A stretch of 64,000 nucleotides of DNA from Actinernus sp. WN-2022 (Eukaryota > Cnidaria > Anthozoa > Actiniaria > Actinernidae). The translations under genes and the position numbers were made by a program. This document shows positions 1 through 64,000 of this stretch, in pieces. The notes under the pieces were generated by a model. It saw only the letters and a program-made list of their open reading frames with translations. It ran no database searches and was not told the DNA's origin. The stretch is from contig JAOWCC010001589.1 of assembly GCA_030867875.1 (NCBI GenBank), forward strand, positions 141,085,745-141,149,744, in the 5' to 3' direction. Position 1 is the first letter of the stretch; every line of letters starts with the position of its first letter.

Positions 1-763
1 CGGCGGCTGGGCCATGTATGGGGTGTCACGTAGATCATAGAGTAGACGGCTGGGAGATCAGTAGAGAGGAACCGTAGAGAGTCACGCTCTAAAGACCATA
101 TAAACATCATTCCCCCGAATTCTCATTCTTCAGGATCATTCCCTGGAATACTGTTTCGCGTTATTGTTCTCTGATAAATATTGCTTTTGGTTTGTACACG
201 GTCCGGGGAGGTTTATAAGCATAGGTTGCCTTCTTGAATACAATTTGAATATCCATAGTTTGCCCGATGGCTCCAGAACGTCACATGTAGATGTGAAAAC
301 ACCTCACAGCCGAAATTTAATATCCACTGATGCGAAGTGTCAACTTTAACCAATCGGATCACGGACTAGTGTTATTGAAAGCGCGCAAAATTTGAATACT
401 AACAAAAGACAGATCTACCGTGAATATAATTTCAGGTGCATGGCGGCATTTTTTGATCGCCATTTGCTTCTTATGAACCTTGGTCTTCATAGGAATCGTC
501 AGATTGCATACACACATTGAAGGTAGGTTTTCGTAGTTTTTGCCCCATGACAGAGACAGAGATTTGAGGTTGCAAAATTACTTAGAGGAAAGCGGTATAA
601 TTTAGATCAACTGTACCGCGGTGTAATGTCACTGAACCATATGTGAGTTCATTTCATTCGTATAATCAACCGTTATCTACAAGAAAGCAAGCAAAAGCAA
701 CTGAATTCTGACGATATATTTCGAGGACCGATCATGATCAGTTGTTTATGATCAATATAAAGT
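1..763. other. Upstream stretch, nothing recognised
   Basis: AT-rich sequence with no coding potential that I can support and no clear repeat structure. It lies left of the inverted-repeat element at 764-1920. The longest open frame (164-349) has no recognisable domain. Confidence 0.5.
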
Positions 764-1920
764 CAAGGGCACCCAACGAGTACTTTTTAAAATTCGTTTA
801 AAACCAGTTGTCTTTTGACGTATTCTAGAAAGCTATTAGCTGTTCGGATTTTCTAGGTGGAAATCGCGTCAATCGAAAATACTATGGCAAAATATTCCCG
901 GCCTACGAATTTGTTAGTAGTCTAGAACATAAGAATAATTTTGTAGCCCAAGTAACTTCATGTTGCAAAGTTTTGTGGAGATACGAATTTTTTAGGGATT
1001 CTTTTTTCCTGTTCTGACTCTATTGATCAGACGAATTGGGACGTACGAATATTTTAGGGGAAACCTTTTAGGCTCCCTTTTCTTCTATAATTTTCTAGGG
1101 ATTGAAAAGAAATTTTCTAGCCAGTATTTCATAAAACAATTTTCTAGGGACAATTTTTTAATAGTAGTAAACCAAGACGGAGAGACTTCTGCAAGCACCT
1201 CTGGGTTCAGCAAGGGCACCCAACGAAGTTTTCGGTTAAAAAGCTGTTCGGGAGAGTAAGTTAGCCGAAACTTTCGGATTTAAAAAAATTGTCCCTAGAA
1301 AATTGTTTTCTGAAATACTGGCTAGAAAATTTGTTTTCGATCACTAGAAATTTATAGAAGACTAAAAGGTTTCCACTAAAATATTCGTGCGTATTCGTCT
1401 GATCAATAGAGTAAGAGCTTTCCCCTAAAGTATTCGTACGTTTTCGTCTGAACGATCCGGAAAAAACATTGGTTGGAATGAAAAAAATAAAATATATTAT
1501 AACAAATCATTTAGTGAAGCGGCCATCCAAAGTTTTCGAGAACACATTTTCATTCTCTAAGAAATTCTGACATCTAAAATCAGAAAGAATAAACCTTTAG
1601 CAAATGGAGGTCACCTAAAAGAATTGCCTAAAGGAAAAAAGAACCCCTAAAAAATTCGAACCTCCACAAACCTTTGCAACATGAAGTTACTTGGGCTAGA
1701 AAATTCTTGTTTATGTTCTAGACTAGCTACTAGCAAATTCGTAGGCCGGGAATATTTTGCCATAGTATTTTCGGTTGACGCGATTTCCACCTAGAAAATT
1801 CGAACAGCTAATAGCTTCTAGAATATGTCAAAAGACATAGTAGGCGCCTTAAAATGGCTAGAGGAGCTGCATACAACTGGTTTCAAACGAATTTCAAAAA
1901 GTACTCGTTGGGTGCCCTTG
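764..1920. mobile_element. Long inverted-repeat (foldback-like) element
   Basis: The ends are inverted copies of CAAGGGCACCCAACGAG (764-780 and 1904-1920). The similarity continues inward for several hundred bases: 775-975 is the approximate reverse complement of 1676-1915, and 1016-1180 of 1285-1415. The whole 1.16 kb could fold into one long imperfect hairpin. A further end-like motif, CAAGGGCACCCAACGAAG, sits near the centre (about 1210-1230), as if two copies fused. There is no transposase frame. I could not find a convincing target-site duplication, so the superfamily is unassigned. Confidence 0.75.
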
Positions 1921-2464
1921 GTTCAGTTGTGGGTTAGGACTATTCAAACTTTCCCTCCTAACCATAGCCTAGGATATCGGATTAGGTCTCCTGAAAGTCA
2001 ATGTTGATGAAACTTAGCGAAAGCTTGCGTTGTCTGTGGTAATTTTCAGACTTTCATAAATAAAGAGAAAAAGTTACCGTCCGCTAAATATATAGGCTTG
2101 AATTTCATGGTTGTTCATGACGGTGATCCACTGCCAAGCAAAAGAGCAGCCTCGGTAGTTATATTCCTTGAAAAGAACTCTGTTGTTCGCATTCGGCTTC
2201 TGAGAATTGCAACTAATTTATGCATCGTGAAACGGGTATCTGCTACGTCATCAGTATGGCATTTTCTGCCTCACTTCCCAGACGTCTCTTTCGCGAGTGG
2301 GGAGCGATAAGAGTCGGCTGGTTTCCCAGGCTAGTTTTTATAGCCAGACGGTTTTAATTACTGGGTTGTTTGTAAACATAGACTCTTTATTCTTTTTGTC
2401 ATATGTTATTGTAACATATATGGCCTTGCGCACGGTGTTGGTGATCACTCGCGTAACAAAACAT

Positions 2465-2725
2465 CACAACGTACATCGTGCGTTATACATCGTGCATCGA
2501 GCCTTCCTGAAATGCTCGATGCACGATAGCTGATGCACGATGCTCGAATATCGAGCCTGCATTCCTTTCATCGTGCATATATCGTACCTTCATGGAGCCT
2601 AGATCGAGCCTTGAATGATTTTGGATCGTGCCTTCATCGAGCCTGCATGGTATCGTGCCTGCATCGAGCCCCCGGCATCGTGCCTTAACGAGCCTTGGAT
2701 CGTGCCTTCATCGAGCCTGGCATCA
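2465..2725. repeat. Degenerate minisatellite of ATCGTGC / ATCGAGCC words
   Basis: About 260 bp made of alternating words such as ATCGTGCCTGC and ATCGAGCCT in irregular tandem order, with some inverted pairs (GCTCGATGCACGAT). The period is roughly 18-22 bp and copies are diverged. It lies about 500 bp upstream of the SLC22 start codon. Confidence 0.7.
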
Positions 2726-2919
2726 AGTCATTCGTTTTGCTGCAAGTTGTTTAGTTTCTTTTAAAATGTATGGGTTAGTATCGCTATTTGTTAACGAAGG
2801 GTTGTGAAGGAATTTGGAAAAGTTTGGTCAATATGGTGAAAATAGTGCTAAAAACATTTCGTCTAAATCAGGAATAGTTTCATTCACAAAGAGAGAGAAA
2901 TGACATAAACGTCATACTA

Positions 2920-3046
2920 TGACGTCACAGATTACCATATTCCAAATATAAACGTTTATACACTCAAGTCAATAGATATTTTACTATTCACCTATTCACG
3001 TTATGTGGAATCGATATTAATGATATAACATATGGCCTTATATAGG
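2920..3046 (+). promoter_or_regulatory. Candidate SLC22 promoter: CRE palindrome and TATA-like box
   Basis: A perfect cAMP-response-element palindrome TGACGTCA lies at 2920-2927 and a TATA-like TATATAGG at 3039-3046, respectively about 290 and 170 bp upstream of the ATG at 3216. Spacing suits a short 5' UTR. This is motif-level evidence only; TGACGTCA also occurs inside repeats elsewhere in this window. Confidence 0.3.
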
Positions 3047-3215
3047 CACTTTGAAACCAAAACAGAGAATACAATAAATCACCCATCTTATATTCAACCT
3101 AACATTTGCATTAGATACATACACCCATTGGTTTATGTTTTAACTCTCTATTTGAATGGGATAAACATCACAGTTACAAGGACAATACTATTCTCTTTGT
3201 TGTAGAGGATATACA

Positions 3216-3476
3216 ATGGAGAAGAAAGTATCACGCAGGGAATTTGATGACGTGTTTCGTCTCGTGCGCACGTTTGGTCCGTACCAGTTCTGCTTATACA
3301 TCGGTAGCTGTTTGATGCAAATACCCATGTCACTGCAGTTTGGCCAGTCAATATTTGCACTAGGAACACCTCTGTTTCACTGCACGGATACAAACTCCAC
3401 CTGCCCACCAAACAAGTGTTGTACCAACTGTACATCCTATGGGTTTGATGGGCCATTCACCAGTACTGTGTCTGAG
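3216..3476 (+). CDS. SLC22 exon 1: N-terminus, TM1, extracellular loop
   Basis: Encodes residues 1-87, starting [17 protein letters not shown], the usual SLC22 amphipathic start before TM1 ([18 protein letters not shown]). The extracellular loop has five cysteines and glycosylation sites NST and NCT. It ends TVSE, with donor GAG|GTATTA; the next exon supplies WNLLCD, completing the family SEWNLVCD-like motif. The reading frame continues past the donor into a (ATT)n microsatellite, so an uncorrected open frame would overrun the exon by about 110 residues. Confidence 0.92.
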
Positions 3477-3510
<34 letters not shown>

Positions 3511-6500
3511 AAGTGGAAACCGCTAACGATAATCATATAAATGGTTTCCACTCCTCCCCTCTCATTTATGTAAGCTTTACAGATCTTACACAAAAGTTGC
3601 AAACTATACATTGTATTTATCGTGGTTTGTACCAAAACTATGATTTTGATGCTACAACCTTATACAATCCCTTTCTAAAGGGGGAGGGCACCGTTATTAA
3701 CACGAAATGCATATCATTTTCAACCCCTCCCCCCTCAGTTTTTCAAGGTTCGCATTTCTTACCCCAAATTGCAACCAATATGTTGTGTTCGTCGTGTTTA
3801 CTACCAAAACTATGATTTTTAAGCTGCAACTTCATTCTAGCCACTTCTAATGGGGGAGGGTTCCATTATTAACAGGAAATGCATAGGATTTTCCACCCCT
3901 CCCCCCTCAGTTTTGCAAGGCTCGCAGATCTTATCCCAAATTTGCAACCAATATGTTGTGTTCGTCTTGTTTAGTACCAAAACTATGATTTCGACGCTGC
4001 AACCTTATTTAATCCAGTTCTGGACTGGGAAATAGCAAATGAAACCGTCCCAGCATGCTTTGCGGTCAAAACGGAAAGGGCGATGGATTTTTACGGGTAG
4101 AAAGCAACGTCGTAGAGACATGGGGTCTTCACCAAAATGTTACACATAGAAAACTCCAGGGGGTCTTCTTAATTTGGTTGACGCTGAAGTTCAGGGGGGG
4201 AAATGGCAGCCAAAGTAAAATTTCAAAATGGCTTAACCCCCCCTGAACTTCATTTGCGCGAAGGTTACATCAAAAATTTAATCTAGTTGGATGAAATTAC
4301 ATATGATAGGCTAGTTTTACTTCCCGTTAACATAGCGTAACATACCAAACATTAAGACCTCCAAGCTATAAATTACAATTATTCCCTACCCCACTCCCCC
4401 TGGAAATGGTATACCCATTTGTGTTAGCAAAATGTCTCCGGAATGTCATTCATGTTCACGTTCAACACCGAAATACAGAATTGACGTTAACCAGTTGCCC
4501 AGGCCCCGCTCGGCCAAGCAAAAAGCGAGAAAAAACGCCTTAACCCCCCCTGAACTTTATTTGCGCGAATTAGTACGCAAAAATTTCATCTAGTTGAGCG
4601 AAATTACATAAGATAGGCTGTTTTTTATGCCATTAACTATGCGCTAGATACCGAACATTAATTATTTATTTAATTAATTAATTATTTATTTATTTATTTA
4701 ATGATCGTATTATTTCTATGATTATCGTTAGGAACAAGTGGATACCGCATTACCGCTAACGATAATCATACAATGGTTTTCACCCCTCCCCCCTTATTTT
4801 TGTAAAATTAGCGGATCTTACACAAAATTCACAAACGATATGTTGTATTAATTATGTGTTTAGTATGAAGACTATGATTTTGATGCTGCAACTTTATTCA
4901 TCCCTTTCTAATGGGGGAGGGTAATACTATTAAAAGGAAATGCATATGAGTTTCCACCCCTCCCCCCTCAATTTTGAAAGGTTCGCAGATCTTACCCCAA
5001 ATTTGAAACAGACATGTTGTGTTCGTCGTGTTTAGTACCAAAACTATGATTTTAAGCATCAACTTCATTCAACCCACTTCTAAATGGGGAGGGTACCATT
5101 ATTAACAGGAAAGGCATATGATTTTCCACCCCTCCCCCCTCAGTTTTGCAAGGTTCGCATTTCTTACCCCCAATTTGGAACCAAAATGTTGTGTTCATCG
5201 TGTTTAGTACCAAAACTATGATTTTACTGCTGTAACCTTATTGAATCCAGTTCAGGACTGCGAAATAGAAAATGAATCTTGTCCCAGGATGCTTTGCGGC
5301 CAAAAAACAAAAGGGCGATGGATTTTTAGAGGTAGAAAGGAACATGGTAGAGACAGGGTTTTCACCAAAGTGTTTCCCATAGAAAACTGCAGGAGGTCTT
5401 CTTAATTTGGTTAACATTGATGTTCAGGGGGGAAAATGACAGCCAAAATAAAATTTCAAAATGGCTTAACCCCCCCTGAACTTCATTTGCGCGAATGTTA
5501 CATCAATTTTTTTATCTAGTTGGATGAAATTACATATGATAGGCTTGTTTTAATTCGCATTAACATAGCGCAACGTACCTAACATTAACACCTCCAAGCT
5601 ATAAATTACAATTATTCCCTACCCCACTCCCCCTGGGAATGGTATACCCATTTGTGTTAGCAAAATGTCTCCGGAATGTCATTCATGACAAAAGTGATCG
5701 GTTTTTAAATTTTCACGTTCAACACCGAAATACAGAATTGACGTTAACCAGTTGCCCAGGCCCCGCTCGGCCAAGCAAAAAGCGAGAAAAAACGCCTTAA
5801 CCCCCCCTGAACTTCATTTGCGCGAGCGTTAACGCAAAAATTTAATCTAGTTGGGCGAAATTACATAAGATAGGCTGGTTTTTATGCCATGAACTAGGCG
5901 CTAGATACCGAACATTAATTATTTAATTAATTATTTAATGATCGTATTATTTCTAAGATTATCGTTAGGAATTATTATTATTATTATTATTATTATTATA
6001 ATTTCTATTGCGCCCTTTCGCATAAAATGATCAAAAGCGCATTACATTACAATTACTACAAAAGGAATAATAAAAAATAAGAAAGAAAAAAAAAGAAAAA
6101 GAAAATAATAATAAAAAAAAAATTACAAGTTAATTAAATACATTAAAATATCTCAATTAAATACATTAAAATATCTCAGTTAAAATTATTATAAAAAGAC
6201 TATAAATTAAAAGCTAATTTAAAAAGATACGTTTTAAGTGAAGATTTAAAAAGACTAAGCGACTGAATATTGCGCAGATATTGTGGTAGAGCGTTCCATA
6301 GAGTCGGAGCCGCCACGCTAAAAGATCTATCACCGAATGAACGCAAAAGCCTCCCACTAGGGATCTTCAGTAGAACATCATTATTTGAGCGTAATTGATA
6401 GCACGGCTGTTTCTTAATCGTAATAAGGTCTCTAATGTACTGTGGAGATTGGCCAGCTAATGCTTTAAAAGTAATTAAAATAATCTTAAACTGAATACGG

Positions 6501-9500
6501 AATCTAACGGGTAACCAGTGAAGTTCATAGAGAACAGGTGTAATATGATCATATCGAGAAGTAGAAGTGATAAGCCTGGCAGCAGCGTTCTGTACGAGAG
6601 GAAACGAAAACGGGAGGCGGTTATTGTGTTTGTTGGGTGGTGATCATGAAGGGAAGGGGAGAGGGGGTGGGGCAAACAGGGTTTAAAACAAATGAGCAGA
6701 TAACTGTCTAGATCGTCGACCTCGAAAATATTTTAGTCCTACGTATACAGTCTCGATAAAGGTTCAAAATGGAAAAGTTTCGAAAATACGTTTTTCCGCA
6801 AATTCTAAATCTAAAAGCCCTAATAGACGGTTCGCGGTCATCGTTGCATAGTAAACAGGCCAAGCATTGCATTAACGTAGAGAAATCTTTACGAACGAAA
6901 AGTAGGAAGACCGAAAAACGAAGATCCACGCTCATTTTATATAAAAAATTACATTGTTCCTTGTACTATTTTCCATCTGAGTGAAATGAAGCTGTTGTTG
7001 TTGTCCCTGCCTGATATTGATTGTTTGATTACTGTGGTGCCATTTTTCTGTACTCCTAAAAGAGTGTTGCTTACTGGAATCCACACTGGTTTCTGTAGAA
7101 GCATCGAGCATCGATAAACTGTATTTCTAGCTCTGTTCTGCAGCTCGTCTGAACTTTGTAATCGGCCGAGATTGAACACAACCTGAATCGCTCTGATTGG
7201 CTAATGTTAATGAATTAACCTTGGAGGCAGGACTTTTTTGTATTAGTCAACCGTGAAATGCATCGAAAACCTTTATCAGGCTGTTTCTCGGCTCTTCTTT
7301 TCGGCGGCCAAAAACAGAACTTTGTTGAAGTCCAACTTTTTCGCGTTTTGTCCAATTTTCCTAAATTTTTTCACGAGCCACAGAAAAGAGCCGTTTCTAT
7401 AATACTATATTTCGGGGAATTTTGAAATTGTTTTTTATTCAGGTTTTTTGACCTGGTTTGTATAAAAATGGGATGAAAAACTACTTTTTCAACTTTGAAA
7501 AGGGATAAAATCTGTGATAGTACGCAACATATCAAAAATCTCCGACACACAGTATTTGAGACAATTTAGTTGTGATTCGAAAGGAATCATTTCGCGTTGA
7601 AAAATATACAACATTTACGCTTTTAACTTTTGTTCAAAACGGATTAAATATATATAGTGATTATACTTTATTAAATTCAAGACCTTTAAAACGGTATATA
7701 GTACGTCTATGTGGCTTTAATTGCGACGCTGTAAGAGCGTTTTTCCGAAGTGACACATCGAACCTTTATCGAGACCTTACCCGGTAAGAGGGTTAAATAT
7801 TATCTCCTCTTTATCGAATATTCAGCTCCTTTCCTTCAAACACACCCGGGAAAAACGTTATGCTCCGCTGGCTGATAGAAAGAAGGCTGTTTTGATTCTG
7901 ACTAGCTTGTATATTCTCGCTCCACTGATCTTAGCACTCTGTCTACTCTTCCCCTCGGGAGGTACAGGATCGCGGTTGATCCCAATGGATATTTTCCACT
8001 ATTCTCTACCACAATCTTGCACGCTTTTCTGTCAATTCGCCTAAGCTCTGCGATAGGTCAAGTGCTGTGTCCACATCAGATAGCTAGGACTGGAAGAGCA
8101 AACTGATTTGAAGCAACGGCACGGTTACAATGCGATAAAAGGCTTGACCAGATCACATATATCCTCTAATAATAATAATAATGTTTATACAGGGTGCACC
8201 ATTCACCGAAGTGTTTTACAAGGTGGCCCTGTAATGGCAACAATAAAATTATATATATAATATTTATAACTAAGTAGTATAGAATAAAATAGATAATTTC
8301 TAAGATTAATAATTTAAAATAATAAAAATATATTGATAATCTAGGAGCTAGTGAGCTTGACTTAATTTGAGTTTAAAAAGCAGTAATGAATTTACATTAT
8401 TAAGATCGAAACCTAGGTCATTAACCTCTGCATATACGCATTCGCCGCACAGTTCAAGCCAGCATGTCCTCATGCTTCAGGTTCTCTAACACGCCGAGAA
8501 ACGTGTACTGTAACCCCTCCTTCAGGCTTATTATTACAAATGACTCATCCAACTTCACTCCAGATGCATCCTGTACCTGTCCCCTTCTCACATGAACAAC
8601 AGAGCATTTTTTCAGGTTCCACTGCAGGCCGTTGTCCCCCATTGCAGATTTGGTTGACTTTAGCACTCTGTTTAATTTGCTCTCGGAAGCGGCGAAGACC
8701 TTGAGATCGTTGATCTAAAGCAGCTCTGTAATCTTGGTACTTATTGGCTTTGATAGCCTATACTCTTCTGTCGCTCTCAGCCTCCATGCAATAGGATTCA
8801 TGCACATGGTAAACAGGCTTGGACACGGTGCATCCCCATGGCGCGGCCCCTTGTTGAACCTTATATATAGCCTCGGTCTTCTCACAGCCCTGCCTCGTCC
8901 TCACCATATCCACTATCACCACATCCATGTATCCACCCAGTAGTAGTAGCAGCAGCATTAGTAGTAGAATTATGGTTGAACGTTTTAGTAAAAACGGTTT
9001 GAAGTTCAAATTTCGCGTGAAATGGAACCAAAATGACCGGAGCACGAGAGGGTAATTTCTCGGATGAAGTTCACGCATGCGAAAGCGTTTTCCAGAATTG
9101 TCGCTTTCGTCCTCAGTTGAAGTCATATTTCGCACCCACATCTCATACTCGCTCAGGTAAATTTCTATTCATGTGCAGTAATCACAAGGGAGAAGATATA
9201 TGCAGCGCAAAATATATGCTTTAAAATATTGCCGATAGAATTGTACTGACATTTTGGTGTTTTTTTTTTCCAGTGGAACCTTCTTTGCGACCGCGCGTAC
9301 CTGGGCGCTGCTATCCAGTCCAGCTACTTTGCTGGCATGCTGATTGGCTCGTTACTCAGTGGCTGGCTGGCTGATTCATTTGGCAGGCGGAAGTGCATGT
9401 TTATAAGCACTGGAGTTTTTGTGAGTTCGTATTTCTTGCTTTCCATCAAATTAGTTGTACATTAGGATTTATATAATCTTGGTGAACGTTTATAAAAGTT

Positions 9501-12500
9501 TTCAAAATGCAAAATGTATTTTACTTTTGTAACTACTATACTACTGAAATTTCTGTTGACAAGTACTCATCTATATCTTGTACATCTAGATGGCTTTTTC
9601 TGTTGGAGTATCATTTGCTGACTGCATATCTCTGCTAATTCTTCTCCGTTTCGTCGTTGGCTTTGCCCTGGCTGGACTCATGCTCACTCAGTTTGTATAC
9701 ATCGTCGAGTTAGTGGGCCCTAATGCAAGAACACATGCAGGAAAAGCCCAAGGTCTGTTCTGGAAGTTTGGAGGTTGGATCACTGTTCTTTTGGCCTACT
9801 TTATTCGTGACTGGAGATATCATATCCTTATTGGAAGCTTTCCTGGTTTGATCTTGTTCCTGTTCTGGAGGTAAGTGTTTCCTGGCCAGGCTACGGAGCT
9901 AAAATGGAGAAAGGTTTTCCTTCGGTATCTTCCCACTCTTACATTGATAAAACTGTACCACAGAAATAAAACTAGACTTGCCTTTCTAGTTTAATAGTTT
10001 TAGTTTATATGGTCCATGCCTTTCATTTATTTGCAAATGATGCGGCTCCGAAAGCATAACGCTCTTAAAGTGCAAGTATCATGTTCAAAAATAATTATAT
10101 TGTACTGCTGTGTTTGTTTCTCACCAAAAGGTATTAATCTTGCAAATTTAGTAACATTTCTGGAATTTAATTCCTAATTTTGATTACTTTTCGCGGATCC
10201 TGTGACGTCATAAGATGAATCAACTCCCTCCCAAGAGAAAACTACTGCAATAAAATCCCGTAGGTTACCATTGTGACATCACAAGATGAAACAGTCGCAC
10301 AATTCGGGTAGCTTTTTTTCTAGCTTCGCTCTAGAGTCGGCACAACAGGTCTCACTCAATACTTTGTCTTGAAAAAGGCATTTGTCGATCGATTTCCACC
10401 AAACAAAAGATGGATTTAACCTTATTAGCATCGTATCTGTTCTCAAAGACCAGCTAAATTGTTTGGCTTATATAGAAACAATCTTCATCCAATTACAGAA
10501 AGTCACAGAGAAGGAATTTTTTTCAATTCGAGTTGAAAACAAAATTTAAATTTCCAAATTCGCTCGCGAGTCAGCACAGTTCTCAGCCAAAACTTTGTCT
10601 TAAAAAATGCACTTTTCCATCGTATCGATTTCCACCAAACAAAAGCTGGTTTTAACCTTATTAGCATCTGTTCTCAAAGACTAGGTACTGAATTGTTTGG
10701 CTTAGCCGAGACAAGCTTTATAGTACACAGAAAATCACACCTTCGAGTTTCTTTACTATTAATTATCTTGTTGGCACAATCATAGCATAATTGCAACCAT
10801 CTTCACCGTCAGACAAACTAAGACGGTTCTCATCAATTATAGTAATATTTTTCACTAAATGTGAAGACTTCTGTCTCCGAATAGGGTCGTTGGAATAATA
10901 TATTGTCCCGTCGATAATCCGAAGCCGTTTGCAAAATCGTAACCCGGGACCGGAAATGCGTACGTAAAGGAAAGCAATTCCGGTTTCTAAAAATAAATTT
11001 AGTGAGATTAAGATATCCCAGCTAACAGCCCGAGAGGCCGAGACTCCCTCTCTGTCCTTTATTTTCTCTTGGTTTTTATCATCCCGTTTATAAGCCTCCC
11101 AATAATTCCTAACGATAGTCATAGAAATAACACAATCATGAATGAATGAATTAATGAATGTTTGGTATATAACAAATGTACTTTCGCCCAACTAGATTAC
11201 ATTTCTGGGTTAATACTCGCACAAATGAAGTTCAGGGGGGGGGGGGGGGGGGTGAAGCCGTTTTGAAATTTTGTTTTCACTCTCATTTCTCCTGCTTAAC
11301 GTCGATTTTAACCAAACTAAGGGGACCATTTGCAGTTTTCTATGGGTGACATTCTGGTGAAAGTCCCATGCCCTTTGTCTTGGCCGAGCGGGGCATGGGT
11401 TCTTTTCAAACTTGAATTCTTGAAAACCGATCAGTTTTGTCATGAATGACATGCCGAACACGTTTGCTATCACAAATAAAATATACCATTTCCAAGGGGG
11501 TGGGTAGGGTATATTTGTAATTCATAGATTAGAGGGTTTAATATTTGGTACGTAGCAGTTAAAGGGAATACAAACCAACCCAGTTTATGTAATTTCGCCT
11601 CACTAGATACATTTTTTATGTAATACTCGTGCAAATGTAGTTCAGGGTGGTTAAGCTATTTTGAAATTTTCTTTTGGCAGTTATTTTGCCTCCTGAATGT
11701 TGATTTCAACCAAATTTAAAGGACCTCTTAAGTTTACCATGGGTAACGTTTTGGTGAAAACCCCATGTCTCTACGACGTTGCTCAACGCCTTTTTCGTTT
11801 TGGCCGCAAAGCATGCTGGAAAGAGTTTAACTTTGTATTTCCGAGCTTAGGACTGGATTAAATGAACTTTCAGCGGTAAATCATAGGTCAAACACTATAC
11901 ATGCAAAATGCAAGATTGAATAATATCTGAAGTTGTTTTTGCAGTAGAGCTCGAATTTTGATATCATTGTGTTCAAAAGGTAAATCCAGCGGGGGGTGCG
12001 GCAGACATTTCGAAAGGTGTTTTAATATAGGTCAATCCCATCCCTTCATCCTTATAAATTAAACAGTCGAAATTTCAGTAAAATTCGTACGAGTCAGCAC
12101 CGCAATCTACTCCTTTGCTCAATGCGTCGACGGAGGTCATATCAAAATCATTGCACACAGAAGATGACATTTGGTATTGCATGGTCATCGTATCGCTTTG
12201 AAGTAAATGCGATTTTATTTGAGAGATAACAACTTCAGTCGCATTACAAGTTTATAATGTGGCTTACCTGTTGATACCGGAACTATACGAAGGAGAATTC
12301 TCTGTTTTCGTTTTGACCGCTCCAAAATCTCTCCTACTGCAGCTCCCGCCATTACAAAGGTCACACAAGAAACAATAGCACGAAATGGAAATTTAACAGC
12401 GATTTGTAGCACTCTAAACTCGAGAAACCTCGTTGTTCTATAAATCAAAACACTGAAAATTCATTCTCCTAATCTGAATTCAGCGGTAGAAACTCAGTTC

Positions 12501-15500
12501 AGACATGCGCATTCAAGCTAAACCCAGTTTTCCTCTGCTTGGTCGTCCATAAACGAGTAACGCCTTGTAAAAATTCACTTCACTCGCGAAAGCAAATTCA
12601 AATTTGTTCAGTCGAAATCTTAACATAATCACTCCAAACAGTTATCAGTTAGATAGAAAATTTTCATAAATCATTTTATTTGTTGTAGAAGGCAAAATAG
12701 CTCCCAAAACCATGTATTTTTGAGTGAGATGACTGGGCCGTTACCGGATGTGAGTCACCGGATTTCGATATGTAGGCTTTTGTACGGAATAACTTTGATA
12801 TGTTTAGAGTAATAATTAAGTGATCATCTTCGGCGGTGCTGACTGTATTTGCTGACGCTCTTAACCCGTTCGAACCCAAACCGGCCAATATATATGAATC
12901 ATGTAACTGCCTAGTGGAAAAAAATATTGCAACAAATCGAGACATGCTAGAAATACGATGTTACTTCAAGGGATGAATGACTTAAAAGCCAGAGCTATAA
13001 ACAGCGATCGGTTGATTCTCCACTTTGGAGAAAAACTCATTTGTTTTGGAGACATTTTTTGTTTCTTTGATTTTCACCAATTTCAATGCTCTGAAAATCG
13101 GTTGAAAAATCCCTTCCCGTTCACACTTGAAATCAAAAGCAAATACAAAATCAGCACTCAGTTGTTACAGTACCTTCTTTAATCTCTCCAACCACCAGGG
13201 TTTTTTGCACAAAACACACCAAGCGTATGTTAAGCACGCTATTCTTCATAACGCTGCATTTCTCTCCACCACGTTTTCCTGCACCCACCTCCAATTACAT
13301 GCTGGGTAATGTACAAAAATTCGACAAGGGATCCCCCCCACCTGGGACTCAGGGTTAAAAAAAAGTATTTTCCCCTACAACCAAGAGCGGTGATTTGGAC
13401 CCAAGCCGAGGCCTTAAAGTGACAAAAACACATCCTAATAGGTTTAGCAGGGGCAAAAGATCGCCAACTGCAGAATTTCAAGGATTTCATTGAAGAATTT
13501 TTTCAGGAGTATATTACATTATATGATATTAATATACTCCTGATTTTTTATGTGTCTCAAAGCACAAACACAACAGAAAAATCCAGTGGTGAGTGAAATC
13601 CCCTCACAAAGCCTACTAAAAGCAAGCCAAGTACTTTTCAGCCATCCTTAGTGTTCATGATGGCCTCTGGCTCTCTTACAGTGGCGTATTTGACCAAAAT
13701 TAGAGCAGATGTCATTCAAAAACCCTACAGGAGAAGCCCAAACTTACCTGCGAAGGCCCCGTAGAATTCTCCCGTATGGCGTTGTGGGGAAAGCTTGAGC
13801 CCTTGCCTTAAAATGTCATTAGTGCGTAACGAACCAGGGCTAGCCAAACTTGAACTGAGGGGGAAGGGTTGCGTTAGCACTCTGGATTTCACCAATTGAG
13901 CTCAAACACGTCCGGGTTCCAAAGAGTTAAGTAAGAGAGCCAAATACGCTCCGCAAAGCAGTCGAAAATATATTTACTTATTTCATACTTGACACGGTTT
14001 TCTTTGTTATTCATGAGGCTTTATTTGCCATACATACCCTATTATAAATGCAAGGTATGTATGAGAAAAGTTCCCGGGATGTATCCAGATACATCCCGGG
14101 AACTTTTCTCATACATCCTTGCATTTATAACGAGCAATTCAATACAATTCAATGATATTTTGTTGTTTCTAGCTTATATACGGAATTGCGCTTGCATTAA
14201 GGAATTTGTTTTATTATTTTCTCCAAGGAATTCATTCACCTTGGCTTCAGCCAAACTTACTAAATATCCCTATAATGATTTAGAACCTTTTCTCCGTCTT
14301 GGTACTCGCCCAAAATCCACCTAAAAAGAGCTACATCAATGAACATTTTGCGAAAACCTCGTCAAGTATGAAATAAGACACTTAAATACCTCGAACGTCG
14401 GCCTACGGCCCTTGGGATGTATATGGCTTATTGCCGACGTTCGAGGTATTTAACTCTCACTTATCCGGATTGGCGGTTGAATTTGAAGAGTTTATAAGTG
14501 CAATGAAGCTGAGAAAGGATTGTTTTAAGTTCTGTAACAGGGGAGCATTAAGTTATTGATATGATTCACAAATTGCGAGGAAGTCAGTGCTCTTCATCCT
14601 CGACTTTCTCTGGGCAAAAGGGGCAAAATATTTCGTCTGCCTGAATAAATGGCCGTTTATCAGTTTTTATAATATAACCCAGATAGTACGAGCGCTCTGA
14701 TTGGCTTATAGACTCAAAAATCTATGGTCTATTGTGCCGGTAAACACATAGAAATCGGCACGCCTGCTTGCGTTGTGTCGTAGTTATATCATAAAAGCAA
14801 TAGACCACACATTTCAATGTGTTTACTGGCGAAATAACGCACTTGGGATGTTGGGAGAACACTTGAAATGTGTTCTCCCAACATCCCAAGTGCGTTATTT
14901 CGCCAGTAAACACATTGCAATGTGTGGTCTATTGCTTAAAGGAGCCGTCTCACCCACAGTGCTTTGCGCGCTCATATAGCATAGCGGCTATTTTCGATGC
15001 CATCGAAATCCAGAGTTTTATGGCAGTGGTTTTAATCTTCTCTACATCTCTGCCATCCTTCCAGTTGTCGTCAAAAAAATCATTATAGGTTGAACCTTTT
15101 TTATTGCTCTTCCTATTGAGCCTCTTATTTAAGTGTTTTAAATTATTTGGTCACGTAAATTTTAGTTTTATTTCAGGTGGCCGTAGTTCTCTGATGGATG
15201 CCAGGCTCGTTCGTCCTCAACGAAAGGAAACAATTGTCCGTTTGTGTCCACGATTTCCACCTACAATATGGAGAAGTTATTCTGACTATTAATCTTTATA
15301 TGTAAAGATATATTAACGCTTAGTTCGAGTATCTACTATCTTTTGCGCCGATTTGGATTTTTGAACACCGTTGCGGCTCCGTGACCACAACTTGCAACAA
15401 AACTCCGATTGAAGAACTGAGCAGTTTCCTAAAATCATTTTCTGGAGGGCTTTGCCGTTTAACTTGTGGAAACAGGTCTCTCTATGGTTTGGAAGGGCTT

Positions 15501-18500
15501 TTAGACAGTGATTTTGCCGAGATTTTCGGATTCACCGGGTCGATCATTTGAAGTTTATACTCGCACGAAATCCGGCGAGACTGCATGATAATAATTTCCC
15601 ATTCAAGCGAGCTGTAATTCGTTCACTGTTCTCTCTTGAACTGGTTCTCTGCTACTGCCAGCAACGAAATTGCCTGCTAGCAGATCGATCTCTCTCTCTC
15701 TGTCTGCAAGTAAAAATAAAACCGAGGAGAGAAACCTCTCGCTTTCATAATATTTATTAGTATTACCCAGATTACCCGGAGAGTGTGTTCTATGTTGATA
15801 GCAGCGACGGGTGAGCGGTAAATATTATAGTACAGCCAAGTACTGCTGTATCAAACACTTTGTTGACTTCACATTCAACTTGTAAGGTACTGTTAGTTTC
15901 ATCAAGGTCGACATCCATGTTCAAATCAAAATAATTATCATGTCACCAACATTAAGAATACGCTCAGTTCGCGAGGTTCCCGCCGTGAGTCTCGGATATA
16001 AACAAAAACAAATCACGCTAAGCACTGTGGGTGAGACGGCCCTTTAAATACATATCGAACTTTTTTCAATCTCCAGTTCATCGTCGCTTATTCTTAGTTT
16101 TGTTATGACTTGCTTATGTTTAATATTTTTCACACCCGTAATTTGTCTTAAATTTCCTTTAGGTCCTAAGTTTGTTTTTAATTGTTAAAATTATCTCTTT
16201 CATCATTGACTGAGCGAGACGAAAAGTTCATGGATTTCTATATCATTTACACGTCTAAGTATTTGTAACATAATTATGACTAATAGAACAGTCTGACATT
16301 TTAAAAGGGGTGCAAACATGGTGCGAAATGCTGTGATGTTGTCCAAAACATATTTTCTGATTGTCCTGACCCCCAACAGATCTGAAAAATATGTTTTAAC
16401 CAGAATGGAATTTCAGGAAATATATATTAATTCATTACCGTCCTAAAATAGACAAATATATACTTCAGATATATTTCTTATCATATCATTGCGGTAAAAA
16501 TACATTATTCAGATATCATGGGGATCAGGCCAATCAGAAAATATGTTTTGGACAACATCCCATAATTGTAAGTATTGTTATTAGTATTATTCCACACCAA
16601 AGGACTTACAGTATATATTTGTCAAGGAAACCCTTTTTGGCATTGACTGTGTATATCAACTCCCTCGGTTATAAGCTCCTTAAAACCCATACGAAGTTAC
16701 CATAAGCGCAGCTTTTATAGCGAGATTTTACGGTATGAGAAGGTGAGTGAAACATGTGCGTTAAGTAACCTAAACATGCTGTCAAGCGCTCTTTCTGATC
16801 TATAGAGCGAATGTCGTATGAGTGGGACACAAATACGGCATGTCCGTAACCTTACCGTAACCTTACCGTAACCGTACTGTAACTTACTGTACCGCAACTC
16901 TGTGATTTAGTTGGATCTGAAGGGCAAAACGATGTACAGTATTATTATTATTATTATATTATTATATTATTATTACAGTAATCGTGCCATAAGTAATTGC
17001 CAGAAATTGCCCACGAGTACGAAATCCGCTCTATTTAATTGAGTCATGAATTAAATAGAGCGCATGAAGAAGGACGTGTTTACAGTTTGGATGGTTACAA
17101 AACCGCGATTCTAAACTTGTCACCTCGCGCGAAAGATATCGCACTGACTTATACTTTGTTGATTTCACAAAATACGTGCTCGTTCCACGTACTTAGAGTG
17201 TTCCCCGACACCGCGCGATGGCTTCTGGCTAATGGCCGTATAGACGAAGCTCAAGCAATCCTTACAAAATGCGGTGGTGAAAAGAAAAAGCCTTTGGACC
17301 AGAAGGCATTGCGAGCCGTGCTGGAGGACGTGAGAAGGGACCAGATAGAGCGGGAGAAAAAGACAAATGTACAGAGGCACACTCCAATGGATCTACTGCG
17401 CACTCCAAAAATGCGGAGATGGACCATAATCGTTTGTTACAACTGGTGAGACTATAATAATTATGATATACCGGCCGTGTCAGATTTTGCACTTAGGGGC
17501 TGGTCATAAATTAGCAGAGGGGGAGGAGGTGGTGGAGAAAGGGGGAGGGTCATACATTGTTGAACTCCCAAACATTGAGGGTAATAAAAAATAGGCGGGT
17601 TAGGTTATAGGGGAAGAAGGAGCAAGAGGATGAGGGGCATAATATTTCATGTTTATTGTCGGGGTTATATATTTTTAGACTTTTTGATTTTCTTCTCCAC
17701 CCCCTCTCCCCTACTAACGTATGACCAATCCCTTACTAGTCACTATTTCTAACATAAGATTGTTTTTAAGTTAGTCAGCGAAATGTTTTACTGCAAGATA
17801 TAAAACTGATGCAATGTTGTTTTGGATTTATTCAATTGCAACTCTGAGATACAAACACCATTTTTGTTAACAGTTCATACACCCGAGTTTTCAAGAAGCT
17901 GTCTAGCGAGCGCGCACTGAAAAACTGTGGTGTTCGCACGCAGAAAGCTGATTGGCTATTGCTGTTACAGCCTCCTTTTTAATTGGTTATTACGTCTACA
18001 AGACTTTTGGAATGTTGAAGCAGTGAGAACTGGTTCGTGAGCTGTGTAGTATACACTTATACTAGCACTCGTTTTCGCCTCTATTTGAACTCGAAAATAA
18101 AAATGGCAAGTCGAATAACTACGAATATGTTTCGAATCGGACGTCAATTTTTTGGGATCGAGATGTGAAGACAAGGGTATATGGACCTTGGATATCTTCA
18201 AGTACTAGCAAAAATATATTATAGCAACATTTGTAATAAATTTGCCAGTAATACATACCTATTATTAAAGTGCCACTACGACGAAATTTGACCATTTTTT
18301 TGGCCACTTTTTTGTATTCCATAAGAACAAACAGTGGCAGAAATATCCAAATCAGTGAAAAAAGTTTGAATGGGGCCAATTAGACCACACATTTGAAAGA
18401 GAGTTTACCGTCAAAATCACGTTCGCCATTACTCGAATCCGTTCCCGTGGGCGAGGAATGCCTAGTCATTTTTTAGCGTATGTGACGTCATACACTTAAC

Positions 18501-21500
18501 GCATCGTTCTCAAGTTGCTTCGAACCCATACATTTCATCTTATATTGTCGACAAACTCACACTGCGAATTTTGCTGTGGTTTAGTAAATAACGACCTAAA
18601 ATCTGCATCAGATTCTTCAGAACATAGTAATGTGTCTTTCTGTTTAAATTTATTGCCGGATGTTGATGATTTAAGGGGGAAATAGAGCCGCTGGCGACCG
18701 AGTTGAAAGCTGGACGAATGAATAGTCGCTAAAATCGCTTGGGAAGTGCCCTGCCAGTAAGTAGTGCTAGCTAGCAGAGGTTTCTTATCTTTTGGGGGTA
18801 ATTTTTTCCCAGGGTATTTTCCCTGGTTCGGCTTTCAGGTTGTGCTGTTACTGGATCCAGGCTACAGGGAGAATTCAGCGGAGAAATCACTAAGGTAATG
18901 ATCAGCAGTTTATAAGTCCTAAGTTTGTTCATTGTTTATAGTGAAACCCGGATTGCTAGTTCGTAAATGAGAGTGATCGAGAATTATCTGTGTCCCGGCA
19001 ATAGATTTTCCGGCGAATCTACATTCTAAAATACAATGTAATTGCTATAAAATTAAATCGGTCTCTTGTCTAACATGAAATCGTGAATGATAAGAATTTA
19101 CTAGAGACTAAAACAATGTATTGAAACTGACTGATCTGCAGCTTTTACAGTGGCTATCACAGAACCAAACTTCGCGCCCCCCGTTTTTGACACACAAACA
19201 ACTGAAACAAGGTACTTCATGAAATAATATTGGTGGTTTCTTCTGTGGTTTATTGTCTTGAAAATAAAATTAGCAGTAAATTAAAAGGCGTACTACCTCG
19301 ATAGGTTTATCTGTTTATAGGAAACAGCAATATGAGTTATTTATGATAAACTATGTTCTCAGCAAACGTAGCCGCTTATTTTTCGGTCAATCTATACTAG
19401 TACGGTCTTACCGGCTATTCCATGTGATACAAACAATTATGGAGAAGCTTCTGTCCTCAAAACGTTCCAAACCATCCTTGCATGAGGCTTGAAGAGAATT
19501 ACAAACCGTATTATTGGGCCAGTCTAGAAACCTAAGACCTAAGACCTAGACACCTAAGACCTAGACACCTAAGACCTAGACACCTAAGACCTAGACACCT
19601 AAGACCTAGACACCTAAGACCTAGACACCTAAGACCTAGACACCTAAGACCTAGACACCTAAGACCTAGACACCTAAGACCTAGACACCTAAGACCTAGA
19701 CACCTAAGACCTAGACACCTAAGACCTAGACACCTAAGACCTAGACACCTAAGACCTAGACACCTAAGACCTAGACACCTAAGACCTAGACACCTAAGAC
19801 CTAGACACCTAAGACCTAGACACCTAAGACCTAGACACCTAAGACCTAGACACCTAAGACCTAGACACCTAAGACCTAGACACCTAAGACCTAGACACCT
19901 AAGACCTAGACACCTAAGACCTAGACACCTAAGACCTAGACACCTAAGACCTAGACACCTAAGACCTAGACACCTAAGACCTAGACACCTAAGACCTAGA
20001 CACCTAAGACCTAGACACCTAAGACCTAGACACCTAAGACCTAGACACCTAAGACCTAGACACCTAAGACCTAGACACCTAAGACCTAGACACCTAAGAC
20101 CTAGACACCTAAGACCTAGACACCTAAGACCTAGACACCTAAGACCTAGACACCTAAGACCTAGACACCTAAGACCTAGACACCTAAGACCTAGACACCT
20201 AAGACCTAGACACCTAAGACCTAGACACCTAAGACCTAGACACCTAAGACCTAGACACCTAAGACCTAGACACCTAAGACCTAGACACCTAAGACCTAGA
20301 CACCTAAGACCTAGACACCTAAGACCTAGACACCTAAGACCTAGACACCTAAGACCTAGACACCTAAGACCTAGACACCTAAGACCTAGACACCTAAGAC
20401 CTAGACACCTAAGACCTAGACACCTAAGACCTAGACACCTAAGACCTAGACACCTAAGACCTAGACACCTAAGACCTAGACACCTAAGACCTAGACACCT
20501 AAGACCTAGACACCTAAGACCTAGACACCTAAGACCTAGACACCTAAGACCTAGACACCTAAGACCTAGACACCTAAGACCTAGACACCTAAGACCTAGA
20601 CACCTAAGACCTAGACACCTAAGACCTAGACACCTAAGACCTAGACACCTAAGACCTAGACACCTAAGACCTAGACACCTAAGACCTAGACACCTAAGAC
20701 CTAGACACCTAAGACCTAGACACCTAAGACCTAGACACCTAAGACCTAGACACCTAAGACCTAGACACCTAAGACCTAGACACCTAAGACCTAGACACCT
20801 AAGACCTAGACACCTAAGGTCTCTTAGGTCTCTTAGGTCTCTTAGGTCTCTTAGGTCTCTTAGGTCTCTTAGGTCTCTTAGGTCTCTTAGGTCTCTTAGG
20901 TCTCTTAGGTCTCTTAGGTCTCTTAGGTCTCTTAGGTCTCTTAGGTCTCTTAGGTCTCTTAGGTCTCTTAGGTCTCTTAGGTCTCTTAGGTCTCTTAGGT
21001 CTCTTAGGTCTCTTAGGTCTCTTAGGTCTCTTAGGTCTCTTAGGTCTCTTAGGTCTCTTAGGTCTCTTAGGTCTCTTAGGTCTCTTAGGTCTCTTAGGTC
21101 TCTTAGGTCTCTTAGGTCTCTTAGGTCTCTTAGGTCTCTTAGGTCTCTTAGGTCTCTTAGGTCTCTTAGGTCTCTTAGGTCTCTTAGGTCTCTTAGGTCT
21201 CTTAGGTCTCTTAGGTCTCTTAGGTCTCTTAGGTCTCTTAGGTCTCTTAGGTCTCTTAGGTCTCTTAGGTCTCTTAGGTCTCTTAGGTCTCTTAGGTCTC
21301 TTAGGTCTCTTAGGTCTCTTAGGTCTCTTAGGTCTCTTAGGTCTCTTAGGTCTCTTAGGTCTCTTAGGTCTCTTAGGTCTCTTAGGTCTCTTAGGTCTCT
21401 TAGGTCTCTTAGGTCTCTTAGGTCTCTTAGGTCTCTTAGGTCTCTTAGGTCTCTTAGGTCTCTTAGGTCTCTTAGGTCTCTTAGGTCTCTTAGGTCTCTT

Positions 21501-24500
21501 AGGTCTCTTAGGTCTCTTAGGTCTCTTAGGTCTCTTAGGTCTCTTAGGTCTCTTAGGTCTCTTAGGTCTCTTAGGTCTCTTAGGTCTCTTAGGTCTCTTA
21601 GGTCTCTTAGGTCTCTTAGGTCTCTTAGGTCTCTTAGGTCTCTTAGGTCTCTTAGGTCTCTTAGGTCTCTTAGGTCTCTTAGGTCTCTCAGGTCTCTTAG
21701 GTCTCTTAGGTCTCTCAGGTCTCTCAGGTCTCTCAGGTCTCTCAGGTCTCTCAGGTCTCTCAGGTCTCTCAGGTCTCTTAGGTCTCTCAGGTCTCTCAGG
21801 TCTCTCAGGTCTCTTAGGTCTCTCAGGTCTCAGGTCTCAGGTCTCAGGTCTCAGGTCTTAGGTCTTAGGTCTTAGGTCTTAGGTCTTAGGTCTTAGGTTT
21901 CTAGACTACCTATTATTGGTACTCAACTAAAGGCTTGAATTATTCATGTAGCGAAATGCCAGCTTTGTGGTTCGTTAAATTGCTACAGTCCTGTACAATG
22001 AACAAACTTGAACGATTATTTCTATTCAAAAGTTTTGTTTGCTTTTCAAAGCGGGAAAATGGTACACTTTCTTACTACATATGTTAGTTCGCGTGAAGGT
22101 TTGTATGGGAAAAGTAGCCACACGTGTTGTTGTGGGAAGTTTTGACTGTGACATTTCCCAGTCACTGGTTGAAAGAATCAGTCTCGCCGGCCGGCTAATT
22201 TCAGAGCGTTTTCTTGACTTTCTATTTTCGTTCTAAACATAGTTTGAAAAAAGCTCCAACTCGACGCGAATTTGTGCGAATTACTTCAAATTTTCACAGA
22301 TTGTTCGCAATTTATATCAGCTAAAAAAACCGTGTCAGCGATTTTTTTAATTTTTAAAAGAGAGGCGCTGAGAGCGATTCCCGCATCTATACTTGGATTG
22401 CGCGTTAGCAGTTTCACGAAGACCAAAATATCTTCAGAACGGCTTCGAATTTCCATAATCGCCGTCACAGTTTCGTAAACAAGGTCTGTGGGAGTCCAGA
22501 AAAGCAAACAGATCTTAAATTCATTAAATTGCCGTGGAGTTGGAGCTCTTGGAAACCAACTCGCTTGTTCGGAAAAGAAGTTTATTTAAAAATCGCACTT
22601 TTATCAAAATTACAAACCTTAGGTATATCGTTGTAGACAATTTTATAGGCTTTAAATGAGGTATAATTTATCTAAATACGACGAATATTCGAGACGCTAC
22701 TTAATTTTATCCGGAACAGTACCCTGAAGGTATACGATAACCTTAAGTGTATGACGTCACGTACGCTAAAAAATGACCAGGCATTCCTCGCCCACAGGAA
22801 CGGGTCGCGTAATGGCGGATGTAAAATTCAAGATTCGGAGTTCAAAAAATAAGACTTCCCGTCGTCGTATCGAAAAACGGTTTGAACTGGTAATAATATA
22901 GCCACTCTACTTTACGAATATGAGAAAAAATTGATATGTCAAAATTTGATCGTAGGGGCACTTTAACCGAGTGCGAGGTATGTACGGGAAGTTATGGACC
23001 ACAAATTGGCTAATCATAAGCTCGCGAAATTACTTAGCTATATAGTAAACTAAGTCATTGTCAATTCATTGCTTTTCAGGTTCGTGGTTGCTCTTGTTTT
23101 TTTTGGATTTGATCTCTACACGGTTCGGCTTCCAGGAAGTATTTACCTCAACTACTTTATCATGAACCTCATTGATATCCCCGTTCTCGGACTGGCATGG
23201 GTTCTGCTACACAAGTATGTCATAATAATTATCTTTAAAGCAGGCGTTAAATCTGGTGTATCCCTTTAATTAAAAGTAGAACCGTTGACTCCGCGACACT
23301 CAGTTGCCAATGTCGGTGTTGGCGTAGTGTATCTTTTTCGGTATAAAAACAATCGTTAGCATGTTCCCCGTTCTCTGATAGTGGGAAAGGGTGAAAGAAA
23401 AAGTGAGGCAAAGTTTTCTCAATCCCCAAAGTCATATTTCCCCCGATATTCTCTCCCTTAGTCTCCCTCTTCTTTTGCCTCGCTTTTCCTTTCGCTCTCG
23501 CCCGGGGGAGAGAGAGGGGGGGGGGGGGGGGTACTCCCTTATATTGCCTATACGGGTATGTGCCGCGGGATAGAGTATGGTTTTTGAGCTGCCCAGGGTT
23601 GGGATAGGGTATGGATTTTGATATACTTGTCGTTGGCGCCATGCTTAGCGCTCTATCGACCACACTACAGCTTAAAACACCATATTAAAACAAAACAACG
23701 GCTTTCGTAGAGTAATTTTAATTTAAAACTGTTCGGTATCTGGGACATAGTATATGTTTTAGTTCAAGTCTGGGATAGGGTATAGAGTTTTTTGCTTCAA
23801 GTCTGGGATAGGATATGGTAAACGGCATTAATAGGTCTGGGATAGGATATGGTAAACGGCATTAATAGGTCTGGGATAGGGTCAGGGTTTTGAGGTTACT
23901 GCGGCACACCCCTCCTCCCCACTATCTTGCTACTATCGGCCAAACTCAAGTTTTGATTGGCTAATAAGCTAGCAACCGCTAACTATGTTAATTGTCGATA
24001 GTCGTAAGTGGCACAGGAATAGAGTAGATTTCGCCGTTATGAGTGGGACAAACTACGGCATGTCCGTGACCGTACTGTAACCGTACTGTAACCGTACTGT
24101 AACCGTACTGTAACCGTACTGTAACCGTACTGTAACCGTACTGTAACCGTACTGTAACCGTACTGTAACCGTACTGTAACCGTACTGTAACCGCAACCGT
24201 GCTGTAGCCATTGCTGTATTTGTCCCACTCATACGATATCTGCTCTAGTTTTGCCATCAGTCATTACTCAAACGTACTTCATGTCAGAATCTGAGTCACA
24301 AATTACGCATAAAAATGAAAGTTAAGTATCAACTGATTTGCTCTTGTAGGGTTGGACGAAGGATTCCATATTGTGGTTTCATGTTCGTCGTTGGTATAAG
24401 TTCTTTTATTATAACGAGCATTCCTTCAGGTAAGAAAACAAACCCTAAATGTGTAATCACGGTTTCTGGGAAACTTTCCACCCACCCCTCCCTTGGGTAT

Positions 24501-25357
24501 ACATGTGTATTTAATGTTTAACCATTACATTTTTAGGGTGAAACAGGGGAGGGGTGGGGGTTTCCCAGAAACCCCACCCCACCCCACCTCCATACAATGT
24601 CACCTATAAAACAACACACCTGCATGTTGTCAGCTTTGTATCTTTTACAGCTAGCATTGACCTTCAAAGTTGATAACCTCCTAGCCTGCAAAACAGGCCC
24701 TCAACGCAAAGAAAATTATTTTGGCCGCGCGAAAATGGAAAAAGGAGACTGGCACGAGAGAAGAGAATGAGGACTTGCAGCCATCTCTTATATGGTTTCA
24801 TTTCCCGTTCAGATTCTGAACAGGAAATACTGATTGGTCAATTAGCTGTGATGTGTCACGAAATGTTGCGCATTTCTCCTGCGAACTGTCGACTGAGTAA
24901 ATGGAGTCTATAAGCGATGGTGTGTTAAGAGAAGTGATCGAGCGGTCGAGCGTTAATTCAGGAAGGAATTTAGAAGAACAAAAGCAGGCAGTGAATAGTT
25001 CAGTTACATTTGTACTTTCTAGGCGAGATGTTTTGGCGGTTTTACCACAGGCAGCCCACCCACGTGTGGCCTCACTGTGGCACTGTGGCACTGTGGCTCC
25101 AAAAATCCTCATATTTGGTCGAATGATCCCCAATACCTTTAAAATCGTAGTGAAATAGACTATTTACACTTTGATGCGGTATAATGTGCTTTTTTGGGCG
25201 ATATGAGAGAGTTTCAGGTGTTTGTTTCTCGATGTTTTGATGCGCTCGCTTCAGGTACTAAATAACTCAATATATGGTCTTGGTCTAGACAATAGCCCAA
25301 AACAATGGATATTATAGTATTATATTATGTTCTGCTGGACAACCTTTTTGGCATTGA

Positions 25358-25393
<36 letters not shown>

Positions 25394-25602
25394 CAATTTT
25401 CATAAATTCTGACCCCCTCACCATATATAAATATATATCAAAAATATATCAAACATTATGGGATACCTCTACCTATATTTTTTTCAGAAGGCCTTGATGA
25501 TAGGCAACTTGAAAAAAGTATCAGCAATGACATCCCATAATGTTAGATATATGTTTGATATATATTTATATATGGTGAGGGGGTCAGAATTTATGAAAAT
25601 TG

Positions 25603-25638
<36 letters not shown>

Positions 25639-26953
25639 TCGTTGCCGTTAATGTTGTCCTAGACATATCCACATATTGATTTATAGTCTTTGTTCAGTTC
25701 GCAACTTTTACATAAAGAACGGTAATCAGCCGTGAACGCACCCTTTGTTTTGGTCACAAAGAGCCACGGTGGTCTAATGGTTAACGCTCTTGCTTACCAG
25801 TTCAAAGCCCCGAGTTCAAGTCTCCGTATCGGCATCGATTTTTTTTTCTTTTCTCTTGTTTTCCCCCCTTGTCTTTTTGTTTTATTTACATATGTTTCTT
25901 TTTGCAGTTTCTTTTTTCATATTGGATAAGAACGGACAATGTAGCTAAAATAATACTGTCAACATGAAACGGTCTCAAATTTTCCCAGACTTTCGAAGTA
26001 GATAATTATACCAGCACTGACTGAGTACGCCCAAATTACGCTATTTTCGTTTAGAACGGTATAGTGATTCTGTTGATGGTTGTGGGTTTGAATAAGCGTA
26101 ATTTGTTTTTCTTACACTGTGCCGGGTTTACATGTATATACCAGAAACAGTTTTGAAAATACTAGATACCCACTGATTCAAAGTATTATATCTTTGTTTA
26201 GAAGTAGGAAGCGATTTTAGCAAGTGTTATGAATTTCATTCGTACTGATTTTCTGAACTTAGGCAGACTGAGCGCGCGACCTCATTCTTTTTTCCGAGAT
26301 TTCGAAAACATCGGCCGCGAGACACGGAGAGGACAGTTTTGAAAATATCCGGCAGTCCAGAAATTGTCCAGAATTCTCTTTGAAACCCATAGTAATGCTT
26401 GCATAAGTTGACGAAGCTTTTTTCTTTGTGAGGGAAAAGGACTCACATGGAATTATAGCCATGTACTCGGCGTAAGGTTTACGAGTGTTTGACAAACGAT
26501 AACAAACTTTTGAAGCTACGCCATGGACGATGTCGATGATCAAAATACTACATTCCCTGCGGCAGTCGAAGCTTTTGCAAAAGAAATGTTCGAACATCCC
26601 TTAATAAAATAGATGTGGATGATAGGTGTCCTAGGCATTTCAAAGGTTAAAAAGAACTCCGTTTTTGTTGTCACGTTTGAAATAAAAGCTTTTAAGGGAA
26701 TGCAGTCAGAAAAAAAGGGGAAAAAGAAATGAAAAAAATCTTCGCAGTAACAAAAATGTCGATTCTGAGACTTGAATTCGGGGCTTCGAACTGGAAAGCA
26801 AGAGTGTTAACCATTAGACCACAGTGGCTCTTTGTGACCAAATACAAAGGGCGCGTCCACGGCTGGTTACCGTTCTTTATGTAAAAGGTGCGAACTGAAC
26901 AAAGGCTATAAATCAATATGTGGATATGTCTAGGACAACATTAACGGCAACGA

Positions 26954-26989
<36 letters not shown>

Positions 26990-29900
26990 AATCCCAAGAA
27001 CATAGTCCCTTTACATTTATACAAATATACATATATTCTGTAAGTACGTTTTAGTGGAATAATGCTAATATCAGTACCTACAATTATGGGATGTTGTTGA
27101 GAAATTATGTTTAGGTTGGTCTGACCTTCAAGACATCTGAAAAACAATCGCAATCGTATATTAGCAAATATATTTTAAATATCTATTTGATCATTACAGC
27201 TGTAAAATAGACAAATATATTGGTGGGTTGCAACCCAATCCCCAGAGATTCAAATAACAAAGACGTGGCCGCCATATTGGATGAACTAACAAGAGAAGCT
27301 AACGAGGAATCTTTTGTTATTGTCATCCAACATGGCGGCCATGACGTCACACGCAACCCAGCAATACTATGATACATTTTCTATCATGTCGTTGCGGTTG
27401 AAATACCTTTTAGAGATGCATTTTGGATCAGGCCAATCAGAAATCGTGTTTTGAAGAACATCCCGTAATTGTAAGTCTAGATTTTAGCATTATCCCACAA
27501 AGGTACTTACAGTGTATGTGTATATTTGTATAACGGTAAGGGAACTACGTTCTTGGGATTGACATTTGGATTAAGCAAACAAAAGATCAGTATGAGAAGT
27601 ATGAGAAATGAGAAATTTAGAGCAACTTGAAATCGGTTCACTGTAGCCGAAATAAAGTCTCTAGAATAAGTTTTTGTAATCACTTTAATCTTTGTCATCC
27701 TTCATCGAAAAAGTTTGAAAAGCATATCAGGTCCTTCACATGGTCAGGAGCCCATTACCAGGAGCGTTCATCTCCCATACTAAGTCTGTGAGTCAGCGTA
27801 TGACCGGATTGAGCTATATTTAGAACATATCTCATGGGAGTTCTCGTGCCCACACTTTGAGAACCCAATCAAACCATATTCAGTACAATGCAGTGTTAAT
27901 AAATCACCTCAAAGAATAATAGATCATTCTCAATCTCGATAATGATGGCAAGCGTGCACGGTCGCAGCGGAGTCAGAAGGCAATTACCCTGGAAACATAT
28001 TCTAAAATTAGCTCAATCCGGCCATACGCTGACTCACGGATATAGTAAATATGGACGCTCCTGCATGGTAATGAGCTCCTGACATGGTATTTCTCTTCTA
28101 TTATAGTAGTTTTGTTTTAAAGAACCTTGAAGGTTATTGTTGGATTAACATTGCCAATTCCTCTGAATACTTGATTTATCCCTCTGTGACAGAGCATACT
28201 ACAGCCATCACCGCGCTAGCCATCATAGGAAGATCCTTCGTGTGGTCTGAGTTTTGCAACATCTACCTGATTACCACCGAACTCTTTCCTACAGTTGTCA
28301 GGTTTGTCCTGATTTTAGAATCTGAACACACCAACAACAAACAACTTTTATTAAACAATAATATTCAATACAAAATTATTACCACCCGACCCGCAATTAG
28401 TACACTAGAAGCTATTCGAGGCGGGGGCACAATGTACAGTATTCCAGTTATTAATACTGAAATAAACAAAACAGAGGCTTATCTGTAGAGTGAACGAAGG
28501 AAATTTACTGTAGGGTCTAGGTATGAAGATGGGGGCAGGATAAGGGCTAAGACTAGGAAAATTAAAAAGAAGAATGAAATAAGGTGAATGAATTAACTAA
28601 TTTAACTAATTACTTTAATTTATGACTGCTATCTTTACTTTTTAATTTTTTATAAAAAAAATATCTGAGTTAATATTTGGGGAACCTCAATATAGTCATC
28701 CTCTTTCTGAAGTATACCATGTAGAAAGCATTTATTTAATATTGTGCTTAAAATGAGGTTTATGAAGTGATTTTATTGTTGATGTTAGACCATTCCAGCC
28801 AGTTCAGCACAAATTCTTGAAAAAGATTTCCTTATGTTTTCAGTTCTTGCATGTTTAATAAAGAAACAATCATTTGACGTAGACCGAGTCCTATATTTAT
28901 GTATATGTCTAGTTTGTATAAATATGTTGGAAATATTTACAGGAGCTACTTGGTAATGGATATCATGCATTAAAATACTGAGTCGTTCAAAATAGAGAAA
29001 CGATAATGGCGGGTTTAGTTGATATGAAGTAGGGAATTACGTGTTTCCTTGGTTTGGCAAAAACTATTCACCGAAGAGCTCTTTTCTGAAGAACCAATAG
29101 CTTGTTCAAACGTATTTTGGTACTTTGACCCAAAGCACAAATGCCATAGGTCAAATATGGTGTGATAAGAGTTCGAAATATACTGAGTGATGGTTGGCGA
29201 GGGATAAAGTGTCTCAATTTTCCGATAATTCCAATAGATTTACTGACTATCCGGCATACATCTTCTACATTAGTAAGCCGCCGTGTTCTACTTATTGATT
29301 GATCTCTCACTAACTAAGACAGATCCACCTAAATTGTACCTTTGCTCTTTTATTTTACCAAGGAACACGTCCATGGGAGTGGGTTCGATGTTCGCCCGTG
29401 TTGGAGCAATACTGTCGCCCTTCATTGTCATGGTGGTAAGTAATATAAAAAAAAACTAAAGTCTCTTTATATCTTTATTTAACGTCTGTAACACCTTCAA
29501 TCTAGTAGACTGTTATCCTTGAAGGCCTACGGAGCACTCAACTTTACCACTTCCATGTCAGAGCTCCCGATTGAGAGAATGCAAAGCTAGAGCGGATTTC
29601 AATTGAGTGTCGGAAGTGTTTTGGTTTTGCGTTTACTAAGCTCTCTTATTGGCTGAGGAAGTAAACCAACCAATCAGAATCCAAAGTAAAACCAAACGCA
29701 AATTGCTTTTTGGTTTTGCTTTGGTTTGTCATTGGCTCACAGGGAAGCCATTTATGAGTTACTTATGATTACTCGCTCCTATGATTGGCTGGCTGTGGGT
29801 AATTTGCGTTTGGTTTTACTGCACTCAACTGAAAACCGCTCTATACAAGAGTCGGTACAGATGTGCCAGCCCGCGGTAGGAATCGAACTCGGGACAAAGA

Positions 29901-32900
29901 AGGCACTTAGCCGGATATGTTTGAAAACGCAAGTTTTTGTATTCGTTTTTAAAAAAAATTGCGTCCGCACCTAGCGTTTTACGAATCGTATTCGCCGTCG
30001 ACACGAAAACTCTAATACGATTTCAAAACGCTAACAGGCTTGACAGATCATGCGCACATTCTAATAGTTTGAGCCTGCCATTTTTGTTTGCTTTCGAACT
30101 AAACTCTAACTTGAGAAGCTAAAAGTGCCAAATAGGACAGAAAAATAGTAAACCGAAGGGAAAGAATAAGGCAGAGTCGTTTGTTTGGACCTCTTTTCAG
30201 TTGTTTAAGGCGTCCAGCTTTCGAGGACGAAAGTGAAAGTAGCCTGATAATGTTTAGTCGCCTCCTCGCGTAATCAACTTGAACATTTAGCAAAGCTATG
30301 TTCATCTGAAGGCACGCTATTAGACTGGAAAGAAGTCCAAGTAACAGTGTAACAAGAATAATACGTTCGTCCGCCATGTTGAAATAATCTCGCACGTAAA
30401 AGACTGGATCCGATACCGTGACGTCAGCGTATGCGAAAATCTCCGTCTTCAGCCGTCCACACGAGTACAGGAAAACGGCGTTTTCAAAAGTTTCCACTCT
30501 GGGGAGCGTTTTCAAAAAGTTGCAGATTCGATACGGTATTCATCGGATACGCAAAGAAAAAGTTGCGTTTTCAAACATATCCGGCTACGTGTGGACGGGG
30601 GCCTGAAGGTCTCGATAAAGGTTCGAGGTGTCATTTCGGAAAAACGCTCGGCCTGCAGCGTCGCAGTTCAAGCCACATAGACATAGTCTACATACGGCCG
30701 TTGTAAAGCTTAGAGCTCTTGGGGCAAACGTAAAGCCAAAATATTGTTTAAATAAAAAAAGGTCTTGATTTGAAGAAAATCATATATTTAATCCGTTTTG
30801 ATCAAAAGTTAAAAGCGTAGATTTGTACAATTTTCAACGCGAAATGCTCCGTCAACCAAAAGGAGTTCAGCCCTTGAGGCTTTGAAAAATGTCTCTTTAT
30901 TATCCCTTTCGAATCCCAACTAAATTGTCTAAAATATTTGTGTCGGGGAATTTTGAAATTATTTTTCGTTCCGGTTTTATGACCTGGTTTTTATCAAAAT
31001 AGGATGAACTAAAGCTACTTTTACCACATTGAAAAGGGATAAAATCTGTAATATCCAACATATCAAAAATCCCCGACAAAATATTTTAGACAATTTAGTC
31101 GAAAATCAATTTTAAAATATATTTTTTAAGCCTCAAGGGATGAACTCCTTCTGGCGGACGGAGTCATTTCGCGTTGAAGATGCATGTAGATACCTTTGCG
31201 GCACCTGTAAATACCATTAAGCAGCTAGACTCTCCTAAAATGTTTGGTATGACATTTCAAAGTAGACTCCTCCGCAGGCATCTCTATTTTTGAAGAAATC
31301 AGATTATGGGCTCCCTGTGGCAGGTGAAGAAAAGAGAAGGAGATTGGAGCCGAGAGAGAAGGGAGTCACAGGTAACCCAATTCACGATTTTCAGTTAAAT
31401 CTGATTTCTTCGAAAATTAGAGATGCCTGTGGAGGAGGCTAATTTCAAAGTAGATTTTCTGATCATGCATATTAGACTCAAGCTTGTTGAAGCCAATATA
31501 TGCCTATTCGTACTTAGAAGTTTGCGGCATGAAGGCTATACTCGGACTGAAATAGATTATCTTAGCTTTATCTCAGTATTGTCCTGCCTAAGATTAGTTA
31601 TGGACTCTCGGTTTATGCAGCCTCGCAACCAGAATTAACTACTGAACAGAATTTTTTAAACCGTTGTTATAAGCGTAAATATATTTCGCTTCCTATTAAT
31701 ATTTACGCTATTCTAGAAAAGTCTGACCATTCTATATCTTATATAATAATACGCTAAGTGTGTGTGTGTGTAACGCTCTTTCCCAGGCGCCCTTTAACAA
31801 TTAGACCCGTAGCCCGAATGAGCTACGAGTCAATAGCCCATGAGGTCTAATTGTTTTAGTATAAATGAACTAACTAGTCGGACAGTAGAACATAATAGAA
31901 AGAAACAAATTAAAGTTGAAGAAATGTTACTATTTCGTGAAAATGCGTGCGGTTTTTCTCTACCACGGGCTATTACAAATATACCTATAATAGCGTAGCG
32001 AATCAGAACGCAGGATTTGTAATAGTCCACTAGTTAGTTTATACTAATGATCGATATCCTAATAGGGAAGACACGCGCGCGCGTCCGAAAATGGCGCCAA
32101 AAAGTGACGGCCACAGGTATCCCAACGAAGACGAAACGTGTCACCGAAATGCATTGAACGAATGCTCAATCAGTCTATGTCTTGGTCTTGGTTGCATTTG
32201 AGGAAATAATGTTAAAAAGAAATGAGTTTTTTGGTCTCAAGTTCAACACTTAGTTGGGCGAGCAAGCCATCAAGTTTACCGGAATCTGTTTTAGGGAAAC
32301 CCTTTCGCCAGCCGCTAGGCGAGGCGGCCGAAGCCGAAGGCGAAGCCGTCAAACGACCGAAGGTGGTATATAGACCTGGTAAAGTTAAACACAGTTAGAA
32401 ATGTTGTCCGTGGAAAAGGCTGTTAATTATTTTAATCTTACAACTCTATGGTGTGTCGAAGAGCAAGATATTTTGTCCGTGTCTGTTCTCCGTAGTTTCC
32501 TGTGTTCTTAGACGTAAAAACCAACTGTTTCCCAGACATTCAAATAACTTAAATTGTTTTTATTCTGTTTTCCTGCTTCGATCAATGCTCTTTCGGCGAC
32601 CATATTTGTTTTCGTCACACTAATTCATGACTCAAGCTGCCTGTGAGTGTGACAGTCAGTTTTGGCATAGGTATTAAGATCCGTATAAAGATATTATTGC
32701 CTTCAACAACAAAATATGCTTATGAAATTATCACTAGTGCTTAGATTTCGTACCCCCAAAGTGATAAAGTTATCAAAATACAACATTCAAAACAATCTGG
32801 CGGCGCCATTGCATTGTGTCAGGAGCCAATTCCTGCTAGTTTTTAATAAAATACGTAAGCAGCATTGAACATCCTTTATATGACCTGATGCCAGTGGTTA

Positions 32901-35900
32901 AGGAATCATCCCCTAATAGGCTAAGGAGTCCGAGTTAATACCGAGCGTTTTAAGAACAGTTTTGTCAATAGGTTGATCTTTAAATATAATTTACCTCTTT
33001 AATTATAATTCAGTAGTTAAAATTATAGTAGTAATTAATAGTAATGATTGTATATAATTGCTTTAGCTATTGATAAGTAAGTGCTTATCAATGGAATGAA
33101 AACTTTATTATATTATTGAAAGATGTAAACCATAGATTTACGCTTTTAACTTTTGATTAAGACGCATAGAATTTCTTCAATTCATAGTCTGCGTAGCTAG
33201 CGGGGGTAGCTTTCGTGAAAAGACCGTGAATTCTTTGGACTGCCGCCAGCGAGCCAATATTTTATCATTGGGGGAAGGGGTGGGGAGAGGGGGAAAGGAC
33301 CGCCTGCTCGGAGACTGTTGATTTCTCAGTCCACCCCGCTGACCACCCACTTTTGATAAACCAATCAGAATCGGTTGGTTAATGATACTTGTCAAAAAAA
33401 CAGTGAAGCGTACGACTCAAAACAAATACTCCAGCTTACGTATACTGTCAAACTCACGACTGGAGCAGGTATGCAAGATGGCGTAACACCAAGAAAAACG
33501 CGAGAAAGGGTAGAAAACCGAATACAGAAAGCTCAAATGATTTATGTAGTGTCTGTAACTGTTCCTTAAAAGTTAAATACGGAAATTTTGAAAAGACAAA
33601 CCACCTATCAAGTGGAAATTTATTCAAGGTTCCTCACAAGAAGGAATACAATGAACAACTTTGGAGGAAATATGCAAAGAGATGAGATTTCTCCTCTCCA
33701 AATCATTGAGTTCTCCGAAAGGGCATCCAAAGCTGCCAAAGCTTGCGGAAGGAACTTGAGCGGCACAAACAGATCAGAACAGATAAGTTGAGAAAGTCGA
33801 CATTGGATAAAGAAAACTGTGAACCTATCAGTTCGAATGCCGGGTTCCATTTAGACTAAGAGGAAAGTGCAACGACTAACGCGAGATTTAAGCGGCAAGG
33901 ATACGTACCTAGCATGCGTTTGCTGTATGATTTTGCCGTGCTTGAGTGAACAGGCGTTAATGCCTTTATTTGTCAACTGATGGCTGTCCCATGATGTCTG
34001 GCGATAATGTATCAAACCTGCAGTCAAGCGTAGAAGCACACTTCCGCATTTTTGAAGTTTTCAAGTAATTGCCTCGAATTTTAGGTATGGTACCTTCGCC
34101 TGGTTTGAGAGGTCACACTTCTAGCACGCTCTATAGGCGAACTGTCTCCCCCGGGGGAGGGGGGTGGAGGTATTCCCTATAATGGACTATACGGGAAGGC
34201 TCCGCCCGAAAGGGGTACCTTTTCAGGCTGGAGGTATATAAAAGGGTAGGGATTTCACGAGTTGGAGTATAGAAAAGGTAGGGAAAACGGTCATTTAGCT
34301 TATTAAAAGGGCCTTTCGAAATATGTCGAATAGACGCACCTAACGGCTGATTCATCCAAGTATTTTAAGGGGTTACTCAAGTGAAAGTTTAGTAAAAGGT
34401 ATATGAAAAAAGGGTTACCTTTTCTGTCAGTCAAAAATGGTAAATAAAAGGGTAAGGATTTGGACCTCGGGGCGGAGCCTCCCCGTTTAAAATTTTGTTT
34501 GAGTATCCCCCCCCCCCCTCCCCCGGGCTGTCTCCATGGCAATTATGTGCACTTGCCTGACGATAGGGCCCGAAGCGCCGAACTTCGTAAGGTTTCTGAT
34601 TGAGTGCATTAGGGCTTTCCACTTGGGTCCTCTTGGTCGCATATGTGGATTGAGATTTGGTGTTTACGGCGTACTACGTCAAACATCGGAATTCCTTCGA
34701 GAATTTCCCGAAATCCCGCGTATGTTAACATTAAAAACAGAGGGATCTGATTGGCCAGTCGATTATCCTGACGCCATTCAAGCGCTGCCGTCCGCGTACA
34801 AAATCTACTAACTAGCGAGCTCGGTTGGGGTTCTTGTGTTTGCAATGCTAAGGCACTGTGCTGAAATGATAATCAAACCAAGCTTAGGCAAACCAAACAT
34901 TAAAATGGTCACAAGGCCTCTAACCCTTCTTGACATTTTTCTACTTATGAATCTAAGTCTTTTACTTACGCGGTCATGGGTCAGGAAAGGTCAGTTTTCA
35001 CCATTTCAAACAAGCGTAGAACATAGAATATTATCAGTAAACCAAAAAATTATTTGCAGAAGTGCTCAAAACCTTTCACAGATTCATAAGTAGAAAAATG
35101 TCAAGAAGGGTCAGAGGCACTTCAATGTTATTACTAGTTTACTTTGCTTAGCTCAAGTGTGACCATGGCCTAACAAGATAGAAACAAGAGAAGCTAACGA
35201 GGAATATTTTGTTATACGTCAACTACATCTGCCAAAGCCTAAAACAAACTGGGGCAAACAAAAACTTTCATACCATGCATCAAAGGACTTTAATAACTTA
35301 GATTTAGATCTTCGGACTGCGAGATCATTATCTCTATTCAAGCTCAAACTCCGTTTATGTAATCAATCGTTTTAAACTCTATTTGTAACTTTTATGCTTA
35401 CTTAGTATTCCATTTAGTTAGTTTTTCTTTTTACAGGGCCTCTCTGAAAAACACTTCGGTGACGAGAGCACCCTGTCAAAATATTATTATTATTATTAAC
35501 TATGAAGGCGGCGATGACGTCATGTGAAGGCAAATACTAGATCATGCAATACAACACTTTATTAGATCTTCCCTTTAGTTTTTTTTTTCAGATTTAATTA
35601 CAAATTTGGTGCTACAATAATCATGAAATTATTCTTCAATAATATTATATATAGATACCTAATCTATGTTGAAGGATGTTCAAAGCATGGGTGTCAAACG
35701 GCTGCAACATCGTTGGATAAATATGTCGATAACATGATTCAACATTTTTGAGAGCAATAAGTTAATTAATTGTTGGAGAGATGTTGAATCAAAGTTTGAA
35801 CTCATTCAAACTCTTAAGTACTTTATCAAAATCACGTGACTTTTGGTTACTGCTGGTCAATTATAGTGAAGGCTCGTATTGGAAGGACAATTTTTAAAAT

Positions 35901-36879
35901 GGTGGAGCCACTTTCAGTCGCAACTACGAATAAGCAGCAGTTGTAATGAAAATATATAATGACTGATCCTACAGCACTTGGTCGCCGAACGAGCTCCTAA
36001 GAGAGGAATCGCTCACTTAATTCATTCATGAAATGACAATATATAAACTAACTAAAACCCTGCCCTGAACCATAAAAAACCCTAACCGGTCAGTAAACAA
36101 GATCTTACCCACCTAGAGCTAGGGTTCACAAGAAAAACGTGTCAAGAAAATGAAGAGATAAAACCATTTGAGAGATTTTCTGGAACTCGAACCCCGCTGC
36201 TCCAACTCGTAAGGCAAACGTCGCAACCACTACACTAAACAACCATCGTCACTCAAATGCTATCAAATTTTAAAACCACTGCAAATCTATGTATTTTTAG
36301 CCAATCAGAATGAGTGAGCGATTCCTCCTTAGGAACTCTGGGTCGCAAACATCGCAGCCATATTGAAAAGTTTGTTCTTCCAGTACGAGCCGTGTCACGT
36401 GATTTTGAAAAAGGCCTATTCAGTATGCTTACGTCATCGTTAAATACCTTTCAACAATGTGACAGGTCATGTCAAACGGTGTCAACATAGGGATGGAACA
36501 AATAAAGTTAAAACCGTTTGGCTGAAACCAAAACACTATTTTGTTGTTGTTGTTGTTGAGTTTCTGAGATTACTATTTTGTTCCAAACCTACAGGCTCAG
36601 CTACCAGGCCTCAGCATCACCCTACCCGTTACAATATTCGGCGTGCTCGCGCTGATTGCCGGGATTGTGACGTTGTGGATTCCGGAGACCCTTCACGCCA
36701 ATATGCACCAGACCATCGAGGAAGCTGAAGCAGCCAAGGAGAATTTTGGGATACTCTGCTTCCGCAAGGTGCCGCCTGATGTCGAGCAGTGTGACATGCC
36801 TATGATCAACGTGGATGACGACGAAAGAGAAAGATTGAATACGGACAATGATCTCGACACAAAGAAAGACGACGAATGA
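3216..36879 (+). CDS. SLC22-family organic ion transporter, nine exons (locus span)
   Basis: Coding exons are 3216-3476, 9274-9420, 9590-9870, 17197-17445, 23080-23214, 24350-24429, 28193-28301, 29363-29435 and 36595-36879, all with GT-AG introns and compatible phases. They give 1,620 nt and 539 aa, typical for SLC22. The product should be a 12-helix plasma-membrane major facilitator carrier. Family marks are a large Cys-rich extracellular loop after TM1 (residues about 55-93, two N-x-T sites), the motif-A loop [11 protein letters not shown] after TM2, [13 protein letters not shown] after TM6, GRR after TM8, and [11 protein letters not shown] before TM11. The tail is acidic ([21 protein letters not shown] region). 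Substrate class (cation, carnitine or anion) cannot be read from sequence. Introns make up 95% of the span and are full of transposons. Confidence 0.93.
3479..3510. repeat. (ATT)n microsatellite abutting the exon 1 splice donor
   Basis: About ten ATT triplets begin within two bases of the donor GT of intron 1, so the donor consensus itself (GTATTA) is part of the microsatellite edge. Confidence 0.85.
3511..5966. repeat. 1.25-kb tandem duplication containing about 170-bp subrepeats
   Basis: The stretch 3490-4730 is repeated at about 4731-5966. Both copies start near ACCGCTAACGATAATCATA and end with a TTAATTA-rich tract followed by ATGATCGTATTATTTCTA. Each copy holds two to three subunits of about 170 bp with the words CACCCCTCCCCCCTCA, TTGTGTTCGTCGTGTTTAGT and CCAAAACTATGATTTT. 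A diverged copy of the family lies in opposite orientation at 11180-11900. Internal open frames (for example 3850-4035) follow the repeat and are not genes. Confidence 0.8.
5967..6603 (-). mobile_element. 5'-truncated L2/CR1-like LINE, 3' end
   Basis: On the minus strand, 6600 to about 6188 reads as an uninterrupted LINE ORF2 C-terminus: [38 protein letters not shown], then [14 protein letters not shown], ending LAFNL and a stop. An AT-rich 3' UTR follows, with an (ATT)n tail at 5970-5998 as in L2-type elements. The element is cut abruptly at 6603. AGGAA at 5967-5971 and 6599-6603 may be the target-site duplication. The intact frame suggests a fairly recent insertion in SLC22 intron 1. Confidence 0.88.
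6716..7826. mobile_element. Inverted-repeat DNA element inserted in an older repeat
   Basis: Inverted ends GTCTCGATAAAGGTTC lie at 6750-6766 and about 7769-7785, with further inverted similarity inside (TTTCCG and GCGTTTTTCCG words near both ends). Outside these ends the flanks CCTCGAAAATATTTTAG (6720-6737) and GGGTTAAATATTATCTCC (about 7790-7807) also occur close together at 44795-44885 without the insert, so that locus looks like a related site lacking it. A third relative begins at 30607. No transposase frame seen. Confidence 0.65.
8166..8250 (-). mobile_element. LINE 3'-terminal fragment with (ATT)n tail
   Basis: On the minus strand the order is ACAGGGCCACCTTGTAA, then AAAACACTTCGGTGA, then GCACCCTGTATAAAC, then (ATT)n. 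The same words precede the (ATT)n tail of the LINE at 35226-35497, so this is the 3' end of a related element. Confidence 0.6.
8454..8880 (-). pseudogene. Degenerate non-LTR reverse transcriptase fragment
   Basis: Minus-strand translation gives the RT motif region [20 protein letters not shown], then [20 protein letters not shown], then a stop where the catalytic YxDD should be (reads [15 protein letters not shown]), then [17 protein letters not shown] and [16 protein letters not shown]. The order matches palm motifs B to D of R2/NeSL-like LINE reverse transcriptases. The stop and the loss of an Asp in the active site make it inactive. It lies antisense in SLC22 intron 1. Confidence 0.8.
9274..9420 (+). 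CDS. SLC22 exon 2: TM2 and motif A
   Basis: Residues 88-136, phase 0 on both sides, acceptor TTTCCAG and donor GTGAGT. Encodes [17 protein letters not shown]2 ([16 protein letters not shown]) and the major facilitator motif A loop [12 protein letters not shown] near-identical copy of this exon lies at 45137-45283. Confidence 0.93.
9590..9870 (+). CDS. SLC22 exon 3: TM3 to TM6
   Basis: Residues 137-229 plus two bases of codon 230. Acceptor ACATCTAG, donor GTAAGT. Encodes TM3 ([19 protein letters not shown]), TM4 ([18 protein letters not shown]), TM5 ([13 protein letters not shown]) and TM6 ([15 protein letters not shown]). It is only 169 bp from exon 2, the shortest intron of the gene. The first 133 bp are duplicated at 45418-45550. 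Confidence 0.93.
10322..10755. repeat. Two-copy direct repeat, about 220-bp unit
   Basis: 10322-10530 and 10560-10755 share ACTTTGTCTT, CGATTTCCACCAAACAAAAG, TTTAACCTTATTAGCATC and TTGTTTGGCTTA in the same order. Non-coding, in SLC22 intron 3. Confidence 0.7.
11180..11900 (-). repeat. Inverted copy of the 3511-5966 repeat family
   Basis: Contains, in reverse orientation, the words of the intron 1 duplication, such as AAATGAAGTTCAGGGGGG next to a CTAGATTACATTT motif, ACATTCTGGTGAAAGTCCCA and AACGTTTTGGTGAAAACCCC. It includes an 18-base G run at 11235-11252. Confidence 0.65.
12120..12870. other. Intron sequence, nothing recognised
   Basis: No supported gene or repeat boundary in this part of SLC22 intron 3; short open frames on the minus strand (12215-12448, 12676-12945) have no recognisable domain. 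Confidence 0.4.
12880..13945. repeat. Dispersed repeat family, copy 1
   Basis: Matches 58140-59125 in the same orientation over about 1 kb. Shared words include GAAGGGATGAATGACTT-like text, CTCATTTGTTTTG, TTGAAATCAAAAGCAAA, CAGTACCTTCTTTAATCT, AAAACACATCCTAATAGGTT and TTCACCAATTGAGCTCAAA. The open frames at 12958-13182 and 13127-13309 match frames in the other copy only as repeat. Class unknown; no terminal repeats identified. Confidence 0.75.
13977..14377. mobile_element. Small inverted-terminal element carrying a nested hairpin
   Basis: Perfect 17-bp inverted ends CTTATTTCATACTTGAC (13977-13993 and 14361-14377), followed on both sides by a GGTTTTC word. It contains the almost perfect palindrome at 14042-14130. 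Confidence 0.65.
14042..14130. repeat. Near-perfect 43-bp-arm palindrome
   Basis: Left arm 14042-14085 and right arm 14088-14130 are reverse complements apart from a one-base gap, with a two-base centre. Core word AAAGTTCCCGGGATGTATC. Probably a foldback insertion in the 13977-14377 element. Confidence 0.8.
14386..14449. mobile_element. Tiny TTAA-flanked inverted-repeat element (64 bp)
   Basis: Inverted ends ATACCTCGAACGTCGGC are immediately flanked by TTAA on both sides (14382-14385 and 14450-14453), as expected for piggyBac-type target duplication. The interior is only about 30 bp. Confidence 0.55.
14796..14937. repeat. Near-perfect 71-bp-arm palindrome
   Basis: Arms 14796-14866 and 14867-14937 are inverted copies with only a few mismatches. 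Words AAGCAATAGACCACACATTT, GTTTACTGGCGAAATAACGC and ACTTGGGATGTTGGGAGAAC occur in both arms, and the centre has almost no spacer. A partial third copy of the outer word (GGTCTATTGTGCCGGTAAAC) lies at 14726-14746. Confidence 0.85.
14940..16043. mobile_element. TTAA-flanked non-autonomous DNA transposon (1.1 kb)
   Basis: TTAA lies directly outside both ends (14936-14939 and 16044-16047). The ends are inverted: AGGAGCCGTCTCACCCACAG on the left and AGGGCCGTCTCACCCACAG read from the right, both continuing TGCTT. This fits a piggyBac- or Kolobok-like MITE. No transposase frame; the open frame at 15548-15760 is unrecognised. Confidence 0.75.
16330..16652. mobile_element. MITE fragment of the GTCAATGCC family
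   Basis: The right end reads ...GGCATTGAC at about 16640-16652, and the interior holds CTGATTGGCCTGATCC-type, TTACAATTATGGGATGTTG-type and AAAATAGACAAATATAT words in inverted pairs. The complete relative is at 26987-27563; another right end is at 25336-25360. The left terminus is missing here. Confidence 0.6.
16797..16905. repeat. Short copy of the GAGTGGGACA / CCGTACTGTAA element
   Basis: ATGAGTGGGACACAAATACG is followed by a few degenerate CCGTAACCTTA / CCGTACTGTAA units, the same architecture as 24015-24240 but with few copies and no right end. Confidence 0.6.
17197..17445 (+). CDS. SLC22 exon 4: large cytoplasmic loop
   Basis: Completes codon 230, encodes 231-312 and two bases of codon 313. 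Acceptor ACTTAG, donor GTGAGA. Contains [20 protein letters not shown], the SLC22 PESxRWLxxxGRxxEA-type motif, then a charged segment and [15 protein letters not shown] leading into TM7. An open frame starting at 17039 runs into this exon but is intronic before 17197. Confidence 0.93.
17490..17737. mobile_element. Small inverted-terminal element, GGTCAT type
   Basis: Left end TTAGGGGCTGGTCATAAATT and right end (inverted) GTAAGGGATTGGTCATACG pair imperfectly, followed inward on both sides by GGGGGAGG / GTGGAGAA words. About 245 bp, in SLC22 intron 4. Confidence 0.6.
19537..20818. repeat. 85-copy 15-bp satellite, left foldback arm
   Basis: Unit ACCTAAGACCTAGAC, a 7-bp word (ACCTAAG) plus an 8-bp variant (ACCTAGAC). 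From 19537 to 20818 there are 85 units plus a final 7-bp word, with no substitution that I can see. Such homogeneity implies recent expansion or an assembly artefact. Confidence 0.95.
20819..21896. repeat. About 112-copy 9-bp satellite grading to 7-bp, right foldback arm
   Basis: Unit GGTCTCTTA, perfect from 20819 to about 21685, then mixed with GGTCTCTCA to about 21825. The period then shortens to 7 bp: several GGTCTCA, then about six GGTCTTA, ending GGTTTCTAGAC. The 7-bp edge word is the reverse complement of the left-arm edge word. Confidence 0.95.
23080..23214 (+). CDS. SLC22 exon 5: TM7 and TM8
   Basis: Completes W313, encodes 314-357 and two bases of codon 358. Acceptor GCTTTTCAG, donor GTATGT. 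Encodes [20 protein letters not shown] then [20 protein letters not shown], matching the family WxxxxxxYYGLxxxxxxLxGxxYLN and IP segments. Confidence 0.92.
23502..23925. repeat. GGGATAGGGTATGG-type repeat element
   Basis: Starts with a G-rich run at 23516-23531, then repeated words TCTGGGATAGGGTATGG and GGTAAACGGCATTAATAGGT, the latter in two adjacent 34-bp units. Related G-rich openings occur at 34140-34530 and from about 63810 to the end. Probably one terminal-repeat DNA element family. Confidence 0.6.
24015..24240. mobile_element. Inverted-end element with an 11-bp tandem core
   Basis: Ends are inverted: ATGAGTGGGACAAACTACGG on the left against TATGAGTGGGACAAATACAG read from the right, with AGAGtAGAT / AGAGcAGAT words outside. 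Between them are about 12 near-perfect tandem copies of CCGTACTGTAA (24068-24190). The plan of inverted ends around a tandem array parallels the much larger foldback element at 19518-21910. A short relative lies at 16797-16905. Confidence 0.75.
24350..24429 (+). CDS. SLC22 exon 6: TM9
   Basis: Completes K358, encodes 359-384 and one base of codon 385. Acceptor CTCTTGTAG, donor GTAAGA. Encodes [19 protein letters not shown] then IITSIPS; the GRR after TM8 is the second motif-A-like loop of the fold. Confidence 0.88.
24462..24590. repeat. Inverted-repeat hairpin, about 125 bp
   Basis: GGTTTCTGGGAAACTTTCC at the left pairs with the right-hand GTTTCCCAGAAACC, with matching CCACCCCTCC / GGAGGGGTGG segments inside. 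Probably a small MITE in SLC22 intron 6. Confidence 0.6.
25391..25605. mobile_element. MITE inside (TA)n: CAGCAATTTTCATAAATTC family
   Basis: 215 bp with inverted arms of about 75 bp. The ends CAGCAATTTTCATAAATTC are perfect inverted copies, and each abuts a 30-bp TA run (25361-25390 and 25606-25635). CAG ends and TA flanks fit Tc1/mariner-type MITEs. To its left, 25336-25360 is the right end of a GTCAATGCC-family MITE. Confidence 0.75.
25636..26956. mobile_element. 1.3-kb TA-flanked element with tRNA-like sequence in both inverted ends
   Basis: Inverted ends start CAGTCGTTGCCGTTAATGTT and stay alignable for roughly 290 bp (25636-25925 against 26700-26956). Each arm includes a tRNA-like segment (25761-25833 plus strand; about 26760-26830 minus strand) with box A-like TGGTCTAATGG. 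Flanked by TA runs. The central 0.8 kb holds one open frame (26597-26259, minus, 112 codons) that I do not recognise. Confidence 0.7.
25761..25833 (+). repeat. tRNA-derived sequence (not a functional tRNA)
   Basis: Starts GAGCCACGGTGGTCTAATGG (box A-like) and holds a GAGTTCAAGTCTC box B-like segment. The acceptor stem does not pair and the T-arm is degenerate, so it is more likely a SINE head than a tRNA gene. The inverted partner is at about 26760-26830. Confidence 0.5.
26987..27563. mobile_element. TA-flanked MITE, GTCAATCCC family, with a nested MITE
   Basis: Ends GTCAATCCCAAGAAC are perfect inverted copies. Inward similarity exceeds 100 bp (words TTATACAAATATACA, GTAAGTAC, TTACAATTAYGGGATGTT). 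The left end abuts a 30-bp TA run at 26957-26986. Contains the nested element 27225-27362. Relatives at 16330-16652 and 25336-25360. Confidence 0.75.
27225..27362. mobile_element. Short hairpin MITE, CAATCCCCAGAGATTC family
   Basis: About 138 bp; inverted ends GGGTTGC. Inner words GGCCGCCATATTGG and CCAACATGGCGGCC pair, and AGAAGCTAACGAGGAATC lies at the centre. The same family occurs at 48795-48930 and reversed at 41605-41720. Confidence 0.7.
27745..28081. mobile_element. MITE with CAGGAGC ends and 7-bp target duplication, copy 1
   Basis: Ends CAGGAGCCCATTACCAGGAG and, inverted from the right, CAGGAGCTCATTACC. Inner inverted word GTGAGTCAGCGTATG. Flanked by ACATGGT at 27738-27744 and 28082-28088. 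A second copy at 41522-41899 also has a 7-bp duplication. It sits about 110 bp upstream of SLC22 exon 7, close to the branch-point region. Confidence 0.85.
28193..28301 (+). CDS. SLC22 exon 7: TM10 and start of the ELFPTVVR motif
   Basis: Completes E385, encodes 386-420 and two bases of codon 421. The acceptor is CCTCTGTGACAG|AG, chosen because it is the only upstream AG that restores phase with exon 6. An open frame reaches back to 28084, but that part overlaps the MITE edge and is out of phase. Encodes [20 protein letters not shown] then [15 protein letters not shown], the conserved SLC22 ELYPTxxR region. Confidence 0.88.
28785..29310 (-). pseudogene. LINE reverse transcriptase C-terminal remnant
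   Basis: Minus strand 29310-29068 reads [40 protein letters not shown], then [13 protein letters not shown], the standard region after the RT thumb in CR1/L2-like LINEs. The next piece (28970-28785, another frame) has [20 protein letters not shown] and [18 protein letters not shown], the following segment of the same family. Frameshifted, 5'-truncated, antisense in SLC22 intron 7. Confidence 0.8.
29363..29435 (+). CDS. SLC22 exon 8: TM11
   Basis: Completes R421, encodes 422-445 and ends in phase 0. Acceptor TTTTACCAAG, donor GTAAGT. Encodes [20 protein letters not shown] then IVMV, the family RNxxxGxxxxxxRxGxxxxPF segment. Confidence 0.92.
29588..29845. mobile_element. TA-flanked MITE, AGAGCGG family
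   Basis: Inverted ends TAGAGCGGATTTCAATTGAG and TAGAGCGGTTTTCAGTTGAG, about 258 bp including the TA at each end. The interior repeats the word TTTGCGTTTGGTTTTAC in both orientations. Tc1/mariner-like by its TA target. Confidence 0.65.
29911..30604 (-). mobile_element. Harbinger-like element with a truncated transposase gene
   Basis: Inverted ends share GCCGGATATGTTTGAAAACG (left about 29911-29930, right about 30568-30587). On the minus strand, about 30378-30100 encodes [20 protein letters not shown], then [21 protein letters not shown] recognise this as resembling the N-terminus of cnidarian Harbinger (HARBI1-like) nuclease genes. The frame ends after about 90 residues, before any DDE catalytic region. 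Non-autonomous remnant in SLC22 intron 8. Confidence 0.65.
30607..31160. mobile_element. Relative of the GTCTCGATAAAGGTTC element, with a large hairpin
   Basis: Begins with the end GGTCTCGATAAAGGTTCGA and shares GCGTCGCA, AAGCCACATAGAC and ATTTAATCCGTTTTGATCAA with 6716-7826, in reverse order. Inside, 30870-31155 is an imperfect hairpin (GGAGTTCAGCCCTTGAGGC pairs with GCCTCAAGGGATGAACTCC). No right terminal repeat found. Confidence 0.55.
31263..31441. mobile_element. 179-bp MITE with 9-bp target duplication
   Basis: Inverted ends of about 44 bp: TAGACTCCTCCGCAGGCATC and TAGCCTCCTCCACAGGCATC. Flanked by ATTTCAAAG at 31254-31262 and 31442-31450. Nine-base duplications suggest a MULE-type mobiliser; no coding content. 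Confidence 0.8.
31440..31755 (+). pseudogene. Reverse transcriptase C-terminal remnant, plus strand
   Basis: Reads [20 protein letters not shown], then TEIDYL, then after a frameshift [20 protein letters not shown] and [20 protein letters not shown]. This matches the thumb/post-RT region of LINE proteins common in coral genomes (recalled resemblance, not searched). Truncated at both ends. Confidence 0.7.
31795..32046. mobile_element. Two overlapping small inverted-repeat elements
   Basis: 31795-31857 has ends AACAATTAGACC inverted as GGTCTAATTGTT. 31857-32046 has ends TAGTATAAATGAACTAACTA and, inverted, TAGTATAAACTAACTAGTGG. The text AACAATTAGAC recurs near 63787. Confidence 0.55.
32050..34130. 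other. Intron 8 stretch, nothing recognised
   Basis: No gene or clear element boundary. Short low-complexity runs such as CCGAAGCCGAAGGCGAAGCC near 32330. Open frames at 33375-33569 and 33588-33791 have no recognisable domain. Confidence 0.4.
34140..34530. mobile_element. G-rich inverted-end element related to 23502-23925
   Basis: Left end CTGTCTCCCCCGGGGGAGG pairs with the right CCTCCCCCGGGCTGTCTCC end. Interior words AAAAGGGTAGGGATTT and GGCTCCGCCC occur in both orientations. Confidence 0.55.
35165..35760. repeat. Dispersed repeat interrupted by a LINE, copy 1
   Basis: Same order as 46325-46680: ACAAGAGAAGCTAACGAGGA, TATACGTCAACTA, GATGACGTCATGTGAAGGCA, ATTACAAATTTGGTGCTACA, TGTTGAAGGATGTT. 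The other copy lacks the LINE found here at 35226-35497 and so acts as an empty site. Confidence 0.8.
35226..35497 (+). mobile_element. Severely 5'-truncated L2-like LINE insertion
   Basis: Encodes the last LINE ORF2 residues ([40 protein letters not shown], then a stop), a short 3' UTR ending GAGCACCCTGTCAAA, and an (ATT)n tail. Flanked by AACTA at 35221-35225 and 35498-35502. The paralogous site at about 46379 reads GTCAACTAAGAAGG uninterrupted, confirming the insertion point. Confidence 0.88.
35825..36412. mobile_element. Inverted-end element with CACGTG and an internal tRNA-like segment
   Basis: Ends TCAAAATCACGTGAC are inverted copies, followed inward by GGCTCGTAYTGGAAG. Farther in, GAGAGGAATCGCTCACTTA and GAGTGAGCGATTCCTCC pair. 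On the minus strand, 36250-36170 has TGTAGTGGTTGCGACG (box A-like) and GGGGTTCGAGTTCC (box B-like), a tRNA-derived insert. About 590 bp, near the end of SLC22 intron 8. Confidence 0.6.
36595..36879 (+). CDS. SLC22 exon 9: TM12 and cytoplasmic tail
   Basis: Residues 446-539 and the TGA at 36877-36879. Acceptor AACCTACAG. Encodes [20 protein letters not shown] (TM12), [20 protein letters not shown] (the family LPETxGxxLPxTIEE-like segment) and an acidic Lys/Asp-rich tail ending DTKKDDE. The 3' flank is occupied by an antisense transposase remnant. Confidence 0.93.
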   Translation, partial: AQLPGLSITLPVTIFGVLALIAGIVTLWIPETLHANMHQTIEEAEAAKENFGILCFRKVPPDVEQCDMPMINVDDDERERLNTDNDLDTKKDDE

Positions 36880-36919
36880 CTTCCTACGATTTTCTTTCAT
36901 ACATTTTTACACCCTCGTG

Positions 36920-37362
36920 GTAAGACATTTCACTAGATTTCCTCCTGAGCCTTTTTGCAGTACAGCCATCGCGCAGGCCCTCTGACTTCCGTCTCTACAC
37001 TTTACCCCTGGGAGCTATTGCTAGATCATTGGCCTTGTTTTGTGTACGAATGAAACACTATCCAAATAAAATGCAACCTTTTCAATCCAACCGTGGTTAT
37101 GATATTCCTTTAGCATCCGCTTGGCGAAAACCGGCCGCTTCTTTCTGTCACTCTCTGTTATCAGTCCGTTTCTTACGGGCTTTTCCGTGAAGTTTCCTTC
37201 GAAATTTGTACAGAGCTGTGATGACCGCCCCATGCGTTCACCATAAGAGTTATGTTTCACCATTGCATGCGCATCGGAGTTTACTTTCATTTTTATCCTT
37301 CCGTCCTTCTCTGATAACTCGCAAGACAGATGCGGGAGATCGGTTACAGATTTTACCCACAT
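36920..37362 (-). pseudogene. Tc1/IS630-like transposase remnant, antisense to the SLC22 3' flank
   Basis: Minus strand 37362-37021 is open and includes GLITESDRKKRPVFAKRMLK, EYHNHGWIEKVAFYLDSVSF and VHKTRP. The FYLDxVSFVHK segment resembles the first catalytic Asp region of cnidarian Tc1-like transposases. After a stop at 37021 the similarity goes on in broken frames (KCRDGSQRACAMAVLQKGSG). Catalytic positions two and three are not seen. It starts about 40 bp beyond the SLC22 stop codon. Confidence 0.6.
37065..37070 (+). terminator. Candidate SLC22 polyadenylation signal
   Basis: AATAAA, 186 bp after the SLC22 stop codon. It is the only canonical signal I noticed soon after the stop. It lies within the antisense transposase remnant, so the transporter mRNA would end inside a transposon. 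Not tested. Confidence 0.4.
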
Positions 37363-37959
37363 TTCGAAGGGATAGATTCTTCTGATTCAGCCGATTGTAT
37401 AGAAACCGAATGTACGCTCTTTCCTCTCCGCAAATAGAGCAATCTTATACACCATACCGTGAACGTCAGCTAACATACCAAGAAATATTTAATTTCGAAA
37501 TTTCCCACCGTAACTCTAACAGTTTCTTCTCATCATATATACTTTGAATCTACAGTTACTTTTTATTGCTACGTGATAACTATTTCCAGAAAATTACGTG
37601 ATATCAAAACGTTAGCTGATTCTACGTTACATACACAGGCATGTGTGACTACGCGACACTACTAGCGTTTTCCGTTCGCCTCACTTTCAACATTACCTAA
37701 TCATCATGTCAGAACGTCAGAATATAAGCTGATAACACAGGCCAGAGGGCATTTTGCAGCTCAGACAGCTGGGGCCAAACGTCTTGAAACACTCATTTCC
37801 CATTCCCCCTCTGCAATGTTGGTTACAAGTGGGTAATTTAATGACTACCTCTCCGGCGCTGGCAACTCTGACTTTGCACCCAACATTGATACGGGGAAGG
37901 GGATCTTTCAAGGACTTTTGTCCCTAGTTGTAGCTTATCCAATAAGTCACTAGATCGTG

Positions 37960-38745
37960 TTTAATTTGAGAACGTAATAATCCTTGCAGCCCTATTATGC
38001 AGTCGTTGAAGTCTCTCAGATAGACCTTTACCAATATGGCCCCTTACAGAGTTACAGTATGGTCAAATCAATGTCTTGTACATGCTTAATCGAGTTTCAA
38101 AAGGTATAGTAGGACCTTGCGCATTAAAACTGCTAGACCCGCAGTATTTTCTTGGAAGGAAACTGCATTAATATGCGTCTGCCGAGTTCCAGGTTAAGTT
38201 TTCGTCTATAAGAAGTCCAAGAGATTTATAGACTGCCTCCTTTTTAGAGGTATATATTGCAATTGTTTACCTCAGCATTAAAGTTATCTTGTACGTGAGA
38301 GAGTTTAAAATGACTCCCTATCTGAGCATGTATTTAGTTTTCTTAACATTTAAAGTTAACTGATTTGCTTTTAACCATGATTCAATTATATTCATATCAT
38401 GATTCATTTGGGATTGGAGGAGATTAGCCGGCAAGGATCACGCGTAGCTGCTAAATGTTTGGAAAGCAATTTACAAGATGGGAGATCATTTATGTATAGA
38501 ATAAATAGCAGAGGACCTAGTATAGATTCTGTGGGATTCCAGAACTCAAAGTACGGTAATTTGATAGCACTCCATCAACTAAAGTTTTCTGCTTGCGTCC
38601 AGTTTGATATAGGACCTAAACCAATCTAAAGATGTAGAACTGACACCACAAAGCTCAAGTTTTTTTAGTAAGATAGAGTGGTTCATGGTGTCAAAAGCCT
38701 TTCTTAGATCTAGGAATATTAGATCATTAAGATTATTATTCAGGG
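37960..38745 (-). pseudogene. LINE reverse transcriptase, 3' portion
   Basis: Minus strand starts at [20 protein letters not shown] (RT motif A), then [19 protein letters not shown]. After frameshifts and stops it continues LESHRIYTRSSAIYS (degenerate GVPQGSILGPLLF), MNIIESWLKANQLTLNVKKT, YKSLGLLIDENLTWNSADA-like text and SERLQRLHNRAARIITF. Its missing N-terminal part lies in the opposite orientation at 39045-39355. Confidence 0.8.
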
Positions 38746-38747
38746 GC

Positions 38748-39000
38748 GTCGTAGCCAGCATTTTGCATAGGGGGGGGGGGGGGGGCACTCCACCAAACTC
38801 ACGAATTTCGCGACTGCAGTACTCTTTTACATAGAGAACGCGGTCTTTCGCACCAATCTCGTCTATTCAGGTACATCTCAGTTTTCAGTCACACTGGGGA
38901 GAACCTCAACGCGCTAGAATCCCCCCCCCCCGTGGGTGTTTCGCTCGGCAATTTTAGATGCATTTTCAGCCAGACCTAAATTTCAAATTTTCTCCAACAT
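38748..39000. mobile_element. CAGGGGCGTCGTAGCC element between the LINE halves
   Basis: Begins CAGGGGCGTCGTAGCCAGC and a 17-base G run (38770-38786), with a C run at about 38922-38932. The CAGGGGCG opening resembles hAT-type MITE ends. The right end was not defined. Confidence 0.4.
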
Positions 39001-39044
39001 ATTTATAGTTTGATATATTGACCAATGACCACAGTAGTTACAAT

Positions 39045-39355
39045 GTACCTACTCTTTAACTTTATAATCAATTTTTCAATACCCACTGAATTTTTTCCAA
39101 ATGAATGGAACCTTGTCAGAGTATCCCCAATATTCAAAGATGAAAATAAGGCCGATCCTAACAATTATAGACCAATTTCGGTCTTACCAGTATTGTAAAT
39201 AAACTGATTGAAAGAATTGTATTTAATCAATCCTTTGCATACTTAAATGATAATAATCTATTAACTGAATCACAACCTGCAGGCTTCAGGCCCCTGTTTT
39301 CCACATAAACTACTTTATTAGAAGCCACAAATGAATTGTTTAGAATATTGATAAT
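39045..39355 (+). pseudogene. LINE reverse transcriptase, inverted 5' portion
   Basis: Plus strand reads IINFSIPTEFFPNEWNLVRV, SPIFKDENKADPNNYRPISV, IERIVFNQSFAYLNDNNLLT, ESQPAGFRP, LLEATNELF: the RT N-terminal motifs that directly precede the motif A segment on the minus strand at 38745. Stops are present. Confidence 0.8.
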
Positions 39356-39359
39356 AACC

Positions 39360-39360
<1 letters not shown>

Positions 39361-39391
<31 letters not shown>
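39361..39391. repeat. 31-base poly-C run
   Basis: Uninterrupted C run directly after the inverted LINE piece. Length may be unreliable in the assembly. Confidence 0.95.
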
Positions 39392-39392
<1 letters not shown>

Positions 39393-41515
39393 CTTTCGTT
39401 AAAAAAAAACGCAACTGAAAAGTAGCGTCACAGTAACGCACCTAATAAGCTAAGTGATTTACCGGGAGTCGGTGAACAATACGACAGTCTTACTGGAAAA
39501 GGTTGTTTTATAAACCAAGTTTGAAAAATTACTTTACATTTAAAACAGCCAAACCTTCATTCTATTGCATATCTCGAATAAAGGTTTGCGTGCAGTTGTA
39601 CGGTTGCTGTTGCTTCAGTATTTCGCCTTCATTGCTAGCAAAGGTCTAGTTCCTCATATATCACTGCTGCAGGGATGCACCAGTGCTTAACTCAAAGCCT
39701 TTATACATAAGAAATACAAAATACAGTGCTATAGTTTTCTTTTATTTATCACTATGAAAACGGGGCATAGATTTGTTATGATTTTACAGTTGTAAGAACA
39801 TGTTTATCTTAAAAATAAGGTTTTGATGTGATTTCTGGATTTTCAGGGCCCATGCAATCCTGGTGGTTCGAACCCAGTCCTTTTTTTTCAAACCCCGTCC
39901 GTGTTTTCTGAGTCCAATCCAGTCAATGTTTTACTCTTACGCCGAGGTTAAAGGATTGTCTGTGTTCTAGCTATAGAGTTTCGCCAGTTTATAACTAATT
40001 TAAAGTCTAAAGTTACAAAAGTCGTTTGCGACTCGATTGTTCAGTAGAAAACGAACCCAGCTGCTGCTAGCGCTAGAGGAGAGAAACCACAGTTTGTGTG
40101 CAGTGCAGGTAGGTCTAAGAATTGAAAAAATATCGATATGTACCTTTATAATATATGTAGTGTCACTTACATGTAGATATTGACCAGGTTATATACTACC
40201 CCAATGCTGTCTCACCTTAAATTAGGTCTCGGAAATGCGTACAGATTTTAAACCTCACCAAGAGCCATATTATTCACACTATGAGGACCGAGTAATATTT
40301 TGTCAATCCCAGGAAGTCCGACTGTATTTGTCTGTAGTGTCCTCCTTTCCAAGTGTGCTTCAATGAGAAAATCATGCACGCTGAGTTCAAGTGAGCCTAC
40401 AGTATAGGCGTTCTATTTGGAGAGCCGCGCAATATTTGAACGAGGGAAGAATGGAACGCGGCTCCCCAATTGGAACGCCTGCAGGCCAGCTAAATCTTCG
40501 AGCTCCTCAAAGACTTAGCGAGCACCGTAGGCGCGAGTCTCCAGGTGGTTGGGGGAGGGGGGATCAGGGGGCGTCTGGGGCATCAGTTCCCTGGTCAATC
40601 GACCATCAAAAGTGAAAAGAGGCCGTCCGTGATGACGTATAAACCGCCGAAGAAATGAACTGAGGACAAGCTTGTTTCTAAATCATTTACCTGTGGTTGC
40701 TCGATTTTGTTTTTTGTTCATTACGTGTTACTCGATATTTTTAGTCAGAAAAGCTTGCATTTTGCTCGATATTTTCTTGATAGATTTGCGGAAGCCTCAT
40801 CAATATTCCAATGGATCGCGCTTCCATCGAAATACCGTAATACTGAACTTGAAGCACTGGAGATTCCCTCCACCACATTTATCACTCGTAGCCTTCTCTC
40901 GTTCACTTCTTAGGTTATTTCACTCTTTCTTTCAAAAAATTCTCAATCATTAATTCATTATTCCATTCACTTTTAATGTTTTTGAAAGTTTTGCATTTTT
41001 CCTTTTTTTTTTTTCTATTTACTTATATTTTTCCCCATTTTATTTTTCATTTTTCATTACTTATTTTCACTCGTGGTCGTACTTTTAGACGGCAACCAAG
41101 AGGTGACATTTGGTCAAGATAACTAGTCAAGGATGCGGACAAATACTGGAATTCGGTTTCATAATAAAGTATGTACATGTAGTTAGTCTGCTGAAACTTA
41201 AACTTCTCATATAGTTTTTACCTTTATATATATATATAAATTGAACAGTAAATTGGGAAGCGCTGTGGAAGTCCAACTGAATTCAATCAACCGACGTTTC
41301 GGTGCTGTGCGCCTTCTTCAGGGTTTGTAACAACGTTTGTTAATTAGCTTTACTTAGCTGTATGTTGACATGCAGTTAATGTAATTAATAAGTTAATTAT
41401 TCCAGAATTGCAAAATATATATTGCGCCTTTTGAAATATCCTGTTATAAAAACTGAGTATGCCCACTGAGTATATTGACAACCATTGTTGTCCTGAAGAG
41501 CGACCTCTATCTTTG
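39392..41515. other. Intergenic stretch, mostly unrecognised
   Basis: AT-rich, no supported gene. One small hairpin at 40406-40480 (AGGCGTTC ends; GGAGAGCCGCG pairs with CGCGGCTCCCC). A TA/ATATAT run near 41225. Confidence 0.4.
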
Positions 41516-41521
41516 TCCAAC

Positions 41522-41899
41522 CAGGAGCCCATTACCAGGAGCGTTCCTCTCTCATGGGTTGGGTCCCCAGCACAGGAGTAGATGAGGCTATTTTTAGATT
41601 CGAAATTCCCGCGAAAAGAGGTTGCCGCCATGTTGGTGCCCTTAAACAATAGATTCCTCGTTAGCTTCTTTTGTTGGGGCACCAACATTTGAATCTCTGG
41701 GGATTGAGTGAAAACCAGCAATTCGAATTCCCGCGTTGAAAGTGAGAAGAATGATAATGAATAGGTATCTGATTGGCTAAGAATCGCCTACCTTTGTTCT
41801 TTTTCGCGCGAAACGCAATGCTAAAAATAGCCTCATCTACCTCTGTGCTGGGGTACAGACACAGTGGGGAAGATGGACGCTCCTGGTAATGGGCTCCTG
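41522..41899. mobile_element. MITE with CAGGAGC ends and 7-bp target duplication, copy 2
   Basis: Inverted ends CAGGAGCCCATTACCAGGAG, with CCCCAGCACAG and GTAGATGAGGCTATTTTTAG words inverted inside. Flanked by GTCCAAC at 41515-41521 and 41900-41906. Holds a nested CAATCCCCAGAGATTC-family hairpin at 41605-41720 in reverse orientation. Confidence 0.85.
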
Positions 41900-42419
41900 G
41901 TCCAACTGAATGTTACACTGCAATACCAATATCACTCTCAGGGGCGTTAAGGCATGGGTCTCCAATATGGCCGCCACAAATCAAATGAGGGGGTGGTCTG
42001 TCTTTTCGTGCTTGTGAGATATAGTCTTGACAGATTTGATAAAGTCACAACCTTAATACATTTTTCTGACAGTTTCCATGGAAACGTATAATGGGGACCT
42101 TTGAACTTTGATTTTAAGGAAAATTTGGAAAAGCCTCCTGGAGAACGGTAAAAGTTGTTGATATAGTAGGTATTTTCATGCAAGTGAATCAAGGATAGTG
42201 CACACTTCGGTGCTCCAATTTGGAAAGTTGGTTATTTTTGGAATGTTTGTTAATTCGGTGTTGAGGATATCAAATTTCACACAAGTTTGCCTTAAATTGC
42301 CTTTCCCTTAAAATAACCAAATAATGGATATGATTGGTTCAAACTCCTTCAAATCGTGTTTACTGGATGTGATCCCCGCTTCAATCCTCGTCGAGTGTTT
42401 GGACCTACTTATGCCAATT

Positions 42420-44420
42420 ATTGTTATTATAGTTTGTCAATATGTCCTTGGATAACGCTGTGATGCCTTCCCAACTTAAGGAGGCAATGTTATTGCCACT
42501 TTTGAAGAAACCGAACTTGAACCATGAACTTTTTCAAAAAATTTGACCGATTTCTAGCCTTAAAATTATATCTAAGGTTATTGAAAAGGTAGTAGCCCAT
42601 CAACTGAATGCATTTGTTATGGATAAGGAACTTGATGAACAATTCAATCTGCATATAAAAAGCTTCATAGTTGTGAAACTGCGTGTGCATAATGATATAT
42701 TGTGTTCTATTGAATCTGCGGTAACTCAATCAGTGAGTTTGTTTTTATTGGACCTTTCTGCCGTTTTTGTCACTGTTGTTCATTCCATACTACTATCAAG
42801 GCTGTAACATTAGACACAAAATGAGAGAATTTCAATATAACATTTTAAATTGTATTCTTTATACGAATAAAATTGTTTTTCAATTTAGAATACATTGTAA
42901 AACCGAAGAAGAATCAATCGAGCATTTATTTTGCAATTGTGATATTACTAACAAATTTTGGAAAGCTTGTTTGTCCTGGTTGAATTTAAACAAGCTAACT
43001 GTTGACATCATCTTTGATATACTGATTTAATATAAAGGAGTTTTTTACGTATTAATCATATTATAGTAAAAATAGGCACATATTCAATCTATATAAGCAA
43101 ATTGAGGAACACAATACCTCATATATATGTATTTATAGCCAAGGTTCAACAAAGTTATAGTATTGAAACATACAATTCAAGAAGAAAAGACAAACTGCTA
43201 AGATACTATAGCAAATGGGAAAAATTATTACAGCACTTCTATAAATAATCATAAGTTTAAAAAAAAATCGCCAGCACGTTTTTCTATTTTTTTTTTTTTT
43301 CCTCTTGATGTTACCTTCTGATTTTCGTTTTTTAATGATTATTTGGTTACTGTGTATTGCAATGTAATGTATTGACAAATTATTCAGTAGTACCATTATT
43401 ATTGTAAATATAACTATAAATGTGTAATATCTTGAATAAAATACAAAAAAGGTTACATGACAGATTTGACATCATGGAAAAGCTTTGTAATAGATCCAGT
43501 ATTATTTGGATAATCGTTCTCTTCTAGTCGTGAGAACAGGGGTGTGCCACAGTTCAGTTCTTGGTCCCATTCTTTATTCCCTTTATATGTCTTCTCTGGC
43601 TGACATTGCAAAGGCGGCATCAACTTGGTTATCATTTCTATGCAGCTCACTCTCAATTGTATATATCGTTTAAATCATCATCTGATTCAGAGTTAACATC
43701 CTCTAAATCTAACATTGAAGCATGCGTCTTTGAAATCGATAACTGGATGTTACGCAACCGTCGATCTAAAGTAAACAAGGATGAAACAGAACTTTTGTTT
43801 GATAAGCTCTAAACATCGTTTACGCCCGTCACTTGATACCATCTTTGTTGGTAATGAATCTGTGTGCACATCTTCTTCCGCAAGGAACATCGGTGTTGCA
43901 TGTATTTGATTGGAACTTTGATTTCCGCGGCCTGATATTTCTGCCTTGTGTAAAAGTGCCTATTTCCATCTAAGAAACATCGCTTATATTCATAGATATT
44001 TAATACGAGATGCTACTGAAATTCTAGTTCATGCCTTCATTTCATCAATCTTGATTTTTGTAATTGACTGTCCACGTGTGCAAAATTCTGCAGCTAGACT
44101 TGGTACTCATACTAGGAAGTTAGAACATATGACACCAATGTTGTCCAGCTTCACTAGTTGCTTGTTCAGTCTCGCATTATTTAAAAAAAAATACTTTTGA
44201 CTTATAAGTCACAGCATAACTTTAACTACTACATACTTTAGTGGACTGATTTCGCGTTATATTCCGCGTCGATCTGGAATACATTCTGAAGCTAAAGATT
44301 CATTAGCTGACCCTGAAACTCAGCTAAACTGAAGCCATATGATGATTTTGCGTTCTCAAGCAGCTGCACCTTTGTTATGAAATGCCCTTCCTTGTGATAT
44401 CAAGCATCGAACTTTCGTTA
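42420..44420 (+). pseudogene. Degenerate LINE ORF2 interrupted by another LINE
   Basis: First part (42440-42800): AVMPSQLKEAMLLPLLKKPN, SLKIISKVIEKVVAHQLNAF, LRVHNDILCSIESAV, LFLLDLSAVFVTVVHSILLS (RT motif A with AFDTVDH decayed). Second part (43460-44420): PFFIPF (decayed GPILY), HQLGYHFYAAHSQLYISFKS where the catalytic YADD reads YAAH, CKSAYFHLRNIAYIHRYLIR, VQNSAARL, LTTTYFSGLISRYIPRRSGI. The second LINE (42800-43450) separates them inside motif A's helix. Multiple stops; dead. Confidence 0.8.
42800..43450 (+). mobile_element. LINE 3' end nested inside the older LINE
   Basis: Encodes RHKMREFQYNILNCILYTNK, IHCKTEEESIEHLFCNCDIT and FWKACLSWLNLNK, the C-terminal zinc-binding-like region (CxxxxEExxEHLFxxC) of a different LINE type. 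It ends AATAAAATACAAAAAAGG at about 43435-43451. GTAACAT before and GTTACAT after may be a diverged target duplication. Confidence 0.7.
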
Positions 44421-44789
44421 TTGTTTTCGTCATTTTAATGAGTACGCTAGTGATATTGTAAAGCGCCCATAAACTTACAGGAATAGGCGCTATATGAATG
44501 TTATATCATAACACCTCATTGTGTTATGGACCAATCAGATTTGACCTTCCATATGCTGGAAAGTGACGTAATGTTGCATTTAAAAGAATTCAGACAATAC
44601 ATTTGCCATTGACCAATCATAGGAGAGTGTTCACTGGCGCGCCAATTCACTAAACTTCTAACAATGGCTTTGATTGTAAAACAAACGTGGTGACGTCGTG
44701 CTTGCATGTTGGAAACTAATTAAGCGCTCGGGTAAACAGACGTTACTTTTTTCTTCGAGTGAAAAAATACGTCTGCATAGCAGGCTACT

Positions 44790-44890
44790 GTCTAGATAGA
44801 CCTCGAAAATATTTTAGAAAATATTTTACATCCCATGAAATGTGGCACTTAAAAGGGTTAAATATTATCTCCTATTTATCGAATATTCAG
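44790..44890. repeat. Repeat lacking the 6716-7826 insert
   Basis: CCTCGAAAATATTTTAG and GGGTTAAATATTATCTCC occur about 50 bp apart here, but about 1 kb apart at 6720-7807. Confidence 0.55.
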
Positions 44891-45019
44891 TTGGCCGATA
44901 GAACGAAGGTTTTAGAGTTGAAATTGGCCATTACCAAATTGAACAAAGGACTGGGCCGAGTTTGTAAAGTCAATCTAATTACAATCTAATTAAGAATTGA
45001 ACTCCATCACAAGAAAGCG

Positions 45020-45550
45020 CACATCAGTAATCACAATGGAGAAGATATAATCAGCGCAAATATGTGAATTAAAATATCACCGATATAATTTTACTGACAT
45101 TTTGATTTTTTTTATCTCATTTCTCTTTTTTTTCAGTGGAACCTTCTTTGCGACCGCGCGTACCTGGGCGCTGCTATCCAGTCCAGCTACTTTGCTGGCA
45201 TGCTGATTGGCTCGTTACTCAGTGGCTGGCTGGCTGATTCATTTGGCAGGCGGAAGTGCATGTTCCTAAGTACTGGACTTTTTGTGAGTTTGTCGTTATT
45301 GCTTTCCATCAAGTTGTACTTTAGGATTGATATAATGTTGAATGGTTTACTTTTGTAACTACAATACTACTGAAAAATACCTGGTGACAAGTATTCATCT
45401 ATATCTTGTACATCTAGGTGGCTTTTTCTGTTGGAGTATCATTTGCTGACTGCATATCTCTGCTAATTCTGCTCCGTTTCGACGTTGGCTTTGCCATAGC
45501 TGGACTCATGCTCACCCAGTTTGCATACATCGTCGAGTTAGTGGGCCCTA
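45020..45550 (+). pseudogene. Partial duplicate of SLC22 exons 2 and 3
   Basis: Exon 2 copy at 45137-45283 (147 nt, same splice sites, open; GRRKCMFLSTGLF against [13 protein letters not shown]) and the first 133 nt of exon 3 at 45418-45550, with the intervening and upstream intron sequence (similarity from about 45028, matching 9175 on). Exon 3 copy changes include Val to Asp in a membrane helix (LLRFDVGF). The copy stops exactly at GTGGGCCCTA and is followed by LINE sequence. It lies 8 kb beyond the complete gene. Confidence 0.9.
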
Positions 45551-46320
45551 TCGACCGATAACAGTACAAGTCACGGTAAACAAAGTATTTGAACAGCCCC
45601 TTAGCAAGCAATTAAATAATAACTACAATGAAAGACTAAGTGATAAATTAACTGCTTATAGGAAAAGGCATAGTTGTGAGACAGCTTTACTTGTGCTAAC
45701 TGAAGATTGGAGAAAGGCCCTTGACGAACGTAAAACTGTAGGATTTTTATCAACAGACATGAGTAAAGCGTTCAACTCATTACTCCATCCACTCATGTTA
45801 GCCAAGCTCAAGGCATATGGCCTCAGTGAAAACAGTTTGAACCTACTCCACTCATATTTCAGTGATCGTTTCAATCGAGTCAAGCATGGTCCTGTTGTCA
45901 GCTCTTGGAAAAAAGTCAGACGTGGCTGTCCTCAGGCTCTGCCTTTGGGCCATTATTATGGAACATCTTCCAGAATGATTTAACTCATAGCATTAACAGA
46001 AATCTAAATATGTACGCTGATGACCACCAGTTTTATGAAATAAGTAAGAATTTTGAGGAAGTGCAGGATAAGCTTACTGAAAGTGCTAAAGTGGCAACTA
46101 AATGTTATAGTTCTAATTTTCTTAAAGGTAATTATACTAAGTACAATACAATGACACTTGGTAATGAGCAAGAAACCGCCGTGAGTGTTAATATTGAAGA
46201 TAAAGAGGTGGAATCAATAGATTGCCTCAAACTATTGGGAATAACAATAGATAATAAACTGAAATTTACTGAGTGAACATATTAGTATTACTTGTAAGAG
46301 AAACAGTTTAATGTACTGCT
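45551..46320 (+). pseudogene. LINE reverse transcriptase fragment fused to the exon copy
   Basis: Starts RPITVQVTVNKVFEQPLSKQ, then YRKRHSCETALLVLTEDWRK, VGFLSTDMSKAFNSLLHPLM (motif A), HGPVVSSWKKVRRGCPQ. A frameshift near 45945 precedes GSAFGPLLWNIFQNDLTHSI, LNMYADDHQFYEISKNFEEV (catalytic YADD intact) and DCLKLLGITIDNKLKFTE. Both ends are missing; one frameshift and a stop. Confidence 0.85.
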
Positions 46321-46324
46321 AGCC

Positions 46325-46757
46325 TATCAAGATCGAAACAAGAGAAGCTAATGAGAAATATTTTGTTCACGTCAACTAAGAAGGTGGCGATGACGTCATG
46401 TGAAGGCAAATAATAGATCATGCAATACAGTACTATATTAGATCCTCCCTTTAGGTTTTTGTTTCAGATTGAATTACAAATTTGGTGCTACAACAATCAT
46501 GAAATCAATCAGTAATATATATATATATACATTTGTAGATACCTAATTTACCAATAATTTGTCCAACATTTGTTACATCATGTTGAAGGATGTTGAAAGC
46601 ATGGGTGTCAAACGGTTTCAACATCGGTACAACATTTGTTGCATCATGTTGAAGGATGTTGAAAGCATGGGTGTCAAACGGTTTACACATCAGTTGAACA
46701 TTTGTTGCACATGTTGAAGGATGTTGAAAGCATGGGTATCAAACGGTTTCAACACCA
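46325..46757. repeat. Dispersed repeat copy 2 with a 63-bp tandem array
   Basis: 46325-46550 is the LINE-free relative of 35165-35700. 46565-46757 holds three tandem units of about 63 bp: CAACATTTGTTGCATCATGT, TGAAGGATGTTGAAAGCATG, GGTGTCAAACGGTTTCAACA. A 29-base G run follows at 46758-46786. Confidence 0.8.
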
Positions 46758-46788
<31 letters not shown>

Positions 46789-47845
46789 TGGGGAGGGCCA
46801 CATTTTCGGGGCGCAGGTTTGGGAGATGGTCACATTATTTTGGGCATCAATTTCAGGGAGGGTCCTAATTCCTGGGGCTCCGAAAATCGGCTCCAAATAT
46901 TATTTCATTAGAAAACAGCTTTTGAAATGTTGTGTCCCAAAATGCACCAGATTGCATATCAGAGCATCGTATCCTGTTCATGTTTATCCATATTGAATGA
47001 ACCAGTTGTTGTACATGTACATGTTCTTTTCTTTTTGCCTTTGTACTTGTTATACCACAGGGAGCCCAAGCGTAGTTTCTGTGTTATCAGTGTATTATAT
47101 GAAATTGTGAAAATAAAGGTTAAATATCGTCTTTAAACTGTGTCTGGTTATTCGAAAATCGATTCCAGCAATCACAACAAGCTCCACAAAATGACAAATT
47201 TTACCACAGGCAGCCCAAGCTCTGTATTTGCACTGTGTGACTATTACACAAAATTCTCTGATAAAGAAAATAAACTTACCTTAAGAGTTTGTTGTTTCTC
47301 TGGGGTCTAGAAATGGCGGTTATGGGGCATTTCTCTCACTTTGGGATTTTCTCTCTTCTCTGTCTAAAAGAAAGGAAAGGCTGCACACTCAAATTCAAAC
47401 CACGAGGCACTTGAGACCGATTTGTCTCACGAAAACCCGTCTGATCGGCGTAATTTCCTTCGTCAGGTGAAAGTTAGATAGCTTTTCTTACCCCAGAAGT
47501 TTTCAGACTTGAGAAATCATTATCCTAACTCTTCCAAATGAACTCATTTCTTTGAAAAAGCCCTCTCATTCTTTGTCAGAAACTACGAGTTCGCATCGTT
47601 TCGGAGATTACCGTTGCAAACTCGGCTTCGTAGCCTGGTCTGCTGACAAAATTCCTCTTTCCGGCAGAGGGACAGTCAATAATTTGCCAGATACTTTACT
47701 CTCTCCCCACGGGGTCTAACGGTCCGCCCGGTACTGAATAGCCAATCGCGTGGTTACAATTTCAAACAAGTTGACAACGCTTGACGACTTGACGACGCTT
47801 GACGGACTCAGAACCTTATTTTGAACCTGCCCTACAAGTGAATCG

Positions 47846-47917
47846 GCTCTATGGTAAAGTGGTGTAGAGCGCACGCTTCGAATCCAACGATTTGGAGTTC
47901 GATTCCCACACCAGCCC
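47846..47917 (+). repeat. tRNA-like sequence, probable SINE head
   Basis: Starts GGCTCTATGGTAAAGTGGTG, has a strong box B-like AGTTCGATTCCCAC and ends CCAGCC. Only about four acceptor pairs form (GGCT with AGCC) and the T-stem is poor, so a working tRNA is unlikely. An A/T-rich tail follows. Confidence 0.45.
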
Positions 47918-48309
47918 TTAACAAATTTTAAAAATTATTTTTCTCCTTTCTCAGGTTTATTTAATCCTTTCCTCTATTTTAAGCTATTAGAGCCGCCTTC
48001 CACACTAAAATTTTGTTTTGCATTGGTTCTCAAGCTCCAAAGGAGAAAAGTGTTGTTGGTGTGCTCGTTTCTGGAACCAAGGAACATAATTCATTGTCAC
48101 TGTGAGGTGTAACGGAATTTTTCACTCTGGTAGTTGACAAATTTACGGACACGAAGTTTCAGGGGAAACCTAGCTCGCTAACAATTAAATTTTTAACCAA
48201 TCAATCGCCATATGCGAATATATTACAAGGGCAAAATAAGCACGAGAAAATTAGTTACCTAAATTTGTCAGTACTATATATTGTGGGGTCGGGATATGAA
48301 TTTGTCGGA

Positions 48310-48475
48310 TTAAACAATTTGTCGGGTAATGGCGGACTTTAAAACTCAAGACTCGGACCCCAAAAATAAGACTTCCCCTCGTCATATCGAAAACCGGTGT
48401 GGACAGGAAAACAATATTGCAACCTGAGGTCACAAATACGAAAAAAAATTGATCGTAAGGGGACTCTAAAAGGAC
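48310..48475. mobile_element. Right-end fragment of the TTAA element family
   Basis: AATGGCGGACTTTAAAACTC, AAAATAAGACTTCCCCTCGT and AAAATTGATCGTAAGGGGAC match, in order, 22812-22962 of the intron 4 element. Left end absent. Confidence 0.6.
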
Positions 48476-48794
48476 CGTCTCAGTATCCATATTCGATACT
48501 CTAGGAAATGGCTTCTAAGCCAAAATTCAGTTTTATAGTTTGATACGAAATGGCCAGAGCTGTGAAGCCCTATAGCGATACTTCGTGTTGATAAACATTA
48601 CAATTGTTATGCTAATGTACAACCATGATTTCAAAAGGCCGCTTTGTGTCACATTAATGACAATGGATCACGTGGCAGTAAGTATCGCTATAAAAGCCGA
48701 GAAAACTCTTTCTCATAACTCTACGGTTAGCAAAACATGACATGAGAAGCGCTCAAAACTAGAATGCAGATGTGGACAGCTGTCCTTATTCATG

Positions 48795-48930
48795 CTTGCA
48801 CTCAATCCCCAGAGATTCAAATGACAAAGGGAATGGCGGCCATGTTGGTGTACAGAGCAAAAGAAGCTAACGAAGAATCTATTGTTAACTGTACACCAAC
48901 ATGGCGGCTGACGTAACGTGCAAACCATCA
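48795..48930. mobile_element. Short hairpin MITE, CAATCCCCAGAGATTC family
   Basis: CAATCCCCAGAGATTCAAAT opening; GGCGGCCATGTTGGTGTAC pairs with GTACACCAACATGGCGGC; centre AGAAGCTAACGAAGAATC. Third copy of the family seen at 27225-27362 and 41605-41720. Confidence 0.7.
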
Positions 48931-49328
48931 ATTGGGACTCGTAACACCTCGTAAGCACACTCAGCGTAGCAAGCAGAATGAACCTTGTGACACTTCACCT
49001 CAGCCCAGAGAAGAGATTGGTTGTCAGCTACGTCACGCCTTGAATTGCGTGACAAGCAGCCAGAAACCAAGCCGAAATCTCAGCTTTCATGTCAGTGTTA
49101 TGGCGAGCAAAAACAAAGTAATAGCTAGACCATCCTTCTCCAATGTAAATACGAAATGGCTGTGAAAAACCTTCTCCGCTCTAGTGAGAATGGCCGTTTT
49201 TATCTCGTGGATGCGCGCAAGCGCAGAACATGAGTTATTAGGGTTAGTGCTCCGAGCTAATTTATTCATCGTTTTATGGTGTGTACTTCGTGTTTTCTGT
49301 GTACATCGGGACTCCCCGATGGCGTTTT

Positions 49329-49431
49329 GGTATATACTTCATGATAGTATTCCGTTCCATATAGTCCTCTGCATAATCAGTATTATGCAGGGAGACTATA
49401 TGGAACGGAACTCTACCATGAAGTATATACC
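49329..49431. repeat. 103-bp palindromic element
   Basis: GGTATATACTTCATG opens and CATGAAGTATATACC closes; inside, TTCCGTTCCATATAGTC pairs with GACTATATGGAACGGAA around CTGCATAATCAGTATTATGCAG. Confidence 0.75.
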
Positions 49432-50132
49432 GGTATTTTGCTTAGCTCAGCTGGACAGAATGGCGTGAGTGTAAATAGATGGCCAGTTTATAAGTAAAGT
49501 ATTTTAAAGTCAATCATGAGCATTCCTGAATTCGAAGTTCTGTATTCGGATCCGGAATTCTCGAATGAGAAAATGAACTGCAATAACATAATATATTTAC
49601 ATAGGTTCCATCCTAAAAAAACATGTTTTCTTTGATCGATCTTCCAGCCAGTTGACCTCCGGATCATGCACTGTTTATATTCGATAAAACGTTTGCAAGT
49701 TACATTTGGCTAGCGTTAGATTCCCAAAAACTCAATTCTGCGATGTTCAGCGGGGCATTTTGATTCAAATATCAATTTGATTTAGCTATAACATTATGAT
49801 CCATGGCTACACTAAATAATAATTTTGTCACACAATCCTTGTTCAGATTGGAAGTTCCAGAACTACTTAGACTGCATGCATCAACACAATTAGCCATTAT
49901 TAAGCGAAGTTTTAGACGTAATCAAGCTATGAATAGGTCGTATGTTGCACACACAATAGTAAATTAATTCGTAGATGCACGCATGTGCAAAACGAGTTAT
50001 TGGGTTTAGGTGGATACGAGATAATTTATTCGTCGTTTTTTTTATGACTCGACGACTCGCCGTTGACTTTCCGAATGACCGTCCAAGGTTTGGAAAAGAT
50101 TTGATCATGCTGGAGAAGACGTATTGACGGTG

Positions 50133-50890
50133 CCCATCTAATGCCAGACACTTCAAACCTGGACAGACATGGTAGTGGTTCCCTATCGATCACTTAAGTG
50201 ATGATTTAACGATGACGTCATCGGTCACGTGATTTTAAGTACTCATTTCTCATTTCTAATGCCAGACAGTTCAAACTTGGACAGACATGGTAGTGGGTTC
50301 CCATAAATCACTTAGTGGTGGTGATGTAACGATGACGTCATGTCTCGTGATTTGAAGTACATGCCAATGTCTCCCTACCCTGGGTGCCAGAGGATCAAAT
50401 TCTGACTCAGACAGAGTCAGACATACTTCGCGCGCCCAGAGGTTCTCCCAGCCTTCTCGTCGATCCTAAACTTTAATTTGGCTTAGAGGGCAGTAGAACC
50501 TCTGGCACCCAGGGTAATGTCTCCTTCATTTCTAATGCCAGCTGGCTCAAACCTGGACAGACATTGTAGTGGGTTGCTATCAATCACTTAGTGGCGATGA
50601 CGTTATCGGTCACGTGATGTATAGTACATGCCCATATCTCCCTCATTTCTAATGCCAGTCGGCTCAAACCTGGACAGACATGGCAGTGGTTCCCTATCAA
50701 TCACCTAGTATTGATGACGTAACGATGACGTAATCGATTACGTGATTTTAAGTACATGTTAATATCTCCCTCATTTCTAATGCCAGACAGTTCAAACTTG
50801 GACAGGTATGGTATTATTTTCCCACGATTCACTTAGTAGTTATGACGTAACGATGACGTCATCGGTCACGTGAGTTTTTAGTATTTTCCA
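50133..50890. repeat. Five-unit satellite of about 120 bp with CRE and E-box sites
   Basis: Units begin CATTTCTAATGCCAGACAG, then TTCAAACTTGGACAGACATG, and hold a GATGACGTCATCGGTCACGT block. TGACGTCA is intact in units 1, 2 and 5 and CACGTG in units 1, 3 and 5. Unit 2 is split by the MITE at 50375-50515. Non-coding. Confidence 0.85.
50375..50515. mobile_element. 141-bp MITE inside the satellite, 9-bp duplication
   Basis: Inverted ends ACCCTGGGTGCCAGAGG. Flanked by AATGTCTCC at 50366-50374 and 50516-50524. The other satellite units show the uninterrupted sequence. Nine-base duplication as at 31263-31441. Confidence 0.8.
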
Positions 50891-50925
50891 AAATAGCTCA
50901 CTGACCATCCACGAGTTGCCCTTAA

Positions 50926-51341
50926 GGGCCCTATGTTTATACTAGAGACGCATAACACGTCTAGACGTATTTGGGAAAAGAAAACTTAGTACGTCTTATT
51001 AGTTCGTCTAGTATAGAAACTGGCACAAGACGCATATGCGACTGGACGAACTATGTTTGGTAATCCGTCCAAAACGACGCACTATCTAAATTAGTTCGTC
51101 CAGTCGCATAATACGTCTTCTGTCCGTTTTTATAGTAGCACTAAGTTGTCTTTGCCCAAAGAAATACCAACGAGTAGAACCCATTGCCTCTTAAAGCCTC
51201 TAAAACAAATATGGCGGGATTTATCATCAAGTTCATCTCATACTTCCTTTATACTAGTCGCACTTTATTAACTTTTCTTTTCCCAATATATACGTCTAGT
51301 CTACACGCATCATGCGTGTCTAGCATAAAAACGGCCAGTGA
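50926..51341. mobile_element. Inverted-end element with GACGCAT / ACGTCTAG words
   Basis: Left GGGCCCTATGTTTATACTAG and right (inverted) TGGCCGTTTTTATGCTAGAC; both followed inward by ACGCAT, TAGACGTAT and TTGGGAAAAGAAAA. Central inverted word GACGAACTA / TAGTTCGTC. About 415 bp, non-coding. Confidence 0.65.
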
Positions 51342-54301
51342 TTTGAAGAAGTACGTACGGTAATCAACAGATCCTGAATACCTTAATTTGTTTATTTCAA
51401 ATTAAATTGGATTGCAGGAAAGGACACTGGTTGGCACGGCCCCTTTAATGAGCCAGCGATCTAGTTTTCATAGTTGCACAGTGCTCTCCCCTCTTAGTTA
51501 CTGTTACTTCGTCCCACAAGCTTGGCCTCGAAGAAATTATGTAGACCCGAAGAAATGCAAAACAGACACAGCGAAGAAACGCCGAGTTCGCTGATAGTCT
51601 TCGTAACATTCAGAATGATTTATCGATTTCCTATCTTTCGCTGAATTTCTTAAGTTTTAGCGAAGTTCTCAAATTTTTGTTTTCATCTCATCTAACGAGC
51701 TCGTGGGACAAGATGGCGGCCGTATTTTCCCGGGGGAACATTGCTGTGTCCTGATTGGTCTAAAGTGTTTTTAATTGACAGGTGTAGAACTATGAATACT
51801 AAACACCTAGAAAAGGCACTTATCATGTCGTCAATTTTAACATAATATATTTTCCTCTCCATTCTGTGTCATTCTATTTTTATTATGTACACGTTTTACA
51901 GAATATGTATGAAACTTACAGTAATTATCAATTTGCAAGAAATTGCTAAGAAATGATTGTAATATGTCGTGTTACAATGTAATCGTGATATTCGTAATAT
52001 GTCGTTCCAATATTTATTTAGAAAGCAACGTCGCATTACGCGACAATAAGAGTATCATCCCGCGCTGACACGCAGTATGAAGAGCCGCAATGCATATTTA
52101 AAAGTCAAAGGCCAGGAGAAGGGAGTTTAACTCAAATATCTTGAAGTTAACATCCTTCCTAAGAGCCGGTAAAATGAGCCCCAAAACACGAATTTAAGCT
52201 AGGTCGGATTGTTCAGTTTAAAGTCTATATGTACATTTGTCACGCAGTTAGTATTTTTATCACGTTACGTAACAATGAAAAACGGTAAATATAACCATTA
52301 CTTTATATAGCGCAAACTCTATATGGACTGCTGTTGTGCGCAATATGTGCTACCGTACAGTTTACAATCATGAGTGATTGTTAGTACCTCAGAATACCAG
52401 GCTGTTTTTGGGAGACAATCCCCTACTCTTTCTCGAAATAACACAAACAGGTTCTTCTACATCCCCCTGGTACAGATTAGAAGAGGAAGGAGTCAAGGCC
52501 AACGCTTATACCTTATACATGGTACGTCACTGCCCAAGGACGCGGCAAGGGTTCAAACCTCCGACTTCTCGCACTCTAGGTGGTTACAACCTATATTTTT
52601 ACTATTTTATTGTAATATGTTAATCAATTGTAGACGACAGTCGTCAAGTACTAGTGTCTCAAAAATGTACAGCCGTTGGAACTAACTTGCGAACTGTGTT
52701 TTAAGTTTACACTTTTGCCTATGCAACTGATTTTGAGTATTTCAATAAGCTTTTATGATTAAGTGAGCCGAGTTTTGGACATTGTGAATCATTAGGAACA
52801 TTCATAAATTAGTTTTATATTCTAAGTTATGCTTTTTACCAAAAGTGGAGAGATTAATTAAATAAACAACGATAGGTTTGTGGCCATTTCAAGAGGGTCT
52901 GGTTGGGTTAACTATGTGCTGCTAATGACAGGAAGCGCTCAACAGACAGTCTCGACAGATAACATTTAAACCAGTTTAGGGCAGTTCCTCTTATTCCATA
53001 ATTGTTCAATTTATCTAAAAGATTCAATTTACCTAGAAGTTTGACTTGTTTCTGGTATTGTAACCATGACTGACAACTTTACCTAGAAAGGATATGGATG
53101 GGGTTAACTGAGAAAAATGGCCGGCCCACATTTGACCTCATCCAAAACCGTCTTTCAAGAACAGGCAGTAACTGGCTAGTTTGTATACCTATAATTCAAC
53201 TTTCAGAGATTGGTACAATTGTCAATTTTATCGAAACTGTAAAAAGGTGCAGCCTAATTTGGGAAAAATTCACAACAATTAAAGGAGTTAGCTCTTTAAA
53301 TGTTACCCAACCTGAAAATAAAGAAGGCAAAAAGTTTGTGAAAAGTATTTAGAGAACAACTGGAAGAAGGAGGCTATAAAAACCTGTCTAGAAGACGAAG
53401 ATACTGTGTCGTACTCCTCTGATCTAAGAGTATTCATCCAAGAACACGTGAAGGACTTTAAACACGAAGCCACGCCATAAAATGGTCCGTTCCGGCAGGC
53501 GCTTGTCACCTTCAATTGTCACTCGGCCTTTGTCAAGTGGTCATAGAACATGTGATAAAAAAAGCTCTCTGAATTTCTAACGAGACCTGAAACAACCATG
53601 GGGCTGATCAAAGCTAATCCACAGATCGAATTGGAATTTAGCATGTTGGGTTTTGCGGTGATGCTCCACTTGAGCGATCTTCGACTTTTTTATCGCGCGA
53701 AATTAAAATCAAACACTTAAATGTTTAATGTCTAAAATAACACTAGAGTTTGTAAACGATTCTAAATCGCATACAGGCATAACTGAGCAACTATAGCTTC
53801 CTGTTGTTTCCTTTTTTTTGGCTTATTTTAATTTCAGCGGCAACAATTTAGTGTTCTAACAAGAGAAAACTGCCTGCGCACGTCTTTATTGTTCTCAATT
53901 AGAATTCCAATTTTTGAATCCCAAAGGTAGAAAAAGGGGAGGAGCATTCCCTTCTACAGTGCGGGCTTTTAAAAACATTCCATACATCGAGATCAAGCTT
54001 CATTACAGTTACGAAAGGTCCCAAATCAGTCCAGGTATTTTTAAGACCTTGAGTGCTGTTCCAACCAGGAATATCGACCCCACGACCTCCTCCGCTGAGC
54101 CGTAACGGGAAGACAGTGAAGGACATGAAGCCATGATGTTTATAGCAATATATTTCCACTTACAGTTATTCTAGAACAGTACAACTCTAATTCATTAATG
54201 TCACCAAGCATCGGGATTCAGATTGGTACGTGAGAGATTCCCCCAATGTCCTAAATGGAATTTAATGTAGAGTTTAGTCTGCGCAGAAGTTTTTCGGTCG
54301 T
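51342..54301. other. Intergenic stretch, nothing firmly recognised
   Basis: No supported gene. The plus-strand open frame 53098-53352 (84 codons, no domain recognised) and two overlapping frames at 52374-52685 are probably fortuitous. A box B-like GGGTTCAAACC at about 52549 is isolated. Confidence 0.4.
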
Positions 54302-54753
54302 TCACTTTTTCCGTAGGCAGCATAGATCCGACAGGTAGCACAAGAGGTTTAACGCGCTCTTTCGCAGTCGTTGGTCCAGAATTGTATAGACTATGGGGCT
54401 GAGCGGCGCGTTACAGTACCCCAGCCACTTAGCAGCCAGTGCTGTAGTCAGATCAGTCGCCATACCACGAATAAATGCATAACAAATGCTAATCACGAAG
54501 AAGGGTAACCAACATATTAGGAAGGTTCCAGTCACTATTGCCATCGTTCTGCATCCTTTCAAGTTCCGTCTTAGACCATTCTCCCATTCCAGAGAGCTGA
54601 TATGCTGTACGTTTTCAGACTTGCAGCAGTATAGAAGCACGCGAGGGTTAGATCGTCTATAGGACTTGGCAATGAGTAGCATTTTACCGTAAGCAAATCC
54701 AAGAACGGCGAAAGGGAGAGCAAAACCAAATACGACCACAAACATGGAATACC
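54302..54753 (-). CDS. GPCR exon 2: TM5 to C-terminus
   Basis: Completes Gly176, encodes 177-325 and a stop. Acceptor (minus strand) TTACTTCATAG|GGTATTCC. TM5 VVFGFALPFAVLGFAYG, Arg/Lys-rich third loop, TM6 AIVTGTFLICWLPFFVISI, TM7 WLGYCNAPLSPIVYTILD, and a short tail with Cys-Cys (LCCLRKK) that could be palmitoylated. Confidence 0.87.
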
Positions 54754-55454
54754 CTATGAAGTAAATTGGATAAAATGTTGATCAGTGGAATTGAAACACG
54801 AGGTTTGCAATACATTTGTTTTGCTTGTCCAGTTCTTCAGGCCCGAGGTCTTCGAAGACAGGTTAGTGTTAATCCTGGTTTAAATGTAAATCGAAGATTT
54901 TGGTTCTCTTGGAAAAGGTGTGTTTCCTTATTCTAGGAATACAAGTAGAAGGGTACTACTTATCCCTTATTAAACAATACGATTTTAATCCCAAATAACT
55001 ACTGAGTCCACGAGTTACCAAATGGAACTAAAGATTACCCTTAATACTGGAATAGCTTCTGTCAGGCTTTGAGGAACTGGATCCATGAGACAGTAGAGAC
55101 GGTTCAGAAAGTGACGTCTAGTTTCATCTATATCAATATCCTAGTTATTGGCCGCCATTTTGAAAGGTGACCGAGCCTGTAGTGACATCGATGTTGGAGT
55201 TGAGACAGCTTAGTTAGATATTTGTATATAGTTAGCTTGATAACGCTATCCATATATTCATAGAAAGAGGTTTTGTATCAGTGCAGGGTGAACTCCACCC
55301 TCCATGCGAGGCTAAGGCGTGGATACGTTTCAAGAACTACGAATTGGACTATCAACAGGCAATGTCAGCGATCTTTAGCATCACTTTTAAAATTTATAAA
55401 TCCTATATTTAAGCCAGTGGAAATATAAAAATACCGGTCCAGTTTTGTTCAAGC

Positions 55455-55485
<31 letters not shown>

Positions 55486-56110
55486 CTGAAGTGATACTGC
55501 AGAAATCATATGCTTAGGATGACAAGAATGGAAAATAAACAGATTACCATTACGATTTTGTTAAACCGTATTTAAAGTGTTTACCGTGTACTTCCGACCA
55601 GTGAATAAGTTTCAGCGAAGCGACCCCTGTGGCATAGATCCATATGGCGCTCAGCGTCGCCATACATCTCCTCGTTGTAAGAATTGTCTTGTAGTCCAGC
55701 GGCTTTATTACCGTCAGCCAGCGAACCACGCTGATTGCCGTAAGGGTCAGAATCGAGGCAATGCCACTCAAAATGTCAGTCACAACAAGAAAATCCATGA
55801 GGGATTTTCCAAGTATCTTTATAATGTGTTCCACGTGTTGCTCGTTGATTTGGATAAGCATCCACCATGGCATGCTAAAGACGGCGACAAGCATGTTCGC
55901 AACACATAGGTTTATGATAAAAACCTTTGTTCCTTTTATGGAGTGCTTTCCCTTGATTAATGCTGAGCAAACGAATGAATTGACCAGCAAGGTAAGCAGC
56001 ATTAGAACGGTCGTGAGCACGATTACTAGAACACGCTTTGTCCGACTGCCATGAAACACTGTCAGACTAATAGTAGATTCGTTGATTGAGGCATTGTTAG
56101 AGCGATTCAT
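54302..56110 (-). CDS. Class A GPCR with non-canonical switch motifs, two exons (locus span)
   Basis: Exon 1 (56110-55585) and exon 2 (54753-54302) join in phase 1 to give 325 aa with seven predicted helices. Rhodopsin-family marks: N44 (1.50) in LLVNSFV, P189 in TM5, CWLP at 256-259 in TM6, Pro-x-x-Tyr in TM7. Departures: the TM2 Asp (2.50) reads Asn72 (NLCVANMLV), DRY reads V129-R130-W131, NPxxY reads SPIVY (294-298), and no Cys is seen at the top of TM3 or in a very short second extracellular loop. A missing TM3-ECL2 disulfide and short loop recall melanocortin/S1P/cannabinoid-type receptors. Ligand unknown. Plasma-membrane receptor by family. Confidence 0.88.
55461..55485. repeat. (TA)n microsatellite in the GPCR intron
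   Basis: About 25 bp TA run in the 831-bp intron 54754-55584. Confidence 0.85.
55585..56110 (-). CDS. GPCR exon 1: N-terminus to TM4
   Basis: Residues 1-175 and the first base of codon 176. Starts MNRSNNASINESTISLTVFH; N-x-S/T sites NRS, NAS and NES suit an extracellular N-terminus. TM1 27-51, TM2 62-86, TM3 98-126, TM4 about 150-168. Donor (minus strand) CACG|GTAAAC. Without splicing the frame would end 11 codons later in TKS-stop. Confidence 0.87.
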
Positions 56111-56190
56111 GTCTTCCTATCTTCTCTCTTGATTACACACCTGAAGAAATAGTTTTAGATGTGTTAGTAATGACATAAAAATATGTTTAA

Positions 56191-56360
56191 GAAATAGATG
56201 TCATTTCGCCGTCTAGCTGTGTTCTTATAGATGCATAGATGACGTAAACATGTGACGAGAACATTGAGAACTAAGCCAGGAGAGGAAGTCGAGCCGTTGT
56301 GACGTCATCTGTGCATCTATCAGTAAGAGGAAAACCCAACACCAAAACGACATCTATTTC
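56191..56360. repeat. 170-bp inverted-repeat element upstream of the GPCR, with a CRE
   Basis: Ends GAAATAGATGTC are inverted copies. TAGATGCATAGATGACGT pairs with GACGTCATCTGTGCATCTA. It includes TGACGTCA at 56300-56307, about 190 bp upstream of the GPCR start codon, so it could supply promoter elements. Confidence 0.6.
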
Positions 56361-56399
56361 ATAGTTTATACTATATATACATCGCCAACTATTCCGGTC

Positions 56400-58130
56400 A
56401 TGACGAGTCTGCGGTACGACAGCGGTTTCTACCATAAATGACTAATGTATGGAACGACTTCAGAATTTCGCAAATACAAGCGAACATAATAAATATTCTC
56501 ATCTTGCCGGACGAGCATTCCATTATACAAGCCAAACTCATTTGATTGTTGCAAAAATTTGCATCAAATGATTGTGTTAAACTTTTTCTTTCTACTTTGC
56601 TCTACTACGAAGAAAGTCGCCACTCAATCCTTCTTCTGGACGAGCAAAAACACGCTAAACCCAAAGTTGACAAGTTCATATCTCTATACCAATGTCGATT
56701 ACTCAATTTGCCGGACCGGAATCACATAGTAGACCTGGTTCTCGTTCGTAATCCAAACTTATACACTCAGAACATTAAGATTTCCTTTTCTTGTTCTCCC
56801 GTAAAATCGATACAAACAAAATCCAACACGATGCTCCATCCTTTGTAGTCGTTTCCGGTTCGTGTATCGATGAGAATCTCAGGCTTATTTTACCCAGAAA
56901 AATCGCTCAAGGTTCACATATTTGGTATCAAACTTTACACCGAAAATTCAGCTATCCAAGCATGCAGTTAATTGTGGGATAGCTGTAAAAACGGTATATT
57001 TTGTAAGCAGTTAAACCTGTGAACATTTCATTTCCGGTAAAATTTTCGCGCTAAAAACAAAATATAAACCATGATTCACATCTCACTCAGGAGTGTAAAA
57101 TCGCTATTTTTCCAAAGGTCCGACGTTCTTAATATTTAAAACTTTGAAAAATTTAAGTATCACATGAGTATTGACATTGCCAAAAGCCTCCGGTATGTGA
57201 AAAATAAGTGTATTCACAGGGAAAACCGCTGACGTACCACTGAAGCTATATACATAAATTGCTTTGTTTACGAAACGAAGCCGTCGAAAAGTGTTTCAAG
57301 GACAGACAGACAAAATAGTTGATACAAAGACCGGTCTTCCTCGGAGAATCTAGACCATTTTACCTGTTTTAACAAGTCAAATTAATACTTCAATGGCTCA
57401 AACTAGCTAAATGCAGTTGGTAATGCATGTTGAGTTTTGATAAAAGTGTTTAAAATGTACCTTTAGTTTTCAGTCAGATTCAATTTTCAATCACATAGCG
57501 GCGGCGACGCTTAGCTGACTTTGGAGAACTAGTAGTCGGCAATGACATCTCTCTGTGTATTGCCAAGAGTATTTTTGTTATTTTGTTGATCTATAAATTC
57601 ATCTAAAGAGCAGTCACAAGAAACAAAGCGAGAAGAGCCTTCACAAACTTCAGCCATTTTTCAAAAGCAATCCGAGAAGCCATTTGAGTGCCATTCACAT
57701 GCACACACGAATCTCGTTGGTTGAGTCGCTATTTTCTTGTTGCTGATTGGTTATATTTTTCAAATGTGAAAAAGCTATACGCGATGGTGATTGGACATAT
57801 CACTATATTTCACATGTGAAAATATAAGATATCGATTTTTACGCACGGGAATGAAATTCTCGTGATATGTATAATAAGTATGTATACCGTATGTATACTG
57901 TATATATACTATATGTATACTTACATGTATAAAAATAGATTCAATAGTACGTACGCGCGCTAAAAACGGTCATTCGAACCCGCCATTAAGTTATGGAAAT
58001 ACTTAAGTATAGTGATAACTCGGTACCCGTGGTATAGATAATCCCTTTTACCAATGCTTATCTGCATCTTGTGTTCCGTAGAAATGTGACCTGGAACGTT
58101 TTCAAGATAGAGATATTGACTGTTTTGCTT
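56400..58130. other. Intergenic stretch, one unrecognised open frame
   Basis: Plus-strand frame 56546-56848 (100 codons) contains LLNLPDRNHIVDLVLVRNPN, faintly like the end of a LINE endonuclease domain; too weak to call. 57870-57935 is rich in GTATGTATAC / GTATAC palindromes. Nothing else supported. Confidence 0.35.
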
Positions 58131-58139
58131 AACCCTTTG

Positions 58140-59125
58140 GCAACGGACCTTGCAAATATCGGTCCTATGTGACCGATAACTGGAAATATTATTGCATCAC
58201 ATCTAGACATGCTGGAAAGACGATGTTGCGATAGTATTTGAAGGGATGAATGACTTCAAAGTTAGAGCTATAACAGGGATCGCTTGGCTCTTCCACTTTG
58301 GAGAAAAGCTCATTTGTTTTGAGGATCGTATTTCGTTTCTTCGATTTTACGAATTTTGAGGAGCTGAAAATCGGCTAAAGAAATCCTTCCCATTCGCACT
58401 TGAAATCAAAAGCAAACACAAAATCAGCACTCAGGCGTTACAGTACCTTCTTTAATCTTTCCAACCAGAAGGTTTGTTTGCATAAAACGCACCAAACGAC
58501 TGTGAACCACGCCGATGTTTACACTGCATTTCACTCGACCACATTTACCGGCCTGCTCCCACCTCCAATTGCATGCTGGGTAATCAACAAAAATTCACAA
58601 TGGGTCCCCCCCTCTTGGACTCCGGTAGGTCTTTTATCCCTCCGGTAGGTCTTTTACCCCTACAACCAAGAGCAGTGATTTGGACTCAAGCCGTTGCTTT
58701 AAAGTGACAAAAACACATCCTAATAGGTTGAGCAGGGGCAAAAGACTGCCTGTGTCTGAAAGCAGAAACACAACGGAGAAACCCTGTGAAATCCCCTCAC
58801 AAGGCCTACTAAAAGCAAACCAAGTACTTTTCAGCCGTCCTCAGACTTAATGATGTCCTCAAGCACTCTTACAGTGGCATTTTTCTCCAAAATTAGAGCA
58901 CATTTCATTGGAAACCCTACAGAAGTTGCAATACCTACCGTCGACGAGTACGTAGAATTCTCCCGAATGGCATTGTGGGGAACGTTTGAGCCCTTGGCTT
59001 AACAAGTCAGCAGTATTTAATTACCCCGAGCTAGCAAAACTGGAACTGAGGAGGAAGGGTTTAGTTAGCACTCAGGATTTCACCAATTGAGCTCAAATAC
59101 GGTCCGTCGTCAAAGAGTTAATTTA
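58140..59125. repeat. Dispersed repeat family, copy 2
   Basis: Collinear with 12880-13945 over most of its length, with many substitutions. Contains two adjacent CTCCGGTAGGTCTTTTA-type words (58621-58660) not in copy 1. Class unknown. Confidence 0.75.
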
Positions 59126-59359
59126 GGAGTCCGCTTGCTGCGCGTATGAGACTCCAAAGAGAGAGAGATCGATCTTCACGACCGGATCAATTCTAAATGC
59201 TTGAATGGCTAATTAGATTGTTATGAAAATGTCTCTGGCAAGGTATAGTTGATCAAAGGCGTTGCAATCTAAATTTTGAGTTCAGTCTTTCCTCGTCGTT
59301 TTCATGTATATAGCCATGCAGGCATGTTTTATCCGCGATTGCTCCTGTGTATATCAAGT

Positions 59360-59478
59360 TGTGGTGTTTTAAGTTATTTATTAAAGGAAATCTTACATGC
59401 AAACCGCCACCGAACGTGCCCGATCCTATATGCGGGACCTAAGTACTCACAATGACATTCCAAATAAGGCTAGCAACA
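59360..59478 (-). repeat. 3' LTR (119 bp)
   Basis: Begins TGTTGCTAGCC and ends CACCACA on the element strand (TG...CA). Matches 63058-63193 except five substitutions and a 17-bp deletion. Confidence 0.85.
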
Positions 59479-59494
59479 CTACATCCCTCCCTTC
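59479..59494 (-). other. Polypurine tract of the LTR element
   Basis: GAAGGGAGGGATGTAG on the element strand, directly before the 3' LTR. Expected site for plus-strand DNA priming. Confidence 0.7.
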
Positions 59495-59664
59495 TTAGAA
59501 ATAAAATTACATACAAACTAAATGTAGTAAAACTGCTGAATGTCTATCAAAACGATGGTCAAATATCTAGTGTTCTGAATCTCCAAGGTTGCCTACTTTA
59601 AGCGTTTACTCAACGTGTGATACATAACTCTGTTATATCACGTTTACTACTCTACAGTTCACAG

Positions 59665-60715
59665 CTACAGTTCAAAGTCTTTGAACCTTTCTGGACGTGA
59701 CCTCACTCTCTCTGGGTATCGTCTCTCTGGGATGTCCGTCACTGGACTCTGTTCATCAGGACTTTGTTCGTCAGGACTTTGTTCATCTTCACCTTCCTCC
59801 AGCTCTGAACCTTCCTCTTTGCTCACTGCGCTTTTGAAAAATGAAGAGTTTCTTATGATCTCAGTGTTGTCTTCTTTCTTTGCCGTCACCATTGTTCCTT
59901 TTTTGTTCACAACAATGCATCGCTCTGTGTGATAGGGTGTTTCGCTCTTCCTCTTAGAATAGTCGCGTTTAACGAGTACCGTATCACCTTCTTGGATTAT
60001 TGATGGCTTCACATAAGCTTTGTTATCCGCATAAGCCTTCATCTTAGCCTTTGCCTTACGGTCTCGATCTTCCATTTCTGGTTCTTGCTGAGGTGTCTTT
60101 ACTTCTGGGAGCTTAGTCTTGAGTGCTCGACCAAATAACGCAGTTGCAGGAGGAACTCCGGTGGTAGTGTGTGGAGTAGCTCGATAGTTCCTAAAAAATC
60201 TATGCATCTCCTGTTTCCAATTCTTATGTTCAACCTTTGCTGTCTTGACCACTTTCTTTACTGTTCGCACACATCTTTCAACCTCGCCATTGGCTCTAGG
60301 CCATCTTGGAGTTATCTTCCGATGCTTGAAACCAAGATCTTGCGCAAATGGGGGACCATTGTCTGTCTTAACCACATCTGGTATCCCAAATTCAGAGAAA
60401 CCTTTGTCTAGCCTTGGTAGTACGGTATTTGCCGATGTTGATTTAACAGTGTCCACTATTGGATATCTGGAGTAATCATCCGTAATTATTAAGAGATATT
60501 CACTGTTCGGAAGCTCGGCGAAGTCCATGCTGACTTCCTTCCATAGGGATGTTGGCAGGGGAGACATCTTGAGTGGTTCTCGTTTGCTTTCAGGAGTAGT
60601 GATCAGACACGCACCACACGATTTTACTTCTTTGTGTACCATGCTGTCTATACCTGGGAACCAGACTTTTTCTCGCAACAGTGCTTTGGTCTTAACGAGG
60701 CCTTGGTGTCCTTCG
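59665..60715 (-). CDS. Retrotransposon integrase frame
   Basis: The frame to the stop at 59665 holds a zinc-binding HHCC module (HEGHQG upstream at about 60718-60700, then CGAC), the catalytic core with Asp in MDFAELP, Asp in TDNGPPF and Glu in NGEVERCV, a PTTTGVPP-like loop (HTTTGVPPATALFG) and a basic/acidic tail. The tail has three tandem DEQSP units. No chromodomain seen. It is out of frame with the RNase H reading frame at about 60710, so pol is broken here unless the ribosome shifts. Confidence 0.9.
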
Positions 60716-61645
60716 TGAGCTAATTTTCTTTCTCTGAAGACTCTTCGGGATTATGATGCGGTTCCCTCTCAGGAGTAGTGTTCCTTGTGCATCAACCGTT
60801 ACTTCATCTCGAACGCGTTCAAAGGACTTGAATGTGTCTTTGTTGACAGCCGAGTCATCCAAAGCTGCATACCACTTGTCTGTCTGCACCGCCTTGATGA
60901 CTGCTTGAAGAGTTCTATCTTCTCTTGTCGCCTGTTTGATCTCGTCAACCGTCATTGCCTTTGGAGTCGCGTTGATCGTTATGAAGTTGACATACTCCTC
61001 CGCAATGCGCTCTTCACGACTGGTACTCCTCGTCTGTTTAACTGGATGACGGGACATGTAGTCTGCAGGGTTGTTGTCACCTCGCCTGTACTCAACTGTC
61101 GCATCATACGGTTGTAACCGCAATGACCAGCGTTCAAGCCTAGGTGTGGGCTTCGACTTCGGGTTTCCGTAGATTGCTACTAGAGGCTTGTGGTCTGTGT
61201 AGATATTAACGGGATGTCCATATATGTAGATGTGGAGGTGCTCGCACGCCCATACAACCGCCAGCGCCTCTCTCTCGGTTTGTGAGTACCGCTGCTCTAC
61301 TGGACTTAGCGCTCTACTTGCGTACGCTACAACGTGTCGTTCATCCGCGTTGTCGTTATCTCGTTGCGCGAGGATTGCTGCCAGTCCGACTGGGCTCGCA
61401 TCTACTGATATCTCCGTCCTCTTGGTTTTGTCGAAGTAAGCCATCACAGGCGCTGTCACTAGATTCTCTCGTAGCGTTGCCATAGCTGCTTCATGCGGAG
61501 TCGACCATTCCCATACACCGAGTTCTTCGTCTTTCTTGAGTTGCTCTTTTAGCTTGCTTCTAATGTGGAAAGGAACTCTTCGGTGTGGCTGGGCTACCGG
61601 CTGGACAGTGTTGTCAATGTGGAGTTTTACTTGAAAATCTTTCAA
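60692..61645 (-). pseudogene. Pol frame: RT N-terminus fused in frame to RNase H
   Basis: Residues 1-44 (counted from position 61645) are the RT lead-in (QPVAQPHRRVPFHIRSKLKE, KKDEELGV). At about 61513 the frame jumps directly to WEWSTPHEAAMATLRENLV, which normally follows the RT thumb. All RT catalytic motifs, including the YxDD box, are absent. RNase H is kept: VDASPVGLAAILAQ, YSQTEREALAVVWACEHL, YTDHKPL, and the linker CxxHP-like segment. The deletion preserved the frame. Confidence 0.9.
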
Positions 61646-62933
61646 TTTTCCCAGCCCTTGAATAAATCTGTATATTCTTCCACGAGTTGTTCTGCTCTCG
61701 TTCCCTGGAGCTTGGTGTTTGTCACACGCTGTACTTTTTGTAGCAACTCCAATTCTTGTGACGTCTTCCAGCTTAGTAGTGATCCTCCAAAACCCTCAAC
61801 TACGTAAAATACGTCTTCCACAATTTTTGACGTTGACTCAAGAGTGGTGTGCAATTTCCCTAGCACTTGGAGTGGATCACTGGACTTGTACGGGTAGATT
61901 TTTACTTTAGTCTTCTGAAGTTCTTTCTCGTCCAGGACGTTGATACTAGCACCTGAATCAGCCATGATCGTGATTGGAGTGCCATGAACGACAACTTCGA
62001 ATAACGGTTGTGGTTCTGGCAGTGTCTGTGCTGATGGAAAACAATACGCTTCTTCGTCTGAGCTGGAACTTTCGTTGACCATTTTGTTTATGTTCGGCTT
62101 GTGTTGTTTTTCTTGATTTTTCTTGTGCGTATCTTTAGATCTGCACACGGCTTCAAAATGGTTTAATTTGCCACAGCTTCTACATGACTTCTGATACGCT
62201 GGACATGTGGTTTTCCCGCCCGGATGTGGGTATTCTTTTCCACAGTTTCTGCAAACACCATTATCTGTGTTGCGTGACTTCCGGCTTGTCCCAGTTACGC
62301 GCGATTTCCTGTCACGTGACCGTCCGCCATCTTGCTTTTGGGCTGCATGGTTTCTGTCAGGATTTCTTCCAAGTTTGTTTACTGGATGCTTTTCCTCGAT
62401 GCTAGCCGCCGGGGATTTGGATATTTCCATGGCTTTTCCGGCTTCCAACAGCTGACCTAAGGTGAGACTTGGTTTTTCGAGTGCTTTCAAGCGAAGCTTG
62501 TGAGATGTGCAGTTTTGAACGATCTGTGTTTTAATCTCTCGATCTGTGTCTACGAATTCGCATGTGGTCGCGATTCGTCTCAATCTTGTATGAAACGCTG
62601 AAATGCTTTCTTGGCTTTCTTGCTTGGCCTGTCGAAACATGTATATCTTATATTCTCTGTTTCTCTTCGGCGTGAAGTAGTTGGTGAGTGCTTGACTTGC
62701 TTTTTCTAGCTGGTTTTCTTCTTCTCCTGCTTCTGTGTTGGGCAGTGTGTCGAAGATTTCACTCACACTTTCACCGGCGTAATGTAGTAAAAGAGCTCTT
62801 TGCCTTTTGGTATCTTCTATTCCCATCGCTAGTATGAGATTCTGAAAACAGGCTAGCCATTTCTTCCATCGGACTCCTACGGCGCCTTGTTCTGAATGCA
62901 CTTCGAATTTGGAAACTGCGGTAGAGTTGCCAT
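61642..62933 (-). CDS. Gag-protease frame (5' end frameshifted)
   Basis: Contains the gag capsid-like region (RWKKWLACFQNLILAMGI, LLLHYAGESVSEIFDTL, FRQAKQESQESISAFHTRLR), two Cys knuckles (CRNCGKEYPH and CRSCGKLNHFEAVC) and an aspartic protease with active site MADSGASINVLD. It ends in a stop at 61642, where pol resumes in another frame. The natural ATG appears to be at 62933-62931 but is out of frame with the rest by one base near 62905; the main frame has no ATG upstream of that point. Confidence 0.88.
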
Positions 62934-63038
62934 GCTTCTTGTATTCCTGCTTTAGATCCTTAACAAACTTCCTCGCTGACTTAATTCAGTACTTCTTTTA
63001 CCGAAAAATATGTTAAGGCTTACTTGTGGAGTGCTGAG

Positions 63039-63056
63039 ATCCCATCCTCGTCGCCA
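63039..63056 (-). other. Primer-binding site, tRNA-Ser(GCU)-like
   Basis: Element strand TGGCGACGAGGATGGGAT, one base inside the 5' LTR. It is complementary to the 3' end of animal tRNA-Ser(GCU) including CCA (tRNA sequence recalled, not searched). Confidence 0.75.
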
Positions 63057-63057
63057 A

Positions 63058-63193
63058 TGTGGTGTTTTAAGATATTTATTAAAGGCAATCGTACATGCAA
63101 ACCGCCACCGAACGTGCCCGTACTAATCCTACATCCGATCGTATATCCGGGACCTAAGTACTCACAATGACATTCCAAATAAGGCTAGCAACA
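63058..63193 (-). repeat. 5' LTR (136 bp)
   Basis: TG...CA ends as in the 3' LTR. Unusually short for a Ty3/gypsy element. Carries a 17-bp segment absent from the other LTR. Confidence 0.85.
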
Positions 63194-63779
63194 CGCTGGA
63201 TGTCGGCCTAATTGGAAAAGTTAGCTTTTTTATACAGTCGAGTACAACTAATTTTTGAATTTTCGAATGAAAACTACTTGAAATGTTAACATGTAAAAAA
63301 AAACCAATGTATTCCCTGTGGGTGGTGAAAGCGGATGTTATACCCTTGAAAAAAGTGTAAAACAGAAAAAGTTTTTATTTATATATCTTTATCACATAAA
63401 TATTGTTTTATGACCAAAAAGCTGATCTAATACAGTCTTTCCGGAAATGATATTTAGCTGCGCTTCAATTCCCACATTATAAATGATATCCTCGTTCGCG
63501 GAAACGTTAATCAAAACAAGAAAACATAGAACAAAACCTCCGTGACTTTCTCGAGACAAGCAAAATATTCCTCAGGCAAATTTCACTCACAGTGAATTTA
63601 GAGAATAATTTCTCAAGATTTTGGGCAAGTTATTTGTGTATTCACCTGCTGTGTGTGTAGTAATAACAATAGACTTTCAAAGGGATGACATTTCTTGTAA
63701 TCTAACTTCATTTGCAAGGTCTGCTTGTATACAAAAATCCGCAGGATTTGGAATAGTTCAGCTGCTCTCTAATACATTT

Positions 63780-64000
63780 GTATTTAACAATTAGACTCCG
63801 AGCTCGAGGCCCGGGGGGTGGGGGGTGGGGAGTCTTCCTATATTCGGCTGGTAGGAGTGATCGTCGTAGTATTTTTTAGGGTTTGAAATCGGCGATCCGG
63901 TATTTTTAGGGGTTCGTCAAGCGAAATCCATTTTGAGGGTGATTTTTAGACCATGAAGCATATTTTAGGGTGGGAAATATTTCACGGTTTGGTATTTTTT
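63780..64000. repeat. G-rich repeat opening, cut by the window edge
   Basis: TTAACAATTAGACTCCGAG, then CCCGGGGGGTGGGGGG, then repeated TATTTTTAGGG / TATTTTAGGG words. Resembles the openings of 23502-23925 and 34140-34530; the rest lies outside the window. Confidence 0.5.

Follow-up and report, generated by a model that had tools for sequence, protein, structure and literature searches.

The 2,393-bp element at positions 19518-21910 of the window (the whole 64,000-nt stretch of Actinernus sp. WN-2022 that was analysed, i.e., contig JAOWCC010001589.1 of assembly GCA_030867875.1, forward strand, 141,085,745-141,149,744) is an insertion between two copies of TATTATTGG. Its two arms are tandem arrays of different units that meet without a core, and neither array was matched exactly anywhere else in the 1.39-Gb assembly. 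We conclude with good confidence that this foldback-type insertion, hereafter the window copy, likely expanded in place a different mutated unit in each arm and that its core was likely deleted.

Target site and boundaries of the insertion

The flanks of the window copy are a dispersed repeat, one copy of which received the element. The earlier note, which had recognized the perfect 9-bp flanking repeat (Table 1), allowed that copies of the flanks might show the 9-mer repeated without any insertion. This did not occur; the 40 scored matches among 1,657 first-look candidates for the joined flanks all align without a break across the point of insertion. The six empty-site copies that were read contain the single 9-mer TATTCTTGG, where the window contains TATTATTGG twice. 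The 9-mer of the host repeat copy in the window has a variant base, which is present on both sides of the element. The single 9-mer of these empty sites, together with the duplicated variant base, shows that the unit is an insertion. The inverted motif AGTCTAGAAACCTAAG, previously taken as the edge of the element, is exact at both edges; the true start is 3 bp further out, where the family has the tip GGTAGTCTAGAA. The reported lack of coding content was borne out, with zero ORFs of at least 150 aa within the unit.

Table 1. Positions of the window copy, its parts and the host repeat in the 64,000-nt window
Feature	Positions	Strand	Remarks
Host repeat, left part	18265..19517	.	96-98% to 5/6 empty-site copies; the sixth (L075) matches in two pieces
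Left target-site duplication, TATTATTGG	19509..19517	.	single TATTCTTGG here in six genomic flank copies
Left terminal tip, GCCAGTCTAGAA	19518..19529	+	two substitutions relative to the family tip GGTAGTCTAGAA
Left arm: 2 ACCTAAG units, then ACCTAGAC+ACCTAAG dimers	19530..20818	+	85.5 15-bp periods from 19537, 100% match
Arm junction, arrays overlapping by 2 bp (AG), core absent	20817..20818	.	31 excised cores: no BLAST match to the element
Right arm, inner part: 96 pure ACCTAAGAG 9-mers	20821..21684	-	array private to the locus
Right arm, transition: 12 ACCTGAGAG and 4 ACCTAAGAG 9-mers, intermixed	21685..21828	-	
Right arm: 4 ACCTGAG 7-mers	21829..21856	-	
Right arm, outermost: 6 ACCTAAG 7-mers	21857..21898	-	ancestral-type unit of the family
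Right terminal tip, GGTAGTCTAGAA	21899..21910	-	intact
Right target-site duplication, TATTATTGG	21911..21919	.	
Host repeat, right part	21920..22966	.	97.6-98.4% to all six empty-site copies; the shortest match stops at 22935

Arms of the window copy

Unit counts in both arms are given as in the assembly. The earlier estimates of about 85 exact 15-bp units on the left and about 112 9-bp units on the right agree with the 85.5 and 112.8 periods found here, the latter at 99% match and with a count of 112 (100 ACCTAAGAG and 12 ACCTGAGAG), and the arms indeed meet without a spacer, since the periodic arrays overlap. The right arm is graded from its tip, beginning with ACCTAAG and ACCTGAG 7-mers and passing through mixed 9-mers to the pure ACCTAAGAG array. 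However, the claim that the arms share a 7-bp word at their outer edges only did not hold, because ACCTAAG occurs in all 15-mers of the left arm as well as in the 100 ACCTAAGAG 9-mers of the right arm. A view in which nothing but a 7-bp word is common to the arms was thus rejected; the arms are two variants of one kind of array that are still predicted to fold together. The 301 nt spanning the junction have a predicted fold of -66.6 kcal/mol (z -6.3), as good as which none was obtained in 100 shuffles, and snap-back of the arms on each other is predicted from this model. In a comparison of 36 copies (L027 was left out as a duplicate of L023), the unit-composition distance between the arms was highest in the window copy (0.95), followed by copy L040+L041 (0.93) and then by a value of 0.46. 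Most other copies have the same units in both arms, which the window copy does not.

The family and the origin of the two arrays

A genome search for similar ends, as suggested by the earlier note, showed that numerous copies share the ends of the window copy and likewise have satellite arms and 9-10 bp duplications. The 16-bp end motif has 154 exact matches in the genome versus 1 in a reversed control, far more than chance would give, and at up to three mismatches the numbers are 353 versus 4; in the 37 two-ended copies fetched, the latter pattern falls at 73 tips and at two inner places, both in L012. The family probably comprises well over a hundred dispersed insertions. Perfect target-site duplications of 10 bp were observed in 24 of these 37 copies and of 9 bp in 8, while 1 has a duplication with one mismatch and 4 have none (L023 and L027, which represent a single insertion, both enter this tally); perfect 9-10 bp duplications thus occur in 32/37 copies versus 0/1,330 mismatched flank pairs. 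A typical copy is ~2.5 kb long and consists of arms of 7/8-bp units, usually ACCTAAG and ACCTAGAA, an inner inverted repeat (~0.65 kb in the reference copy L014) and a centre, and the parsed two-ended copies have long inverted repeats with a tandem-repeat outer part. GGTAGTCTAGAA is present at both ends in 36/37 copies, a count biased by the choice of copies through exact end motifs, and the ends are plainly inverted. Long copies owe their extra length to expanded arms and to inserted sequence, part of which has inverted ends of its own. The window copy alone among the 37 is coreless.

All exact genome matches to 30-mers of the left array (84/84) and to 27-mers of the right array (94/94) fall within the window copy. 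L040+L041 is a second copy with two different arms; its left array, with an 18-bp unit, has 146/146 genome matches in that copy, and its right array, with a 15-bp unit, occurs in two copies only (346 + 48 = 394/394 genome matches). One of the four derived arrays tested therefore occurs in two copies, and a general rule that each such array belongs to a single insertion was rejected. The earlier proposal, in which the two arms separately expanded units derived from a common 7-bp ancestor, is supported in that the arrays are private; the ancestor is better described as the mixed 7/8-bp array of the family.

On the reading we prefer, a Mutator-like transposase acting in trans may have inserted the window copy, and a deletion joining both arrays at their 2-bp overlap may have removed the core. 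In the left arm, one base change from ACCTAGAA to ACCTAGAC would have occurred within a 15-bp dimer, and the dimer would then have been copied to ~85 repeats. In the right arm, the gain of 2 bp (AG) would have lengthened a 7-mer to a 9-mer, and this 9-mer would subsequently have been copied to 112 repeats, with the ACCTGAG and ACCTGAGAG units near the tip as putative leftover intermediates. The copying could have proceeded within each arm separately, by replication slippage or by unequal exchange between sister strands. The direction of growth is not always from the tip inward, since L059 has the reverse order.

Two pairs of copies, each pair representing one insertion, bear on whether arms change in place. 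L007 and L008 are 99.3% identical over 1.8 kb including the flank, yet the length of one and the same arm differs by 478 bp between them (~786 versus 304-308 bp), and the arms therefore change without transposition; the left arms of L023 and L027 differ by a single 7-bp unit. Both pairs could be assembly duplicates or haplotypes. These differences speak against an unlikely alternative in which expansion is coupled to transposition, i.e., arm growth took place in a donor copy or while the gap left by excision was being repaired, after which the element, already carrying both satellites, was inserted and its donor disappeared. Expansion in a since-lost donor would give private arrays too, and in the window copy expansion may have come before or after insertion; against this alternative, neither array has an exact match elsewhere in the assembly. 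Copies with a longer left arm tend to have a longer right arm as well (Spearman 0.52, p 0.001, n=36), which would follow if both arms are stretched by events that act on the whole element. The two arms of a copy are therefore not fully independent, and strict independence of their lengths was rejected.

A chimeric origin, in which ectopic recombination joined the left and right ends of different elements and the arms thus come from different parents, is disfavoured as very improbable. Galileo chimeras with two divergent inverted repeats have been published. Within the family, L059 and L040+L041, which have different core types, both carry the rare right-arm units ACCTGAG+ACCTAGAA and ACCTAGCA, so that exchange between copies probably occurs. 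However, the duplications of the window copy match, each containing the variant base, and its empty site is clean, whereas the Galileo chimeras are reported to lack matching duplications (PMC3573991), and neither array of the window copy was found at another place. It is equally hard to credit that the arrays are mis-assembled and that the true locus is an ordinary copy, with a core between two similar arms; pure arrays of 9- and 15-bp units are difficult for assemblers, but other copies in the same assembly retain cores and mixed arms, the variants near the right-arm tip are ordered and mixed, the boundaries of the insertion are clean, and there is no exact match elsewhere from which the arrays could be borrowed.

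Returning to expansion in place, the coreless window copy also has the most dissimilar arms. A wider and tentative idea, which we regard as possible rather than probable, is that each insertion is a private satellite nursery, in which the arms start from one 7/8-bp array and each can amplify a different mutated unit into a satellite confined to that site; as the window copy would suggest, a spacer-free palindrome may survive only when the arms have become too diverged for perfect pairing. The origin of satellite DNA is an old question, and the family probably provides, in one genome, many dispersed insertions that set out from one kind of short array and diverged arm by arm. The likely ancestral unit, its mutation, the intermediates and the expanded array can be followed in order along one arm, and each insertion supplies paired replicates in its two arms; comparison of alleles would yield direct rates of array growth.

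Superfamily and comparison with known elements

The duplications of the family lie within the 8-11 bp range given for Mutator (MULE) elements (PMC6446971), and the window copy is likely a non-autonomous, Mutator-like foldback element; the superfamily is inferred from duplication length and architecture because no transposase was found. The 37 copies contain 47 non-redundant stop-to-stop frames of at least 100 aa, and no transposase domain was present in the 20 scanned against Pfam; L036 and L042+043 gave LINE-type domains (reverse transcriptase and endonuclease), L012 gave a kinase piece, and the rest were below the cut-off. The MULE transposase profile PF10551 has at least nine matches in the genome (150 of 204 candidates scored). 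GGTAGTC, ACCTAAGACC and ACCTAGAAACC do not occur within 1.5 kb of these nine matches (3.3-kb loci), and the 7-mer AGTCTAG occurs in five of the nine loci. The 12-bp family tip is in none of the inverted repeats listed for the nine loci, and no exact family end, among those listed, lies within 10 kb of six of them.

The earlier note compared the element with Drosophila FB; anatomically, its nearest published relatives are not FB alone but Tm1, Tetris and Galileo. In sea-urchin TU and Drosophila FB, the inverted repeats have an outer domain of short tandem units (15 bp in TU) followed by an inner domain, and the middle is variable. The unit lengths are graded in FB and, as far as is known, the two arms of a TU or FB element have the same build. 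A literature search, covering published texts in part, found no published element whose arms consist of two different satellites.

Rehavkus (MULE outgroup) resembles the Actinernus family in its minisatellite near an end, 9-bp duplications and long inverted repeats; however, its minisatellite is described before the 3' end only, whereas Actinernus arrays are in both arms and 24/37 duplications are 10 bp. Its transposase has a PHD finger, and it is reported from arthropods and annelids (PMC6446971). Tm1, a Mutator/Foldback family of root-knot nematodes, shares with the Actinernus family composite inverted repeats with short tandem units (13-15 bp in Tm1), repeat numbers that differ between the ends of one element, empty paralogous sites, 8-10 bp duplications and mostly non-coding copies. 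Unlike the Actinernus ends, which are inverted to the last base, those of Tm1 have asymmetric, non-inverted 7-bp motifs; a Tm1 transposase is identified, whereas none was found for the Actinernus family, and one 14-bp unit is described for both Tm1 ends, whereas two Actinernus copies have different units in each arm (PMC3169594).

Tetris, a foldback element of Drosophila virilis, likewise has arms with an outer tandem-repeat domain and an inner inverted domain around a variable middle; its duplications are 8-10 bp long, it has yielded no transposase, and its arms act as seeds of satellite DNA. Its units, in contrast, are ~220 bp long and lie below a separate external flanking domain, whereas those of Actinernus are 7-18 bp and begin almost from the tip, and Tetris satellite arrays are also found outside the element, whereas the four Actinernus derived arrays tested are in one or two insertions each (PMC4079207). 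Galileo, of the P superfamily, differs in its 7-bp flanking sequences, P-type transposase and ~210-bp units in two or three copies, but it too has long inverted repeats with internal tandem repeats, and copies reduced to two inverted repeats. Galileo repeats contain transposase binding sites, and in subfamily F the two repeats have expanded independently (PMC3573991, PMC3688188).

Insertion of the window element into a dispersed repeat

The window element is an insertion. Its flanks are part of a dispersed repeat, probably another DNA transposon, and with the flanks joined all 40 scored matches (40 of 1,657 first-look candidates; 94-98% identity) cross the junction in one piece. The six empty-site copies that were read each have a single TATTCTTGG, compared with TATTATTGG twice in the window. 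The base A of TATTATTGG is present on both sides in the window and absent from all six empty sites; it was therefore most likely present before the insertion and then duplicated by it. In one copy of the host repeat (L076), both edges of the matched part carry an inverted repeat of 30-31 bp (87%), and an 80-bp inverted repeat lies further inward.

The element is a member of a dispersed family. In the genome searched (1.39 Gb, 1,772 contigs), exact 16-mer family ends were found 154 times versus once in the reversed control, and a 22-mer with up to 3 mismatches was found 353 times versus 4. The 22-mer does not count arm units, because its matches in the fetched copies are 73 tips and only 2 inner places, both in L012, a copy that these two inner tips identify as a nest of copies. 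The two-ended sample (n = 37) consists of the window copy and 36 others drawn from the 100 places listed first in the end searches. Perfect duplications of 10 bp flank 24 of the 37 and of 9 bp a further 8, one copy (L033) has a 10-bp duplication with one mismatch, and four (L017, L020, L032, and L068) have none; this count takes in both L023 and L027, two copies of one insertion. None of 1,330 mismatched flank pairs passes the same test. Of the 37 copies, 34 carry the 19-bp tip GGTAGTCTAGAAACCTAAG on the left and 35 on the right, which is no measure of conservation, as the copies were chosen by exact end motifs. Other features of the window are listed in the table. The contig C144 is mitochondrial (35,652 bp) and has three COX1 matches, two of them whole and 15,968 bp apart; the assembly probably goes round the circle more than once. 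Its COX1 is 97% identical to that of Galatheanthemum and Exaiptasia and 94% to that of Zoanthus, which makes the organism likely a sea anemone.

Features of the window and of family copies (window positions unless a contig or copy is named)
Feature	Position	Strand	Description
Window element	19518-21910		2,393 bp, TATTATTGG on either side
Junction of its two periodic arrays	20817-20818		2-bp overlap, AG
Host repeat around the insert	at least 18265-22966		18265-19517 left, 21920-22966 right
172-bp tandem repeat	3545-4005, 4776-5226		two separate arrays about 80% alike
Rhodopsin-family receptor match (7tm_1)	55550-56110	-	186-aa frame, E 1.5e-22
LTR-type retrotransposon remnant	59665-62901	-	adjacent frames, two with RNase H-like reverse-transcriptase and integrase domains
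L059, family copy	C813:22564669-22572840
L040+L041, family copy	C813:29011508-29022620
L048, single family end	C235:26019596-26021711		arm of about 105 pure 7-bp ACCTAAG units, another kind of expansion
L036, two nested insertions	copy coordinates 654-1778, 3837-7039		one bearing 93-bp inverted ends of its own, the other with LINE endonuclease and reverse-transcriptase domains; right arm split
L012, kinase piece	about 5449-5880 of L012		frame with protein kinase domain start (PF07714, E 1.3e-12)

Arm units and the missing core

The arms were cut at every ACCT, and each unit was given a one-letter code: a, ACCTAAG; b, ACCTAGAA; c, ACCTAGAC; d, ACCTAAGAG; e, ACCTGAG; f, ACCTGAGAG; g, ACCTAGAG; i, ACCTAGAGAA; and x, ACCTAGCA. 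The left arm of the window element has a 15-bp unit (85.5 periods, 100% match) in the order a a (ca)84 c, continuing to 20818, and the right arm has a 9-bp unit (112.8 periods, 99% match) in the order a6 e4, an f/d mixture, and d96 from the tip inward. The 301 nt spanning the junction have a predicted fold of -66.6 kcal/mol (z -6.3), in which the arms would still pair although their units differ.

In the reference copy L014 (2,556 bp), the arms consist of a and b units and enclose an inverted repeat of ~650 bp, and the centre contains an 18-bp minisatellite. Most of the 31 excised cores match L014 over long stretches (about 86-99%); L018 and L059 have the family arms and tips but another inner repeat. 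The window copy matches none of the 31 excised cores, the smallest of which is 669 bp (L037).

Private arrays and change of arms in place

Among 36 copies (L027 was left out as a duplicate of L023), the arm-composition distance is 0.95 for the window copy, 0.93 for L040+L041, and 0.46 for the next highest. The left arm of L040+L041 (about 3.1 kb) consists largely of 8-bp and 10-bp units that form 18-bp periods, and its right arm (about 5.6 kb) largely of e and b units. Arm lengths differ more than 1.5-fold within 16 of the 36 copies; the lengths of a copy's two arms are correlated (rho 0.52, p 0.001), and arm growth is thus not fully independent.

All exact 30-mers of the c/a array (84/84) and 27-mers of the d array (94/94) in the assembly lie inside the window element, and all exact 36-mers of the g/i array (146/146) lie in L040+L041, while the e/b array accounts for 394 exact 30-mers, every one of them in L040+L041 (346) or L059 (48), two copies 6.4 Mb apart on one contig. 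By these exact k-mer locations, three of the four derived arrays tested are limited to one insertion and the fourth is in two. Despite different core types, L059 and L040+L041 have in their right arms both the array of ACCTGAG and ACCTAGAA, which is absent from the rest of the genome, and the unit ACCTAGCA; this suggests that arm sequence was exchanged between copies on one contig.

L007 and L008, separated by about 606 kb on C235, are two oppositely oriented copies of one insertion and its flank. They are 99.3% identical over 1.8 kb, yet one arm, the same in both, shows a length difference of 478 bp (about 786 versus 304 bp). The pair may be an inverted duplication, a haplotype, or an assembly duplicate. 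L023 and L027, which may be haplotypes or assembly duplicates, have common flanks (99.6% identity over 4.4 kb), and their left arms differ by one 7-bp unit besides other small changes. If both sequences of a pair are real, arm length changes faster than the surrounding sequence.

Proposed origin and comparison with known elements

A transposase acting in trans would have inserted the window copy, and a deletion with the 2-bp overlap would have taken out the core. The left arm could derive from one substitution in a dimer and the right arm from the gain of AG in one 7-mer; slippage or unequal exchange would then have multiplied each of the two changed units. Followed from the tip towards the centre, the right arm (a, e, f/d, d) may record successive expansions, each within the older one. 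The left arm of L040+L041 has a comparable order (a6, e17, g23, then i/g); the right arm of L059 has the reverse, its tip being occupied by the derived e/b units, so this direction is not general.

No transposase domain was found in the 20 frames scanned against Pfam, out of 47 non-redundant frames of at least 100 aa; these 20 gave LINE-type domains (L036 and L042+043), the kinase piece of L012, and otherwise nothing above the Pfam cut-off. This piece is either a captured gene fragment or an unrelated insert. Family arm motifs are absent within 1.5 kb of all nine matches found to the MULE transposase profile (PF10551). The 9-10 bp duplications and long repetitive ends suggest that the mobiliser would be Mutator-like (PMC6446971, PMC4079207, and PMC3169594).

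In the literature searched, we found no report of a single element with a different private satellite in each of its two arms. The published accounts of Tm1 (PMC3169594), Galileo (PMC3573991), and Tetris (PMC4079207) already describe arms of tandem repeats, repeat numbers that are unequal, and satellites seeded by arms.
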